In this document: piece after piece, positions 1 to 64,000 of the stretch | Layout of the letters: each line of letters begins with the position of its first letter | Position numbering within the stretch: position 1 is the stretch's first letter | NCBI GenBank assembly: GCA_018402345.1 | Contig: JAGYIV010000014.1 | Coordinates: forward strand, 186,001 to 250,000 | Length of the DNA stretch: 64,000 nucleotides | Source: Terrimicrobiaceae bacterium | GTDB lineage: Bacteria; Verrucomicrobiota; Verrucomicrobiia; Chthoniobacterales; Terrimicrobiaceae | Reading direction: 5' to 3' | Made by a program: the position numbers and the translations under genes | The notes under the pieces: generated by a model | Told to the model about the DNA's origin: nothing | Databases searched by the model: none | Seen by the model: the letters and a program-made list of their open reading frames with translations, nothing else

Positions 1-17
1 TGCGGAGGTTGCCACCG

Positions 18-3233
<3,216 letters not shown>

Positions 3234-3248
3234 AGCCACCACTGCCCA

Positions 3249-4667
3249 ATGTCCAACGCGTCCGCATCCGCAGAACCCGCCGAGCAGCTCACGGCCGAGG
3301 AGAAACAACTCGTCCGAGCCCCACTCGTGCTCAACAAGCGCACGATGGGGTGGATCAGCGACTACATCAGCTCGATCGTCGAGGGCAAGACGCCCACTTG
3401 GTGGTATGTCTCCATGGCCATAACAGTGCCACTTACGCTCATGTGCCTGGCGATGCTCGCCTACCTCATCGCCACGGGTGTCGGTGTCTGGGGAAACAAC
3501 CATCCTGTCGGCTGGGCATGGGACATCACGAACTTCGTGTTCTGGATCGGTATCGGCCACGCGGGAACCCTGATCTCGGCCATTCTCTTCCTCACCCGCC
3601 AGAAGTGGCGCACTTCGATCAACCGCGCTGCCGAGGCCATGACGCTCTTCGCGGTCGTTTGCGCGGGTATTTATCCCGCTCTGCATGTGGGTCGTGTGTG
3701 GATGGCGTGGTGGCTTGCCCCGGTGCCGAATGCCAATGCGATCTGGCAAAACTTCCGCTCCCCGCTCCTCTGGGACGTTTTTGCGGTCTCCACCTATTTC
3801 ACTGTGTCGGTCCTCTTCTGGTATACCGGCCTCATCCCCGATCTCGCTACACTGCGTGATCGTTGTAAGACAAAGATTCGCAAGTTCATCTATGGAGTGC
3901 TTGCCCTCGGATGGCGCGGCGGAAACCGTCAATGGCGCCACTACGAGATGGCATACCTTATCCTTGCCGGTCTCTCCACACCGCTCGTTCTCTCGGTGCA
4001 CTCGGTTGTGTCGTTTGACTTTGCGACATCGGTCGTCCCAGGTTGGCACACGACGATCTTTCCGCCTTACTTCGTGGCAGGCGCGATTTTCGGCGGATTC
4101 GCGATGGTGTTGACCATCATGATTCCCGCTTGCGCGGTCTACAAACCCCTCCACGACCTTGTGACCATCGACCACGTGGACAAGATGTGCAAAATCATCC
4201 TGCTCACCGGTTCGATCGTTGGTTACGCCTACCTCATGGAGTTGTTCATCGCGTGGTATGGCGCAAATCCCTACGAAAAAGCGGCTTTCTGGTATCGCGC
4301 CTTCGGTCCCTACTGGTGGGCTTACTGGTCGATGATGTTCTGCAACGTCATCGCGCCACAATTCTTCTGGTTCAAATTCTTCCGCACCCACTTGGTTTGG
4401 GTCTGGATCCTCGTCCAGTTCCCGAACGCTGGTATGTGGTTCGAGCGCTTCGTCATCATCGCCACCACCTTGGCTCGTGATTTCATGCCCTCGGCATGGG
4501 GCATGTTCCACCCGACCTGGGTCGACATCCTCACCTTCGTGGGAACCTTCGGCCTCTTTGGCACGTTGTTCCTGCTCTTTATCCGATTCCTTCCCATGAT
4601 TTGTATGTTCGAAGTCAAAGCCGTTCTGCCCGAAGCGGATCCACACCACGGGGAGGCCCATCACTGA
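3249..4667 (+). CDS. actC: Alternative complex III subunit C (NrfD/PsrC-like quinol-binding membrane protein)
   Basis: Integral membrane subunit of about 472 aa with roughly ten hydrophobic segments, of the NrfD/PsrC family, expected to bind and oxidise the quinol and to pass electrons to the ActB clusters. Charged N- and C-termini flank the membrane core, and the C-terminus is His-rich (DPHHGEAHH). Its place directly between actB and actD is the conserved ACIII gene order. The stop is one base before the actD start, so the two are probably translated together. ActF, further down, is the second member of the same fold family. Sequence and context agree and nothing looks damaged. Confidence 0.94.
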
Positions 4668-4668
4668 T

Positions 4669-5229
4669 ATGAACGCTGTCGGAAATCCTGAATCCCAAGT
4701 CTACGGAATCGCCGCGGAGTTCCAGTCCGCTCGCGATCTCTACCACGCTGCGGAAAAAATCCGCGATGCCGGCTTCCAAAAATGGGACGTGTTCTCGCCG
4801 TTCCCGATCCACGGCATGGACGAGGCCATGGGAATGAAAAAATCAATCCTCGGTAAACTCGTCTTTTTTGGTGGTCTAACCGGATTCCTCGCCGCTGTGA
4901 CATTGGAATTCGGCACTTCGTCGTTTCTATACCCGCTCATCGTTGCCGGAAAACCAACCAACCTTTACACTGTCCCGGCCTTTTTCCCGATCATGTTTGA
5001 GTTGACGATTCTCCTTTCCGCATTCACCGCAGTGTTCGGAATGTTAATCCTTAATGGACTTCCTCGCCTGAACCACCAACTCTTTAACTGGGAACGCTTT
5101 AAACTCGTTACGGAAGACAAGTTTTTCGTGGCGATTGAGTCCGATGATCCCAAGTTTTCCTCCCGCTCAGTCCGGGATTTCCTCGAGTCCCTCGGCGGGA
5201 CACACATTACCACCATCCACGGGGACTAA
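4669..5229 (+). CDS. actD: Alternative complex III subunit D (DUF3341 membrane protein)
   Basis: Small membrane subunit of alternative complex III, 186 aa, DUF3341 family. It opens with a cytoplasmic alpha/beta region containing the family signature-like stretch KWDVFSPFPIHGMDEAMG, followed by two transmembrane segments (about residues 62-85 and 105-130) and a soluble C-terminus. In solved ACIII structures ActD has two membrane helices and packs beside ActC; no redox centre is expected, and none is seen here. It begins one base after actC and ends six bases before actE. Confidence 0.92.
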   Translation: MNAVGNPESQVYGIAAEFQSARDLYHAAEKIRDAGFQKWDVFSPFPIHGMDEAMGMKKSILGKLVFFGGLTGFLAAVTLEFGTSSFLYPLIVAGKPTNLYTVPAFFPIMFELTILLSAFTAVFGMLILNGLPRLNHQLFNWERFKLVTEDKFFVAIESDDPKFSSRSVRDFLESLGGTHITTIHGD

Positions 5230-5235
5230 TCGGCC

Positions 5236-5931
5236 ATGCTGAAATACTTCTTCTACATCTTCGGTCTCATTGTCGTCCTGATCGTCACAGTGGCTGGTTT
5301 CCGTGGACAAAAGTTCGAGAAGCCCCCGATTGAAATCTTCCCGGACATGGACCACCAACCAAAGGTCAAGGCCCAAGTGCCAAGTGATTTTTATTCGGAT
5401 GGGAGGGGGAATCGCGAGCCTGTTGTCGGCACCGTGCCCATGGGGTATCAAATGCCATTGCACAAGCCAGTTGATGGCTCCACCGGCGAATCCTCCAGCC
5501 CCTACACAGATATTCGCTTTTCGTCCGGCGTTTCCTACACCGACACCGGAAAAATGGGTAACCAGTGGGGAACTGGTCTTCCCATGGAAGTCACCCCGGA
5601 GTTCATCGCCCGAGGCCAAGAACGATACAACATTTCCTGCCAAGTCTGCCACGGCGCGGCGGGTGATGGCGCGGGCATCGCTGGGAAATACGGACTCGTC
5701 GCCATCGCCAACCTCCACCAGCAACGCATCCGGGACATGGCCGACGGTGAAATCTACAACACCATCACCCACGGCAAAAATACGATGATGGGCTACGGCG
5801 ACCGCATCCAAGTCAAAGACCGCTGGGCTATTGTCGCTTACATCCGCGCCCTCCAAAAATCCCAAGGCGGGGCCACAATCAATGACGTTCCATCCGAGGA
5901 ACGTGCCAAACTCGAATCTCAGAACCAATGA
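5236..5931 (+). CDS. actE: Alternative complex III subunit E (mono-heme cytochrome c)
   Basis: Mono-heme cytochrome c subunit of ACIII, 231 aa. An N-terminal hydrophobic anchor (residues 3-22) is followed by the family-typical FPDMDHQPK region, then a class I cytochrome c domain with a single heme site, CQVCH at residues 135-139, and a candidate Met ligand in TMMGYGD about 40 residues later. It should receive electrons from the iron-sulfur clusters via ActA and hand them to the terminal oxidase or a soluble carrier. Its stop overlaps the actF start (ATGA), which suggests translational coupling. Confidence 0.93.
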   Translation: MLKYFFYIFGLIVVLIVTVAGFRGQKFEKPPIEIFPDMDHQPKVKAQVPSDFYSDGRGNREPVVGTVPMGYQMPLHKPVDGSTGESSSPYTDIRFSSGVSYTDTGKMGNQWGTGLPMEVTPEFIARGQERYNISCQVCHGAAGDGAGIAGKYGLVAIANLHQQRIRDMADGEIYNTITHGKNTMMGYGDRIQVKDRWAIVAYIRALQKSQGGATINDVPSEERAKLESQNQ

Positions 5932-7127
5932 GCAGCGGACACGAACCATCCCAACCCGGCAGCCACACCTTCGACTACAAACATGTCGGAGGCCGCTTTC
6001 TCGGCCTAGTCGCCCTCGCCATCGTGGCCTTTGCCGCCGTCGGCTTCGGCGCCTTCAACGACACGAAGCAATTCGCCTTCTCCTACCTCTTTGCCTTCAC
6101 GTTCTTCCTGACCATCTGCATGGGCGGGTTGTTCTGGACCCTTGTCCACCACGCCGTCGATGCCGAGTGGAGCGTGGTGGTCCGCAGGCAATTCGAGAAC
6201 ATGGCCAGCCTGCTCGTTGCCATGGGCATCCTCTTTATCCCGCTCGTCTTCGTCGCTCCGAAGTTGTGGTATTGGATGACCAAGCTCCCAGGTCAGGACT
6301 TCCTTCTGGATGAAAAATGGCCCTACCTCACGAAGGAATTCTTCTGGATTCGCGCCGTCTTCTATTTCGTGTTCTTCGGCATTGCAGCACTCTGGCTCCG
6401 CTCGAACTCCATCAAACAGGACACCTCCGGCGCCGCCCGCTACACGCTTCTGAACCGCAAGATCACCTTCGCCAGCCTGCCTCTGTTCGCCGTTGCCCTC
6501 ACTTTCTCGGCGATCGATTGGCTCATGGGACTCGACTACCACTGGTTCTCGACCATGTGGGGCGTCTATATCTTCGCCGGCACCGCGCTGAGCAGTCTCT
6601 GCGTGCTCGTCCTGATCATCACGGCCCTCCGCAACGCGGGCTACTTCCAACATATCATCTCCCTCGAGCACTACCACATCCTCGGTAAGCTCATGCTGGC
6701 ATTCACCATCTTCTGGGCATATATCGGCTTCAGCCAATACATGCTCATCTGGTATGCGAACATCCCAGAGGAAACTGTTTACTACCTCCGCAGGAACACC
6801 GAAAGCTGGCAAATCCTCAGCACCGCTCTTGTCGTCGGCCACTTCTTCGTTCCATTCCTGCTGCTCCTTCCGAATATAGGCAAGAAAAGCCCTGCGTTTC
6901 TGTGCGGCATGGCCCTCTGGATTCTCGCGATGCACCTGCTCGATATCTACGTCATCGTCCTCCCCGCGCTCCATAAGGCTGGCGTGGTCCTCAGTTGGCT
7001 TGATTTCGCTTGCCTCGCCGCCATTGGTTGCACGCTCGCTGCCATTTTCCTGAAACGCCTCGGGGACGCTCCCCTCTGGCCGCTACGCGACCCGCGCCTT
7101 CAAAAATCCATCGCCCTGAAAAACTGA
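5928..7127 (+). CDS. actF: Alternative complex III subunit F (second NrfD-like membrane subunit)
   Basis: Polytopic membrane protein of 399 aa with about ten hydrophobic segments, related to ActC (NrfD fold) and conserved as the last core ACIII gene. It is thought to contribute to proton translocation rather than quinol binding. The start overlaps the actE stop by four bases (ATGA) and the stop overlaps the start of the next gene (TGATG), so the respiratory genes form one continuous transcription and translation unit. No damage is seen. Confidence 0.93.
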   Translation: MSSGHEPSQPGSHTFDYKHVGGRFLGLVALAIVAFAAVGFGAFNDTKQFAFSYLFAFTFFLTICMGGLFWTLVHHAVDAEWSVVVRRQFENMASLLVAMGILFIPLVFVAPKLWYWMTKLPGQDFLLDEKWPYLTKEFFWIRAVFYFVFFGIAALWLRSNSIKQDTSGAARYTLLNRKITFASLPLFAVALTFSAIDWLMGLDYHWFSTMWGVYIFAGTALSSLCVLVLIITALRNAGYFQHIISLEHYHILGKLMLAFTIFWAYIGFSQYMLIWYANIPEETVYYLRRNTESWQILSTALVVGHFFVPFLLLLPNIGKKSPAFLCGMALWILAMHLLDIYVIVLPALHKAGVVLSWLDFACLAAIGCTLAAIFLKRLGDAPLWPLRDPRLQKSIALKN

Positions 7128-7609
7128 TGCAACCCGCCACCACAGAATCGCCCGCGCCCGTGGATACCCAAAAATCCCTCTTCTGGATTTTTGTCATCGG
7201 TCTCCTCGGACTGGCTCTCTACCTCGGGATCAACACGTTCCTCCGCAGTTCCGAGACCGCCTCGACCGAACCCGAAGAGGCCGCACGTTCCGCCGAGCGC
7301 GTCAAAAACCTCGCCGACGTCCAAGCCGAGGAAACACAAAAACTCACCAGCTTCGGCTGGGCCGACAAAGCCAAAGGCGAGGTTCGCATCCCTTTGGAAC
7401 TTGCCATGGAGCTGGTCCTTCCGGAACTGGACGCCAAAAAACCCGCACCCGCCTACCCGATTCTAGATGCCACAGGCCAACCAATGCCTGCGGACCAAGA
7501 CCCCGCTGCGCTGCCTGCCGAACCGGCCGCCTCCGCGCAGGAAACAGCCCCCGCGCTGACGACTCCGGCGGATGCCGCCAATCCCGCAACTAAAAAAGCT
7601 CAACAATGA
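7127..7609 (+). CDS. Conserved small membrane protein of respiratory operons, function unknown
   Basis: A 160-aa protein with one N-terminal transmembrane segment (about residues 18-40), a soluble region with the stretch SFGWADKAKGEVRIPLEL followed by AMELV, and a low-complexity Ala/Pro tail. The W.D...G.VRIP...AM pattern recalls short proteins that I remember beside cytochrome oxidase and SCO genes in other bacteria; their function is not known to me. The start is ATG 7127, overlapping the actF stop; in-frame codons further upstream lie inside actF and are rejected. It overlaps ccoS by four bases. A role in assembly or stability of the ACIII/oxidase unit is inference from position only. Confidence 0.75.
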   Translation: MQPATTESPAPVDTQKSLFWIFVIGLLGLALYLGINTFLRSSETASTEPEEAARSAERVKNLADVQAEETQKLTSFGWADKAKGEVRIPLELAMELVLPELDAKKPAPAYPILDATGQPMPADQDPAALPAEPAASAQETAPALTTPADAANPATKKAQQ

Positions 7610-7794
7610 CAGCCGGCGCCATCCTCCTCATCTTAGGCTTCTTTTTCCTCGGTGGATCTGCCTTGTTTGCAATCTATTGGGCAGCAAAGACAGGTCAGTT
7701 CTCAAACGTCTCCGAGGGCGCTGCCACCATTTTTGATGAAGACGAACCCGTGGGAACACCAACCGATCGCTTCCCTGCAAAAAAAAGCCAATGA
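7606..7794 (+). CDS. ccoS: cbb3-type cytochrome oxidase maturation protein CcoS
   Basis: Small 62-aa membrane protein with a single N-terminal helix (residues 4-26) followed by AAKTGQF and an acidic DEDEP stretch, the pattern of CcoS/FixS. CcoS is needed to insert heme and copper cofactors into the catalytic subunit CcoN in proteobacteria. Here it lies directly upstream of ccoN, with four-base overlaps on both sides, whereas elsewhere it is usually part of a ccoGHIS cluster that is not in this window. Confidence 0.8.
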   Translation: MTAGAILLILGFFFLGGSALFAIYWAAKTGQFSNVSEGAATIFDEDEPVGTPTDRFPAKKSQ

Positions 7795-9272
7795 ACTCGC
7801 CTAGTCTGCTTTCATCCCTCAACCCGTCTACCGAGCCGGACGCTCTCGACAGTATCGAACGCGCCGAGATCGACGCCTCGACAAGAATACCGGTCCTGCT
7901 GTTTTTTGCCTCTGCCATCTTCTGGCTCCTTGTCGGTTCGTCTCTCGGATTGGTCAGTGCTTGGAAAATGACCAACCCCGCTCTCCTCGATTCCTTCAGT
8001 TGGCTCACCTTCGGCCGCCTCCGGCCAGCCCACCTGAATGCAGTGATTTACGGATGGGCCACCCCAGCAGCGATTGGCGTTGGTCTCTGGCTCACGGCAC
8101 GTCTTTGCCGCATTCCGCTTCTTCATAGTAAATTGCTAATAAGCGCCGCAATCATCTGGAATCTTGGAATCCTCCTTGGAATTTGTGGAATTCTGATCGG
8201 GGACGGACGCTCGATCGAATGGCTTGAATTCCCCGCCTACTCGACCCCGATCCTTTTTATCGCCTACGCCTTCATCGGCATTTGGACGATCATCATGTTC
8301 CGTTTCCGCAAACCCGGCCACATCTACGTGTCCCAGTGGTATCTCTTCGCAGCATTTCTCTGGTTCCCATGGCTCTACGCTACGGCAAACATCCTCCTCG
8401 TCTGGCAACCCGTCCAAGGCCCGGCCCAAGGTGCCATTAATTGGTGGTATGCCCACAACGTGCTCGGCCTTTGGTTCACCCCGATCGGACTCGCTGCAGC
8501 TTACTATTTCATTCCGAAAGTGATTGGCCGTCCGATCCATAGCTACTACCTCAGCATCCTTGGGTTTTGGTCGCTCGCCCTGTTCTACAGCTGGAATGGC
8601 ATGCACCACTTGATTGGTGGGCCGTTTCCTGCATGGATGGTCAGCGCGAGCGTTGTTGCCAGCATGATGATGTTTATTCCGGTTATCACTACTGCAATCA
8701 ACCACCACATGACCATGCGAGGCCACTTTGAATCGCTGCAGTGGAGTCCGACCCTCCGGTTCATCGTCTTTGGTGCTGTGAGCTACACCGTCGTCAGCCT
8801 CCAGGGCAGCTCAATGGCCATCCCAGCGCTGAATACCATCACCCATTTCACCGACTACACAATCGGCCACGCGCACCTTGGTCTTTATGCGTTCTTCACC
8901 ATGATCTTGTTTGGCTCCATGTATTACATCGTGCCACGCCTGGTCGGTTGGGAATGGCCCTCCGCCACACTTATCCGCTGGCACTTTTGGCTCTCGGCCG
9001 TGGGCATCCTACTCATGGTCGGTGCGCTCACTCTCGGTGGACTTCTGCAAGGCCTCGCCCTCTACGACGTTGCCAGCACATTCCGCAGTTCGCTGGAATT
9101 CGCCAATCCCTTCCGCGTGCTTCGCGGCATCTCCGGCTTCATTCTCTTGGCCGGCCAACTCGTTTTCGCCTTCCTCTTTGTGCAAATGCTCCTGAAACTC
9201 GGCGCACCGAAAAAAGGTCCGGCTCTCTTTACTAAGCCGGCTGAACAGACCAACGACACCGTCGCGATATGA
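7791..9272 (+). CDS. ccoN: cbb3-type cytochrome c oxidase catalytic subunit I
   Basis: Catalytic subunit of a C-family heme-copper oxygen reductase, 493 aa, about 12-13 membrane helices. Visible ligands: H81 in RPAHLNAV (low-spin heme), H222 in YAHNVLG and H272/H273 in MHHLIGG (CuB), and H360/H362 in IGHAHLG (high-spin and low-spin hemes). The helix with SYYLSILGFW matches the region of the cross-linked tyrosine in CcoN. At residue 338 there is Gln (SLQGSSMAI) where, as I recall, well-studied CcoN proteins have Glu (FEGP). It overlaps ccoO by four bases. No A-family subunit I (coxA) is present in the window. Confidence 0.92.
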   Translation: MNSPSLLSSLNPSTEPDALDSIERAEIDASTRIPVLLFFASAIFWLLVGSSLGLVSAWKMTNPALLDSFSWLTFGRLRPAHLNAVIYGWATPAAIGVGLWLTARLCRIPLLHSKLLISAAIIWNLGILLGICGILIGDGRSIEWLEFPAYSTPILFIAYAFIGIWTIIMFRFRKPGHIYVSQWYLFAAFLWFPWLYATANILLVWQPVQGPAQGAINWWYAHNVLGLWFTPIGLAAAYYFIPKVIGRPIHSYYLSILGFWSLALFYSWNGMHHLIGGPFPAWMVSASVVASMMMFIPVITTAINHHMTMRGHFESLQWSPTLRFIVFGAVSYTVVSLQGSSMAIPALNTITHFTDYTIGHAHLGLYAFFTMILFGSMYYIVPRLVGWEWPSATLIRWHFWLSAVGILLMVGALTLGGLLQGLALYDVASTFRSSLEFANPFRVLRGISGFILLAGQLVFAFLFVQMLLKLGAPKKGPALFTKPAEQTNDTVAI

Positions 9273-9898
9273 ACAAGCTGCCACTCATCTTCGTCGGCAT
9301 TTTCCTGACATTCACCTCCGCGTGGATCGGGCTTGTCGCGTATCCCACGCTGAACCTCGGAGAAATGCAACCCCTGCCCGACGAGGAAACCGGAGGCGTC
9401 CTTCCTCCAACCACTTCTGGCCTCGCGGTCGCGGGTCAAAAAGTCTACGCCTCCTCGGGGTGCGTTTATTGCCACAGCCAGCAAGTCCGCTGGTCGCCGC
9501 TCTCCACCGACATCGCCAAGGGCTTGGGCCCGCGTCAAACCGTCGCCCGTGATTATCTCCGTGAGAAAGTTGCCTTCCTAGGCACCATGCGCACTGGTCC
9601 CGACCTCTCGAACATCGGGGCACGTCAACCTGACACCAATTGGCACCACCAGCACCTCTTCGAACCGCGCACGGTCACCGATTGGTCGATCATGCCATCT
9701 TACCGCTACCTCTACAAAACCCAAAAAATCGAGGGTCAACCTTCCAGCGATGCCGTTCAAGGCCTTCGCGGTCCCCACGCCCCAAAACTAGGATATGAAG
9801 TCGTGCCGTCTGAGGAGGCCAAGGCCCTTGTTGCCTACCTGCTCTCACTCAAGAAAAATTACAAGCTTCCCGAGTCGCCGGAGCCTTCCGAACCGTAA
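9269..9898 (+). CDS. ccoO: cbb3-type cytochrome c oxidase mono-heme subunit II
   Basis: Membrane-anchored mono-heme cytochrome c subunit, 209 aa. An N-terminal helix (residues 4-24) is followed by a heme site CVYCHSQQVR at residues 65-74, a hallmark of CcoO, then RTGPDLSNIG and a DWSIMPSYRYL segment carrying the Met ligand region. It passes electrons to the binuclear centre of CcoN. The start overlaps the ccoN stop. Length is close to that of ordinary CcoO. Confidence 0.93.
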   Translation: MNKLPLIFVGIFLTFTSAWIGLVAYPTLNLGEMQPLPDEETGGVLPPTTSGLAVAGQKVYASSGCVYCHSQQVRWSPLSTDIAKGLGPRQTVARDYLREKVAFLGTMRTGPDLSNIGARQPDTNWHHQHLFEPRTVTDWSIMPSYRYLYKTQKIEGQPSSDAVQGLRGPHAPKLGYEVVPSEEAKALVAYLLSLKKNYKLPESPEPSEP

Positions 9899-9907
9899 TC
9901 TATTCCC

Positions 9908-10660
9908 GTGAGTTCGCCCAACACACCGCAAGAAGAGCCGTTCAACGAAAGCCAACCGGAGAACGAGGTCAACATCGTCAATATCCACGCCTCCATCCTC
10001 CGCGAGCGCGAGGAACCGCGAGACGGATACGAGCCCATTCCCTTGTGGCTCATCACTGTTTTTTTCGCCGTCATCTTCTGGGCGGGTATCTACCTCGCTT
10101 ACTACAGCGGTGGCTTCAGCAAGGAGGTCTACAATCCCGACCTCGTCTCTTGGCAAGGTGGCGGGAGTGCTGTCGCCGCGGGTCCGCCGGATCCCAAGGT
10201 CATCGGCAAGCGTCTCTATACCCAAAATTGCTTAGTCTGCCACCAATCCAGCGGCCAAGGCGTCGCAGGCCAATTCCCCACACTTGTTGACAGCGAATGG
10301 GTCGTCGGTGGTGATTGGGTGGGCGACAACCACCTCGTCAAAGTCCTCCTCCACGGCCTTGGCGGTCCGATCCAAGTCAAGGGAGCGACCTACAACAATG
10401 CCATGCCCCCGTGGAGCCAGTTGAAGGACGAACAAATCGCGGCGATCCTCACCTACATCCGCTCGGAGTGGGGGAACAACGCCCTGCCGATCACTCCGGA
10501 ATACGTCAAAACCATCCGTGATCAATCTCAAGACCGCTCCGACCCATGGACGCAGAAAGACCTGAAAGCCATTCCTTCGGAGACCATCCCTGCCGGTGGA
10601 GCAGCCCCGGCCCCCGCAGAAACGGCGCCATCCGCCCCGGCGGAACAGCCAGCAGCCTGA
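9908..10660 (+). CDS. Membrane-anchored mono-heme cytochrome c in the CcoP position
   Basis: A 250-aa cytochrome c with a GTG start, an N-terminal soluble stretch, one membrane helix (about residues 44-67), a single heme site CLVCH at residues 108-112 followed by SSGQGVAGQFPTL, a likely Met ligand in NAMPPWSQL, and an Ala/Pro-rich tail. Ordinary CcoP has two CxxCH motifs; only one is present here, so this is a CcoP-like or generic c-type subunit. It sits nine bases after ccoO and ten before coxB. It probably links ACIII to the oxidase, which is inference from context. Confidence 0.85.
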   Translation: MSSPNTPQEEPFNESQPENEVNIVNIHASILREREEPRDGYEPIPLWLITVFFAVIFWAGIYLAYYSGGFSKEVYNPDLVSWQGGGSAVAAGPPDPKVIGKRLYTQNCLVCHQSSGQGVAGQFPTLVDSEWVVGGDWVGDNHLVKVLLHGLGGPIQVKGATYNNAMPPWSQLKDEQIAAILTYIRSEWGNNALPITPEYVKTIRDQSQDRSDPWTQKDLKAIPSETIPAGGAAPAPAETAPSAPAEQPAA

Positions 10661-10670
10661 TATCGAGACC

Positions 10671-11534
10671 ATGAAATTCATCTCGCGCCTTCTCCCGATC
10701 CTCACCCTTCTCGGCGGTCTTGCCACAGCCTCTGCCGAGGAACGCACCGGCAACCTCTACTGGGCACCTCCAACCGTCACCACCGGCGGCGAAAAAATCG
10801 ATGTCCTCATCGGTTTCATCTTCTGGCTCACGCTCGCTGTCTTCGTTGCCACACAGACAGTCTACATCATCTACCTTATCAAATACCGCCGCCGTCCGGG
10901 CCACAAAGCCCACTACAGCCACGGCAATAACACCCTTGAATTCTGGTGGACCATCATCCCCACCGCCATTTTCCTCACCCTCGCCATCTGGGGAAATCGC
11001 GTCTGGCACGAACTCACCCAAGGTGAAATCCCGCCGGATGCCATTACTGTGGATATCGTCTCCTACCAATACGGCTGGGATCTCCGCTACGCCGGAGCTG
11101 ACGGGGAACTCGGCCGTAGCGATGTCAAGCTCATGTCCATGGAGAACAAGTATGGAGTCGATCCTGAGGATCCCGCAGGCAAGGACGACTTCACTTCCAC
11201 CGAGTTGGTCATCCCCGTTGGAAAAACCGTCCATATCCTCCTGCGTTCGCGGGATGTCATCCACTCGTTTTACGTGCCCGCCTTCCGTTTGTATCAGGAC
11301 GCCGTGCCCGGCCGCACCATCAAGTGGGTTCATTTCACCACGACCAAAACAGGCGACTTTGAGATTGCCTGCAACCAGCTTTGCGGAACCGGCCACTACA
11401 ACATGAAAGCCAAAATCCGTATCATTCCCGTCGAGGAATACGAGAAGTGGTATGCCGACAAGTCCGCCGCTGCCCTCGCTGCCCTTGAGGACAGCAAGCC
11501 CGCAGATGCCCTCTTGGCAGACTCCGCCAAGTAA
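10671..11534 (+). CDS. coxB: Cytochrome c oxidase subunit II with CuA site
   Basis: CuA-binding subunit II, 287 aa. A signal sequence (residues 1-21) is followed by two transmembrane hairpin helices (about 44-68 and 84-106) and a periplasmic cupredoxin domain. CuA ligands are all present: H198 in VIHSFYVP, C234 and C238 in CNQLCGTGHYNM, H242 and M245. The aromatic entry patch QYGWD is also there. CoxB normally partners an A- or B-family subunit I; here the only catalytic subunit upstream is a C-family CcoN. The start is ATG 10671; an earlier in-frame start would lie inside the previous gene. Last gene of the respiratory operon in this window. Confidence 0.92.
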   Translation: MKFISRLLPILTLLGGLATASAEERTGNLYWAPPTVTTGGEKIDVLIGFIFWLTLAVFVATQTVYIIYLIKYRRRPGHKAHYSHGNNTLEFWWTIIPTAIFLTLAIWGNRVWHELTQGEIPPDAITVDIVSYQYGWDLRYAGADGELGRSDVKLMSMENKYGVDPEDPAGKDDFTSTELVIPVGKTVHILLRSRDVIHSFYVPAFRLYQDAVPGRTIKWVHFTTTKTGDFEIACNQLCGTGHYNMKAKIRIIPVEEYEKWYADKSAAALAALEDSKPADALLADSAK

Positions 11535-11562
11535 GAAAAACCGAGGCACACAGGGAGAAATG

Positions 11563-11590
11563 CCCTTCGCCATCGAAGGGAGTTTATTGG
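11563..11590 (+). terminator. Possible terminator after the respiratory operon
   Basis: Perfect 7-bp stem CCCTTCG/CGAAGGG (11563-11569 and 11574-11580) with a CCAT loop, followed by AGTTTATT. The T-tract is weak, so termination may be partial. Confidence 0.5.
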
Positions 11591-11639
11591 GCGTTTATTG
11601 TTGCGCGGGGGCGATTGGTTCCTTTGAATGTCCGGCCTT

Positions 11640-12119
11640 ATGAAACTCAACTACCCAGTTATCACATCCATCGCCGCCTGCCTTGCCCTCGCCGCCTGCG
11701 AAGAGGCCAAGCAAGACACCCAAAAAGCCGTTGAGAAAACCGGAGAAGCCGTCGAAACCGTGGCCAAGGAAGCCAACGACGTCGCCAAGGGTGTTGCTGA
11801 AGGAGCAGCGACTGTTGCCAAAGAAGTCAATGCCGCCGCAAAGGACACCACCAAAGGCGTGGTCAAGGACACCGGGGCTGCTGTTGACGCAACAGGCGCC
11901 GCCGTGAAGACCGCCGCCCAAGAGGCGAACGCCGTGGCCAAGGACGCTGTGAAGGATGCGGGTGCCGTTGTTGATGCCACGGGTGCCGCTGTGAAAACCG
12001 CCGCCGAGGAGGCCAATACTGTCGCCAAGGACGCCGCGAAGGATGTCGGTGCCTCGGTGGACGCCGTCGGCCAAGGCGTGAAAAATGTCGGTGACGACGT
12101 GCAAAAGGCCGTCGAGTAA
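11640..12119 (+). CDS. Repeat-containing lipoprotein, LEA/apolipoprotein-like
   Basis: A 159-aa Ala/Val/Lys/Asp-rich protein. The N-terminus MKLNYPVITSIAACLALAAC is a lipoprotein signal with lipobox LAAC, then an almost entirely amphipathic-helical, low-complexity body. A 29-residue unit (VDATGAAVKTAA, then EAN and VAKDA) occurs twice, its DNA repeating with an 87-bp period from 11883 and 11970. This composition is typical of LEA-like or apolipoprotein-like stress and membrane-surface proteins. ATG 11640 is chosen because it gives a clean signal peptide; ATG 11628 is also in frame. A strong terminator follows. Function unknown; envelope or desiccation protection is only a guess from composition. 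Confidence 0.75.
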   Translation: MKLNYPVITSIAACLALAACEEAKQDTQKAVEKTGEAVETVAKEANDVAKGVAEGAATVAKEVNAAAKDTTKGVVKDTGAAVDATGAAVKTAAQEANAVAKDAVKDAGAVVDATGAAVKTAAEEANTVAKDAAKDVGASVDAVGQGVKNVGDDVQKAVE

Positions 12120-12143
12120 TCACTTTCAACATCATTTACTTGA

Positions 12144-12179
12144 AGTGGCGGTTCCCGCAAGGGGCCGCCGCTTTTTTTT
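12144..12179 (+). terminator. Rho-independent terminator
   Basis: GC-rich inverted repeat AGTGGCGG...CCGCCGCT with a short CCCGCAAGGGG top, followed directly by eight Ts. It lies 24 bases after the lipoprotein stop. Confidence 0.85.
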
Positions 12180-12231
12180 GAAAACCCCGCGACTCCGGAG
12201 TGGACCGGGTGCCTCGCATGAACGATGGTTC

Positions 12232-13122
12232 ATGCCGATGGTCCGAATCCTTTGTGTTCTGATTGCCTGCGCCGCACACCTCCATGCGGAAATTCCAAGC
12301 GACAGGATTTTTGTGAATCCTGAAAAGTTCCGCGCCATCGTGCACGAGGGGATGAAAAACCAATGGAACCAACTCCCTCTGGGCGAGCGCACCGCCAAGA
12401 TCGGCCTAGCCATGGCGGGCACGCCCTACGTCAACTATACGCTGGAACTCCATGACCGCCACGAGGCCCCGAGCGTGAACATGGATGGCATGGATTGTTG
12501 GACGTTTTTCGAAATCGCCCTCGGCACAGCGCGCGCGTTTTCGCTCAAGGCACCGCCCGAGCCCCACGACCTACTGCGCATGATCGAACTCGAGCGCTAC
12601 CGAGGAGGCGCGTGCGACGGCACATTCCTCTCCCGACTCCATCATTTGGAGGATTGGGTCTACGACAACGAGCGCCGCGGGTTGGTCGAGGACATCACTC
12701 CGGCGCTGCCGGGAGCCAAGAAGCTCAAGCGCGACATGGCCTACATGGGGAAAAATTGGAAAAGCTTCCGTCAACTCCGCGCCAACCCCTCGCTTGTCCC
12801 CAAAATCCAACGCATCGAAGACAGCATCTCGCAGCGGGGCATCCACTACATTCCAAAAAAATCCGTGCCCTCGATCGAAAAATACCTTCGGAATGGCGAT
12901 GTGGTATCGATCGTCACGACATGGCCGGGCACCTACACCTCACATGTGGGGTTGGCCGTGAGGGATCGCAAGGGTGTCCTCCGGTTCCTCCACGCCTCGC
13001 GCAACCACCGCAAGGTTGTCCTCGACGCCCGCCTCACGGACTACCTCGCGGCGAACAGCAAGCACATGGGAATTCTTGTTTCCCGTCCGAATGACAGCCG
13101 ACCGCCGGTGGCTGCGCGCTGA
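12232..13122 (+). CDS. DUF1460 family protein (N-acetylmuramoyl-L-alanine amidase-like)
   Basis: Exported protein of 296 aa with a signal peptide (MVRILCVLIACAAHLHA region). The body matches the DUF1460 family: an MDCWTFFE segment with the candidate catalytic Cys, and a SHVGLAVRDRKGVLRFLHAS segment supplying the His, ending in GILVSRP. This fold is NlpC/P60-like, and a characterised member cleaves muropeptide amide bonds, so a cell-wall turnover role is likely; substrate is inferred. ATG 12232 or 12238 are both possible starts. It follows the terminator of the preceding gene and is probably transcribed from its own promoter. Confidence 0.8.
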   Translation: MPMVRILCVLIACAAHLHAEIPSDRIFVNPEKFRAIVHEGMKNQWNQLPLGERTAKIGLAMAGTPYVNYTLELHDRHEAPSVNMDGMDCWTFFEIALGTARAFSLKAPPEPHDLLRMIELERYRGGACDGTFLSRLHHLEDWVYDNERRGLVEDITPALPGAKKLKRDMAYMGKNWKSFRQLRANPSLVPKIQRIEDSISQRGIHYIPKKSVPSIEKYLRNGDVVSIVTTWPGTYTSHVGLAVRDRKGVLRFLHASRNHRKVVLDARLTDYLAANSKHMGILVSRPNDSRPPVAAR

Positions 13123-13153
13123 TTTCGCATTTCCACAACTCGCAGGCGGGGGT

Positions 13154-14566
13154 ATGGAACCCTGCATGGAATACGATTTGGCGGTAATAGGAGGCGGCAG
13201 TGCGGGCTATGCCGGCGCGCGCACGGCGGCGGCCCTCGGGCTCAAGACTGTGGTGCTAGATGGGGGGCGGGAGGTCGGCGGGTTGTGCATCCTGCGCGGT
13301 TGCATGCCGAGCAAGACGCTCCTCGAATCCGCCCGCCGGTTCCGCATGTTCGGACATGCCGCGGAATTCGGCCTCTCGGCGACAACAACGGGATTCGACC
13401 CCGCTGCGATCCAGGCACGTAAACGCCGTCTCGTGGGCGAATTCGCGGACTACCGCAGGGGGCAGATTGAGGACGGCCGCTTCGATTTCCTCAGAGGCCG
13501 CGCGGAGTTCCTCGATGCCCACCGCCTCCGCGTCCACGGACTCGACGGCGCAGCGAGCGAGGTTCACGCAAAAACATTTCTCATTGCCACAGGATCTGAA
13601 ATCTCTGTTCCTCCCGTGCCGGGCCTTGCCGAGGCGGGCTGCCTGACCAGCGACGCGATGCTCGACCTGGCGGAAATCCCCAAATCCCTCATTGTTCTCG
13701 GCGCCGGCCCAGTCGGGCTGGAAATGGCGACCTATTGCAATGCGTTCGGTTCAGATGTGACCGTCGTGCAGCGCAGTCGCCGCATCCTCACGGGAGTGGA
13801 TGCCGATGTCGCTCTCGAACTCGAACGCGGACTGGAAGGCGAGGGGATTCGCGTGCTGACGGGCACCGGTCTCCTCCACGTCGAGCGGCGCGGACCGCGC
13901 GCGGCCGTTGTCTTTGAGCATGGGGATGAGATCAAAACGCTCGAGGCGGATGCCGTGTTGAACGCCCTCGGGCGCAAGCCGTGCCTTCGGGGATTCGAGG
14001 CGCTCGGGTTGGCCGCCGAGCGGGGGAGGATCGTGGTCGATCCTGCGCAGCGCACTTCGCAGTCGCACGTTTTTGCGGCGGGCGATGTCTGCGGCGGTCT
14101 CGAGGTCGTCCACATCGCCATCCAGCAGGGTGAGATTGCTGCATGGAATGCCGCCCGCCACCTCGGGAGGGCCACAGGTGATGAAAAATCCATGGACTAC
14201 AGGTTGCGTTTGTTCGGGGTCTTCACCGAGCCGCAACTGGCCGTCGCCGGGGCCACCGAAGCGGATCTGGAAAATGCGGGCACGCCGTTTCTCACCGCGA
14301 CCTACCCGTTCAACGACCACGGCAAGTCCCTTGTCATGGGTGAAACAGCGGGCTTTGTGAAACTCACAGCCGACCGCCGCACGGGGGAAATCCTGGGAGG
14401 AGCGGTGTTGGGACCGGAGGCGACCGAGTTGATCCATGAGGTCGTCGTGGCCATGAACTACCGCGCCACGGCCCGCGACTTCGCGGCGATTCCCCATTAC
14501 CACCCGACCCTCTCCGAAATCTGGACCTACCCAGCGGAGGAACTCGCCGACACCTGCGGGACCTGA
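13154..14566 (+). CDS. FAD-dependent pyridine nucleotide-disulfide oxidoreductase (dihydrolipoamide dehydrogenase-like)
   Basis: Flavoprotein of about 470 aa. Order of elements: FAD-binding GGGSAGYAGA at residues 13-22, redox-active disulfide GGLCILRGCMPSKTL (CxxxxC) near 41-55, NAD(P)-binding GAGPVGLEMA near 180, FAD motif VFAAGDVCGG near 308, and the C-terminal interface base HYHPTLSE supplied to the partner subunit. This is the class I disulfide reductase plan shared by dihydrolipoamide dehydrogenase, glutathione reductase and MerA. There is no neighbouring dehydrogenase complex to fix the substrate. The start may be ATG 13154 or 13166. The stop abuts the aroF stop with no space between them (TGATCA). 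Confidence 0.85.
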   Translation: MEPCMEYDLAVIGGGSAGYAGARTAAALGLKTVVLDGGREVGGLCILRGCMPSKTLLESARRFRMFGHAAEFGLSATTTGFDPAAIQARKRRLVGEFADYRRGQIEDGRFDFLRGRAEFLDAHRLRVHGLDGAASEVHAKTFLIATGSEISVPPVPGLAEAGCLTSDAMLDLAEIPKSLIVLGAGPVGLEMATYCNAFGSDVTVVQRSRRILTGVDADVALELERGLEGEGIRVLTGTGLLHVERRGPRAAVVFEHGDEIKTLEADAVLNALGRKPCLRGFEALGLAAERGRIVVDPAQRTSQSHVFAAGDVCGGLEVVHIAIQQGEIAAWNAARHLGRATGDEKSMDYRLRLFGVFTEPQLAVAGATEADLENAGTPFLTATYPFNDHGKSLVMGETAGFVKLTADRRTGEILGGAVLGPEATELIHEVVVAMNYRATARDFAAIPHYHPTLSEIWTYPAEELADTCGT

Positions 14567-15580
14567 TCAGGCGCGGCCTGTGGCTTTCAGAAACGGCTCG
14601 ATCCCACGCGCGAGCCTGGCGAAGGAGTCGAAGTCCACCTGCTGCTGGCCGTCACTCATCGCCTCGGCGGGATTCGGATGCACCTCGATGAGGAGTCCAT
14701 CGGCCCCGAGGGCGACTGCCCCCTTGCAAAGTTCGGTGACCAAATCCGCGCGGCCACACCCCTGGCTGGGATCGACGATCACCGGCAGGTGCGATTCCTT
14801 CTTCGCGATCGCCACTGCCGCAAGGTCGAGAGTGTTCCGTGTGTAGGTCTCAAAGGTGCGGATGCCCCGCTCGCAGAGCATCACATTCGGATTTCCATGC
14901 GCCAGGATGTATTCGGCGGCGAGCAGCCATTCCTCGATCCGCTCGCTCATGCCGCGCTTCAGCAACACCGGCTTGCCGGATTTCGCGCATTCGATCAGAA
15001 GCTGGAAATTCTGCGCGTTGCGCGCCCCGATTTGGAGGATGTCCGCTGAGGCCGCCACATGCTCGACATCCCGCTCGCTGAGGACTTCCGTGATGATTTT
15101 CAGTCCGGTCTCCTCGCGGGCGGCGACCAGCAAGCGCAGGCCCTCCTTGCCGAGTCCCTGAAACTCATACGGCGAGGTGCGCGGCTTGTAGGCGCCGCCG
15201 CGGAGGATCGACGCGCCGCATGCCTTCACCTGCCTCGCCGTGCTCAGCAGTTGCTCCTCGCTCTCGACCGAGCACGGCCCGGCCATGAGCGCGAAATGCC
15301 CGCCGCCGATCTTCACACCATCGACATCGATGACCGTGTCGGCGGGATGCGACTCGCGGCTCGCGAGTTTGAAGCGTTTTTGCACCCGGAGCACGCGCTC
15401 GACCTGAGGCAGCGCGTCAAGCGATTCGAGCGTCTGGTGCGTGCTCTCGTCGCCGATCGCGGCGACAATCGTCTGCGTGGCCCCGTGAATCGGGGCGGCT
15501 TCATAGCCGAGTTTCACAACTTCGCGGATGACCTCCTCGATGAGTGCCTCGGAGGTGTGGGGACGGATGACAATGATCAT
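14567..15580 (-). CDS. aroF: 3-deoxy-7-phosphoheptulonate (DAHP) synthase
   Basis: First enzyme of the shikimate pathway, condensing phosphoenolpyruvate and erythrose 4-phosphate, cytosolic. 337 aa. An N-terminal ~70-residue ferredoxin-like domain (MIIVIRPHTSEALIEEVI onward) is the regulatory domain of type I-beta enzymes such as that of Thermotoga. The TIM-barrel core shows AGPCSVES, LRGGAYKPRTSPYEFQGLG, IGARNAQNF, LLKRGMS, CERGIRTFE and VDPSQGCGR, all family hallmarks. Convergent with the flavoprotein gene, with directly abutting stop codons. Transcribed divergently from the LOG gene across 55 bases. Feedback regulation via the N-terminal domain is known for relatives. Confidence 0.95.
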   Translation of the reverse strand: MIIVIRPHTSEALIEEVIREVVKLGYEAAPIHGATQTIVAAIGDESTHQTLESLDALPQVERVLRVQKRFKLASRESHPADTVIDVDGVKIGGGHFALMAGPCSVESEEQLLSTARQVKACGASILRGGAYKPRTSPYEFQGLGKEGLRLLVAAREETGLKIITEVLSERDVEHVAASADILQIGARNAQNFQLLIECAKSGKPVLLKRGMSERIEEWLLAAEYILAHGNPNVMLCERGIRTFETYTRNTLDLAAVAIAKKESHLPVIVDPSQGCGRADLVTELCKGAVALGADGLLIEVHPNPAEAMSDGQQQVDFDSFARLARGIEPFLKATGRA

Positions 15581-15635
15581 GGGTTTTTCGGGTTGCTCGG
15601 ACTCTCGACGAGCATAGTGTGGTTGCCCGCTTCAT

Positions 15636-16667
15636 ATGAAAGAAAAAGACGTCGATCCCCGCGTGCGTCAACTCGCCTCCGATGTCGCCGAGGGCAAGGC
15701 CGCACGCCTTGTCGAGGAAATGATCGATTCCGCCCTCGGTTTCGGGCGCGACAAGGCGACCATCGCGGAACTCAAGCTCATGAGCCGCGCGCTCAAGGAA
15801 ATGCGCACCGCCGCCAGCGTCTTCGCCCGCTACAACCGCGTCCGCAAGGTCGCCGTCTTCGGCAGCGCCCGCACCAAACCAGATCAGGACGAATACAAGG
15901 TCGCGGAGGCCTTCGGGCGGGAAATCGTGGAAAATGGCTACATGGTTATCACCGGGGGAGGCGACGGCATCATGGGTGCGGCACAGAAAGGCGCAGGTGC
16001 TGAAAAAAGCTTCGGATTGAACATCCGCCTCCCGTTTGAGCAGGCGGCGAACCCCGTCATTCATGGCGATCCAAAGCTTCTCAACTTCAACTATTTCTTC
16101 ACCCGCAAACTAAACTTCGCGAAGGAGACGCACGCCTTCGCTCTTTTTCCCGGAGGCTTCGGCACCCACGACGAGGGGTTCGAGATTCTCACTCTCATGC
16201 AGACGGGCAAGATGCCGATCGTTCCGATCGTGATGCTCGACAAGCAGAACGGCCACTACTGGGAAATGTGGCGCCGGTTCATCACAAATGACCTGCTGAA
16301 CAACGGATTGATTTCCCCCACGGATTTCAACCTCTTCCATGTCACCTACGACGTGCGCGACGCGGTGAGTCACATCGCGGCGTTCTACCGGAATTTCCAC
16401 TCCTACCGCTGGGTGCGTGAAAAAATGGTCATCCGCATCCACCATGCGCTCACCGCCGAGGGGCTCGGTAAGATCAACGAGACGTTCGCCGATGTCCTTG
16501 CCTGCGGAGCGATCGAACAGCGCGGCGCACTGGAGGAGGAGGCGGACGACCACCACCTCCACCAAATGCCCCGCATCGTTCTCACACCGAACAAGCGCGA
16601 CTTCGGCACCTTGAGGTTGTTGCTCGACGCCCTGAACACCGCCCCCAACGAAAAACCACCGCGGTGA
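15636..16667 (+). CDS. LOG family Rossmann-fold protein
   Basis: Cytosolic protein of 343 aa with a central lysine-decarboxylase-like (LOG) domain: VAVFGSART, ITGGGDGIMGAAQKGA and PGGFGTHDEGFE. Characterised LOG proteins are cytokinin-riboside 5'-monophosphate phosphoribohydrolases or nucleotide 5'-monophosphate nucleosidases. An N-terminal helical extension (about 90 residues) and a ~90-residue C-terminal extension make it longer than simple LOG enzymes. Its stop overlaps the GTG start of the CDF transporter (GTGA), so the two are co-expressed. Substrate unknown. Confidence 0.85.
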   Translation: MKEKDVDPRVRQLASDVAEGKAARLVEEMIDSALGFGRDKATIAELKLMSRALKEMRTAASVFARYNRVRKVAVFGSARTKPDQDEYKVAEAFGREIVENGYMVITGGGDGIMGAAQKGAGAEKSFGLNIRLPFEQAANPVIHGDPKLLNFNYFFTRKLNFAKETHAFALFPGGFGTHDEGFEILTLMQTGKMPIVPIVMLDKQNGHYWEMWRRFITNDLLNNGLISPTDFNLFHVTYDVRDAVSHIAAFYRNFHSYRWVREKMVIRIHHALTAEGLGKINETFADVLACGAIEQRGALEEEADDHHLHQMPRIVLTPNKRDFGTLRLLLDALNTAPNEKPPR

Positions 16668-17533
16668 TCGACGCCGGCAAGACGGTGGCGCTGGCGTTGC
16701 TAAGCCTCTGCGTCAACATCGTCCTCATGGTGGTGAAGATCGCCGCGGGCATCGCTGGAAATTCCTATGCGCTTGTCGCCGACGGGATCGAGTCGGCGGC
16801 CGATATCTTCACATCGCTCGTGACATGGGTCGGGTTTCGCATGTCACTGCGCCCGCCGGATGCGAACCATCCCTTTGGCCACGGCAAGATCGAGTCGCTG
16901 GCGGGCTTGTTCGCCGGACTCTCGATCCTCGGCGCAGCCGTGTTTATCGGTTGGAGCGCGTTGCTGGAAATCCGCACGCCGCAGCACGGGCCGGAGTGGT
17001 TTACCCTGCCCGTGCTCGTCGCGGTGGTGGCTGTGAAATGGGGCGTCGCCGTTGTGATCCGCCGCGCGGGGAGGGATGTCGACAGCCGCGCGATCGAGGG
17101 GGATGCCTGGCACCACCTCTCGGACGCCCTCACCTCTGCCGCCGCTGCGGTTGGGATTTCAATCGCCCTCGTCGGCGGCAAGGGCTGGGAACAGGCGGAC
17201 GACTATGGAGCCCTCGCTGCCTGCGTGATCATTATTGTCAACGGCTCCCGCATCGCTGCCCGCTCCCTCCACGACATGCTCGACGGCAATGTGCCGGAGA
17301 ACCTCGTTGAATCGATCCGCGCGAGCGCCAGAGAGGTTGGCGGAGTGATGGACATCGAAAAATGCCGCGTGCGCAAAAGCGGCATCGGCCTCTTCATCGA
17401 ACTCCATGTATGTCTCTCGGGCGACACCAGCGTGCGCGAGGGACACCGCATCGGGCACGAGGTCAAGGACCACCTCCTGGCCTCGAATCCCCGCATCCTC
17501 GATGTCGTCGTGCACATCGAACCTGTGGAGTGA
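16664..17533 (+). CDS. Cation diffusion facilitator (CDF) metal efflux transporter
   Basis: Inner-membrane divalent metal/proton antiporter, 289 aa, with about six transmembrane helices and a C-terminal cytoplasmic domain. Metal-site signatures are present: ALVADGIESAADIF (DxxxD type, residues about 36-49), HPFGHGKIE in the following loop, and DAWHHLSDALTS (HxxxD) in TM5. The C-terminal domain ends with a metallochaperone-like fold (VVVHIEPVE). The specific metal (Zn, Fe or Mn) cannot be read from sequence alone. GTG start overlapping the LOG stop; convergent with the CFA-like gene only five bases away. Confidence 0.9.
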   Translation: MIDAGKTVALALLSLCVNIVLMVVKIAAGIAGNSYALVADGIESAADIFTSLVTWVGFRMSLRPPDANHPFGHGKIESLAGLFAGLSILGAAVFIGWSALLEIRTPQHGPEWFTLPVLVAVVAVKWGVAVVIRRAGRDVDSRAIEGDAWHHLSDALTSAAAAVGISIALVGGKGWEQADDYGALAACVIIIVNGSRIAARSLHDMLDGNVPENLVESIRASAREVGGVMDIEKCRVRKSGIGLFIELHVCLSGDTSVREGHRIGHEVKDHLLASNPRILDVVVHIEPVE

Positions 17534-17538
17534 CGCCG

Positions 17539-18576
17539 TCAGCCGTGCTTCACGAACCGGTAGTGGCTCACGAGCCACTCGTTTCCTCCGCGGAAGCCCC
17601 ATAGCTCCGCGCAGGACATGAAGAAGACGCGCCAGTAGGCCCGCCACTTGGCAGTGTTTTCGGGGCCGTAGGTGCGTTCGAGGATCGGGGTGATTGCTGG
17701 TTCGTTGGCGTCCATTTTCTCAAGCCAGGCCTCGGAGGTGCGCTGGTAATGGGTGCCGGAGACGCGCCAGTGTTTTTCGATCGCGAGATCGTCCTGAAAG
17801 TAGAGCAGGAGGTCGTCGGAGGGCATCGTGCCTCCCTCGAAAAAGTAGCGTGTGATCCAGTCCGAGGGATCCCTCCCCTCGAAGTGGTAGGCGAACTCCC
17901 GGTGCGTGAAGATGTGCACGAAGAGCTTGCCGCCTTTCCGGAGCCAGCGCGCGACCTTTGCCATGAGGAGTTGGTAGTTCTTCATGTGCTCGAACATCTC
18001 GACCGAAACAACACGGTCGAACGTGGCGTCCCCCGCTTCGAAATCGTTCATGTCGGCCGTGACGATGCGCACATTGCCCAACCCGCGCCGCGCGGCCTCG
18101 GCCTCGATGTGGAGTTTTTGGGTCGCGGAATTCGAGACGCCGGTGATGCGGGCGGCGGGGTATTTTTCGGCCATCCACAGCGTGAGACTTCCCCACCCGC
18201 AGCCGAGTTCAAGGATGTCGAGGCCATCGGCAAGTTCCGCCCGCTCACACGAGAGGGCAAGCATGGCTTCTTCGGATCCGGCGAACGTTGTGTCCTCGCG
18301 GGGCCAGTAGCCTGAGCTGTATTTCATGCGGGGACCAAGGACGAGTTTGAAAAACTCGGTGGGCACCTCGTAGTGCTGCTCGTTCGCCGCCGCTGTCTTG
18401 ATCGCGATCGGGCTGCGCTTCAGTTCGTCCACAAACGCCGCCAGCGCCTCGGACTGGGCCACCGCGCTTTCGCGCGTTTCCTCGCGGAGTTTTTTCGCGA
18501 GCAGGTTGCGGATGCCGATGCGGATCGCCGCGTCGGGCAGGAGGTTTCGGGCGAGGAGGTCGTCGAGTTGGATCAT
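17539..18576 (-). CDS. SAM-dependent methyltransferase, cyclopropane-fatty-acyl-phospholipid synthase-like
   Basis: 345-aa class I methyltransferase of the CFA/CMAS group. It lacks the long N-terminal domain of true CFA synthases. Visible: HYEVPTEFFKLVLG and MKYSSGYW before the SAM motif (CFA-type), SAM motif ILELGCGWGSL near residue 119, and SVEMFEHMKNY. The neighbouring DUF1295 gene on the same strand suggests lipid modification. A GxxExxY gene with inverted repeats sits between the two, immediately upstream. A second, fuller CFA synthase lies at 23684-24919. Substrate unproven; coclaurine-type N-methyltransferases are distant relatives. Confidence 0.82.
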   Translation of the reverse strand: MIQLDDLLARNLLPDAAIRIGIRNLLAKKLREETRESAVAQSEALAAFVDELKRSPIAIKTAAANEQHYEVPTEFFKLVLGPRMKYSSGYWPREDTTFAGSEEAMLALSCERAELADGLDILELGCGWGSLTLWMAEKYPAARITGVSNSATQKLHIEAEAARRGLGNVRIVTADMNDFEAGDATFDRVVSVEMFEHMKNYQLLMAKVARWLRKGGKLFVHIFTHREFAYHFEGRDPSDWITRYFFEGGTMPSDDLLLYFQDDLAIEKHWRVSGTHYQRTSEAWLEKMDANEPAITPILERTYGPENTAKWRAYWRVFFMSCAELWGFRGGNEWLVSHYRFVKHG

Positions 18577-18582
18577 GTGGTT

Positions 18583-19002
18583 TTAAAAGTTTCCCGCAGA
18601 GGTGCAGAGGCGTGGAGGCGGTTCAACCAGTCCGTTGACGCAACGCGTGATGCCGGACTTCAGCACAGCCTCTCCGAAATTCAGCAGGTAGCCCAGCTTC
18701 AAGCCGGTCAGTCGCAGGGAGGTCTGCACCTGCTTCTTGTGTGCGGGGATCACCGCTTGAACTGACTTGAGTTCGATCAAAACCTTGTTTTTCACCACGA
18801 GGTTCGCGCGAAATCCCTCATCGAATGTGATGTTCCGGTATCTGATTTTGATGGGCACTTGCCTTGCCACATCAAGCCCGCGGGCTTTCAGGCAATCCGC
18901 CAGGATTACTTCGTGAACCGTCTCAAGCAGGCCCGGACCGGGTTCCCTGTGCACTTGAATTGCATCTTCGATCACGATTGTGCCGATGGCGTTTTCGTTC
19001 AT
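18583..19002 (-). CDS. GxxExxY protein, PD-(D/E)XK nuclease-fold, degenerate copy
   Basis: 139-aa member of the GxxExxY family (PDDEXK_3 fold). The name motif reads GLLETVH (G24, E27, H30), so the final Tyr is His. The nuclease core reads RANLVV with N67 where the family has Asp, then ELK with E77 and K79. Both substitutions suggest a weakened or inactive enzyme. The start is ATG 19002, nine bases after AGAGG; ATG 19011 is an alternative. The gene is bracketed by imperfect inverted repeats at 18593-18618 and 19012-19037: the right one supplies the ribosome-binding site and the left one encodes the last residues (RLCTSAG). It interrupts DUF1295 and the CFA-like gene. Confidence 0.82.
   Translation of the reverse strand: MNENAIGTIVIEDAIQVHREPGPGLLETVHEVILADCLKARGLDVARQVPIKIRYRNITFDEGFRANLVVKNKVLIELKSVQAVIPAHKKQVQTSLRLTGLKLGYLLNFGEAVLKSGITRCVNGLVEPPPRLCTSAGNF
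18593..18618. repeat. Left terminal inverted repeat of GxxExxY element A
   Basis: 26-bp sequence starting CCCGCAGAGGTGCAGAGGCG. The reverse complement of 19012-19037 starts CCCGCAGGGACGCAGAGTCG; the two agree at 20 of 26 positions by eye. This copy lies within the 3' end of the gene and encodes part of its C-terminus. Confidence 0.75.
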
Positions 19003-19011
19003 TGAATCCAT

Positions 19012-19037
19012 CCTCTGCGACTCTGCGTCCCTGCGGG
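19012..19037. repeat. Right terminal inverted repeat of GxxExxY element A
   Basis: 26-bp partner of 18593-18618, beginning CCTCTGCGACTCTGCG on the + strand. It occupies almost all of the gap between the DUF1295 stop (19041) and the GxxExxY start and carries AGAGG, the likely ribosome-binding site on the minus strand. Confidence 0.75.
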
Positions 19038-19040
19038 CGA

Positions 19041-19826
19041 TCATGCTTTCGGAAACCATGGCACAAACGCGCTCGTGCGGCGCTGGTAGTCGAGGTAGGA
19101 GTCGCCGCGGGTCGCGAGGGCGCGGGCCTCGGCGGGCGGGATGCCGGTTACACGAGTCAGGAAAAACAACATGAGCAGCGGACTGGCGAGCCCGGCCCAC
19201 GCCCAGGGTGAGCCGAGCGAAAAGACGAAATACGCGATCCAGACGATCCACTCGAAAAAGTAGTTCGGGTGCCGTGAGTATTTCCAGAGGCCGAGATCGC
19301 ACACTCGCCCCTTTGCTCCGGGGAGCGCTTTGAAGAGTGCGAGTTGCATGTCGGCAATCGATTCGCCGCCGATGGCCACGAGCCAGAGGATGACGCCGGC
19401 GATTTCAAACAACCCGATGCCCGGCGCCGGATTCGCGCAGGCGAGGGCGACCGGCAGCGACAACAGGCCGATCAGCAGTCCCTGAAGCTGGAAGAATCCG
19501 AAAAACATGAGCCAGGGGCGTTTGGGAAACTGCTTCCGCAGCGCGGCGTAGCGCGGATCTTCTTCCGGATGGTGGGACATGACCCGCTTGTGAAGGTGCA
19601 TGCCAAGTCGCAAGCTCCATGTGCAAACCATGGCGGCGATGAGGCCGTTTCGAATCATATGCCCGCTACCGAAGATTCCGTAAAAAACCGCCACCGGAGT
19701 GAACCCGAACGACCACCAGATGTCCACGATGCCGGCGTTGTTCATCCGCCGGGCGAAAAACCACACGACAACCATCATCGCCATGGCAAGCGCGGTTCCG
19801 GCGACAACAAGAGGAAGCGGATTCAT
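19041..19826 (-). CDS. DUF1295 integral membrane protein (steroid 5-alpha-reductase-like)
   Basis: 261-aa membrane protein with about six hydrophobic segments. The C-terminal region has the family hallmark WKYSRHPNYFFEWIVWIAYF and later RGDSYLDYQRRTSAF, as in the DUF1295/ICMT-like membrane methyltransferase or reductase superfamily. In other genomes such genes cluster with CFA synthases and DUF1365 genes in pathways that modify membrane fatty acids, which matches the CFA-like gene downstream. The start is ATG 19826; longer in-frame starts have no support. Element A lies directly after its stop. Confidence 0.85.
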   Translation of the reverse strand: MNPLPLVVAGTALAMAMMVVVWFFARRMNNAGIVDIWWSFGFTPVAVFYGIFGSGHMIRNGLIAAMVCTWSLRLGMHLHKRVMSHHPEEDPRYAALRKQFPKRPWLMFFGFFQLQGLLIGLLSLPVALACANPAPGIGLFEIAGVILWLVAIGGESIADMQLALFKALPGAKGRVCDLGLWKYSRHPNYFFEWIVWIAYFVFSLGSPWAWAGLASPLLMLFFLTRVTGIPPAEARALATRGDSYLDYQRRTSAFVPWFPKA

Positions 19827-19958
19827 GTGCGGCCACCTTCGACGAAAGCAGTGTGCTGTGGAACATTTTTTCAAGCGTCTGCGGATCGTGCGCGATTTCT
19901 TGTGGGGCGTTCCAAAATCCTTGTCCGGTGGAACCGATGGGCGGATGATCTCAATCAA

Positions 19959-20129
19959 ATGACGCCCCCACGCGCCGAATTCATAGGAACTGCATTGTTG
20001 ATTCCTCTTGGAAACGGCGTGGTGGCCACCGCGCTTCTGCCGGTGGCGGGCAAGGGAGGCATCGACTAGTGGGCAGGCGTTGATTCCCGTAGCCTGGCCT
20101 TGATCGGCGCGGCGCTGGGCGATTTTTAA
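19959..20129 (+). pseudogene. glpF: glpF remnant (glycerol uptake facilitator, internal deletion)
   Basis: Translation from ATG 19959 gives 36 codons that look like the first helix of a GlpF aquaglyceroporin (EFIGTALLIPLGNGVVATALL), ending at TAG 20067. A little further on, IPVA and then ALIGAALGDF read like the last helix of GlpF, in a different frame, ending with TAA at 20127-20129, two bases before glpK. Both NPA boxes and all central helices are missing. Intact GlpF is about 250-280 aa, so most of the gene has been deleted. The position is the usual one for glpF in a glpFKD operon. Confidence 0.72.
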
Positions 20130-20131
20130 CC

Positions 20132-21628
20132 ATGAAACACATCCTCGCACTCGACCAGGGCACCACCAGTTCTCGCTCGATTGTCTACAACGAGCGCCTC
20201 GAACCGATGGCGGTCTCGCAGCGCGAATTCACCCAGCATTTTCCCGAACCTGGCCGCGTCGAGCACGACGCGGACGAAATCTGGGACTCGATTGTGGTCA
20301 CCGCCCGCGAGGCGGTGGCGACGTCGGGGGTCGATGCCTCATCCATCGCCTCGATCGGCATCACCAACCAGCGCGAGACCGTGGTGGTTTGGGAGCGCGA
20401 CACCGGCAGGCCGGTGCACCGCGCGATTGTCTGGCAGGACAGGCGCACGGCGGAGTTCATGGACGCCTTACGCGAGGCCGGGAACGAACCGCTGGTGCAA
20501 AGCCGCACAGGCTTGCTGCTCGATCCGTATTTCTCGGCAAGCAAGCTGCATTGGATCCTCCGCGCGATTCCGAACGGCCATGCGCGCGCCTCCTCGGGCG
20601 AACTCGCCGCAGGGACGATCGACAGCTGGATCATTTACAAACTCACAGGCGGCAACTCGCATGTCACCGATGTCAGCAACGCCTCGCGCACGATGCTGAT
20701 GAACATCCACCGCGGAGATTGGGATTCCGACTTGCTTGCGTTGTTTGATATTCCCCGCGCGCTGTTGCCGGAGATCGTTCCCAGCAGCGGCCATCTTGGA
20801 GTCGCCGGGCGTGGGTTTCTCGAGGCGGACATCCCGGTGTGCGGGGCCATCGGCGACCAGCAGTCCGCCCTCTTCGGCCAGTTGTGCACGAAGCCGGGCC
20901 TTGTGAAGTGCACCTACGGCACTGGCTGTTTTCTCCTTCTCTTCACCGGGCCCGATGCCGTGGCGAGCTCGAGCCGCCTCCTGACCACTGTGGCATGGAA
21001 GATCGGCGGCGCCCCGCTTCAATACGCCGTCGAGGGCAGCGTGTTTATGGGTGGTGCCTCGATCCAGTGGCTGCGCGACGGTCTTGGAATCATCAAGAGC
21101 GCGGCGGAGGTGAACACTCTCGCGGCGAAGGTTCCAGATAGCGGCGGCGTGGTGCTTGTTCCCGCCTTCACTGGACTTGGTGCCCCGTATTGGAATGCCG
21201 ATGCCCGCGGCACGTTGCTTGGGATGACCCGCGGCACGACGGCGGCGCACATCGCGCGGGCGACGCTGGATGGCATCGCCTTTCAGGTCTCCGATCTCGT
21301 CGAGGCCATGGAAAAGGACTCGGGCAACCACATCGCCAGCCTGCGGGTGGATGGCGGGGCATGCGCCAGCGACCTTCTCATGCAAATCCAGGCCGATCTC
21401 CTCGGAACGACCGTCGAGCGTCCCGCGAACATCGAAAGCACCGCGCTCGGCGCGGCGATGATGGCTGGACTCGGCGCCGGCCTCTGGAGCGGACTTGGCG
21501 AATTATCCCAAACTCGGTCCGTTGAACGCAGGTTCGCCCCGACGATCACTGTCAAAGACCGCAAGGCGCGGATCAAAACATGGAAGCGTGCCGTGAAACG
21601 CGCGCAAAACTGGAACACCACGAAATGA
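20132..21628 (+). CDS. glpK: Glycerol kinase
   Basis: Cytosolic ATP:glycerol 3-phosphotransferase, 498 aa, normal length. FGGY-family features: N-terminal ALDQGTTSSRSIVY phosphate loop, QREFTQHFPEPGRVEHD, GITNQRETVVVWERDTG, IVWQDRRT, AIGDQQSALFGQ, KCTYGTGCFLL and DGGACASDLLMQIQADLL. It makes glycerol 3-phosphate for GlpD or lipid synthesis. The start follows the glpF remnant by two bases; the stop overlaps the glpD start (ATGA). As glpF is degraded, glycerol must enter by diffusion or another channel. Confidence 0.97.
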   Translation: MKHILALDQGTTSSRSIVYNERLEPMAVSQREFTQHFPEPGRVEHDADEIWDSIVVTAREAVATSGVDASSIASIGITNQRETVVVWERDTGRPVHRAIVWQDRRTAEFMDALREAGNEPLVQSRTGLLLDPYFSASKLHWILRAIPNGHARASSGELAAGTIDSWIIYKLTGGNSHVTDVSNASRTMLMNIHRGDWDSDLLALFDIPRALLPEIVPSSGHLGVAGRGFLEADIPVCGAIGDQQSALFGQLCTKPGLVKCTYGTGCFLLLFTGPDAVASSSRLLTTVAWKIGGAPLQYAVEGSVFMGGASIQWLRDGLGIIKSAAEVNTLAAKVPDSGGVVLVPAFTGLGAPYWNADARGTLLGMTRGTTAAHIARATLDGIAFQVSDLVEAMEKDSGNHIASLRVDGGACASDLLMQIQADLLGTTVERPANIESTALGAAMMAGLGAGLWSGLGELSQTRSVERRFAPTITVKDRKARIKTWKRAVKRAQNWNTTK

Positions 21629-23193
21629 ACAGATCGAAACTCCTCTCGAAACTCGACGAAACACCCTGCTGGGACGTGATTGTGATCGGTGGCGGCGCCA
21701 CCGGACTCGGCGTGGCGGTGGATGCCGCCACGCGGGGCTACAGGACGCTCCTGTTGGAGGCGCAGGATTTTGCCCAGGGCACATCCAGTCGCAGCACAAA
21801 GCTGGTTCACGGCGGCGTCCGCTATCTCGAGCAGGGCGACATTCCTCTGGTGCTCGAGGCCCTCCGCGAGCGCGGGCTTCTCCACCGCAATGCGCCGCAC
21901 CTCGTGCACCATCTATCGTTCATCGTGCCCCGCTACAAGTGGTGGGAGGGTCCGTTTTTCGGAATCGGACTCAAGGTCTACGACGCCCTCGCGGGGAAAC
22001 TGAATCTTGCTCCCTCACATTTGCTGTCGCGGGAGGAAACGCTCGGGAGGATTCCAAATATCGAACCGGAGCACCTCCTCGGCGGCGTGGAGTATTTCGA
22101 CGGGCAATTCGACGACTCTCGTCTCGCCATCACGCTCGCACGGACCGCCGCCCACCACGGCGCCTGTGTGCTCAACCATGCAAAAGTCGAGGGACTGATC
22201 AAAACCGACGGCCTTGTCTCGGGCGTTCGGTTCACCGACAAGGAAACCGGCCGAGTCTTCACAGCTACAGGGGCTGTTGTCATCAACGCCACCGGCATTT
22301 TCAGCGACCATGTGCGCCTCATGGACGATGCCAAGGCCACTCCAGTCGTGCAACCGAGCCAAGGCGTTCACCTCGTGTTCGACCGTTCCTTCCTGCAAGG
22401 CGACTCGGCGATCATGGTGCCGCACACCGACGACGGCCGTGTGCTCTTTGTCATTCCATGGCACGGCAAGGTGCTTGTCGGCACCACCGACACGCCCATG
22501 CAAACCCCCGATCCCGAGCCCCGCGCGCTCAAGGAGGAAATCGGGTTCATCCTGCGCAATGCCGCGCGCTACCTCGCCCGTGATCCACGCGAGAGCGACA
22601 TCCTCAGCGTGTTCGCGGGCCAGCGCCCGCTTGTCCGCCCGCCGGGCAAGGATGGTGGCCCCACCAAGGCGATCTCGCGGAACCACGAGGTGCTTGTCTC
22701 GGAGTCTGGCCTCGTGACGATCGTCGGTGGCAAGTGGACCACCTATCGGAAGATGGCGGAGGACACCCTCGACCACGCTGCGCTCCTTGCGGGATTGGAG
22801 GAAAAACCCTGCGTCACGGAAAAACTCCAACTCCTCGGCTGGAGGAGCCCGGATGCCGGTCAGCTGCCCGACTGGTTGGCCGTCTACGGGAGTGAGGCAG
22901 AGGACATCAACGCGCTCATCGCTGCTGACCCCGCGCTCGGCGAGTCCGTCCACCCACGCCTGCACTACCCGCTTGCCACGGTCGTCTGGGCTGCCCGCCA
23001 CGAGCAGGCGCGCACACTGGAGGACGTCCTATCCCGCCGCATCCGCGCCCTCCTCCTCGACGCCAAGGCCGCCATCGAAGCCGCTCCTGCCGTCGCGCAC
23101 CTCCTTGCCGCAGAGCTCGGGCACAAGGAGGACTGGGCTGCCGCCCAAGTCGAATCCTTCACTGCTTTGGCGAAGGGGTATTTGGTGGAATAG
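21625..23193 (+). CDS. glpD: Glycerol-3-phosphate dehydrogenase (FAD, aerobic)
   Basis: Membrane-associated flavoprotein oxidising glycerol 3-phosphate to dihydroxyacetone phosphate and reducing quinone, 522 aa. An N-terminal FAD-binding motif VIVIGGGATGLGVAVDAATRG is followed by AQGTSSRSTKLVHGGVRYLEQGD (DAO family), VINATGIFSD, PWHGKVLVGTTDTP and GGKWTTYRKMAEDTLD. Its electrons can enter the quinol pool used by alternative complex III. Translationally coupled to glpK. ATG 21625 is chosen; an in-frame ATG at 21580 lies inside glpK. Confidence 0.96.
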   Translation: MNRSKLLSKLDETPCWDVIVIGGGATGLGVAVDAATRGYRTLLLEAQDFAQGTSSRSTKLVHGGVRYLEQGDIPLVLEALRERGLLHRNAPHLVHHLSFIVPRYKWWEGPFFGIGLKVYDALAGKLNLAPSHLLSREETLGRIPNIEPEHLLGGVEYFDGQFDDSRLAITLARTAAHHGACVLNHAKVEGLIKTDGLVSGVRFTDKETGRVFTATGAVVINATGIFSDHVRLMDDAKATPVVQPSQGVHLVFDRSFLQGDSAIMVPHTDDGRVLFVIPWHGKVLVGTTDTPMQTPDPEPRALKEEIGFILRNAARYLARDPRESDILSVFAGQRPLVRPPGKDGGPTKAISRNHEVLVSESGLVTIVGGKWTTYRKMAEDTLDHAALLAGLEEKPCVTEKLQLLGWRSPDAGQLPDWLAVYGSEAEDINALIAADPALGESVHPRLHYPLATVVWAARHEQARTLEDVLSRRIRALLLDAKAAIEAAPAVAHLLAAELGHKEDWAAAQVESFTALAKGYLVE

Positions 23194-23204
23194 GCGGGGG
23201 TCAT

Positions 23205-23243
23205 TTTTTACATGGATTCACAGGATTTACAGGATGCTGGAGG
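23205..23243. repeat. Left terminal inverted repeat of GxxExxY element B
   Basis: 39-bp sequence beginning TTTTTACATGGATTCACAGG and containing two CAGGAT units. Its partner at 23626-23661, reverse-complemented, begins TTTTTACATGGATGGTCAGG and ends in the same ACAGGATG...GGAGG order with a 3-bp gap. The ATG of the GxxExxY gene lies inside this repeat. Confidence 0.78.
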
Positions 23244-23621
23244 GCTTCATACCGAACTGACCCGTCAGATTATTGGATGTTCCTTTGATGTGTTGAATGA
23301 ATTGGGTGCGGGGTTTTGGAGTCGGTTTACGAAAAAGCACTTCACATCGCCCTTCTTGAATCCGGCCTTGCCGTCGAGCGGCAGAAACCCATTGAAGTGC
23401 TGTTTCGATCGCAAGTCGTTGGCGATTTTTACGCCGATCTTTTTGTTGAGGGGAAGGTTCGGATCGAGCTGAAGGCCGTCAAAGCAATCGCTCCCGAGCA
23501 CCAAGCCCAAGTCATCAACTACCTGAATGCGACTGGTGTTTCCGTTGGCCTCCTGATCAATTTCGGAAACCCCCGTTTGGAATACAAAAAGATTCACCCG
23601 ATCCCAAACCGCTCAAAGTAA
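23212..23621 (+). pseudogene. GxxExxY protein, PD-(D/E)XK nuclease-fold, frameshifted
   Basis: Joining two frames gives a 136-aa GxxExxY protein. The name motif GFLESVY is intact (G34, E37, Y40), and the nuclease core shows D76 in YADLFVE and E86/K88 in IELKAV. As sequenced, the frame breaks at a run of four Ts (23314-23317), where five would restore LESVYE. The context is not a canonical in-frame slippery heptamer, so this is a mutation or consensus error rather than obvious programmed frameshifting. The ATG lies within the left inverted repeat, so the repeat encodes the first ~11 residues. Located between glpD and the CFA synthase. Confidence 0.8.
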
Positions 23622-23625
23622 CCTT

Positions 23626-23661
23626 CCTCCATCCTGTTGATCCTGACCATCCATGTAAAAA
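23626..23661. repeat. Right terminal inverted repeat of GxxExxY element B
   Basis: 36-bp partner of the left repeat, starting five bases after the GxxExxY stop (CCTCCATCCTGTTGATCCTG...) and ending in CATGTAAAAA. The outer 13 bp TTTTTACATGGAT are identical in both copies. Confidence 0.78.
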
Positions 23662-23683
23662 GATTGGATCAACGAAACCTGGG

Positions 23684-24919
23684 TTACTCCGGTAGCCGGT
23701 AGATCGCGGAGGGGATCGAGAGGTTGTCCGGGCGGGAGAGGGCGAATTGGGCGACTGTGATGTGGCGGGTGCCGAAGGCTGCCTCGCAGTAGGCGAGGTA
23801 GTAGCGCCATTTGCGGAGGAACACCTCGTCGAAGCCCAGCGCGCGGACGGCGTCGAGTTTTTCCTCGAAGGCCTCGCGCCAGCGTTTGAGCGTCAGCGCG
23901 TAGTGGGGGGCCATGTCCTCGTAGTCGAGGAGGTTGAGGTCTCCGCAGGCGCGCAGGGCCTGACCGATGCGGGCGTTGCTCATGAGGAGCGAGCCGGGGA
24001 AGATGTGTTTCTGGATGAAATCAACGCCGTCGCGAAGGATGGGGTATTGGTTGTCGGGGCAGAGGATCGCCTGGAGGGCAGCGATGCCGCGCGGGGCGAG
24101 GAGTTGGTCGATCTTGGCGAAGTAGCCGTCGACGTATTTGTCCCCGACGGCCTCGAGCATTTCGATCGAGGCGATCTTGTCGAACTGCCCGCGCAGGTCG
24201 CGGTAGTCGCAAAGGAGGAGTTGGATGCGGTCGGCGAGGCCAGCGGCCTGGATGCGGCGCGCGGCTTCGTCGTATTGTTGTTGGGAGATCGTGACCGTGG
24301 TGACGCGGCAACCGAAGGCGCGTGCGGCGTGCATGCTGAAGCCGCCCCAACCTGAGCCGATCTCCAGCACGCTGTCCGAAGGCGCGAGGTGGAGGCGGCG
24401 GCAGAGGGTGTCGTATTTGCGGATCTGGGCTGTTTCGAGCGGTTCGTCGGCGTGTTCGAAATACGCGCTCGAGTAGGTCATCGTGGGATCAAGCCAAAGC
24501 TGGAAGAACTCGTTGGAGAGATCGTAGTGCTCGCGGATATTTTCGCGGCTCATGCGCTGGCTGTTTGGGCGGCGCAGGTGGAAGAGGCGGTTGGCGAAAT
24601 GCAGGAGGTTGAACGCGCCGGTGCTTCTCGATGCGCGGGTTTGCAAGGCATCAGCCTCGTCGGCGTTCAGGATGAACCAGGCGATGACCTTGACCAGGTC
24701 CGGTGTTGCCCATTCGCCAGCCAGGTAGGATTCCGCGAAGCCGATCGGACCGTGCAGGACGCATCGCTTGAAGAAGTCCTCGTGGTGGATTTCGAACTCC
24801 GCTTGCGGCGTCTGCCCGAGCCCGCCGTAGGTGCAGCGTGAGCCATCGGGCAGGGTGATCGAAAGTTTGCCTCGTCGGAATTTCGAGAAACTGGTGAGAA
24901 CGAGGCGACGGTAGAGCAT
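23684..24919 (-). CDS. cfa: Cyclopropane-fatty-acyl-phospholipid synthase
   Basis: 411-aa SAM-dependent enzyme that adds a methylene bridge to unsaturated acyl chains of membrane phospholipids. An N-terminal lipid-binding domain of ~100 residues ([11 protein letters not shown]) is followed by [29 protein letters not shown] motif [10 protein letters not shown], and [19 protein letters not shown] with the catalytic Glu region, then [10 protein letters not shown]. This is the full CFA plan, unlike the shorter relative at 17539-18576. ATG 24919 is chosen; the upstream in-frame extension is Arg-rich and unlike the family. Confidence 0.93.
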
Positions 24920-24975
24920 GGCTTGCGGGACGATGCGCGGAGCGGCGGCCTGAATCAAGACTCGGACGTGGGTTT

Positions 24976-25206
24976 TTATCCGCAGCCGCAGGCGGATCCG
25001 CAGCAATGTCCGCCGGAGGGAGTGGGCGCTCCGCCGCCCTTGCCGGAGGTCATGATGCCCAGTCCGCCGGTGATGACGCGCCGGATGCGTTCGCCGGTCT
25101 CCGGGTGCGTGGTGAGTGTGTCTTCTTTCATGCTCTGTCGGATCTCGTAGGTGCGGACCGGTTCCTCCGGCGTGGAGGGGATGGTTTCATAGACGTAGGT
25201 GGCCAT
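24976..25206 (-). CDS. FmdB-like small protein with C-terminal cysteine cluster
   Basis: 76-aa protein starting [10 protein letters not shown], the opening of FmdB-type proteins (usually MPxYxY), with [19 protein letters not shown] and a [10 protein letters not shown] segment. In ordinary FmdB a CxxC...CxxC zinc ribbon follows the first strand; here those cysteines are absent and four cysteines crowd at the C-terminus ([10 protein letters not shown]). A metal-binding tail is plausible. Upstream of, and on the same strand as, the CFA gene. Function unknown. Confidence 0.7.
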
Positions 25207-25311
25207 GGCGAAAAAATTCCCGCGTCCACCTCTGAGGGCAAGCGATTTCAAGACCGGGTGCGGGATTGTTTTCCCTTTCCAGCGGGTGGGTTTTTTTCGT
25301 TACTCCCCGCC

Positions 25312-26271
25312 ATGTCACGTATCCCGGTCACAATCCTCACGGGCTTTCTCGGCTCCGGCAAAACCACGCTCCTCAACCGCATCCTCACCGAAAACCACGG
25401 CCTCCGGATCGCGGTAATCGAAAACGAATTCGGCGAGGTTGGAATCGATCACGAACTGGTTATCAACACCGACGAGGAACTCTTCGAAATGAATAACGGC
25501 TGCATCTGCTGCACCGTGCGCGGGGATTTGATCAGAATTCTGGGAAACCTCATAAAGCGCCGGGACAAGTTCGACCATATCCTGATCGAGACCACCGGAC
25601 TGGCCGATCCAGGGCCGGTGGTGCAGACATTTTTCGTTGATGAGGAACTGCGTGAAAAAACCGTGGTGAACGGCGTGGTGACGCTGGTCGATGCGCACCA
25701 CATCGCCGGTCACCTCGAGCAAACCCACGAGGCGGAGGAGCAGGTGGCATTCGCCGATGTGATCCTTCTGAACAAATGCGACCTCGTTCCCGAGGCGGCC
25801 TTGGAGGCCTTGGAGCAGCGGATTCGTGACATCAACGCGCTGGCGACCATCCACCGCACCACCAGTGCGGAGATCGATGTCGCGAAAGTCCTCGAAGTGG
25901 GCGGGTTCAACCTCGACCGCGCCACGGAACTTGATCCGCACTTCCTCGACGCCCACGGGCACCATCACCACCACCATTCCGATATCTTCAGCGTCGGGAT
26001 CGAGGCCGAGGGCGAGTGCGACGGGAGGAAGCTCAATGATTGGATTTCGACGCTGGTTCGCGAGAAGGGGCAGGACATTTTCCGGATGAAGGGAATCTTC
26101 GCGGTGAAAAACCAGGCCGACCGCGTGGTCTTCCAAGGGGTCCACATGCTTGTCGATGCCGCCAGCGGCGGCCCATGGGCGGGGCGTCCGCGCAAAAACG
26201 CGCTGGTCTTCATCGGGAGGAACCTCGACCGCGAGGCCTTGACCTCCGGCTTCCGCGCCTGCCTCGTATGA
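25312..26271 (+). CDS. COG0523 family GTPase (CobW/YjiA/ZNG1-type metallochaperone)
   Basis: Cytosolic G3E-family GTPase of 319 aa, thought to load or insert metals, commonly zinc. Walker [11 protein letters not shown] at residues 11-20, the metal motif CICC in [12 protein letters not shown], Walker B-type [12 protein letters not shown] specificity motif, a His-rich loop HGHHHHHH, and a C-terminal CobW_C domain ([10 protein letters not shown] to [11 protein letters not shown]). Overlaps the WD40 gene start by four bases (ATGA). The divergent FmdB-like gene, also possibly metal-binding, is upstream. Which metal is served is not known. Confidence 0.9.
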
Positions 26272-27242
26272 AGAATCTCGGACAACTTGACGCGGGCGAC
26301 AATATCCTCGGGCTCAAGTGGAGCACGGACGGCGGGCGGTTGCTCGCCACCCCCTCGACCGGCGAGATTCTTGTGGCGGGGTTGGACAGCCTTTCCGTGC
26401 TGGAGCGACTTGCGGGGCATGGCATGGGGAACGGTGCCTCCGATTGGTTCCAGGACGCGCCGGTGACCTGCGGGTTCGACGGGAAAATCCGCCATGCCGG
26501 TCGCGAGATTGTTCCAGGGCGCGGCATGATCGACCGCGTCAAGTCGAATGCCGACCACACCCGGTTCGCAGCCGCGCAAAACCGCCGCCTGCATGTCTTC
26601 GGCGGGGCGGCGGAAATGGCATGCGTCATCGAGCTTCCCGCCTCCGCTGCCGATTTCGCATGGAGTCCCGTGAACCCCTCCGAAATCTCCACCGCTGGAG
26701 CCGGGGGAGCCTGTCTCTGGCGCGTCGGGGAGGACACACCCTTCGCGCGCTTCGATTGGGGCGGTGCGTGCCTCGGCGTCGAGTGGAGCGCCGACGGACG
26801 CTGGTTGGCCACCGCCGACCAAACACCCAGCGTGCACGTCTACGACATCCCGCGCGACCATCCGCTGCATATTCAGGGCTTTGATGGCAAGGTGCGGGCG
26901 ATGGCCTTCTCCCGCGACTCGAAACGCCTCGCCACTGCGGGAAGTCCTGTGGTCACCGTCTGGCCGTGCAAAGGCAAAAAAGGCCCCGAGGGCGCGACCC
27001 CGATCCAAGTTGATGGGAGCGAATCCGAGGTCATGGCGGTGGATTTTTCCCCGAAAACCGGCCAACTCGCCACGGGCGACGGCGACGGCACCCTTCTCGT
27101 GGTTACGTTCGAGTCTGGTCAATTCCGCCGCAAGCGCACCAGGCTCGCCGCCGGGATTTCGGCCCTCGCCTGGCACCCCCAACTGCCGCTGCTGGCGATC
27201 GGACACGCCAGCGGAGAGGTCATGCTCCTCTCGCTGGATTGA
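26268..27242 (+). CDS. WD40 repeat protein coupled to COG0523 GTPase
   Basis: 324-aa protein of degenerate WD40/beta-propeller repeats, for example [75 protein letters not shown] and [19 protein letters not shown]. About six or seven blades would fit the length. No signal peptide, so cytosolic. Its start overlaps the GTPase stop, so the two are probably made together and may interact; this is inference. No catalytic motif is seen. Confidence 0.85.
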
Positions 27243-27614
27243 CAACAGCGAGGAATAGTCTGGTGAGTGGAAATGGTTGGCGTTGATCCGCGTCAGGGCA
27301 AGCCACCAGCCTATCGACCTTCAATCCGATTTCGCGCGTCAACCGGCAAAGTTCGGCCTTGAGTTTCTGACCTTGGTGTGCCACGTTGCCACCGCCTCAG
27401 GCGCACCTGTCATGCAATACGGTTCCGGCGACCCAGTTTATTTTGGTCATTGGTCTGAATTCATCGCGCTACTCATGTTCCTAGCGGCTTGCATTAAGCA
27501 TTCGCAATCAACGGGATGTGCTGCGCCAGAGGCTCAACGGCCGCCATTGCCCGGCCCACGGGACATCCCATCCAGGCCGGCACGTTGGCCACGCAACGAA
27601 AAATCATACATATC
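27243..27614. other. 372-base stretch without a recognised gene
   Basis: Lies between the WD40 and RRM genes. Short open frames exist on both strands, but none begins with a convincing ribosome-binding site or resembles a protein I know. It may be a long 5' leader of the RRM gene, whose ATG 27615 has no clear Shine-Dalgarno, or decayed coding sequence. No terminator with a T-tract is visible. Confidence 0.4.
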
Positions 27615-28244
27615 ATGTCATCAGAATACTCACCCAGCGGTTCACGCCGGCCCTCACGCCGAGGCGGCCGCGGTCCGCGTCGTTCCAATCGCACATCCAC
27701 CCAACAATCGCCCAAAAAGCCTGCACCCAAGCAGTCCCTTTTTGCGAAGATTCTGGGTTTTTTAACCGGCAAGTCCGCTGAGGCGCCTGCTCCAGCGCAC
27801 CGCCCACAAGCTCCGGTTGCCGAAACACCATCCAACGGCTCTGCATCCTCCCGAGGCAGCCGCGAGCGCCAACCGCGCGCCGAGCGTCCCACCGGGATGC
27901 GTTCGCCTGAGATGGTCGAAGTCAGTTCGCCGCGGCTTTATGTTGGCAACTTGTCCTTCGACGCCTCCGAGAGCGATCTCTTCGATCTCTTCAATGGGGT
28001 GGGATCGGTCCAAAATGTCGAGGTGGTGGTGAACCGCCACACCATGCGCTCGAAGGGATTTGCCTTCGTGCAAATGCAAAGCATCGAAGAGGCCAAGCGT
28101 GCGGTCGATGAACTCCACAACAAGGACTACATGGGCCGCAAGTTGGTCGTGAGCGGAGCGAAAGCCCTCGAAGAGCGCCGCTCCGAGCGCGCTGAACAGA
28201 CAGAGCCCGCCAGTGAGTCGGCCGAACAAGCCGCTGTTCAGTAA
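27615..28244 (+). CDS. RRM-domain RNA-binding protein
   Basis: 209 aa. The first ~100 residues are basic and low-complexity (SRRPSRRGGRGPRRSNR), the middle is Pro/Ala/Ser-rich, and a single RNA recognition motif follows: RNP2 LYVGNLSF near residue 109, RNP1 KGFAFVQM near 148, closing with GRKLVVSGAKALEERR and an acidic tail. Bacterial RRM proteins bind single-stranded RNA and are often linked to cold or light responses; targets are unknown here. The start codon has no clear ribosome-binding site. Its last 32 bases overlap the start of miaA. Confidence 0.88.
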   Translation: MSSEYSPSGSRRPSRRGGRGPRRSNRTSTQQSPKKPAPKQSLFAKILGFLTGKSAEAPAPAHRPQAPVAETPSNGSASSRGSRERQPRAERPTGMRSPEMVEVSSPRLYVGNLSFDASESDLFDLFNGVGSVQNVEVVVNRHTMRSKGFAFVQMQSIEEAKRAVDELHNKDYMGRKLVVSGAKALEERRSERAEQTEPASESAEQAAVQ

Positions 28245-29163
28245 CTCAACATCATCCGCTTCCGAAGGGCCCTGTCCGGTCATCGTGACGGGGCCCACGG
28301 GAGTTGGAAAATCGGCCTTCGCGTGTGCATTGGCCGAGCGGATCGGGGGGGAAATCATCGGGGCCGATGCGTTTCAACTCTACCGCGGGATTCCGGTGCT
28401 CACCGCGCAGCCCAGAGCCGACCTTCAAGCACGTGTGCCGCATCATTTGTGTGGCATGCTGGATTTGTCTGACAGTTATGACGCCGCCTCGTTTCTCCGC
28501 GATGCCGGAGAAAGCATTCGGGACATCCGATCGCGCGGGAGGGTGCCTGTGTTGGCCGGGGGAACCGGGTTGTATTTAAAAGCCATCACGCACGGGCTCG
28601 CAGAGATTCCATCGCCTGATCCCGCGTTGCGCGCGGAAATTTCCGCCCTTTCCTGTGAAGAGGCCCTGTCGCGACTTGGGGAGCTGGATGCTTTGGCAGT
28701 GTCGCAAATCGACACGCGAAATCCGGTGCGAGTGCGTCGGGCGCTCGAGATTGTGATTCAAACCGGCAAGCCGCTTGCGGCATCACGCACACAGTGGGCG
28801 GGGGGTGATTCCGCGATTCGCGGGATTGTCTTGCTGCGCGAGCGCGGGGAACTGAGGCGCCGGATCGAGGAGAATGTCGATGCGATGTTCGCCGATGGCG
28901 TGTGCGACGAGGTGGCGGCCGCCGCGAATGCTGGTCCGTGGGCGAGGAGGGCGATCGGGTTCAGCGAGGTCGAGGCGTTGCTGGAGGGGAGGATCGACAT
29001 GGCGGCATGCCGCGAGGCGATGGTTCACGCCACGTGGCGGTATGCGAAGCGGCAAATGACTTGGTGCCGCACGCAGTTCGGGTTTCCGGTCATCGCGCTG
29101 AGCGGGGAAGGGGTGTCCGGAACTGCCTTGGACGAGGCCGCCGGCATGTTGGGGCTCGGTTGA
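28213..29163 (+). CDS. miaA: tRNA dimethylallyltransferase
   Basis: Transfers a dimethylallyl group to A37 of tRNAs reading UNN codons, cytosolic, 316 aa. P-loop GPTGVGKSAFA near residue 27, DAFQLYRGIPVLTAQP (the family's DSxQVYRGxDIGTAKP region), HHLCGMLDLSD, GGTGLYLKA and RRALEI, with a C-terminal WRYAKRQMTW. The start is GTG 28213 inside the end of the RRM gene; no later start codon precedes the P-loop. The 32-base overlap suggests coupled translation with the RRM protein. Confidence 0.93.
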   Translation: MSRPNKPLFSNSTSSASEGPCPVIVTGPTGVGKSAFACALAERIGGEIIGADAFQLYRGIPVLTAQPRADLQARVPHHLCGMLDLSDSYDAASFLRDAGESIRDIRSRGRVPVLAGGTGLYLKAITHGLAEIPSPDPALRAEISALSCEEALSRLGELDALAVSQIDTRNPVRVRRALEIVIQTGKPLAASRTQWAGGDSAIRGIVLLRERGELRRRIEENVDAMFADGVCDEVAAAANAGPWARRAIGFSEVEALLEGRIDMAACREAMVHATWRYAKRQMTWCRTQFGFPVIALSGEGVSGTALDEAAGMLGLG

Positions 29164-29253
29164 GGATTCCAGATTGAAAATCCTCCGGGCGTGGGCGAGG
29201 GTTTATCGGGTCAACACCTCCCTTGATCAATCACAGCCCCCGATTTTTTCAAC

Positions 29254-29781
29254 ATGTCCGCAACCTTCAGAATCCTCTTTTTCGCCAGTGTGGCCGCAGG
29301 AGTGCTGTGGCTGGGAGGGTGCAAGACAAACGAAGCGATCGTGCGCTTGGAGGGGGATGGTGCCCCGCATGTTTACGTGCGGGATGTGGCGTTCTCGGAA
29401 TACGGCATCGCCTCGTGGTATGGCGGGCGCTGGATCGGGAGGTTGACTGCGAATGGCGAGACCTACGCGCAGGGGGACATGACCGCCGCGCACAAGAAAC
29501 TGCCCTTCGGCACGCGAGTAAGAGTTGTGGATCTGAAGACCGGCAACGATGTGGTGGTGCGGATCAATAATCGCGGCCCGTTTGTGAAGGGGCGAGTCAT
29601 CGATCTTAGCGTCAAAGCCGCGAAAGAACTCGGCACCTATGACCGCGGCATCGCCAAGGTGCGGGTGGATGTGTTGAAGGAGGTGCCGGTGTTGACCAAG
29701 CCCAACCGCAAGTTGAAACCGCTCTCCCAGACCGCACGCGCGACGCCATCGCCCACCCCCGGCGTCCGCAAAAAGGATTGA
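29254..29781 (+). CDS. rlpA: RlpA-like septal ring lipoprotein (double-psi beta-barrel)
   Basis: 175 aa. Lipoprotein signal with lipobox LGGC at residues 20-23, then the RlpA double-psi beta-barrel: YGIASWYGGRWIGRLTANGE, AAHKKLPFGTRVRVVDL, VRINNRGPFVKGRVIDLS and AAKELG. RlpA members are lytic transglycosylases on denuded glycan strands or septal ring proteins; the conserved Asp and His positions are present. There is no C-terminal SPOR domain. Its stop overlaps the next ATG (TGATG). Confidence 0.88.
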   Translation: MSATFRILFFASVAAGVLWLGGCKTNEAIVRLEGDGAPHVYVRDVAFSEYGIASWYGGRWIGRLTANGETYAQGDMTAAHKKLPFGTRVRVVDLKTGNDVVVRINNRGPFVKGRVIDLSVKAAKELGTYDRGIAKVRVDVLKEVPVLTKPNRKLKPLSQTARATPSPTPGVRKKD

Positions 29782-30062
29782 TGCCCGCAGTCAAGGCTTG
29801 CCGCTTGCGCGCCTGGTCGATGAGGGGTAGTGGTCTCGGGATGCATCCTGTGGTGAATATCGAAGACCCGGTGGGCAAGGTTGTTGGACGGCGGAAGCCT
29901 TCAGCAAAACTTGTTTCGTGCTCAAAGGAAACGGACTCCAACCGTCAGTGGGCGGCAATGGAGTTTTTCCCGCGAATCAAGCCGGGAGTTTACAGGTTCA
30001 AATCCCATGAGGAGGCAGACCAATGGTTGATGGACCATATGATCCGGAAACCGGGGAACTGA
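29781..30062 (+). CDS. Small protein upstream of nucleotidyltransferase, possible antitoxin
   Basis: Open frame of 93 aa from ATG 29781, overlapping the rlpA stop; a shorter version of 34 aa from ATG 29958 is possible. The C-terminal part, PGVYRFKSHEEADQWLMDHM, resembles short proteins that precede nucleotidyltransferase genes in other bacteria. Its final 40 bases overlap the nucleotidyltransferase gene in another frame. The long N-terminal half is not recognised. An antitoxin role is inferred from gene arrangement only. Confidence 0.5.
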   Translation: MPAVKACRLRAWSMRGSGLGMHPVVNIEDPVGKVVGRRKPSAKLVSCSKETDSNRQWAAMEFFPRIKPGVYRFKSHEEADQWLMDHMIRKPGN

Positions 30063-30547
30063 TCCCGCGCGATCCCTCCGTGGAGGATCTTGTTTCGCTC
30101 TGCCGGGAGCTTCACTCGCGGGGGGCGGTTTTCATCGTTGTCGGGGGGTTTTCAATCCGCGCCGCTGGTTACGGCAGGCTAACGAAAGACATCGACCTCC
30201 TCATCGATACGGAGCTCGAAAACGAGGCCAAGGTTTACGCGGCGCTTGCCACGCTGCCGGACGGGTGCGTGCGCGAGTTGGAGCCCGGCGAGGTCGAAAA
30301 ATACACGGTCGTGCGCGTGGCCGATGAGATCCTTGTGGACCTCATGGCCAAGGCTTCTGGTATTGATTATGCCGAGGCGTCGAAAAGCGTGGTGATCCAC
30401 GAGATCGACGGCGTTCCAATTCCCTTCGCGAGCCCGGAACTTCTCTGGCGCATGAAATGCCGCGCGGGGAGGGAGAAGGACCGTGGCGACATCGAATTCC
30501 TGCGCCAATACTTCGCCGCGAGGGGCATCGTGCCTCCCGCGCCTTGA
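30023..30547 (+). CDS. Nucleotidyltransferase-fold protein (AbiEii-like), possible toxin
   Basis: 174 aa with a nucleotidyltransferase core: IVVGGFSIRAAGYGRLTKDIDLLIDT, where GG and the DxD of KDIDLL are the catalytic signature, then a third acidic position around VDLMAKASG. The C-terminal FASPELLWRMKCRAGREKDRGDIEFL matches domains of AbiEii/DUF6036-like toxins. A strong ribosome-binding site GAGGAGG lies seven bases before ATG 30023, inside the preceding small gene. Type IV-style toxin action by nucleotidyl transfer is known for relatives; here it is inference. Confidence 0.8.
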   Translation: MVDGPYDPETGELIPRDPSVEDLVSLCRELHSRGAVFIVVGGFSIRAAGYGRLTKDIDLLIDTELENEAKVYAALATLPDGCVRELEPGEVEKYTVVRVADEILVDLMAKASGIDYAEASKSVVIHEIDGVPIPFASPELLWRMKCRAGREKDRGDIEFLRQYFAARGIVPPAP

Positions 30548-30651
30548 GCGCCACGGTTTTTTGCGCCTTTCCAGTCGGGCGGGCGGGGGATTGAATCGTC
30601 GTGAATGAAATTTGGATGCCGTGTTGCGGGGTGGGTTGATGCGTTGCGGGA

Positions 30652-31824
30652 ATGCCGCAAGCGCGGGCGTTGGGGGTGGCGGTTTTCCTGTGGGCGGTCT
30701 ACCTGTTGGTGATTGCGGGGATTGTGGCGGTGCAGCCAGACCGGCGCACGGTGACGCCAGAGTATCGGGAGGCTGCCGAGGAGTGGTGGGCCGGTGAGGA
30801 TATCTACGAGGTGCGGATGCACGGGTATCTCTACCTTCCCCAGGCGGCGATTCTTTACACTCCCTTCGCGGCGTTGCCGATGAGGGTGGGCGAGCCGCTT
30901 TGGAGGCTGACCGGGCTTGGGCTGTTCGCGTGGTGCATCTGGCGACTGTGCGGGGTGTTCGGTGGCGGGAGGCGCGGAGTGTGGTTTTTGGTGGCCACGG
31001 TTGCGGCGGTGCCATCGAGTTTTTCCGCTGCGCGAAATGGGCAGATGAATCTCGCCATGGCAGCGTTGTTGGGATTGGCGGCGGTGGATTTGGGGAGACA
31101 CGCATGGAATCGCGCTTCGCTGTCTTTGTTGCTCTCCGTGGCGCTGAAGCCGCTCGGGGTCGTGCCGTGCCTGTTGGCCGGAGCGTGCCATGTGAAGCCG
31201 ATGGTGTGGCGCCTGCTGGCGGGGGCGACGGTTCTTGCGGCGGTGGCATTTTTGCATGCGAATCCCGAATACGTCGCGCGCCAGTATGAATTGTTCGTCG
31301 AGACGATGCAGATCGCGAGAAAGCCCAAGCAATCCCTCTTTTGCGATATCCAAGGCATGTTTTGGGCGTTCGGGTTCCATCCGCCCGAGGTGGCGATGAC
31401 ACTCCTGCGCATGGCGGCGGCGGGGGGAACGCTTGGGGTGGCGTGGCTTGCGATGCGGAGATATGAAGCGGCCCGCGCGGGGTTTGTGTGCATGCTGTTG
31501 GCGGCTTGGTATCTCCTGCTGTTTAATCCCAGGACCGAGACAAATTCCTATGTGCTCATCGCGCCCTTTGTCGGGGTGCTTGTGGCGTCGGCGCTATGGA
31601 ATCCTGCCTCGGTGCGGCGGTTGGGTTGGCTTGCCGGATACGCGTTTGTCCTGAGCTGCGAAAATTGGGGACCGTTGCATGCGGTGACTAACTTGTGGCT
31701 GAAGGCGGCGGCAACGCTGCTTTTTGGGGTGGTGCTGGTTCGCGATGTGTTGGCCGCGAGGAATCCGCTGGGGCTTCGTGCGGGCGGGGAAGACGAGGTG
31801 ATCCTGGTGGAGCGGGGAAATTGA
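30652..31824 (+). CDS. Polytopic membrane protein, GT87/DUF2029-like glycosyltransferase
   Basis: 390-aa protein with about ten hydrophobic segments, matching the GT87 (DUF2029) polyprenyl-phosphate mannosyltransferase type. Characteristic stretches are the periplasmic loop YLYLPQAAILYTPFAALP, AARNGQMN, and KPLGVVPCLLAG. Members use lipid-linked mannose for cell-surface glycans. Donor and acceptor are not known here and no glycan genes are adjacent. Its end overlaps the putative promoter of the following toxin-antitoxin pair. Confidence 0.75.
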   Translation: MPQARALGVAVFLWAVYLLVIAGIVAVQPDRRTVTPEYREAAEEWWAGEDIYEVRMHGYLYLPQAAILYTPFAALPMRVGEPLWRLTGLGLFAWCIWRLCGVFGGGRRGVWFLVATVAAVPSSFSAARNGQMNLAMAALLGLAAVDLGRHAWNRASLSLLLSVALKPLGVVPCLLAGACHVKPMVWRLLAGATVLAAVAFLHANPEYVARQYELFVETMQIARKPKQSLFCDIQGMFWAFGFHPPEVAMTLLRMAAAGGTLGVAWLAMRRYEAARAGFVCMLLAAWYLLLFNPRTETNSYVLIAPFVGVLVASALWNPASVRRLGWLAGYAFVLSCENWGPLHAVTNLWLKAAATLLFGVVLVRDVLAARNPLGLRAGGEDEVILVERGN

Positions 31825-31848
31825 CAAGCAGGAGGACTGTATTAATTT
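31821..31848 (+). promoter_or_regulatory. Putative promoter of RHH/PIN toxin-antitoxin pair
   Basis: TTGACA at 31821-31826, 16-base spacer, TAATTT at 31843-31848, eight bases before the ATG at 31856. If used, the transcript would have almost no leader. Confidence 0.4.
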
Positions 31849-31855
31849 CAAATAC

Positions 31856-32074
31856 ATGCGAGCCACGCTCACAGTCAGTCTCCCCGAGGATTTGAACCGC
31901 GAGTTGTCCCGATTGGTGAAGCGCAAGGGAATGAGTCGCAGTTCGGTTGTTCAAAACGCGTTGCGCCGTCAAATTGCCTTGGAGCGTTTTCGTGACATCA
32001 GGGACCAGCTTGTTCCCAAGGCGGGAAAAGCGGGATTTCATACCGACGAGGATGTGTTCGACGCGGTTTCGTGA
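31856..32074 (+). CDS. Ribbon-helix-helix antitoxin
   Basis: 72-aa CopG/RHH protein: LTVSLPEDLNRELSRLVKRKGMSRSSVVQNALRRQI forms the beta strand and two helices, followed by a C-terminal tail expected to bind the toxin. The stop overlaps the start of the PIN gene (GTGA), the usual arrangement in such pairs. It probably represses its own promoter. Confidence 0.85.
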   Translation: MRATLTVSLPEDLNRELSRLVKRKGMSRSSVVQNALRRQIALERFRDIRDQLVPKAGKAGFHTDEDVFDAVS

Positions 32075-32478
32075 GGATTATTTTCGACACGAATGTTCTG
32101 TTTGCCGCGTTTGTGGCCCATGGAACCTGCGCGGGTCTTTACGAGGAATGCCTGTTGAAGGGGAGGATCGTGGTTTCCAAGGTGATCCTTGAGGAGTTGC
32201 GGGAGAAACTGCTGGTCAAAGCCAAGTTGACGGCTGCCGAGGTTGGAGAAGTTCTATCCGCTGTGCAGAGTGACGCGGAGATTGTGGATGTGAGTCCGCT
32301 GGAGTTTCCCGTCTGCCGGGATTCGGATGACGACTGGGTGCTGGCAACGGCACGCTCCGGGAGCGCGGATGCGTTGGTGACCGGAGACAACGATTTGCTG
32401 GTGCTGGGCGGTTTTGATGGCATTCCGATTGTGACCCCTCGCGAGTGTCTTGGATTACTGCGGAGGGCACAGGGATAG
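32071..32478 (+). CDS. PIN-domain toxin (putative ribonuclease)
   Basis: 135 aa, GTG start. PIN-fold acidic residues are visible: D in IIFDTNVLFAAF, E in VSKVILEELREKL, and D residues in CRDSDDDWVLATA and VTGDNDLL. This is the family often annotated as toxin component, PIN family. Members are Mg-dependent RNases that cut tRNA, rRNA or mRNA. Paired with the RHH antitoxin immediately upstream. Confidence 0.86.
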   Translation: MRIIFDTNVLFAAFVAHGTCAGLYEECLLKGRIVVSKVILEELREKLLVKAKLTAAEVGEVLSAVQSDAEIVDVSPLEFPVCRDSDDDWVLATARSGSADALVTGDNDLLVLGGFDGIPIVTPRECLGLLRRAQG

Positions 32479-32537
32479 GGTTTGTTTCAGTCAGGGGCGG
32501 GGAAGATGATCCTGCTGGAGCGTGGGGCGTGGGTGAC

Positions 32538-32951
32538 TCACCAGAGAACGCGGATTTTTTGTTTTTTGGCGGTGTGGTGGATTTCCTCGTCGGCTGTCAC
32601 CAGCACGAGGCCAAGGTGCCTGCAGGCCGCAACGAGGGCGCGATCGGCAGGATCAAGGTGCATGCCTTTTCGGTTGCGTTTTTGCCAGTCCAACTGGGCA
32701 GAATCCCAGGCGATATCTGCATCCGTGTGAATGAAATGGTATGTCTCGGCGATTGCACGGATTGCCTTAAGCGGATTGGCCGCTGAGATTCTCCCGGCGG
32801 CAAAATGGCGGGCGAGTTCGTAGAGGGTGACATCGAGAACGCACAAGTCAGCAATCGGTGAGGTATCAATCGCTGTGCGGGCGGCGGGGCTCAAGGAGGC
32901 GGGATTTGTGGCGTGGGCCCACACAACATGGGTGTCGAGCAGATACCTCAT
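32538..32951 (-). CDS. VapC-like PIN-domain toxin
   Basis: 137 aa. PIN signatures: D6 in YLLDTHVVWA, E near residue 46 in LYELARHF, and D in LDPADRALVAACRHLGLVLVTADEEI. Ribonuclease toxin of a type II system. Its ATG overlaps the antitoxin stop (ATGA) at 32948-32951. A different PIN subfamily from the preceding pair, convergent with it, so the two modules were probably acquired independently. Confidence 0.86.
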   Translation of the reverse strand: MRYLLDTHVVWAHATNPASLSPAARTAIDTSPIADLCVLDVTLYELARHFAAGRISAANPLKAIRAIAETYHFIHTDADIAWDSAQLDWQKRNRKGMHLDPADRALVAACRHLGLVLVTADEEIHHTAKKQKIRVLW

Positions 32952-33178
32952 GGAGTCGGGGAGTCTTCATTCCACGGAGGGAGAGCGGACTCGCCGGGTT
33001 GGATGGTGCCGCTGCCATTCAAAAAGCCGGCGACCGAGGCTCCTGTTTTGCCCGAGTCGGACAGTGCCCCTGCGATTGTCTCCTTGAGAAAGCGTGAGAC
33101 CGGTGTGTTGCGACGCCGCGCCTCCCGGCGAATTTCGGCTTCCAATGGGGGATCTGCATGAAAAGACAGAGTGCTCAT
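32948..33178 (-). CDS. Antitoxin paired with VapC-like toxin (RHH type)
   Basis: 76 aa. The N-terminus MSTLSFHADPPLEAEIRREARRRNTPVSRFLKE fits a ribbon-helix-helix DNA-binding motif; the C-terminal half is Pro/Gly-rich and likely to wrap the toxin. A perfect 14-bp palindrome, suitable as an operator, lies six bases upstream of its start. Confidence 0.8.
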   Translation of the reverse strand: MSTLSFHADPPLEAEIRREARRRNTPVSRFLKETIAGALSDSGKTGASVAGFLNGSGTIQPGESALPPWNEDSPTP

Positions 33179-33183
33179 ATAGG

Positions 33184-33213
33184 TTTTCTATAGAAAAGTG
33201 GTGTGATTGTCAA
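33184..33213 (-). promoter_or_regulatory. Promoter with palindromic operator of the VapC-like toxin-antitoxin pair
   Basis: On the minus strand, TTGACA (33213-33208) is followed after 15 bases by TATAGA, and the -10 region lies inside the perfect palindrome TTTTCTATAGAAAA (33184-33197). This is a typical place for autorepression by an RHH antitoxin. Seen directly; the regulatory role is inferred. Confidence 0.6.
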
Positions 33214-33289
33214 AATTCACAGGCCGGGCATGTTTGCAGGCCGCGAATTGGCGGTTTCAGGTGGAGGCGGGGTGTGGTTAGTTAGGGAT

Positions 33290-35332
33290 ATGGTTTATCG
33301 AGCGTTGTTGGCGGTGGCGTTGATGCTGGCGGTGGGGAGTTGGGCGCAGGCGCAGGTGCGGGATGGGAAGCCGCTTGTGGTGGCGACGTTGCTGGCAGAT
33401 ACGAGTGTGGTGGTGCCGGGGAAGGAGTTTCAGGCCGGTGTGTTGCTCGAGATGGCGCCGGGTTGGCACACGTATTGGGAGTATGGCGGCGATGCGGGGT
33501 TGCCGACGCGGATTGATTGGGAATTGCCCGAGGGTTTTGTGGCCGGGCCGATCGAGTGGCCGGCTCCTGAGGCGAAACTCGAGCCCGGCGACATTCAGAC
33601 GTATGCCTACTCGGGGCGCGTGTTGTTGATGGTGCCGATCACGCCGCCCGCGGAGTTGCAGGGCGCGGTCGAGTTGAAGGCGAAGGTGTCCTGGTTGGTG
33701 TGCGAGGACATTTGCATTCCTGGGGATGCCGGGGTGTCGCTGAGGCTACCGGTGGCGCAGGAGGCGACTCCTGCAAATGCGGCGGTGTTCGAGGAGTTTC
33801 GCGCGCAGTTGCCATCGGCTGAGGCGCCGCCCTACCGCTTGGATTGGAAACGCGCGGGCGGGCTTTTGCGGTTGAAGGTCGGGGGAGTGCCGGAGGGCGA
33901 GGCGATCGGGTTGTTTCCGCTGCCTGCGGAGAACCAGATCGTGGGGCACCCGAAAAGTGTTGGAACAAACGAGGTGGAGATTTCAGTCGACGGGCCGTTT
34001 CGCGGGGTGCTGGCGGTGGGAGCGGGAGCCGCGCGCCGGGCTTGGGTGGTGGGGGATGGCGGAGGAACTGGCCAAGCGAAGGCGGCGCAGCCGGTCGAGG
34101 GCATGGGGTTGTGGTTGGCGTTGTTCTACGGGTTTTTGGGCGGCATGATTTTAAATTTGATGCCGTGTGTGTTGCCGGTGATCTCGCTGAAGATTTTCGG
34201 CTTCATCCGCCAGGCCGGGGAGTCGCGGTGGCGGATTTTGTCGCACGGGTTGGCGTTTGCCGGGGGAATCTTCGCATGGTTTCTGGGGTTGGCGGTGGTG
34301 ATTGTGGCGTTGAAGTCCGGCGGCACGGAGGTGACGTGGGCGTTCCAGTTTCAGAATCCGTGGTTCAACGTGGTGATCGGTTCGATTGTGTTCGTCTTTG
34401 CGCTGAATTTGGCTGGGGTGTTTGAAATTGTGCTTCCCGGTCGCGCGGCGACAGCGATGGAATCGGCTGGTTCGGCGAGTGGGCTGGGCGGGGCGTTTTT
34501 TCAGGGGGTCTTTGCCACGCTGCTGGCGACGCCGTGCACCGCGCCGTTTCTCGGGAGCGCGTTGGGGTTTGCCTTTGGGCAATCGGCGGCGGTGATCGTG
34601 GCGATGTTTGCCTCGGTGGCATTCGGCATGGCGTTGCCATATGTGCTGCTGAGTGCCGAGCCTGGTTGGCTGCGGTTTTTGCCGAAGCCGGGGGCATGGA
34701 TGGAGCGACTGCGCCAATTCATGGCCTTTCCGCTATTCGCCACGCTGTTGTGGATTCTGAGTGTGCTTGGGGGCCAGCGCGGGGTGGATGGTGTGTTGTG
34801 GTTTTCGGTGTTTCTCCTGTGCCTTGCCTATGCGTGCTGGCTCTACGGGGCGTTTTGCGGGCCGGTGGGATCAGCGGGGAGGCGCGCGGTGGTGCTCGTG
34901 TTGATCGTGGGGATTTGTGTCGGGGGAGGCTGGTGGACGCTCGGGCAGAAATTCGCCGGGGCCGGTGAAAAGTCTGGCGAGGGTATCGATTGGGTGCCGT
35001 TCTCCAAGGATCGCCTTGAGCGCGAGATTGCAGGCGGGCGCACGGTGTTTGTTGATTTCACGGCGGACTGGTGCATCACGTGCAAATTCAACGAGCGCAC
35101 GGCGATCGACACGCCCGGGGTGAGGGCGCTTTTGAAGGAGAAGCGTGTTGTGGCGATGAAGGCGGATTGGACGAATGCGAATCCCGAGATCACCGCGGCA
35201 TTGAAGTCCTTCGGGCGGGTGGGAGTGCCGTTTTATGTGATCTATCCGGCGGGGGACGCTGCGAATCCCGTGGTGTTGCCGGAACTTCTCACTGAGTCGA
35301 TTCTGGTCGGTGCGTTGCGCGAGGTGCCGTAG
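33290..35332 (+). CDS. DsbD-like thiol:disulfide interchange protein
   Basis: 680-aa envelope protein carrying reducing power from cytoplasmic thioredoxin to the periplasm. A signal peptide (residues 1-21) is followed by an N-terminal DsbC-like beta domain with WLVCEDICIPG, a DsbD-type membrane core of about eight helices with the paired cysteines in MPCVLPV and TPCTAPF, and a C-terminal thioredoxin domain with the active site DWCITCKFNE. The three-domain order is that of DsbD/ScsB proteins. It may serve cytochrome c maturation or periplasmic disulfide isomerases. ATG 33290 is chosen for its signal peptide. Confidence 0.9.
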   Translation: MVYRALLAVALMLAVGSWAQAQVRDGKPLVVATLLADTSVVVPGKEFQAGVLLEMAPGWHTYWEYGGDAGLPTRIDWELPEGFVAGPIEWPAPEAKLEPGDIQTYAYSGRVLLMVPITPPAELQGAVELKAKVSWLVCEDICIPGDAGVSLRLPVAQEATPANAAVFEEFRAQLPSAEAPPYRLDWKRAGGLLRLKVGGVPEGEAIGLFPLPAENQIVGHPKSVGTNEVEISVDGPFRGVLAVGAGAARRAWVVGDGGGTGQAKAAQPVEGMGLWLALFYGFLGGMILNLMPCVLPVISLKIFGFIRQAGESRWRILSHGLAFAGGIFAWFLGLAVVIVALKSGGTEVTWAFQFQNPWFNVVIGSIVFVFALNLAGVFEIVLPGRAATAMESAGSASGLGGAFFQGVFATLLATPCTAPFLGSALGFAFGQSAAVIVAMFASVAFGMALPYVLLSAEPGWLRFLPKPGAWMERLRQFMAFPLFATLLWILSVLGGQRGVDGVLWFSVFLLCLAYACWLYGAFCGPVGSAGRRAVVLVLIVGICVGGGWWTLGQKFAGAGEKSGEGIDWVPFSKDRLEREIAGGRTVFVDFTADWCITCKFNERTAIDTPGVRALLKEKRVVAMKADWTNANPEITAALKSFGRVGVPFYVIYPAGDAANPVVLPELLTESILVGALREVP

Positions 35333-35357
35333 ATATCGAAATCCGCTCCGGCTTCCA

Positions 35358-36395
35358 CTACGGGGATAGGGGGGCTGTGGATCCGCGGAGAAGCAGTTCG
35401 GGTTTGATGGTGATGATCTGGGGGTCGCCTTTCTTGCGTTGGCTGTGCACTCGTGAGAGGTAGCACTGGGCGGCACACTGGCCGATCCAGTAAGGTTTTT
35501 GGTCGAATGTCGTCAGGTTCTGGGCGAAGGGATCGGTGAAATGCTGGTCGCCGCTGCCGATGATGGAAAAGTCCCTCGGGGCCTCGAGTCCCATGGCTGC
35601 AGCCACCCGGCGCACTTCGATGGCTGTCCAGTCGTTGATGCACAGCACGCCGGTTGGACGGGTGGCCGCCGAGCCAAAGGCATCCCGAAGTTGGTCCGAG
35701 CAGTCGGTGGCCATGAAATCGATCGAACGGAAGGTGGTGCCGGGCTGGGAGGAGAGGACTCCGGCAAAGGCCTCTTCGCGTTGCACCGCGTTTCCCACAT
35801 GGGAATTCGAGCAGAAGAGGAACCGCTTGTGTCCGAGATCCAGCAGGTGCTTTGCGGCGAGCGCACCCAGCACCTGGTTGTCGGTGCCGATGAAATCGGC
35901 CGAGATCGAAGGAATCTGGCGGTCCACAAGGATGAGCGGCACGTTGCGTTCCCAGATTTCTTCAAAGTAGCAGTGGTCGAAATTTTCGTTTGAGGTGGAC
36001 AGGATAATCCCGTCGACCCTTCGATCGATCAGGTGGTGGATCGTGCGTTGCTCGGCTGTTTCATCCCACGACTTGGTGTGTTTGGCGCTGTTCCAGGTGA
36101 GGAACATGATGGTCTGGTTTTCAAGGAGCTTGTCGTGAATGCCGTTGATGATCTCGGTGGAGAAATGCCCCCGGTTTTGGATCATCACGCCCGCAACATG
36201 TATCTTGCCGCCGCGAATGCCGCTTGCCAGCGCGTTCGGTCTGTATCTCAAGCGCTTGGCGGTATCGAGCACCTTTTTGCGGGTTTCCTCAGCGTATTTT
36301 CCTCCGGTGTCGTTCAATATGCAGGAAACTGTGGTCGTGGTGATGCCCAGTTCGTGCGCGATGTGTTTCAGGGTTGTCCGTCGGGAAGTGGTCAT
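35358..36395 (-). CDS. LacI-family transcriptional regulator
   Basis: 345 aa. An N-terminal LacI helix-turn-helix (LKHIAHELGITTTTVSCILND) and hinge (RYRPNALASGIRGG) are followed by a periplasmic-binding-protein-like sensor domain (VAGVMIQNRGHFSTEIINGI, VDGIILSTS, GVLCINDWTA). Ligand and regulon are unknown: no sugar catabolic genes are adjacent, so it probably acts in trans. The hinge helix usually carries LA as in LASG, seen here. Confidence 0.93.
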   Translation of the reverse strand: MTTSRRTTLKHIAHELGITTTTVSCILNDTGGKYAEETRKKVLDTAKRLRYRPNALASGIRGGKIHVAGVMIQNRGHFSTEIINGIHDKLLENQTIMFLTWNSAKHTKSWDETAEQRTIHHLIDRRVDGIILSTSNENFDHCYFEEIWERNVPLILVDRQIPSISADFIGTDNQVLGALAAKHLLDLGHKRFLFCSNSHVGNAVQREEAFAGVLSSQPGTTFRSIDFMATDCSDQLRDAFGSAATRPTGVLCINDWTAIEVRRVAAAMGLEAPRDFSIIGSGDQHFTDPFAQNLTTFDQKPYWIGQCAAQCYLSRVHSQRKKGDPQIITIKPELLLRGSTAPLSP

Positions 36396-36487
36396 TTGGA
36401 GGTGTGGCTGACATTAATAAAAGAGGGGAATTTGTCGCCTTGAAATGAATGCGGGCGTGAATGCGGCCCGTTTGCAGCGAGGTCCAG

Positions 36488-37267
36488 TCAGAGAACGCCA
36501 AGGATCCAGCCTTCGAGTTTGGCTTGTTTCCGCTCCTCCGGGGTGAGGCGCGGAGCAAAGGCCTTCGGCAGGAGTCCCCGCTCGTCGGCGGCGAGCAACC
36601 ACGAGGCGGCGGCGTAGGCGTCCTGCTGGTCGGGAGTGAGGTCCGGGCGGGGGAATTTGGATCTCCAGAGGGAGGGGTAGATTTCGGCCACGACGGTCAC
36701 GCCAGGCGGCGGTGTCCAGCCGTCGAATGGCCAGTAGTGGATGCGGGATTTGGAGAAGGAGCGGAGGTGGGCGAGCCACGGAAGCCCAGCGTGGGTCGAG
36801 TGGGCCACCGAGCCCGGCACGCCGAAATGGAAAATCGACTTCGCGCCGCGTGCCCGTTGTTCGCAGAGGCGCTTCCAGCGGGGGTCGCCGGTTCTGGCTT
36901 GGCCGCTTCCGTTTCGGATATCGGTGACGCGCGCGCCGGGCTTATAGGTCGGCCAATGCTCGAAAAAATCGGAAAGAATCGCGGGCCAGCGGTGCTTGAG
37001 CTTGTATTTGTCGATGTAGGCGAGGGGGAAGGAAAACCCGTGGTCGATGCCGATGATAGCGGGGATGCCGGAGTTGATGCCGTCAACGAGCCAGTGGGCG
37101 AGCTCGCGGCGCGTCCAATCGGTGCCGAAGCGCACCTCGTAGGGAGTGTGAAGCGGCTCGCCTTCGAACACGCGAATGCCGGGAAGCCGGGAGTCCGGTG
37201 TGGCCGCGCCCGAGTAGTCGATGCCGATGTGGCGTCGGAAGAGGGTGGGAGGAGTTTGCGCTGTCAC
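36488..37267 (-). CDS. DUF429-like predicted nuclease-fold protein
   Basis: 259 aa with a GTG start overlapping the pilT stop. IGIDYSGAATPDS at residues 14-26 and IIGIDHGFSFP look like the acidic strand ends of an RNase H-like fold; AEIYPSLWR and TPDQQDAYAAASWLL are DUF429-like. No characterised function is known to me. It is the last gene of a minus-strand run that begins upstream of ispD, and it shares no obvious pathway with the pilT genes. Confidence 0.65.
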   Translation of the reverse strand: MTAQTPPTLFRRHIGIDYSGAATPDSRLPGIRVFEGEPLHTPYEVRFGTDWTRRELAHWLVDGINSGIPAIIGIDHGFSFPLAYIDKYKLKHRWPAILSDFFEHWPTYKPGARVTDIRNGSGQARTGDPRWKRLCEQRARGAKSIFHFGVPGSVAHSTHAGLPWLAHLRSFSKSRIHYWPFDGWTPPPGVTVVAEIYPSLWRSKFPRPDLTPDQQDAYAAASWLLAADERGLLPKAFAPRLTPEERKQAKLEGWILGVL

Positions 37268-38355
37268 GCGCCGGCGACATTTGCGAGGGCAGCGTCCTCG
37301 GGCGGGAGGTAGGGTTGGAAACGGGTCTTGTCGATGGCCTTCATGTAGGCCTCTTGGGGCGAGATGGCTCCCGCGAGGAGTTGTTCCCAGATGGCGTCAT
37401 CCATGAATTGCATGCCTTGGCCCTTGCCGGCGACGAGCACGTCCTGGAGTTTCTGTGTGGCACCTTCGCGGATGATGGCCGAGACGGCATTGTTGACGAT
37501 GAGGATTTCGTTCACCGCCACGCGGCCCGAGCCGTCTTGTTTTTTCATGAGGAGCTGGGCGATGACGCCGCGCAGGGAGGCGGCGAGCATGGTGCGCACT
37601 TGGGATTGCTGGTCGCTCGGGAAGACGTCGATCATGCGGTCCACGGTCTTGCGCGCGTTATTGGTGTGGAGGGTGCCGAAGACGAGGAGGCCGGTCTCCG
37701 CGGCGGTGAGGGCCAGCGAGATGGTCTCGAGGTCGCGCATCTCGCCCACGAGGACGATATCGGCATCCTCGCGGAGGGCGGCCTTGAGGCCCGCGGGAAA
37801 GGATTCCGCGTGTTCCGGCACCTCGCGCTGGGTGATGATGCTGCGTTTGTTGCGGTGCACGAATTCGATCGGTTCCTCGATGGTCACGATGTGGCGGGAG
37901 AAGTTCGTGTTGATGTAGTCGATGAGCGCCGCGAGGGTCGTGCTTTTTCCCGAGCCGGTGGGGCCGGTGACCAGAACGATGCCGCCGCGCATGTGGCCGA
38001 AGGATTTGATGATCTCGGGAACGCGCAGATCCTCGAGGGTCTTGATTTTGGTGGGGATGATGCGGAAGACTGCACCGTAGCCGTGGGCCTGCTTCAGGTA
38101 GTTGCAGCGGAAGCGGTTGTTTTCATCCATCTCGTAGGCGAAATCAAGGTCGCCGTGTTCCTCGAAGCGTTCCCATTTTTCCGGTGAGCAAATCTCGCTC
38201 AGCATGTAGGACATCTCCTCGCGGGTGAGGGGCTCCTCCCGGATCGAGACGATTTCGCCGTGCTGGCGCACTTTTGGCGACTGGCCCTCGGCGAGGTGGA
38301 GATCGGAGGCGCCGCTGTCCACGAGGACTTGGAAGAACTGGTCGATGTAGGGCAT
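37264..38355 (-). CDS. pilT: Type IV pilus retraction ATPase PilT
   Basis: 363-aa hexameric secretion-superfamily ATPase that depolymerises pili. An N-terminal PAS-like domain (GASDLHLAEGQSPKVRQHG) is followed by Walker A GPTGSGKST, the Asp box, Walker B VLVGEMRDLETI, the His box TGLLVFGTLHTNNARKT and the retraction-type AIIREG motif near residue 290. Followed directly by the DUF429-like gene. An array of 7-bp repeats lies just upstream of the start. The paralogue at 38461-39558 suggests a PilT/PilU pair. Confidence 0.93.
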   Translation of the reverse strand: MPYIDQFFQVLVDSGASDLHLAEGQSPKVRQHGEIVSIREEPLTREEMSYMLSEICSPEKWERFEEHGDLDFAYEMDENNRFRCNYLKQAHGYGAVFRIIPTKIKTLEDLRVPEIIKSFGHMRGGIVLVTGPTGSGKSTTLAALIDYINTNFSRHIVTIEEPIEFVHRNKRSIITQREVPEHAESFPAGLKAALREDADIVLVGEMRDLETISLALTAAETGLLVFGTLHTNNARKTVDRMIDVFPSDQQSQVRTMLAASLRGVIAQLLMKKQDGSGRVAVNEILIVNNAVSAIIREGATQKLQDVLVAGKGQGMQFMDDAIWEQLLAGAISPQEAYMKAIDKTRFQPYLPPEDAALANVAGA

Positions 38356-38363
38356 GGGGAGAA

Positions 38364-38403
38364 AAGTTTTAAGTTTTCAGTGTTAAGTTTTAAGTTTTAA
38401 GTT
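38364..38403. repeat. Heptanucleotide tandem repeat upstream of pilT
   Basis: AAGTTTT repeated at 38364, 38371, 38385 and 38392, with a variant unit CAGTGTT at 38378 and a partial unit at 38399. It ends eight bases from the pilT start on the minus strand. Seven-base periodicity is clear by eye. Confidence 0.8.
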
Positions 38404-38460
38404 GGGTGGTCTGGTGGAGCGGAGGCGGGATGGGGCCGCAGGGGTGTAACGTCTTGCAGG

Positions 38461-39558
38461 TCAGTGTTCGGAATAGCCGGTGAGTTTCATCATGTCGGCT
38501 TTTTGTTCGGCGCGGTAGACGGCCTCCTCTGCGGTGATGACGCCTGAATGGAAGAGTTCCGCGAGCGAGTCGTCCATGAGTTTCATGCCGAGTTTTTTTC
38601 CTGTTTGGATGATGCCCGGCAGCATGAAGGTCTTGGCCTCGCGGATCACGTTGCCGACGGCCGGTGTGTTCATGAGGATTTCCATGGCGAGGGCGCGGCC
38701 TGTGCCGTCGGCCTTTGGGACGAGTTGCTGGGAGACGATGCCACGGAGGGACTCGCTGACCATGATGCGGATCTGGTCGCGTTGGTCGGTTGGAAAGACG
38801 TCGAGGAGGCGGTCGAGGGTGCGGGCGGCATTGCTTGTGTGGAGGGTGCCGAGCACAAGGTGTCCGGTCTCCGAGGCCGTGATCGCCAGTGAGATTGTTT
38901 CCAGGTCGCGCATTTCGCCCACCATGATGACATCGGGATCTTCGCGGAGGGCGCCGCGGAGGGCGTTGGCGAAGGATTTGGTGTGGGTGTGGACTTCTCG
39001 CTGGGTGACGTGGCAACCCTGCGAGGGAATGATGTATTCGATCGGGTCTTCGAGGGTGATGATGTGGTCGTGGCGGTTGCGGTTGATCTGATCCACGAGG
39101 GCGGCGAGCGTGGTGCTTTTGCCGCTGCCCACGGAGCCGGTGACGAGCACGAGGCCGTTGTGAAATTCGGTGAGGAGCTTGAGTTGCTCCGGAAGGCCGA
39201 GTTCATCCATCGAGCGCACGGAATCGCCGATGATGCGGAAGACGAGGTCGTAGCCGGTGCGTTGGCGGACGACGCTCGCGCGGAAGCGGCCGATGCCCGT
39301 GGCGTAGGCGAAATCGACATCGCCTCGGGTGCTGAGTTGGTCGATTTGGGCAGGTTGGAGGAATCCCATGGCGAGCTGCTCGGTATCCGCCGGGCCGAGA
39401 ACTGGTGCCTGGGCCCACATCGGCTCGAGGAGGCCGTAGCGGCGCCAGACGGGCTGGGAGTTCACGCTGAGGTGGATGTCGGAGGCGCCGGATTGCTTTC
39501 CGGCGGCGAGATAATCGTCGACGTGGCTGGGGGGTGAGTCGGTCGGGGAGTTTTCCAT
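38461..39558 (-). CDS. PilT/PilU-like ATPase (second copy)
   Basis: 365 aa, same layout as the first copy: SGASDIHLSVNSQPVWRRYG at the N-terminus, Walker A GSVGSGKSTT, Walker B IMVGEMRDLETI, and GHLVLGTLHTSNAARTLD. The C-terminal motif reads NVIREAKTFMLPGIIQTGKKLGMKLMD, diverged from the classic AIRNLIRE and reminiscent of PilU-type partners, which assist PilT. The two genes are separated by 105 bases. No other pilus genes are in the window. Confidence 0.9.
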   Translation of the reverse strand: MENSPTDSPPSHVDDYLAAGKQSGASDIHLSVNSQPVWRRYGLLEPMWAQAPVLGPADTEQLAMGFLQPAQIDQLSTRGDVDFAYATGIGRFRASVVRQRTGYDLVFRIIGDSVRSMDELGLPEQLKLLTEFHNGLVLVTGSVGSGKSTTLAALVDQINRNRHDHIITLEDPIEYIIPSQGCHVTQREVHTHTKSFANALRGALREDPDVIMVGEMRDLETISLAITASETGHLVLGTLHTSNAARTLDRLLDVFPTDQRDQIRIMVSESLRGIVSQQLVPKADGTGRALAMEILMNTPAVGNVIREAKTFMLPGIIQTGKKLGMKLMDDSLAELFHSGVITAEEAVYRAEQKADMMKLTGYSEH

Positions 39559-39609
39559 GGACGCGGGCTGGGTATCAGGATTTCACGGCGGGGCCAATTT
39601 TTTTGGTTG

Positions 39610-40677
39610 TCAATCCAGCACGCGGAAGGTGTCGGATTTTTCCAAGCTGCGGATGAATCCTGCGGCGAGGCGCGCGGCGTTCTTGGCATCCGCGAGCGAG
39701 ATGGTTTCCACCGGCGAGTGCATGTAGCGGAGGGGAATCGAGATGAGGCCGCAGGGGATGCCGTCGCGCGAGGTGTAGATGACATCGGCATCGGTGCTGG
39801 TGCTGCGGGAGACCGCTTCGTGTTGGAGGGGGATTTTGAGTTTCGCGGCGACCTCGACGAGGCGTTGCATGACGAGCGGGTGGTTCGCCGCGCCATGGGC
39901 GATCGAAGGGCCCTTGCCGAGTTCCACAAGGCCGTGCTGTTTCGCATTGATTCCCGGGGTATCGGTGGAGTGTGTGACATCAAAGACGAGCGCCACCGAC
40001 GGGCGGATGCGGTGGGCGGCCATGCGGGCGCCGTGGCAACCGAGTTCCTCCTGAACGGCGTTGACGGCGAAGGTCGAGGCGGCGGGGCGCTTCTTGAGGG
40101 CGTGGAGTTCGGCGAGGATTTGAGCGAGGACATAGCCGCCAATGCGGTTGTCGAGGGCGCGTCCCACAATGCGGTCCTTTCCTGCTTCGATGGCGTCATC
40201 CGTAAAAATGGCCGGTGTGCCCACGCGGATGCCGAGTTTTTCGACCTCCTTCGCGGAGGAGGCGCCGATATCGATGAAGAGGTCCTTCCACTCAGGCGGT
40301 TTGTCCTTCGAGGTGTCGCGGAGGTGGATGGCGGTGTTGCCGATGACGCCCTCGACAATGCCCTTCGATCCGAAGAGGCGCACGCGGCGGGCGGAGGCGA
40401 GGGTGCGGTCCGAGCCGCCGATGGGGCCGAAGGCAAGATAGCCTTTGTCATCGATGTGGCGGACGATGAAGCCGATCTCGTCGGCATGGGCCTCCAGCAT
40501 GACGCGCGGGGCGGCGGGGTCCGACCCTTCGAGCACCGCCCAGGCATTGCCGTGCGGATCGGATTCCACGCGGTCCGAAACGGGTTTCACGTTGTTGATC
40601 CAGAGTTTCTGTCCGTTACGCTCCCAGCCGGACGGGCTCGGGGTGGCGAGGATTTCGAGGAGGTTTTTGGTTTTCAT
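39610..40677 (-). CDS. M42 family metallo-aminopeptidase
   Basis: 355-aa cytosolic dinuclear metal peptidase (glutamyl aminopeptidase/TET type). Metal-binding and catalytic stretches: LEAHADEIGFIV (His and Asp), DDAIEAGKDRIVGRALDNRIGG (bridging Asp), NAVQEELGCHGA (Glu-Glu), FDVTHSTDTPG (Asp) and the final His in RYMHSPVETIS. The start overlaps the ispD stop (ATGA). Members form tetrahedral dodecamers that digest peptides. Confidence 0.9.
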   Translation of the reverse strand: MKTKNLLEILATPSPSGWERNGQKLWINNVKPVSDRVESDPHGNAWAVLEGSDPAAPRVMLEAHADEIGFIVRHIDDKGYLAFGPIGGSDRTLASARRVRLFGSKGIVEGVIGNTAIHLRDTSKDKPPEWKDLFIDIGASSAKEVEKLGIRVGTPAIFTDDAIEAGKDRIVGRALDNRIGGYVLAQILAELHALKKRPAASTFAVNAVQEELGCHGARMAAHRIRPSVALVFDVTHSTDTPGINAKQHGLVELGKGPSIAHGAANHPLVMQRLVEVAAKLKIPLQHEAVSRSTSTDADVIYTSRDGIPCGLISIPLRYMHSPVETISLADAKNAARLAAGFIRSLEKSDTFRVLD

Positions 40678-41342
40678 AAAGCGCGGGCGGATATCGCGGC
40701 TTCGGCGAGCGCGAGGTCGGCAGGGTAGGTGATCTTGAAATTCGGGGAGCCGTGGACGACGGGAAGCGGGTGGATGCCCTCGGCGATGAGGGCCGAGACC
40801 TCGTCGGTGGCGGAGGTGTGGTGGGCTTGCAGGGCGGCGAGGAGAAGGTCGTGGCGCGCCGCCTGGGGAGTTTGCATGGCGAAGAGATTTGCACGGGGCA
40901 CGGTCTCATGCAGCGCGCCGGAGGCGTTCGCCCGGTGGAGGGAGTCTGAGACGGGCTGTGCGGCCGAGGCGGCGCCGTGCGAAGCGGCGGCGTGGAGAAC
41001 GCTTGAGAACAAAGCCGGCGTGGCCAGCGGGCGTGCGGCATCGTGGATGGCGACAAGGAGGGGTGGATTCGAGGCGAGGGTCTGGAGGCCATGGAGCACC
41101 GAGGTGCCGCGCTCGGCGCCGCCCGCGACGATGTGGAGGAATTTCGGGAACGGGGCGGCGAGGGAGGTGAACTCGGCGATGCGGTGTTCCGCGCAGACAA
41201 GCACAGCAATGGCGATGTCGTCGCAATCCTGGATCGCCCGGAGCGAGTGGACAACGAGCGGGAAGCCGCGCAGAGGCGCGGTGGGTTTGTCGAATCCCAT
41301 GCGGGAACTCGAGCCAGCGGCGACAAGAACGGCGGCATTCAT
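40674..41342 (-). CDS. ispD: 2-C-methyl-D-erythritol 4-phosphate cytidylyltransferase
   Basis: Third enzyme of the MEP isoprenoid pathway, CTP-dependent, cytosolic, 222 aa. AAGSSSRMGFDKPTAPLRGFPLVVHSL is a serine-rich version of the nucleotide-binding loop GxGxRxG...K; VAGGAERGTSVLHGL, VAIHDAARPLAT, QTPQAARHDLL and NFKITYPADLALAE are family motifs. Overlaps the M42 gene and starts one base after the J-like gene. Confidence 0.92.
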   Translation of the reverse strand: MNAAVLVAAGSSSRMGFDKPTAPLRGFPLVVHSLRAIQDCDDIAIAVLVCAEHRIAEFTSLAAPFPKFLHIVAGGAERGTSVLHGLQTLASNPPLLVAIHDAARPLATPALFSSVLHAAASHGAASAAQPVSDSLHRANASGALHETVPRANLFAMQTPQAARHDLLLAALQAHHTSATDEVSALIAEGIHPLPVVHGSPNFKITYPADLALAEAAISARAL

Positions 41343-41343
41343 C

Positions 41344-42507
41344 TTAAAAATCGAAGGATGTTTGGGTGGTCGAGGGTGGCGGCTGTTTCTTGCGGGTGGA
41401 TTTTTTTTGGAGGGTCGAGCCTGTTGCCTGCTGGCGCTTTGGTTTGCTGGGTTGTGTGGTGCGTTGGGGGCGGGCCTGGGATTTCCACCAAGCCACTTCC
41501 GCCTCGAGTTGGGCGAGGTTCATTTCTTCTTTTTCCACGCGGGCATTGGCAGCCTTGCGGAGGGCGGTTTCGGCCTGTTTCCGGTCCTTCGCGTGCCAGA
41601 ATTTCCACGCCTCGGATTTGCGGATGCCGCCGATGCGTTTCTTCAGTCCCGCGAGGGTGTCGCCCAATTTTCTGGAGACGAGGCGGATGTGGAAGAGGGT
41701 CGATTGGACGGCATCGCCGCCGGTATTCACATCGGTGATGGCGAGAAGGAGTTCCATGCGCTCGAGGTCGCGATTTTTGTAGGCCTCCTGCAGATCGTGC
41801 CAGAGGCTTTCGAGAAACGGATCGGGCGCCTTGCCGGTATCGGGGTGGAGGCGGCGCACGAGGTGGCGGTAGAGTTCCTTGAGACGTTCAGGGATGGCGG
41901 CGGCCTTGGCGCGTGTGGCGGCGGCGGTGGCCGCCTCGAACTGCGCGCGCCATTTTTTGTAATCGCCGAACATGCGCTTGTAGTCGCGTTTGGTCATTTC
42001 CTCGGGGTCGTAGCCGAAGATGTTGCGGAGGTGGGAGCGGAAGTCGCGTTCCTCCTCGCTGAATGCGGCATCGCGGCGGCGGGTCTCCTCCTCGCGCTTG
42101 CGTTCCTCTTCTGTGGGGCCGGGATCGGGCGGCGGGGCTTCGGCCGTTTCGCGCTGCTGTTGTTCGGCTTTGGTGAAAATGTTGTAGGGGTTTTTACCGG
42201 TGAAGAGTGCTTCCATGGTGGCGAACTCCATGAGGTCGGTAAGCCGGTTGATGCGCGCCTTGAGTTCCGCCTCGCGGGTGAGGAGGTCGCCGATGTTGTC
42301 GCGTTCCCAGCGGGAGTAGGCGGGCTCGATGGTGCGGTCGAACTCCTCGAGAGTTTTATTGAGCCGGGAAATCTCGCGCATCGCCGCTCGAGCGGAGCCG
42401 ACGGCCTCCTTGCGCAAGGGGGCCTGTTCGAGAGGCACGAGGCGGCGCTCCGTGTTTTGCGACTCCACAGAGGTCGACTTCGCAGGGTTGCGTCGCATTT
42501 TCTTCAC
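41344..42507 (-). CDS. Coiled-coil protein with J-domain-like segment
   Basis: 387-aa charged protein, largely helical with coiled-coil stretches (residues about 40-110 and 300-340) and a basic low-complexity C-terminus. A central segment, LKELYRHLVRRLHPDTGKA, followed by a helix LWHDLQEAYKNRDLERM, is like a DnaJ J-domain helix II, HPD turn and helix III. No signal peptide or Zn finger. It heads the minus-strand run leading to ispD. A DnaK co-chaperone role is possible but unproven. Confidence 0.65.
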   Translation of the reverse strand: MKKMRRNPAKSTSVESQNTERRLVPLEQAPLRKEAVGSARAAMREISRLNKTLEEFDRTIEPAYSRWERDNIGDLLTREAELKARINRLTDLMEFATMEALFTGKNPYNIFTKAEQQQRETAEAPPPDPGPTEEERKREEETRRRDAAFSEEERDFRSHLRNIFGYDPEEMTKRDYKRMFGDYKKWRAQFEAATAAATRAKAAAIPERLKELYRHLVRRLHPDTGKAPDPFLESLWHDLQEAYKNRDLERMELLLAITDVNTGGDAVQSTLFHIRLVSRKLGDTLAGLKKRIGGIRKSEAWKFWHAKDRKQAETALRKAANARVEKEEMNLAQLEAEVAWWKSQARPQRTTQPSKPKRQQATGSTLQKKSTRKKQPPPSTTQTSFDF

Positions 42508-42543
42508 CGGGCCAGACTATGCGATGGGTGGTGCTGGAAAAAG

Positions 42544-42582
42544 AAAAAGACCGCCGCGGGGATGCCGCGACGGTCTTTTTTT
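42544..42582 (-). terminator. Rho-independent terminator after glutaredoxin gene
   Basis: Inverted repeat AGACCGCCGCGG...CCGCGACGGTCT with a short loop. It is flanked by A-rich sequence on the left and seven Ts on the right, so it could work in either direction; on the minus strand it follows the glutaredoxin stop by about 15 bases. Confidence 0.85.
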
Positions 42583-42597
42583 GAGTGTTTCGCCGAC

Positions 42598-42930
42598 CTA
42601 CTTGAGACGGACCATGGCGGCGTGCTCCTCGTCGGAGCAGGGCGCGTTCAGCGGCACATCGGTGGCTTTTGGGCTTTGTCCGACGATGCCGTGTTCCAGC
42701 ATGTAGGCTTCGACCTCCTCGCCGCTAATGTCGGCGAGCATGGTTCCATCGATGACGACGCAGGGTGACAGCGGTTGGCCGCTGAGTTGTTCCATCTCGA
42801 AGCGGAAGTCCGGGTTCTGGATGATGTCCTTCTCGGTGTAGGGAAGGTCATGTTTCTCGAACACGGCCCGCACCCCGCGGCTCCAGCCGCAGTGGGTTTT
42901 AAGGTAGGCGGTGATTTCAGGTTTTTGCAT
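42598..42930 (-). CDS. Glutaredoxin-like protein
   Basis: 110 aa with an N-terminal glutaredoxin fold: ITAYLKTHCGWSRGVRAVFEKHDLPYTEKDI has a single active-site Cys (CGWS, the monothiol CGFS-like form), and SPCVVIDGTML supplies the cis-Pro region. The C-terminal ~25 residues extend beyond the usual fold. Monothiol glutaredoxins handle iron-sulfur clusters or deglutathionylation. ATG 42930 is used; it lies 40 bases after the rpsA stop, so it may be co-transcribed with rpsA. Confidence 0.85.
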   Translation of the reverse strand: MQKPEITAYLKTHCGWSRGVRAVFEKHDLPYTEKDIIQNPDFRFEMEQLSGQPLSPCVVIDGTMLADISGEEVEAYMLEHGIVGQSPKATDVPLNAPCSDEEHAAMVRLK

Positions 42931-42970
42931 GGCGTTGAATCTACGATCGTCTTCCGACTCGCGAGGCGGT

Positions 42971-44650
<1,680 letters not shown>

Positions 44651-44697
44651 ATGGTTGATGGTTCCTGTTTGTTGCCCGCAACCTGCAATCAGTAGGT

Positions 44698-44730
44698 AAT
44701 AAAAGCAGGCCTGCGGCCGCGTCGGCCGCA
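44698..44730 (-). terminator. Possible terminator after M23 peptidase gene
   Basis: Perfect 8-bp stem TGCGGCCG/CGGCCGCA (44712-44719 and 44723-44730) with a 3-base loop; on the minus strand it is followed by GGCCTGC and then TTTTATTA. The T-tract is seven bases from the stem, so strength is uncertain. Confidence 0.5.
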
Positions 44731-44818
44731 TGCGGGGAGGGGCGAATCTACGGCGGGAGATTCGCGCGGCAATCTTTTTATCCAAAAATCGCGGCACCAT
44801 TCCCGGGCACCGAATCGG

Positions 44819-45841
44819 TCAATGGTGTCCGCCGACGAGTTCCACGAACCTGCGACCGGAGGCGCTGAGTGCGGGGGCGTTGTCCGGGCCGGTGAGGAGA
44901 CCTCGCGTGGCAAGATTGTAGGGAAGTCGTGATTGCCGCACATCGGCGAGTTGGGCCCCGTCGGACGGGTAAGCGGCAGCGGTGGCTTTGACGGGTGTTC
45001 CCTGCGCGGAGAAGCTGACTTTCCATGCCGGTGGATTGGCGGGTTCCCCGTCGGGGACAAGCCATGGGTAGCGTGAAACGAGAGTGAACCCCGGGGTGTT
45101 CGGGAAGACCACGGAGAAGAATGGTTCTTGGGATCGGACATGCTTGCTGAAGAAAAACCCTGGGTCGGAGGCGCAGGCGAGGAGAATGGGTGCGGGGTCG
45201 ATCCCTATGAGGTTGAGTCCGTTGTATAGGCCATGCTTGTTCGGGCTGCCGGCAAAGTGACGTTGGTGCCAGGTGTCGAAGGTGTCGCTGAGTCGGAAGG
45301 CGATTTCGAAATGCAGGTGCGCGCGGCGCTTGTCGATGCCTGCCCCGGTGAATCCGAGGGTGCCGATTTTTTCACCTTGGGCGACTTGTTGGCCGGGTTG
45401 GACAGTGATGTCGGCAAGGTGTGCGTAGAGGGTGTAGACGGGGCTGTTCTCGATGAGGTGTTCGATGACGACGTAGCGGCCGTAGTTTGAGGCGCCGGGG
45501 AGTTTGCTGACGTGAACGACGGTGCCTTGCGCCGAGGCGCGAATCTCGTCGAGCGGGACGCCCGAGGAATCGCGGCGCACGGGGAGAATATCGATGCCCT
45601 CGTGGAGGGTTCTATAAACCACCGCATCGTCTTGCCGAACCGGTCCTCGCACGAATCCGTAGGTGCCGCCCTCCCAGGGAGTGCTTTGAACGCCCTCGAA
45701 ATTCCGGTCCACATACATATAGAACTCCTCGGGCCTCCCCTCGAGCAGAGCCCGGTTTTCGGTGGGCCAGTCAAAAAGCGCGGCGCGCAGGGGGGTGGCG
45801 GCGAGGAGGAGAAACCAGACAATGGCAACGGAGGCACGCAT
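44819..45841 (-). CDS. M23 family metallopeptidase (LytM-like)
   Basis: 340-aa exported protein with signal peptide (residues 1-20). The LytM zinc site is present: HEGIDI (His and Asp) near residue 80 and HLHFEI near residue 177, with YTLYAHLADITVQPGQQVAQGEKIGTLGFTG between them. Such enzymes cut peptide cross-bridges of peptidoglycan. The C-terminal ~130 residues form an extra domain I do not recognise. Thirteen bases after the next upstream gene, so probably an operon with it. Confidence 0.88.
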   Translation of the reverse strand: MRASVAIVWFLLLAATPLRAALFDWPTENRALLEGRPEEFYMYVDRNFEGVQSTPWEGGTYGFVRGPVRQDDAVVYRTLHEGIDILPVRRDSSGVPLDEIRASAQGTVVHVSKLPGASNYGRYVVIEHLIENSPVYTLYAHLADITVQPGQQVAQGEKIGTLGFTGAGIDKRRAHLHFEIAFRLSDTFDTWHQRHFAGSPNKHGLYNGLNLIGIDPAPILLACASDPGFFFSKHVRSQEPFFSVVFPNTPGFTLVSRYPWLVPDGEPANPPAWKVSFSAQGTPVKATAAAYPSDGAQLADVRQSRLPYNLATRGLLTGPDNAPALSASGRRFVELVGGHH

Positions 45842-45854
45842 CGGCGGAGAGTGG

Positions 45855-46355
45855 TTATTTTTTGCGATTTCCTTGTTCCTCGCCGATGAGCGGGAAGGAT
45901 TTTTGAAGCGTTCGGATTTCCTCCGGAAGAATGCCGCCGGGCACGTAGAGGATGCCGTCCCGCACGGTCTTGTCGATGCGCAGTGCGGAGGCGACACGGC
46001 CGTTTACCAGCACGACGGCCTGGCCGCCCTTGTCCTCGATGCTGTATTGCTGGAGCTTGTTGGCGCCGTGGGCGTCGAGGAGAAAGTAGGCGCCGATCGA
46101 TCCATCGGTGCCCGGAAAGGGAAGAAACGCCCGCACATCGCGTTCGCTGATCACAGGCACCTTCGCGATGCGGATTTTTTCCTTCGAGTGGAGCAGGGTG
46201 ATTTCGGCCGAGAACGAGGCTCCGTCCGAGGAAGCGGCCTCGCCGTGAAGGCGGATTGTGACCGGTGGGGCTTTTTTGGCTCCGGCGAAGAGCGGAGAGG
46301 GTGACGCGAGCGCGATGGAGGCAAAAAGAAGGAGGCGGAGGACGGTCGGAGGCAT
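45855..46355 (-). CDS. Exported protein with SecDF P1-head-like domain
   Basis: 166 aa with a signal peptide (residues 1-24). The C-terminal half (IGAYFLLDAHGANKLQQYS, then GGQAVVLVNGRVASALRIDKTV and DGILYVPGGILPEEIRTLQK) follows the pattern of the SecD/SecDF periplasmic P1 head (ga..l.., aivldg.v.sap.i, i.g.f..eea..l). There are no transmembrane helices after the signal, so it is a free-standing periplasmic version. Function unknown; the assignment is by eye and moderate. Confidence 0.55.
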   Translation of the reverse strand: MPPTVLRLLLFASIALASPSPLFAGAKKAPPVTIRLHGEAASSDGASFSAEITLLHSKEKIRIAKVPVISERDVRAFLPFPGTDGSIGAYFLLDAHGANKLQQYSIEDKGGQAVVLVNGRVASALRIDKTVRDGILYVPGGILPEEIRTLQKSFPLIGEEQGNRKK

Positions 46356-46425
46356 GGTGAGCGGTGAGCGTAGGCAAGCGGATAGGAATTGCAACCGCAG
46401 CAGGCGGGGGGTAGCAAAGGCGGGT

Positions 46426-47052
46426 ATGAAATTTCTTGCCGCAGCCATGGTTTTCCTGACGTTGGCGGGAGCGCGCGCCCAAACAGCAGCGGATCCCTTC
46501 GCTGAGCGTCCGCCCGACGAGGCGAGTCCGTTCATGGCGTTGGCGGGGTTGGACGAGCGCGAACAGTCGAAGATCACGGCGCCTCAGCGCGGATATCCTC
46601 GGATGCCCGCGCCGGAGGATACGCTCGGAGCGAAATTGAAAAGTTTCTACAGTGGCGCGGTGTCATCTCTCCAAGGCCGCGGCACGCAGACGCGTGAAGT
46701 TGCCACATTGTCGATCGAGCCTCAGGACCCGCTCCTCAAGGAAACGCGCGAACTCGATGCGATCTACACGGTGCGCAACACCGGTCGGCAGATGACGCGT
46801 ATCGAGTTTCTCACAACGCAACGACTGGAGATGGTGACCCGCAACGCCTCTGGCGGGGTGGTCGAGCGGTGGTCTGACGACCGTTCCTTCAAGCCGATCG
46901 AGGGAATCGTGGTCATCAATCCCGACGAGCGCATCGAGTTTCAGGAGCAAATCCCTACTCGCGACATGCGCGCCGGAGGGGTCTATACCGTCGAAGCATC
47001 GTTGGCGACAGAGCCCGACTATGCGGTCGAGCAAACCGTGCAGCCACGTTGA
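46426..47052 (+). CDS. Exported BsuPI-like domain protein
   Basis: 208 aa with a signal peptide (residues 1-18). The region from LDAIYTVRNTGRQMTRIEFLTTQRLEM to WSDDRSFKPIEGIVVINPDERIEFQEQIP has the layout of the BsuPI (intracellular proteinase inhibitor) beta-sandwich: a disrupted NTxxx...F..GQ..D element, then W.WS....F, then the closing PGE-like turn. Stand-alone exported BsuPI domains are common in bacteria, with unknown roles. Divergent from the preceding gene; five bases before the next. Confidence 0.65.
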   Translation: MKFLAAAMVFLTLAGARAQTAADPFAERPPDEASPFMALAGLDEREQSKITAPQRGYPRMPAPEDTLGAKLKSFYSGAVSSLQGRGTQTREVATLSIEPQDPLLKETRELDAIYTVRNTGRQMTRIEFLTTQRLEMVTRNASGGVVERWSDDRSFKPIEGIVVINPDERIEFQEQIPTRDMRAGGVYTVEASLATEPDYAVEQTVQPR

Positions 47053-47056
47053 GGCG

Positions 47057-47599
47057 ATGAATTGGAGCGCATCGCTCGGATTGGTCGCCTTGCTGGCGAT
47101 TGGTTGCGGCGCGGCACGCGCTCAGGAACAGGAGCGCAAGCTTATCGACCGCATCCAGAACCCTGACCGCACCATGGCCAGTCCCATGCAGGGAAAGTCG
47201 TTTGGAGCGGCGGGTGCCGCATCCGCCGCTTCTTTCCAAGGCGCGGGGCGTTCCTTTGGCGGTGCGGACAAGGCAGCGGTGAAGACATTTGCCGGAACGC
47301 GTTCGTTTTTGGGCATCAAGAACCCGTGGTTCGGCGCGAAGGTGTATCCAGCCGGGGCCTCACCGCTTGGCAAGGCTGGTTCCGCGGCGCTCGCCGACCG
47401 CGTGTATCCGGTCGCTGATGCCGCTGTGCGGACGGCACCGCAGGCGTCGCAAAAAACGGCCGATGCCACCAAGGTGGTTCCAACCGTGGAATTCTCCGGG
47501 AAGGGCGGCGCGCAGGGGGCGCTGGATCAAATCACCGACAGGATTCAGAAGGAGATGACGATTGACGATGTGCGGGAATTGCTGAACAACCCGCGTTGA
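47057..47599 (+). CDS. Exported low-complexity protein, unknown
   Basis: 180 aa. The N-terminal hydrophobic stretch LGLVALLAIGCGAARA could be a Sec signal or a lipoprotein signal (Cys in AIGC). The mature part is Ala/Gly/Ser-rich with FxGTRSFLGIKNPWFG and ends in a short charged helix DVRELLNNPR. I do not recognise it. Placed between the BsuPI-like gene and tyrS, it probably forms a small operon with the former. Confidence 0.6.
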   Translation: MNWSASLGLVALLAIGCGAARAQEQERKLIDRIQNPDRTMASPMQGKSFGAAGAASAASFQGAGRSFGGADKAAVKTFAGTRSFLGIKNPWFGAKVYPAGASPLGKAGSAALADRVYPVADAAVRTAPQASQKTADATKVVPTVEFSGKGGAQGALDQITDRIQKEMTIDDVRELLNNPR

Positions 47600-47610
47600 A
47601 TTTTTCCGAA

Positions 47611-48771
47611 ATGTCCGATCTGTCTTTTCTCATGCGCGGTTGCGCGAAGGTGCTCAGCGAGCAGGAACTCGAATCCAAACTGGCCCTCGGGCGACCGCTC
47701 CGGGTCAAGCTCGGCGTGGATCCGACAGCGCCGGACATCCATCTCGGCCATAGCATCGCGCTCTCGAAATTGCGCGATTTCCAGGATCGCGGCCATGAGG
47801 CGATTTTGATCATCGGCGATTTCACGGCGATGATCGGTGATCCCAGCGGGCGCTCGGTGACGCGACCGCAGTTGACGCACGACCAGGTCATGGAAAACGC
47901 CAAGAGTTTCCAAGAGCAGGCATTCAAGATCCTCGACCGCGAGCGGGCGACGATTGTGTTCAACGGCGAGTGGTTCGAGGGGATGAGCTTTGAGGAGGTG
48001 ATCCGCCTCAACAGCCGGGTGACGCTCCAGCAGATGCTTGTGCGCGAGGATTTCCGCGAGCGCTTGGACAAGGGGTTGCCGATTCGCGCCCATGAAATCC
48101 AATACCCGATCATGCAGGGGTGGGACTCGGTCATGGTCAAGGCCGATGTCGAGCTTGGTGGCACAGACCAGTTGTTCAACATCATGGTTGGCCGCGATCT
48201 GCAAAAGGAGGAGGGAATGCCGCAGCAGGTCGCCATGGTCGTGCCGATCCTCGAGGGGCTCGACGGGCGGAAGAAAATGAGCAAGAGCCTGGGCAATTAT
48301 GTCGGGCTCACCGACAAGCCCGGCGACATGTTCGGCAAGCTCATGAGTGTGAGCGACGAGTTGATGGTCCGCTATTACGACGTGTTGTTCCACGAACAAA
48401 TTCCCGACGGGATGCACCCGATGGATGCCAAGAAAAGTCTTGCGGGGCGTGTGGTGGAGCGGTTCCACGGCAAGGCGGAGGCAGCCGCGGCGCTGGAGGA
48501 TTTCAACATGCGCTTCAGTGCGCGGAATCTCGACGAGGCCGAGTTGCCTGCGTTCAGCCCGGCTGGTGCGAGGGATTTTGTCAGTCTGGTGGTCGAGGCC
48601 AGTGCGGCGTGTTTCCAAACCACACGTTCACGTTCCGATGCCCGCCGTCTGATCGAAGGCGGAAGTGTGCAGTGGCGAGGTGGGAAGGTGACTGATCCGA
48701 AAGCCGAGCTTCCCGCCGGTGAGGCCGGTGTCTTGAAACTCGACAAAAAGCGCGCCGTGCGGATCGGCTGA
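47611..48771 (+). CDS. tyrS: Tyrosyl-tRNA synthetase
   Basis: Class I aminoacyl-tRNA synthetase, 386 aa. Rossmann core with HLGH (residues 44-47, the HIGH motif) and KMSKS at residues 222-226, ELGGTDQLFNIMVGRDLQ between them, and a C-terminal S4-like RNA-binding domain (RSDARRLIEGGSVQWRGGKV). The length and HLGH type match the TyrZ-like bacterial subgroup. ATG 47611 is used; TTG 47596 overlaps the previous stop. Confidence 0.96.
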   Translation: MSDLSFLMRGCAKVLSEQELESKLALGRPLRVKLGVDPTAPDIHLGHSIALSKLRDFQDRGHEAILIIGDFTAMIGDPSGRSVTRPQLTHDQVMENAKSFQEQAFKILDRERATIVFNGEWFEGMSFEEVIRLNSRVTLQQMLVREDFRERLDKGLPIRAHEIQYPIMQGWDSVMVKADVELGGTDQLFNIMVGRDLQKEEGMPQQVAMVVPILEGLDGRKKMSKSLGNYVGLTDKPGDMFGKLMSVSDELMVRYYDVLFHEQIPDGMHPMDAKKSLAGRVVERFHGKAEAAAALEDFNMRFSARNLDEAELPAFSPAGARDFVSLVVEASAACFQTTRSRSDARRLIEGGSVQWRGGKVTDPKAELPAGEAGVLKLDKKRAVRIG

Positions 48772-48781
48772 GGTTCTCCGG

Positions 48782-50521
48782 GTGAGGCCGAATTTTTACC
48801 AGCGCCGCGCGACTCCGAATTTTGGAAAGTTGCCGGCGATTCTCTGGCGGTTGGTGTGCTACTGCCTCTATGCGTTGATCGCCTATGCGGTCTGGGGATT
48901 TGCAAAGCGGACTTGGGACTGCCGGAGCGCGGGGAAAATGGCTGGAGTCGCTGCCACCGAGTCGGGCTTGCACGGGCCGGATGCCGCCAAGGAAATACTT
49001 AGGGAGGCGTTCAGCTTGTGCCCGGAGAATCCGAAGGCCGCGCGGGTGATGGCTGGATTGCTGGATGCCGAGGGTAGCGCCCAGGCTGTGGCGTATCACT
49101 TGATTGTTCTCGAGTCCGGCGAGGCGACGGATGCCGATCGCCGGGCGATGATCGATTCCGCCTTGCGGCATGGAGAGGAGCCAGGAGCCTTGGAAAAAGC
49201 GGTTGAGGTCGCCGGGGAACTGGGCGATCCGGCATTGCCTCATCTGGTCAAAGCGCGAATCCATGCGCGGCATGGAGAGGCTTGGGAAAGCGAGCAGGAA
49301 CTGAGGCGTGCCGTGGCGACGCGTCCGGAGCCCGACACTTGGATCGCGTTGGCGCGCGTTTTGATGGCCAATGCCGGGTCGAACGATGCCGCCGGGGGCG
49401 AGGCGCTCGATCTCCTGCGGCGGGTGGCGCAGTCGGATCGAGGGAGTGGCGGGCTTGAAGCGATCGAGGTGGCGGTGGATGGCGGGTTGCTCAACCAGGA
49501 AGCATTGGGTGAGTGGTTGGACATGCACCGTTCGCATCCTGCGGCCGACACCGTGTCTCGGTTGAGGGCGGATGCCATCGCGTTGCAAAAAAACCCCGCA
49601 ATGCGCGGGCAGGTGCTCGAGCGATTGGTGATGCGTTCGCGCGAATTGCCGGTGGAGGACAAAATCTCCGTGGCACGCTGGTTGGTCGAGCGCGGGGAGG
49701 CCGCAAGGGTGGGCGGGTTTTGGCCTGTGGAAGAGGCCTTGAGCGGCGGCGGGGAGGCTTTTCTTGTGTGGATCGAGGCGGCTTCGGCCTCCGGAGCTTG
49801 GGATACGGTGGACGAGGCGTTGGGGCGCGCGGCGAATCCGCTGAAGGAATCCCAGTCCTTGGCGATTCTCTCGAATGCCGCAAATGCCTCGGGCGATGCG
49901 GAGCGCTCTGCGGTCCTGGGAAGGGCGGCTGTTGCGGCGTGCGGAGCGAATCCCGAGTCGAGGATCGAGGTGGTGCGCCTGTTTCTGAAGGGAGGAAATT
50001 TCCCCCCGGCGATCGAGCATTTGAGCGGTCTTGTCTCGGATCCTGTGATGTTGGCCATGGTGGAGGAGGAGTTGGTGCCGCTGGTCGGGGGAGGGCACGG
50101 TGCCAGCGAGGCGCTCGCATTTTACGAGGAAATGCTGAAGTTGCCGGGTGCTCGAACGGGTGATCTTCTGTCCGACCGCGCCGATCGTTTGAGACTCTTT
50201 CTTGACGGGGAGGTGTCGGAGGCCGGTTTGCAAGAGCGGCTGAAACAGCAACCGGAAAACCCCTCGCCGCGGCTGACGCTTGCATTGTCGCATTTGTTGC
50301 AGGGAAGGGCCTCGCGGGCCGGCTACGAGGTGGGCTTGCTGGATTCGGAGATTGAACCAGGGAAGTTGAACCCCTCCGACAGGGTGGCGATGGCTGTGCT
50401 TGTTGCGGCCGGTGGAAATCCCTCCGAGGCCCTCGCGCTTGCGGCCGAAGTTGGCCGCGAGGATGTGACGGTCGAGGAGTTCGCGTTGATCGAGAAGCAT
50501 GTGCGTGGAACCGCCGATTGA
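48782..50521 (+). CDS. Membrane-anchored TPR-type repeat protein
   Basis: 579 aa from GTG 48782. One N-terminal membrane helix (about residues 20-42) is followed by a long all-helical region of degenerate tetratricopeptide-like repeats (for example REAFSLCPENPKAARVMAGLL, LLQGRASRAGYEVGLLDSEI and AVLVAAGGNPSEALALAAEV). No catalytic motif. Likely a scaffold on the periplasmic or cytoplasmic face; partners are unknown. Ten bases after tyrS and 31 before manC. Confidence 0.7.
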   Translation: MRPNFYQRRATPNFGKLPAILWRLVCYCLYALIAYAVWGFAKRTWDCRSAGKMAGVAATESGLHGPDAAKEILREAFSLCPENPKAARVMAGLLDAEGSAQAVAYHLIVLESGEATDADRRAMIDSALRHGEEPGALEKAVEVAGELGDPALPHLVKARIHARHGEAWESEQELRRAVATRPEPDTWIALARVLMANAGSNDAAGGEALDLLRRVAQSDRGSGGLEAIEVAVDGGLLNQEALGEWLDMHRSHPAADTVSRLRADAIALQKNPAMRGQVLERLVMRSRELPVEDKISVARWLVERGEAARVGGFWPVEEALSGGGEAFLVWIEAASASGAWDTVDEALGRAANPLKESQSLAILSNAANASGDAERSAVLGRAAVAACGANPESRIEVVRLFLKGGNFPPAIEHLSGLVSDPVMLAMVEEELVPLVGGGHGASEALAFYEEMLKLPGARTGDLLSDRADRLRLFLDGEVSEAGLQERLKQQPENPSPRLTLALSHLLQGRASRAGYEVGLLDSEIEPGKLNPSDRVAMAVLVAAGGNPSEALALAAEVGREDVTVEEFALIEKHVRGTAD

Positions 50522-50552
50522 CGCCTCTGCACGGTGCCTGCAGGATGGATCC

Positions 50553-51608
50553 ATGAAAAAAAGTCCGGTGTTCGCGTTTGTGATGGCGGGGGGAAGCGGC
50601 GAGAGGTTCTGGCCCATGAGCAGGCAGGCCACGCCAAAGCATCTGCTGCGCCTGCTGGATGAGGAGACGTTGCTGGAAAAGACGATTCGCCGACTCGAGG
50701 GATTGGTTCCGTTGGAGCACATTTTTGTCCTGACAAACCACCTTCAAGCCCGAGCCACGCGGGAAGCGGTGCCGTTTCTACCAGCGGCAAACATCGTTGC
50801 CGAGCCCGCCAAGCGCGACACTGCGCCCGCCTGCGCGCTCGCCACGGCGATTGCCAACGCCATGGACCCCGGCGCGACCTGCGTGGTGTTGCCGGCGGAT
50901 GCGGTGATTCACGATGCCGCGGCGTTTCGCGCATGCCTTGCCGAGGCGCTCGACGCCGCCGAGTCCGGCCCGATCGTGACGCTTGGAATCCCTCCGACAT
51001 TTGCCGCCACCGGCTATGGATACCTGGAAACGGGGGCCTCACTGGGAGCGGGCTCAAGCGCTCTCGCGTTGAAGAGATTCGTTGAGAAGCCCGATCTGGA
51101 AACGGCCGATGCCTATGTAAACTCGGGAACGTATCTCTGGAACGCCGGGATTTTCGTCTGGAAGGTGGGCACGTTTTTGGCCGAGGCCGAGCGTCAGGCG
51201 CCCCTGTTGGCGGCATTCATTCGGTCATTGAAGCGGGTTGAGGACATGCCTGCGTTGCTTGAGGCCGAATTCGCCAATTTGCCGAAGATTTCCGTTGATT
51301 ACGCGATTATGGAAAACGCCCGCGAGGTCGCGACTGTGCCTGCGAGATTTGACTGGGACGACGTGGGGGCTTGGACTGCGCTGCCGGCGCATCTGCCGGC
51401 GGACGCCAATGGGAATTCCACGAGGGGAGCTGTCGCGGCGCATGACGCCCGCGGGAATATCGCCGTGGCGACCGGCAGGTTGGTCGCTCTCTGCGGAGTG
51501 GAGAATCTGGTGGTGGTCGAAACGCCCGATGCCGTTCTTGTGTGCCACAGGGATTCCGTGCAGGAGGTGAAAGCCTTGCAGCCGCTGCTGCCGGATTCGC
51601 TGAAGTAG
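50553..51608 (+). CDS. manC: Mannose-1-phosphate guanylyltransferase
   Basis: 351-aa enzyme making GDP-mannose from mannose 1-phosphate and GTP. VMAGGSGERFWPMSRQATPKHLL is the nucleotide-binding signature; VLPADAVI, GYGYLETG, FVEKPD, WNAGIFVW and DWDDVGAWTAL follow in order. There is no C-terminal phosphomannose isomerase domain, so it is monofunctional. GDP-mannose would feed surface glycans, in line with the glycosyltransferase and sulfotransferase cluster from 56.7 kb. Confidence 0.93.
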   Translation: MKKSPVFAFVMAGGSGERFWPMSRQATPKHLLRLLDEETLLEKTIRRLEGLVPLEHIFVLTNHLQARATREAVPFLPAANIVAEPAKRDTAPACALATAIANAMDPGATCVVLPADAVIHDAAAFRACLAEALDAAESGPIVTLGIPPTFAATGYGYLETGASLGAGSSALALKRFVEKPDLETADAYVNSGTYLWNAGIFVWKVGTFLAEAERQAPLLAAFIRSLKRVEDMPALLEAEFANLPKISVDYAIMENAREVATVPARFDWDDVGAWTALPAHLPADANGNSTRGAVAAHDARGNIAVATGRLVALCGVENLVVVETPDAVLVCHRDSVQEVKALQPLLPDSLK

Positions 51609-51712
51609 CCCTGTTTTCCCGGCAAAATTATCATTGCCAATCCCCGGCGGCATCCGCACAAGTGGAGCGCGCACCCGAGGTGGAGTGCGGTATTTTCCCT
51701 TTTTTTAAAAAC

Positions 51713-52954
51713 ATGAGCGAAAGACGAGTCGTTGTCACTGGAATGGGCGTTGTGAGCCCTGTCGGAAATGACCTCCAAACATTCTGGAAGTCCCTGATTG
51801 AGGGCCGGAGCGGCATCCGGCGCTTCGAGGCCTTCGACTCCACGAATTTCGACTGCAAGATCGCCGGCGAGGTGGTTGGTTTCGAGCCGGCGAAGTGGTT
51901 CAAAAACCCGAAAACCGCTAAGCGCACCGACCGGTTCACGCAATTTGCGATGGCCGGGACCAAAATGGCCATCGAGGACTCGGGTATCGATCTTGAGCAG
52001 ATCGACCGCACGCGGTTCGGCGTCATGATCGGCAGCGGCATCGGCGGTCTTTACAGCATGGAGGAAGAGGCCCACCGCCTAGCGGACCGCGGGCCCTCGC
52101 GCGTCTCGCCGTTCACGATTGCCATGATGATCTCGAACATGGCCAGCGGCATGGTTTCCATGGAATACGACCTCCGCGGGCCGAATATGTGCATTGTCAC
52201 GGCCTGCGCCACGGCCAACAACTCGCTTGGCGAGGCGTGGCGGATCATCAAATTTGGCGATGCGGACGCCTTTATCGCTGGCGGGTGCGAGGCGACGATC
52301 ACCCCGCTGGGCATCGCGGGCTTTGCTTCGATGAAGGCGCTCAGCCTGCGCAACGACGATCCGCAAAAGGCTTGTCGTCCTTTTGACAAGAACCGTGACG
52401 GTTTTGTGATGAGCGAGGGCGCGGGGATCGTGGTGCTCGAGGAATACGAGCACGCCAAGAAGCGCGGGGCGCGGATTTACTGCGAGTTGGCTGGATATGG
52501 TTGCACGGCCGATGCCTACCACATGACCGCTCCGATGCCCGAGGGCGAGGGGGCGGCGAGGGCGATGTCGATCGCGATGCGGCACGGCAAGGTCGAGCCG
52601 TCGCAGATCGATTACATCAACGCCCATGCCACATCGACCGGGCTGGGAGACATCTGCGAGACGCGCGCGATCAAGTTGGCCCTCGGCGACCACGCCTCAA
52701 AGGTTGCGGTGAGCGCCACGAAATCGGTGACCGGCCACTTGCTTGGAGCTGCGGGCGGTGTCGAGTTGGCTGCGAGCGCGCTGGCAATCAAGCACGGCGT
52801 GCTGCCTCCGACGATCAATTTGGAAAACCCCGATCCCGAGTGCGACCTCGATTGCGTGCCGAACACGGCGCGCGAGGCGAAGCCCGTCTGCGTGCTGAGC
52901 AATTCCTTCGGCTTCGGCGGACACAATGCCACGCTGCTCCTGAAGGCGGTCTGA
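51713..52954 (+). CDS. fabF: Beta-ketoacyl-ACP synthase II
   Basis: Condensing enzyme of fatty-acid elongation, cytosolic, 413 aa. Catalytic triad in context: Cys in VTACATANNSLGEA, His in INAHATSTGLGD and His in SVTGHLLGAAGG; VTGMGVVSPVGND opens the protein and SNSFGFGGHNATLL closes it. No acpP or fabG is adjacent. Preceded by a ~100-base leader with a T-rich stretch just before the start. Confidence 0.95.
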   Translation: MSERRVVVTGMGVVSPVGNDLQTFWKSLIEGRSGIRRFEAFDSTNFDCKIAGEVVGFEPAKWFKNPKTAKRTDRFTQFAMAGTKMAIEDSGIDLEQIDRTRFGVMIGSGIGGLYSMEEEAHRLADRGPSRVSPFTIAMMISNMASGMVSMEYDLRGPNMCIVTACATANNSLGEAWRIIKFGDADAFIAGGCEATITPLGIAGFASMKALSLRNDDPQKACRPFDKNRDGFVMSEGAGIVVLEEYEHAKKRGARIYCELAGYGCTADAYHMTAPMPEGEGAARAMSIAMRHGKVEPSQIDYINAHATSTGLGDICETRAIKLALGDHASKVAVSATKSVTGHLLGAAGGVELAASALAIKHGVLPPTINLENPDPECDLDCVPNTAREAKPVCVLSNSFGFGGHNATLLLKAV

Positions 52955-52995
52955 CCTCCGCGGAAACCGGGAGGCATTTTCCCCACACCAACACG

Positions 52996-53769
52996 ATGAG
53001 CGAACCGGATATCGAGGTGCGCACCTATTTCGCGCGGGGCAAGAATGCGTTGGTGGCCCGAGGGGATTTTTCGGAAATCTACGCCGCTTGGTATCTCCAT
53101 CGCGTGGACAACAAGCTTGAGATTCCCGATGCCGCCGATGCGGTGGCGAAGGACGCGCTGGCGGCGATCACGCTGCATTGCGCCGGGCGGCCGTGGAAAA
53201 TTTCCTGTGCGTGGACGGTGCAACTCCCGCATCCGCGCGTGAATGTCTTCGCCGCCGGAGACAACAATGCCGGCACCGTGATCGTGAACCTGCTCACGGA
53301 AAACCTCCAACCGATCGACAAGGGGGTGTTTTGTTCCGACGTGATCGAGGTTCCCGCGCCAGTCCGCCGGAGCGTGGTGGATTTCGAGACGAACGGATTT
53401 TTCGGGGCGGTCGAGGCGTTCTACGCTCAAAGTGAGCAGCGGAGGGTGCGGTTTTTCCACTATGGCGACGACGAGTTTGTGATGGTTGCAGCACAGCCTG
53501 ATTGCGATGTGGAATGGCTGGAAGGGTTGACTGACGAGTCAATCCGGACGCTCGACAGCAGTGTGGAATTGTCGCTGCTCGAGAAGCGGAATTTTTCGTT
53601 CGAGTGCGGTTGCAACCAGGAGCGGATGTTGGATTTCATCCTTCCCGTCTTTCGCCGCGAGGCCGCCGAATTGTTTGGTGACGAGCAGACGATCCGGATG
53701 CTTTGCCCGCGCTGCGGAGCGAGGCACACGCTGACCCGCGAGGCGCTTGAGGCGAGGAGCAAGGATTGA
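52996..53769 (+). CDS. hslO: Redox-regulated chaperone Hsp33
   Basis: 257-aa holdase activated by oxidation. The N-terminal part is diverged (RTYFARGKNALVARGDFSEIY), but the C-terminal zinc switch is clear: CGC in FECGCNQERM and CPRC in MLCPRCGARHTL, spaced about 40 residues apart, giving four zinc-binding cysteines. The linker and acidic region precede it. The last codons overlap a TTG before malQ; the functional malQ ATG lies five bases after the stop. Confidence 0.82.
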   Translation: MSEPDIEVRTYFARGKNALVARGDFSEIYAAWYLHRVDNKLEIPDAADAVAKDALAAITLHCAGRPWKISCAWTVQLPHPRVNVFAAGDNNAGTVIVNLLTENLQPIDKGVFCSDVIEVPAPVRRSVVDFETNGFFGAVEAFYAQSEQRRVRFFHYGDDEFVMVAAQPDCDVEWLEGLTDESIRTLDSSVELSLLEKRNFSFECGCNQERMLDFILPVFRREAAELFGDEQTIRMLCPRCGARHTLTREALEARSKD

Positions 53770-53774
53770 TTCCC

Positions 53775-55517
53775 ATGGGTGGTTTGAATCCCGACAACAA
53801 AATCGCCGGTATTCTCGCGCCGGTGAGCGCGATCCGGGGCGCGAATGATCTTGGGATCGGCGACACCGAGTCGTTGGTCGAACTCGCGCGATGGGCGGCG
53901 GGGAAGGGGTTTCGGCTCGTGCAAATTCTTCCCGTCAACGAGGCCGGTTCGGACCACAGTCCCTACAATATCATCAGCTCGATCGCGATCGACCCGTCGA
54001 CGCTTTCCATGCAGCCCGAATGGCTGCCCGACATCAAAAAAGCCGAGTTGCGGGCGATCCTGAAAACGCACGATGTGGCGGCGATGCGGGAAGGGCCGGT
54101 GCGCCATGCCAAGGTTGCCGCGTTGAAGCACGAGGTGCTCGCAGCGGCACACAGGAATCTTCGCGGGCCAGAGGGCGATGCGGAGAGGGTAGGGGAGTTT
54201 GAGGGATTTTGCGAACGCGAGGCGGACTGGCTGCACGATTATGCGGTGTTTCGCGCCCTTTGCGCGTGGAACGGGAACAGCGAGGTCGTTTCGAATTGGC
54301 CGGTCGAGCATCGCACGCCAAGCGCCGCTGTGGAGTGGGCTGATGCGCTTCCTGCCGGCAAGCGGGCGCGCTTCGACGGGTTGGTGGATTTTTACCGCTA
54401 TGTGCAGTGGGTTGCCATGGGGCAGTGGCTGCGGGTGCGTGAGGCGTTTGATGATTTCGGCGTCGCGCTCATGGGTGACATCCCCGTGGGGGTGAGTATT
54501 TACAGCGCGGATGTGTGGGCCGAGCCCGGCATCTTCGACCTGTCGCGTTCGAGCGGCGCGCCTCCCGAGAAGGTGTTCCAGAGCGATCCATTCACGATGA
54601 AGTGGGGGCAAAACTGGGGGTTCCCGCTTTACAACTGGGAGGCGATGGCACGCGACAATTTCGCGTGGTGGCGCCGGCGCCTGCAGGTGACGCGGTCGGT
54701 GTTCCACTTGTTGCGGGTCGACCATGCGCTTGGATTTTTCAGGATTTACAGTTTCCCGTGGCGGCCGGAGGAGAACGCGCGGTTTCTTCCGCTCGATCAG
54801 GACGCGGCACGCGAGTTGGCAGGAGGGCGGTTGCCAGGTTTTGTGCCCCGAGACGATAGCACGCAGGAGAACCGCGATTACAATCGACGCCAGGGCGAGA
54901 TGCTTTTCCGTGTGTTTCTCGAGGAGACCATGCCTTATCGCATCGTCGCCGAGGATCTGGGCGAGGTGGCTCCGTATGTGCGGCCGGTGTTGAGGGAGTT
55001 GGAGATTCCCGGGTTCAAGATTCCGCAATGGGAGCGCGAGGACGACGGATCATTGATCCACGGTGGCGACTACGAGCGCCTCAGCCTCGCGACTTTTGCC
55101 ACGCACGACCATCCTCCGGTGCGGCAGTTCTGGGAGGAGTGGTTCGCAGAGGCGACGCTTGGCGGCCGGGAGGGCGGGGCTTTGCGTGAAATGCGGGCAA
55201 TGATGGATTTTTGCGGCGCGAAGGGGTTGGAGTTGCCTTGCCCGTTCACCCCCGAGGTTCACGAAGCGATGGTGAAGGGGCTTTTTGCCAGCAATTCCTG
55301 GTTGGCTGTGCACCAGATCACCGATGTGTTCGGGTTGAGCGACCGGTTTAATGTGCCCGGCGCGATCGGCGACGAGAATTGGACTGCGCGCATCAAGGGG
55401 CGATCGCCGAGTGGGATGGCCTCTACCGCGAGGCTGTGCAGGGGGTGGCGGCGGCCATCCGAGAAACGGGTCGCTCCGTGGCGGAGTGAATCAATCGGGC
55501 GTGTTGCAAGGCGGTAG
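53775..55517 (+). CDS. malQ: 4-alpha-glucanotransferase (amylomaltase), C-terminus frameshifted
   Basis: GH77 enzyme disproportionating maltodextrins, cytosolic. [28 protein letters not shown] opens the barrel; [33 protein letters not shown] (nucleophile Asp), [14 protein letters not shown] (acid/base Glu) and [12 protein letters not shown] (Asp) are intact. After [10 protein letters not shown] the frame breaks at GGGG 55397-55400: the next frame reads [17 protein letters not shown] and on to a stop at 55489, a far more plausible C-terminus than the Arg/Ser-rich tail encoded in the annotated frame. One extra G would restore a 571-aa protein. The catalytic core is unaffected. ATG 53775 is chosen. 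Confidence 0.88.
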
Positions 55518-55539
55518 GGATCCGGCCTATCCTTTCCCC

Positions 55540-56748
55540 ATGAACACAGCGGAAGCAAAGACCCTCCCCGACGAGCACGGCCACTTCGGGCCCTATGGTG
55601 GCATGTTCGTGCCAGAGACGCTCATGACCGCGTTGCAGCACCTTGAGCACGAATACCGCTCCGCCCGCAAAGATCCTGAATTCCGCAAGGAACTCGCCGC
55701 GCTCCTCGGGGATTTTTGCGGACGTCCGACACCGCTGTATTTCGCCGAGCGGCTCACGGAAAAACTCGGCGGCGCGAAGATTTATCTCAAACGCGAAGAC
55801 CTCCTCCACACCGGCGCGCACAAAATCAACAACGCGATTGGCCAAATCCTCCTCGCCCGCCGCATGGGCAAGACCCGGATCATTGCCGAGACCGGCGCTG
55901 GCCAGCACGGCGTCGCCACCGCCACGGCGGCGGCGCGGTTCGGATTCGACTGCACGATTTATATGGGCGCGGTGGACATGGAGCGCCAGGCCCTCAATGT
56001 CGCCCGCATGCGGTTCCTCGGGGCGAAAGTCGTCGGTGTCACCGCTGGCCAAGCCACGCTCAAGGAAGCCATCAACGAAGCCATGCGCGATTGGGTGACC
56101 AATGTTCGCAACACGCATTACATCCTCGGCAGCGCACTCGGCTCGCACCCGTATCCGATGATCGTCCGGGATTTCCACCGCGTGATCGGCGACGAAACCC
56201 GCCGCCAGATTTTGCAGCGCGAGGAACGCCTGCCAGACCTGCTCGTCGCCTGTGTGGGAGGAGGCAGCAACGCGATTGGATTTTTCTATCCGTTTCTCAA
56301 AGACGAAGGCGTGAAGCTCACCGGTGTCGAAGCCGGAGGCGACGGCATCGTGCGGGGACGCCACGCCGCCCGCTTCCAAGGAGGCAAGCTCGGAGTGTTG
56401 CAAGGAACCAAAACCTGGCTCCTCGCCGACGACGACGGCCAGATCGAACTCACGCACTCCGTCTCCGCGGGTCTCGACTACGCCGCCATTGGGCCCGAGC
56501 ACAGCTACTACCGCGACTCCGGCCGCATCGACTACGACTACGCCACCGACGACGAAGCCCTCTCCGCCTTCCGCGCCCTCGCCGAAATCGAAGGCATCAT
56601 CCCCGCCCTCGAAACAGCCCATGCCATCGCCCATGTCATCAAGGTCGCGCCCAAGATGTCGAAAGACGCGATCCTCATCGCCAACCTCAGCGGCCGCGGC
56701 GACAAGGACGTGAGCCAAGCGGCGGAGATTTTGCTCAGTCAGGAATAA
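55540..56748 (+). CDS. trpB: Tryptophan synthase beta subunit
   Basis: PLP enzyme joining indole and serine, 402 aa. [13 protein letters not shown] near the start, PLP lysine in [44 protein letters not shown] phosphate-binding loop, and a C-terminal [10 protein letters not shown]. TrpB1-type. No trpA follows; the gene ends overlapping, tail to tail by ten bases, a sulfotransferase gene on the other strand. ATG 55540 is used; upstream in-frame codons lie in malQ. Confidence 0.96.
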
Positions 56749-57572
56749 ACCCAGCGGCGGTTGAGAAGGGGGAGGATCGGGAAGAGGAACATGCTCGGCC
56801 ACCAGATGAGGGTTTTTCGCCAGCGTTCATCATAGACAGGAACGCGGGATCGCCCACTCGAGGCGAGTCTGTTTCCCGAAAGAAGATGGGAGTTTTGCAG
56901 TGATTCGTCTCCGACGTAGGAACGGGGTGTCAATCCGAGAAACCTCCAGATGGCTTCGATTTCTCCGGCTGTCTGAGAGCAGATTTTTTCGTAGCTGGTG
57001 GTGTGAAATTCCGCAGTTGCAAGTGTCGAGAACGAGCGCTCGTTGCGCAGGTTTTTACGCATCCATTGGAACGAGGCTTGGGTGGCGGTCAGCCATTGGG
57101 GGCGGTTCGGGTGGCGTTTGGCCTTGCGGCGCGCCTCCGAAACCGCCGCGCCGCGAACGTCTCGAACCGTGTGGATGCACCGGACGCGCAGATTGTCCAT
57201 CGAGCAAAGGAAACGCGCGGGTTCGACGGTTTTGTTCGAGTCGATGAGTGTTTTTGCGGTTCCGTAGAGGGAGAGGAACTCATCGACCACCACGCGATAA
57301 CCCGAGTCCTGGTCACGGCACTCTGGAAGCCTCCTCACGACACCGCTCCAGAAAGCGCATTGGTCGACTGGTTGTTGGCAACTGCAATACAATGGGGTTC
57401 CGCCAAGGGCTTGGGAGGAGGCCAAATCTGCCAATGCGTAACCCACTTCGCCGAGAAAAACGACGTCCGGATGTTCGGACAGGTTGTATCCGAGAATTGT
57501 GGATCCGGAGTGTGGGAGGGAAACGATGTAGCCCACGGATAGGCGGGGCTTCGAATTTCCAAGATCGGACAT
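56739..57572 (-). CDS. Sulfotransferase family protein
   Basis: 277 aa. 5'-phosphosulfate loop in [14 protein letters not shown] near residue 14, and the 3'-phosphate-binding region in [18 protein letters not shown]; a His/Cys-rich middle ([14 protein letters not shown]) is unusual for simple members. It uses PAPS to sulfate a hydroxyl or amine; acceptor unknown. First of three sulfotransferases in this region, on the opposite strand from the other two. Confidence 0.8.
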
Positions 57573-57652
57573 GTGTATTAACTATGTGCCGTTGACCCGC
57601 GGGGAAATAAAATTGTCGATGCCGTGAAAAAGGCCTGTTAACGGGCGGGTGC

Positions 57653-59311
57653 TTGTCGAATGATGTCGGTCATCTGTTCAATGTCTGCAGCGTTCAAAAC
57701 TCGAAACATCCACCCGAATTGGACCGGTTAGCAAAAATCCTCTCTTTGATCCTGCTGTTGGCGGGGGCCGTTTTGTTTGTGTGGGGTGCGGACAAGGGTT
57801 TCGATTTCACCGACGAGGGTCTTTATCTTCTCGTCTATCAGCATCCGCACGAGTTTCCCGATAGTTATACATCATACCATCGGGTGGGGTCGGTCATCTT
57901 CGATATTGTCGGAGGGAATATCATTGCAATGCGCTTGATCGGTTTTTTTTCGACCGCATTGGCGACTTTTTATTTCGGCCTAGCGTGCACGTGGTTTTTG
58001 TCAGGCAGGGGTATTCCGCTTTTGGAAAGGCGGGGCGAAAGTGGATTTTTCCATCTCGCGTTGCAGGCCTCCGTGCTGGTGGCGTATTGCTGGCTAGCGC
58101 CGACGCCGAATTATAACACGATGGCCGGGATTGGAATGCTTCTGTCCTGTGGCGGAATTTTGGCATTTTTTTCAACCCGAGTCCCATGGCAATCGCCTGT
58201 GATGGCGTTTTTCGCGGTGGGTGTGATGGGAGCGGGGTTGCTTCTGGCATTTCTTGCCAAGGGATCGAGCGCGGTTGGCATCGTTGTGATCAGCGGGGTG
58301 TTACTGGGCATGTGCTCCCTGGTCGGTGCGAGGGAGAAGGTTGTTTTTGTCGTTGTGACCTCGGTTTTTGTGATGGCGGGGGGACTCTGCGTGTTTCTGC
58401 TCATGCCTGGGCTCTTTAAAAGTTGGGAATTCTTTCTTGGATCGATAGCGGCTCTGGCCGAGGGCGACGGAGCGAGGGGAATCATTGAGCGCCACTGGCA
58501 GGAGTCGCTGGATTTTGCGATGCGCCACTTGAGGTCGTTTGTATTGCCGGTCCTGCTTGCGGTTGGCGTTGGGATAGTTGCACGAAGCCCGGTATTCGAG
58601 AAATCCCGAGAGCAAAAGGAGTCGATGGTTTTCTGGATGGTGCTGGGCGTTTTGGCGGTTGAATTGATTTTGCTGGTTGTCAGAGAGACCTACGTCGGCG
58701 GGATACCCGGGAGGCAAAAGGGCTTTATCGGATATACGTCGTTGTTTCTGGTTCTCTTGACGCTTCGCGCTGGAATTCCGGGATTTTCGCGAGCCTTGTC
58801 GCCAATCCGGGTCGTGGGATTTCTGGTGTTTCTCTTATGGTTGGCGGTGTTGCCATTTGTCACGGCTGCAGGGACAACGCATAAAATCTTCATCAATGCG
58901 CTGCTGCATGCCGCACCAATATCTGCCGCGATTGTGCTGGTGGCGTCATCGCTCGATCGTGATTTGCGGAAGGGAATCGTTGTTCCATGGTCCTGTGCCA
59001 TGCTTGTGGGTATGGGGTTCGCACAGTTTTTCACGGGCTTCGTAACGACGCCTTATCGGACATCGCCCAAGTGGACGCAGACTGTGCCGGTGGAGATCGG
59101 TGTGCCCGGCACCGTATTGAAGGTTGATCCGATGACCGCCGAATGTATCGAGATAACCAAAGCCACGCTACGGGATGCAGGATTCCGGACCGGGGATGAT
59201 GTTTTAGCTCTCTATGGTTTGCCTGGTCTTGTTTACGCCGTTGGCGGCGTGTCTCCCAGAAGCCATGGTTTTTCAACGACCATGGACCCGATGGTGACGA
59301 GGCGAATTTGA
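57653..59311 (+). CDS. Large polytopic membrane protein (GT-C-like), frameshifted near the end
   Basis: 552 aa as sequenced, about twelve hydrophobic segments. The first periplasmic loop GFDFTDEGLYLLVYQHPHEF carries a DE pair like the catalytic acidic residues of GT-C glycosyltransferases. The frame ends at 59311 shortly after VYAVGGVSPRSHG; in a different frame the sequence continues QKPWFFNDHGPDGDEANLRAL and on to a stop at 59515-59517. A lost C in CCC 59255-59257 explains this; corrected length 621 aa. Likely transfers sugars from lipid carriers in the adjacent glycan cluster. The TTG start at 57653 is weakly supported. Confidence 0.7.
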   Translation: MSNDVGHLFNVCSVQNSKHPPELDRLAKILSLILLLAGAVLFVWGADKGFDFTDEGLYLLVYQHPHEFPDSYTSYHRVGSVIFDIVGGNIIAMRLIGFFSTALATFYFGLACTWFLSGRGIPLLERRGESGFFHLALQASVLVAYCWLAPTPNYNTMAGIGMLLSCGGILAFFSTRVPWQSPVMAFFAVGVMGAGLLLAFLAKGSSAVGIVVISGVLLGMCSLVGAREKVVFVVVTSVFVMAGGLCVFLLMPGLFKSWEFFLGSIAALAEGDGARGIIERHWQESLDFAMRHLRSFVLPVLLAVGVGIVARSPVFEKSREQKESMVFWMVLGVLAVELILLVVRETYVGGIPGRQKGFIGYTSLFLVLLTLRAGIPGFSRALSPIRVVGFLVFLLWLAVLPFVTAAGTTHKIFINALLHAAPISAAIVLVASSLDRDLRKGIVVPWSCAMLVGMGFAQFFTGFVTTPYRTSPKWTQTVPVEIGVPGTVLKVDPMTAECIEITKATLRDAGFRTGDDVLALYGLPGLVYAVGGVSPRSHGFSTTMDPMVTRRI

Positions 59312-59517
59312 GGGCGCTCAAGCGCATTCCGCTTGAGAGAATCCGTGGAAGTTATGTGTTCTGGACCGATCGGGATGAGCGGGCGGTTATCCAGTTTTCC
59401 GGTTGCGGTGTCTCGATCACAGGGGATTTTACACCGATCGGGCGGGCCACAATTCCTTTCAGGAACCGAAGGCTTGAAATCTTGATGCCGCAGACGAGAA
59501 AAATCCCGGAGGCGTGA
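59258..59517 (+). pseudogene. Out-of-frame C-terminal part of the preceding membrane protein
   Basis: Reads QKPWFFNDHGPDGDEANL, then RGSYVFWTDRDERAVIQFSG and IPFRNRRLEILMPQ, ending TGA 59515-59517, which overlaps the ATG of the next sulfotransferase (TGATG). This overlap supports its being the true C-terminus of the upstream gene rather than chance coding. Confidence 0.65.
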
Positions 59518-60344
59518 TGTTCGGCAGGATTTTCCATGACAAGTTCCGCGTTGAGAAAGCGCTGTTGCGCGGGCGGCACAGGAACCGCTCCAGCAGTTCC
59601 AGCATCCTGCATTTCTCATTCAACAAAGCAGCGACCCAAACGGTGAAGAAACTCCTTATGGCCTGCGCAAAGTCGAACGCACTCACTTCCGTCTTGCTGC
59701 ACGACTATGCCTTTCACCATTCCATGCCTTTTTTGGATCACTTGGACCGCGAGGCGATGAAGGAGTATGCCCATGTGTTCAAGCCGGAGGGTTATCTTTA
59801 CACGGTGTTCGGGGGGATGATCGAAGGGATTCCGGAACTGGAGAGGTTCAAGGTGGTGCTGGTGGTGAGGGATCCGAGGGACATCTTGGTTTCGGATTAT
59901 TTTTCGATCGCCCACAGTCATGCGATTCCGGACGGAGAGAAGAAGGAGTTGTATTTGTCGAGGCGCGAGACGGCTCTTGCGTCGACGATTGACGAGCATG
60001 TGTTGGCGAACGCTGACAAGCTGCGGGCTGTTTTCGAGAGATACGAGCAGCACCTGTTTTCCATTTGCCCGGGGGTTCATGTGGCGCGCTACGAGGACAT
60101 GGTGGAGGATTTCCCGGCTTGGCTGGACGCCCTCCTGTCGGCATGCGGGCTTGATATTCCGGAAGCCAAGCGTCGACAATTGATAGAGGAAAACGAGGCG
60201 CGGCGCCCCAAGGGAGAGAATATTCATAAGCACCTTCGCAAGGGGATGCCGGGTGAACACCGGGAAAAGCTCGCGCCGGCGACGATCGAGACACTCGACC
60301 GTGTTTTTCAGAAGCCGCTGGAACGTTTCAACTACCGGAGGTGA
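59517..60344 (+). CDS. Sulfotransferase (PAPS-dependent)
   Basis: 275 aa. 5'-PSB-like loop FSFNKAATQTVKKLL near residue 33, 3'-PSB in VVLVVRDPRDILVSDYFS near residue 113, and a His-containing active-site stretch HDYAFHHSMPF. Good ribosome-binding site GGAGG 59508-59512. Three bases before the next gene. Together with the GTs around it, this points to a sulfated exo- or capsular polysaccharide; the acceptor is unknown. Confidence 0.82.
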   Translation: MFGRIFHDKFRVEKALLRGRHRNRSSSSSILHFSFNKAATQTVKKLLMACAKSNALTSVLLHDYAFHHSMPFLDHLDREAMKEYAHVFKPEGYLYTVFGGMIEGIPELERFKVVLVVRDPRDILVSDYFSIAHSHAIPDGEKKELYLSRRETALASTIDEHVLANADKLRAVFERYEQHLFSICPGVHVARYEDMVEDFPAWLDALLSACGLDIPEAKRRQLIEENEARRPKGENIHKHLRKGMPGEHREKLAPATIETLDRVFQKPLERFNYRR

Positions 60345-60347
60345 CCG

Positions 60348-60971
60348 ATGCTTGTCTCGTATCACAAAAAATTCCTGTTCGTTCACATTTTCAAGACCGC
60401 CGGCACGAGTATCAACAACAGCCTCGCGAGGTATTGCTATCGCTCTGGATCCACGCGTCCGTCGAACTGGATGGCTTTCCTCATGACCAACTGGAAAAAA
60501 ATCCACCGCACACCGATCAAGAAACACGCGACTGCCTTGGAAATCCGGGAGTCATTGGATCGAGGAATTTTCGATGAGGCTTTCAAGTTCTCGTTTGTTC
60601 GCAATCCGTGGGATTGGCAAGTGTCCCTCTATCACTACATTTTGGACAATCCGAAGAATCGAGGGCATGAGGAAACAAAAGCGATGGGAAGTTTTCGGAG
60701 TTTTGTCTTTTCGCGAGAAACATCCGATTTCACGCAAACGGGGTGTTTGGTGGATGAATCGAACAACCTCTTGGTCGATTTCGTGGGGAGGTTCGAGAAC
60801 ATCAATGAGGATTTTTGCACGATTTGCAGCAAGGTCGGGATTGCAGCCAGACTGCCGCACATCAACAAATCCCAACGAACGGGCTATCGCGATTATTACG
60901 ATGCCGAAACGCGGGAATTGACGGCGAGGCTTTACGCCGAGGACATCGAGCGGTTCGGATACACGTTTTGA
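60348..60971 (+). CDS. Sulfotransferase family 2 (heparan-sulfate-type) protein
   Basis: 207 aa. Sulfotransfer_2-like signatures: FVHIFKTAGTSINNSLARY (5'-PSB), FKFSFVRNPWDWQVSLYHYIL (3'-PSB) and VDFVGRFENINEDF near the C-terminus, as in bacterial homologues of carbohydrate sulfotransferases. Flanked at one-to-three-base distances by the preceding sulfotransferase and a glycosyltransferase, so all belong to one transcription unit. Confidence 0.85.
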   Translation: MLVSYHKKFLFVHIFKTAGTSINNSLARYCYRSGSTRPSNWMAFLMTNWKKIHRTPIKKHATALEIRESLDRGIFDEAFKFSFVRNPWDWQVSLYHYILDNPKNRGHEETKAMGSFRSFVFSRETSDFTQTGCLVDESNNLLVDFVGRFENINEDFCTICSKVGIAARLPHINKSQRTGYRDYYDAETRELTARLYAEDIERFGYTF

Positions 60972-60972
60972 C

Positions 60973-62104
60973 ATGAGGGTTTTCAAGGCATCCAGCTATG
61001 ACCACAAGGTGTTGGCGGCGTTGTTTGCCCAGAATGCGCAGCCGCTTTGCGACGATTATGCATCCAGTCTTGAGGGCTTGCTGCGCGAGGTGTTTGTCGG
61101 GACGGATTTTTGGTCGCGGGCGATTCCCGCTGGCGGTGGGTTGGAGCTGATGGAAGTGGTGTTGAATTGCAAGCCGCTCCAGGAGCAGTGGGCGACCGAG
61201 AATGGGGTTCCCGCCGATGAAGACGGTTGGATGCGAAGCATCTTGTGCGAGCAGGTCCAGCGGTTCGATCCCGAGGTGGTGATTTTTCACGATCAGGAAT
61301 ATCTCGATGCTGGGTTCCAAGCGGAGGTGTTGAGGCACTGCCGTCCGCGGCTTGTGGTGGCTTGGGATGGAATCGCGCGATGCGATGCGTCCCGCTTTGC
61401 GCACTGCCATCTGGTGCTGACGAACTTCCCCTTTGTGCGCGATTTTTACCGCTCCGCCGGAATGAGGTCCGAGGTGTTGCCCTACAGTTTCCACGCGGAT
61501 ATTGCGGAGCGGATCGGGGGTCTGGATCGCATCTATCCGATCACCTTTGCGGGGAGCCTGGTGGTGCGATCCGACCTGCATGTGCGCCGGTTGCGCTTGG
61601 TTGGCGAGTTGGCCAAGCGTTTCCCTGCTGACGGTGCGTGCCACGGGGAGCATCCTGCAGTGGAAATGGACCGAGCGGGCCCAGCGGCGGAGGCTTCGGC
61701 ACCTGCATTGGGGCGAGGCGATGGATGTCCACCGCTTGGGGCGGGCGAACCTCGGGGCGGTGCATGGATTGCCGATGTATCGGTTTTTTGGCGAGTCGCT
61801 CGTGACATTCAATGTGCACATCGACAACGCGAGAAATGTCGCTAGCAACATGCGATTGTTCGAGGCGAGCGGCATGGGGGCTTGCCTGCTGACGGACGGC
61901 GGTGTCGGGATGCAGGATTACTTCGAGCCCGACAAGGAGGTTGTGCTTTACGGAACCCCTGCCGAGGCGGTCGAGAAGGCGCGCTGGTTGTTGGACAACC
62001 CCGAAAAGGCGCGCGAAATCGGAGAGGCTGGATTTCGACGCACGTTGAGAGAGCACACGTTCGAAAAGCGGATACCGCTTTTGGAATCGTTCCTTCGCGG
62101 ATAG
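60973..62104 (+). pseudogene. Glycosyltransferase (CgeB-like, GT4 fold) with frameshift
   Basis: Two frames join into a 376-aa protein. N-terminal part (60973 on): MRVFKASSYDHKVLAALFAQ, FDPEVVIFHDQEYL, ITFAGSLVVRSDLHVRRLRL. C-terminal part in another frame: LGAVHGLPMYRFFGESLVTFNVHID and NVASNMRLFEASGMGACLLTDG (Glyco_trans_1_2), ending EHTFEKRIPLLESFLRG. The break is near CCC 61623-61625; one C too many (or two bases missing) fits. As sequenced, the donor-binding half is lost. Could be a real mutation or an assembly error. Confidence 0.72.
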
Positions 62105-62105
62105 T

Positions 62106-62954
62106 TCAAAAATCGAACAACGCCAGCGGATCGGGGATCAGTGTGGTGCCGAGGGCGATTCGTGAAGCCACGCGCAGCCGGTCTGCTTTTTCAAAACCCG
62201 GACACCAGTGGAGACCCCAAGGGAGTTTGCGCCAGAATCGGCGGTAGCGCAGCGCCCGGGCGCGGATATCGGCGCTGAAGTGCCGGTTGGCCACGGTGGT
62301 CATCTCTGCGAGGAATGTCGAGGCGTTGGCCGGGTCGCTTGAAACGCCACCCTCGGCAAATTCCGCCACCGCCCGGCGCAGGTAAACAGCTGGAATCCTA
62401 TGACGCACAAGTGCGCGGATCATCCAGTCGTAATCACCAGCGGCTCGCAGGTCGCCATCAAAAGGCCCGACAGACTCGATCGCTTTTCTGGAGTAGAGTG
62501 TCGCCTGTTGGCAGATGCTTTTCTCGGCGAGCGTCAGGCGGTTCATCTGGCGGTGGTTGCGTCTTTTTGAGGTTCCTCGGTCACGGTTGGCCACCAGAAC
62601 ATCGGCAAAGGAAATTCCCTCGGGCGCACCGGAGAGAGCTTTTGACAGCAACCTCAAGGAGTCCTGCTCCAGCAGGCGGTCATCGTCATTCAAAAAATAA
62701 AGGGCTTCTCCTCCGGCTGCCAACACGCCTTTGTTCATCGCGTCGTAGATACCGCTGTCACGTTCGCGGATATGCACGACGCTGTAGGAGGCGCGATCCT
62801 TGTAGCGGGCGATGAGTTCTGGTGTGTCATCCTCAGAGAGGTTGTCCACGATCACATGGCGAAGCGGGCGCAGCGATTGTGATTCGATGCTTTCAATTGT
62901 CCTGACCAGCGTGGCTGACCGGTTCCATGTGGGAGTGACGATCGAGACATTCAT
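62106..62954 (-). CDS. Family 2 glycosyltransferase
   Basis: 282 aa, GT-A fold. VSIVTPTWNRSATLVRTIESI at the N-terminus, YFLNDDDRLLEQ carrying the metal-binding DxD, and GDYDWMIRALVRHRIPAVYL as the acceptor-side signature. ATG 62954 is chosen because it overlaps the stop of the upstream GT (ATGA). Tail to tail with the CgeB-like gene, one base apart. Probably assembles the same surface glycan. Confidence 0.9.
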   Translation of the reverse strand: MNVSIVTPTWNRSATLVRTIESIESQSLRPLRHVIVDNLSEDDTPELIARYKDRASYSVVHIRERDSGIYDAMNKGVLAAGGEALYFLNDDDRLLEQDSLRLLSKALSGAPEGISFADVLVANRDRGTSKRRNHRQMNRLTLAEKSICQQATLYSRKAIESVGPFDGDLRAAGDYDWMIRALVRHRIPAVYLRRAVAEFAEGGVSSDPANASTFLAEMTTVANRHFSADIRARALRYRRFWRKLPWGLHWCPGFEKADRLRVASRIALGTTLIPDPLALFDF

Positions 62955-64000
62955 TGAAGGACGGCCTTCCACCACCGGCAGCCCCTAGAATCCCAAGAGA
63001 GTTCCGCGGCACGCTGGCGGAGGTTGTTGCCGATCTTGTCGGCGAAGGAGGGGTTCATGGCCAATCGGGAAATACAGGCAGCAAGTTCTCGGGCGTCTTC
63101 TGGGGGGAAATAGAGGGCATGGATTTCAGGGTCAAGAACCTCTCGAATGGTCGGTATGTCGCTTGCAATGACGGGAAGGCCCAGGCCGGCATAGTCATAG
63201 GCTTTCGTGAATGCGATCGATGCGCGGTGGGCTTGGTCGAGTGCTGGGATGACGAGGGCATTCAACGATGCCGAGGTCGCAGGCACGGCATTGCTTGGGA
63301 CAGGGTCGTGGACATGAATGCCGGAAGCGGAATCCCCTTGCAGAGGTGGTTCATTTTTTCTGCGTCGGCCATAGATGTGCAGTTCCAAGTCCAACCCGCA
63401 CAGCTCACGAATGGATTTCCATTCCCCGGCCAACCAGGGAACGCCTTGCTCCTGGGACAGCGAGCCGAAGTAGCCGATCTTCAGGAGAGGTTTGACGGCA
63501 GGCCTGCGCGGGGGGAGCGAATAGCTGGCTGCCAGTCCAAGGTTGTGGCAGGGGGTCTTGGGATATCTGGACCCCAGGATGTCGGCGAGAGGTTGGCAGG
63601 TGGTGATGAAGCGATGCGCGAGGGCGAGGGCTTCGAATTCGCGGACGCATTTTAGATGGTCTTCGCGTCGGGATTGAAATTCGAGTTGGTGAATTTCGTA
63701 TGCGAGTTGGAGGCCCGAGCCAGCAAGTTTGCCTCCGAGAAAGCGGAACATTTCCGGAAAGCTTGCGGTGCATACGATATCATCCGCCCGGGAGTGCTTG
63801 CGAAGATAGCGCAGCGCCGAGAAATGGAATACGGCGTTGAAGTGGAAGGGGCATCTTTTTCCACGGCGGATGTGTGGGAGACCGGTGAAACCGAGTGCCG
63901 GGGTGGAGGTTGCCTCATGTAGGGCGAGGATGTCGTTTTGCGGGCCTTCGAGGCATGAAGGAGTTCGACTCTCCAGCCAGGAGGCGCGGTTTTGGCAAGG
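62951..64000 (-). CDS. Family 4 glycosyltransferase, 5' end beyond the window
   Basis: Reading stays open to the window end without a start codon of choice, so at least 349 residues are present and the N-terminus is missing. Upstream coding is convincing (PQNDILALHEATSTPALGF, FHFSALRYLRKHSRADDIV). GT4 features: GYFGSLSQEQGVPW, and AYDYAGLGLPVIASDIPTIREVL as the nucleotide-sugar-binding EX7E-like region with Glu at the later position. Ends overlapping the GT2 gene start. Confidence 0.85.
   Translation of the reverse strand, partial: PCQNRASWLESRTPSCLEGPQNDILALHEATSTPALGFTGLPHIRRGKRCPFHFNAVFHFSALRYLRKHSRADDIVCTASFPEMFRFLGGKLAGSGLQLAYEIHQLEFQSRREDHLKCVREFEALALAHRFITTCQPLADILGSRYPKTPCHNLGLAASYSLPPRRPAVKPLLKIGYFGSLSQEQGVPWLAGEWKSIRELCGLDLELHIYGRRRKNEPPLQGDSASGIHVHDPVPSNAVPATSASLNALVIPALDQAHRASIAFTKAYDYAGLGLPVIASDIPTIREVLDPEIHALYFPPEDARELAACISRLAMNPSFADKIGNNLRQRAAELSWDSRGCRWWKAVLQ

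Follow-up and report, generated by a model that had tools for sequence, protein, structure and literature searches.

The RAYT of a REPIN/RAYT system is a chromosomal, single-copy enzyme gene that adjoins a repeat dispersed as inverted pairs, and the accessible text of the two reports drawn on here describes a repeat type that matches the enzyme, an intergenic location and REP termini that may provide stop codons (PMC3116915, PMC3733652). The GxxExxY genes considered here resemble these systems, as far as those excerpts describe them, in the placement of an enzyme gene by a dispersed inverted-pair repeat, in a repeat type that goes with the enzyme and in being intergenic. There are two differences. 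The GxxExxY enzyme is assigned to the PD-(D/E)XK group by its PF13366 match and modelled fold, not to the Y1 HUH (IS200-like) transposases; it fails the defining feature of a RAYT and we reject that identity. In addition, GxxExxY arms usually consist of three tandem units and layers of different units nest.

The models PF13366 (PDDEXK_3) and TIGR04256 describe a protein family, not an element. GxxExxY is used as a gene label in the available portions of PMC8934634 and PMC12085832. A literature search covering titles and abstract openings found neither a description of repeats tied to GxxExxY genes nor a function given for PF13366. The Rpn (YhgA-like) nucleases also have a PD-(D/E)XK fold, and we know of no Rpn genes with flanking arms of the GxxExxY kind. 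They form a separate Pfam family, PF04754 as opposed to PF13366, and excerpts of the relevant papers present them as widespread bacterial nucleases tied to recombination (PMC5350276, PMC10327210).

The window, a stretch of 64,000 nucleotides from a Terrimicrobiaceae bacterium (contig JAGYIV010000014.1, positions 186,001 to 250,000), contains a frameshifted GxxExxY nuclease gene of PF13366/TIGR04256, gene B, at positions 23212 to 23621 of the plus strand. The original prediction was that inverted repeats bracket this gene, and they do so at a level far above chance. The left arm (23205 to 23244, plus strand) and the inverted right arm (23622 to 23661, minus strand) are 40 nt each, 80% complementary and separated by 377 nt, and their outer 13 nt, TTTTTACATGGAT, are identical. 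The pair has an inverted-repeat score of 40, whereas the best of 5000 simulated pairs reaches 26; none of 1665 other window positions of the same geometry attains 40, and the maximum there is 25. Inspection by eye gives three units per arm, the outer one altered (ACATGGAT) and the remaining two ACAGGAT-like. On the left these are ACATGGAT at 23210 to 23217, then ACAGGAT at 23220 to 23226 and again at 23229 to 23235; the minus-strand units on the right are ACATGGAT, TCAGGAT and ACAGGAT. The two CAGGAT units described earlier for each repeat are therefore present, as members of a set of three. The start codon was placed inside the left repeat, and the ATG of the upstream open reading frame, at 23212, does fall there.

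Gene B is split over two frames. Its PF13366 match covers positions 23292 to 23591 with one stop inside the matched frame. The readable downstream part (23316 to 23621, plus strand, 101 amino acids) includes the D/E/K positions and in profile searches matches PF13366 with E 7.5e-30 (104.1 bits against a cut-off of 22) and TIGR04256 with E 4e-31 (107.8 bits against a cut-off of 35), scores that place gene B in the family; the upstream frame has no match to either model. Intact copies of the family occur elsewhere. The nuclease residues and the GFLESVY motif had both been called intact. The D/E/K residues are carried by the second frame, and GFLESVY is preserved in letters only, being itself divided between the two frames. 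The predicted break is located at this motif, in a run of T in an assembled genome, and may therefore be a sequencing error; a real frameshift and an error are both possible.

Between the arms only PF13366 was detected and no known transposase family was found. The neighbouring genes, named by reading and not by family search, we take to be glpD and a cfa-like gene. The further genomic copies of the exact repeat that the original prediction looked for are absent. With no mismatch, the 13-mer TTTTTACATGGAT occurs in the window's genome only in the two arms of gene B, and allowing one mismatch gives six matches. Solitary repeats, also proposed, do exist as solo palindromes in relatives and in other phyla, but none carries the exact repeat of gene B in its own genome. 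Across the genus the glpD side was matched in five of 16 genomes; these do not preserve the junction with the neighbouring gene, and no empty site for gene B was found. The best protein matches of gene B are at loci L076, L055 and L059, and the units of L076 and L059 are of ACAGGAT type, like those of gene B. Since its exact repeat has no other copy in the window's genome, gene B looks like a lone relic, an isolated and decayed member of the family without solos of that repeat. Terminal inverted repeats are bound to the gene in gene B and in its relatives, where inverted arms are general, and in this sense the repeats do belong to the gene. It is not TTTTTACATGGAT itself that is conserved but the inverted arrangement of several units, the unit varying with the lineage of the protein.

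A second PF13366 gene of the window, gene A (L049, G000:C8:204643-204987), is at 18643 to 18987 on the minus strand. CGCAGAG-like units can be picked out by eye at 18592 to 18618 (plus strand) and, inverted, at 19012 to 19038 (minus strand), and this pair scores 22, which is not above shifted controls. The genes downstream of A and B, both presumably cfa-like from reading, are related to each other with 34% identity over 73 residues. The window's genome has six PF13366 genes. Five display by eye an arm pair with a unit specific to each, namely CACRGAG, ACAGAAT with an outer ACAGGAT layer, CGCAGAT, ACAGGAT and CGCAGAG; the arms of L044, like those of gene A, are visible in this way and score 23, not above shifted controls. 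The sixth gene, L048 (G000:C6:96697-97032), is embedded in a CACGAAT palindrome array, with four such palindromes, their loops alike, around the gene. At L046 (G000:C10:281667-282002) a complete CGCAGAT palindrome stands on each side instead of a single arm. Two solo palindromes were seen in 390 kb scanned of this genome, both beside L046. Of thirteen further regions with CACRGAG arms, three hold a palindrome and ten have a best hairpin that is not built of units.

Is the architecture peculiar to this genome? PF13366 was the profile used to locate the loci in relatives and in the phylum. The relatives sample took the best 80 of the 95 matches listed, leaving out the 15 weakest, mostly fragments, and with four of the 80 short of flank 76 were scored; the family is present in 32 of the 39 genomes of this sample. 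The wider set held 80 loci of named genome contigs and one viral contig, of which seven lacked flank and 74 were scored. The arm score compares the upstream flank with the inverted downstream flank, and the controls were mispaired flanks and flanks shifted outward. The median is 42 for the relatives (n = 76) against 17 for mispaired (n = 608) and 18 for shifted flanks (maximum 27, n = 72), and 38 for the wider set (n = 74) against 18 (n = 740) and 18 (maximum 30, n = 280). Arms scoring above 30 flank 62 of the 76 loci from the order and 50 of the 73 genome loci from many phyla, while all 352 shifted controls scored 30 or less; the remaining 14 and 23 loci are without such arms. By phylum the counts are 12 of 16 in Pseudomonadota, 7 of 15 in Bacteroidota, 9 of 10 in Verrucomicrobiota, 8 of 9 in Planctomycetota, 4 of 6 in Acidobacteriota and 4 of 5 in Chloroflexota. 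The signal against mispaired flanks is weaker, because loci share units: these controls reach maxima of 60 and 58, and their 99th percentile is exceeded by only 32 of 76 and 18 of 74 true loci. The arms are usually three tandem units of about 7 nt, and the unit varies between loci and is common to both arms. A possible start codon is located in the left arm at 25 of 58 and 14 of 52 loci with a score of at least 30 and an open domain frame. Full palindromes are near 9 of the 80 relatives loci and 14 of the 81 in the wider set. An architecture of inverted arms around GxxExxY genes is general.

The unit could be extracted at 132 of 154 loci with flanks, a few of these extractions being spurious, and units ending in AG, AT and AA were classed as G, T and A, respectively; 25 labels were set by hand, some without an extracted unit. 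Grouping 161 loci by similarity of flanking genes gave 100 clusters, and one labelled locus from each left 85 (G 66, T 13, A 6). The search for the loci of the wider set used a profile built from G-type proteins, and their G majority is therefore by choice. On the protein tree of these 85 loci the G class is one side of a single branch (SH-aLRT 98), with none of 500 shuffles as low, and it is again a single branch when the rows changed by hand are removed (76 loci, SH-aLRT 97). The T class needs five changes, a number that none of 500 shuffles matched, and the A class also five, as low in 64 of 500 shuffles and so not clustered. Distances between units and between proteins are correlated (Mantel r 0.38, p 0.0005, n = 82). 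Two features of the protein follow the same division. An insertion of two residues near the C-terminus is present in all 66 G rows and in none of the 19 T/A rows, and helix position 90 is threonine or serine in 66 of 66 G rows and asparagine, glycine or histidine in 18 of the 19 others.

Further loci conform. The plasmid-record loci represent ten places, nine of which were considered; four have arms above 30, all fitting the class of the nearest protein, those from Treponema and Fusobacteria fit by eye on short arms, and the remaining three show no arms. In genomes G195 and G196 the protein has no insertion and inspection by eye shows CACGGAT arms, in keeping with the class rule. Paralogues within one genome carry different units. 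On the tree the division of G from T/A is a single evolutionary split, compatible with recognition of the unit by the protein or with joint transmission of gene and arms. In both cases the arms go with the gene, because the genomic contexts differ. At L106 and L117 two genera share a genomic context, but the GxxExxY proteins there belong to separate clades and the units differ, as if one site had been used twice.

Sites that are filled in one species and empty in another were sought in the genus of G180 (L197, Thioalkalivibrio sp. ALJ16), where both flanks of one intergenic site were located in 15 of 30 species. Gene and arms are present in seven, with the PF13366 match truncated in G222, and absent in eight, which have a short spacer. 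The filled site of G180 reads ..CCGTGGTAA then TACAGGCCCTT.. and the empty site of G207 reads ..TGATACAGGCCCTT. No target-site duplication is seen between filled and empty sites, the flanks being only 70-85% alike, and the seven species with the filled site possibly form a single clade. The empty alleles of G207 and G203 have no unit and the palindrome is not kept. The G194 spacer (L299) has one CACGGAG word in a short palindrome, possibly an excision relic or chance. At a second site in the genus, too repetitive for junctions to be read, units occur in six of six gene-bearing and none of six gene-less species (420 nt, left flank only). No usable empty site was found in Pseudoalteromonas. In the window's own family the element parts two genes, presumably purS and purQ from reading, in two genera (L063, L070), and its own unit supplies the stop codon of the first gene. 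In a third genus the junction is clean: at L050 and L051 the purS- and purQ-like genes adjoin, and an element stands before what we take to be purL. The junction before the purL-like gene at L070 also has a hairpin repeat built on another word (GAAGGCTGAAG type). Given the filled and empty Thioalkalivibrio alleles and the differences at the purS/purQ junctions, sequence comparison indicates that gain or loss has happened at these sites.

These alleles bear on a homing-type explanation, in which a solo palindrome is cleaved at its loop by the nuclease and repair of the cut brings in a copy of the gene, making solos the targets and not the products. The gene does sit between its arms like an insert in an occupied site, genes at L046, L048, L143 and L198 are flanked by two full palindromes, and at one site the palindrome layers vary by species. 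Most empty alleles, however, have no palindrome, and dispersed copies are scarce without the gene, though targets should pre-exist. We consider the explanation unlikely. A homing endonuclease gene in the established sense was rejected as a candidate, as its empty allele should keep the palindrome.

Dispersed palindromes were also counted in Thioalkalivibrio. Three consecutive CACRRAG units are found 50 times in G180, 54 in G199, 160 in G200, 151 in G202, 61 in G204, 23 in G208 and 11 in G222. The count is zero in G195 and G196, which have the gene elsewhere with their CACGGAT arms, and 0 to 8 in 20 of 21 gene-less species; the reversed pattern is not found in any of the 30 species. The exception, G210, has 43 CACRRAG arms and no PF13366 match, for which gene loss or an incomplete assembly may account. 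A gene beside a repeat dispersed as inverted pairs is thus a property of the Thioalkalivibrio relatives and not of gene B. Among 57 regions sampled in the genus the best hairpin is built of named units in 45, with unrelated hairpins in 12, and at least two unit types are present in 38. Many regions are nested: CACGAAG encloses CACRGAG, or a layer of GGAAG lies within. Pairs of CACGAAG occur in 20 of 21 regions from the three species with CACGAAG arms and in 13 of 36 from the other four (p 7e-6). This distribution suggests action of the enzyme in trans and does not prove it, because the sampled species are relatives of one another and their regions were picked for resemblance to the G180 arm. 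In the phylum, where 84 of 144 sampled genomes have PF13366, the CACRGAG pattern occurs in 45 of the 84 gene-bearing and one of the 60 gene-less genomes (family-stratified p 0.002, family level p 0.06), the genes' own arms counting as hits. Nine of the 84 have more than two hits per gene.

Could the dispersed palindromes be REPINs of the ordinary sort, or different repeats, that owe their spread to RAYTs or to some other transposase, with GxxExxY genes only inserting into them? RAYTs are recorded in one Thioalkalivibrio strain in the accessible part of PMC3116915, and insertion sequences that target REPs are reported in that of PMC1525189. Set against this, the unit tracks the GxxExxY protein lineage across many contexts and phyla, and the Thioalkalivibrio copies mostly follow the presence of PF13366, in a comparison that covered PF13366. 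Of the explanations considered we hold this to be the least probable.

The distribution of the family invites a different suggestion, that the nuclease serves the host, the repeats being binding sites used in regulation or in upkeep of the chromosome, with the gene autoregulated through its arms and no mobility. The family is strongly chromosomal, with PF13366 in 8 of 72556 plasmid records, none of 50697 phage records and one viral contig, orthologous loci stay put within a genus, and copy number is low. This is difficult to reconcile with arms on both sides of the gene, with variable presence at one site, with different units at paralogues of one genome and with the broken state of some copies, and we think such a role improbable. 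One record labelled plasmid, from Sphingomonas, carries ribosomal protein genes; its GxxExxY gene (L260) is between fabD and fabG.

The enzyme was modelled from an intact relative. The best of five models, with a pLDDT of 89.3 (the others 82 to 68), has a PD-(D/E)XK-like fold. Superposition gives Z 9.7 and 3.4 Å over 96 aligned residues with Cas4 SSO0001, Z 8.2 and 2.2 Å over 84 with AF1548, and Z 7.1 and 3.0 Å over 83 with Hjc. The fold of Cas4 and the archaeal Hjc resolvase is thus similar to that of the GxxExxY model, but sequence identity is 10-20%. A Foldseek search with the model gave no match at E 0.001 or better, and a sequence search of the PDB none below E 0.5. PADLOC defence models gave weak matches only (E 0.003-0.016), and PHROG 1706, annotated as CRISPR/Cas associated, matches the intact relative (E 5.9e-5) and not gene B. 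The modelled resemblance to Cas4, AF1548 and Hjc would by itself show no function.

With arms that bracket the gene, a unit that agrees with the protein, filled and empty sites, and nested palindromes dispersed mostly where the gene is present, we judge it somewhat probable that GxxExxY genes are the enzyme-bearing form of a mobile palindrome family, REPIN/RAYT-like and using a PD-(D/E)XK nuclease. The element would consist of about three tandem units, the gene and about three inverted units, and the solo element of both arms around a short loop. We infer that the protein recognizes the unit; several protomers would probably occupy tandem sites spaced by about one turn of the DNA helix. It would join the arms, or an extruded cruciform, and then cut; repair or re-insertion would copy palindromes into new intergenic sites, often within the loop of an older palindrome. 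By such a route the protein would spread the palindromes, and the gene would stay low-copy while solos multiply, as with RAYT and REPIN.

A more far-reaching version of this mobile-element reading is offered tentatively, as a possibility that we would rate below an even chance. GxxExxY nucleases might define a pan-bacterial class of selfish palindromes that has no relation to HUH or DDE systems. A minimal PD-(D/E)XK enzyme would read a repeated 7-nt word by a protein-DNA code, and the palindromes would spread in part by insertion into the loops of earlier ones, which would build up nested layers. It is conceivable, to a like degree, that this code pairs the C-terminal insertion of two residues and threonine or serine at position 90, as against asparagine or glycine, with ..AG as against ..AT/..AA.

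The arrangement is found in many phyla of bacteria, with a repeat word that varies with the lineage of the enzyme, and suggests mobile DNA palindromes of a kind not yet described. The link with repeats would supply the GxxExxY proteins with a substrate and account for many intergenic palindromes, and it would provide a naturally occurring code by which a tiny nuclease is matched to a short word of DNA. If true, the REPIN/RAYT life style arose again with a second, unrelated enzyme.
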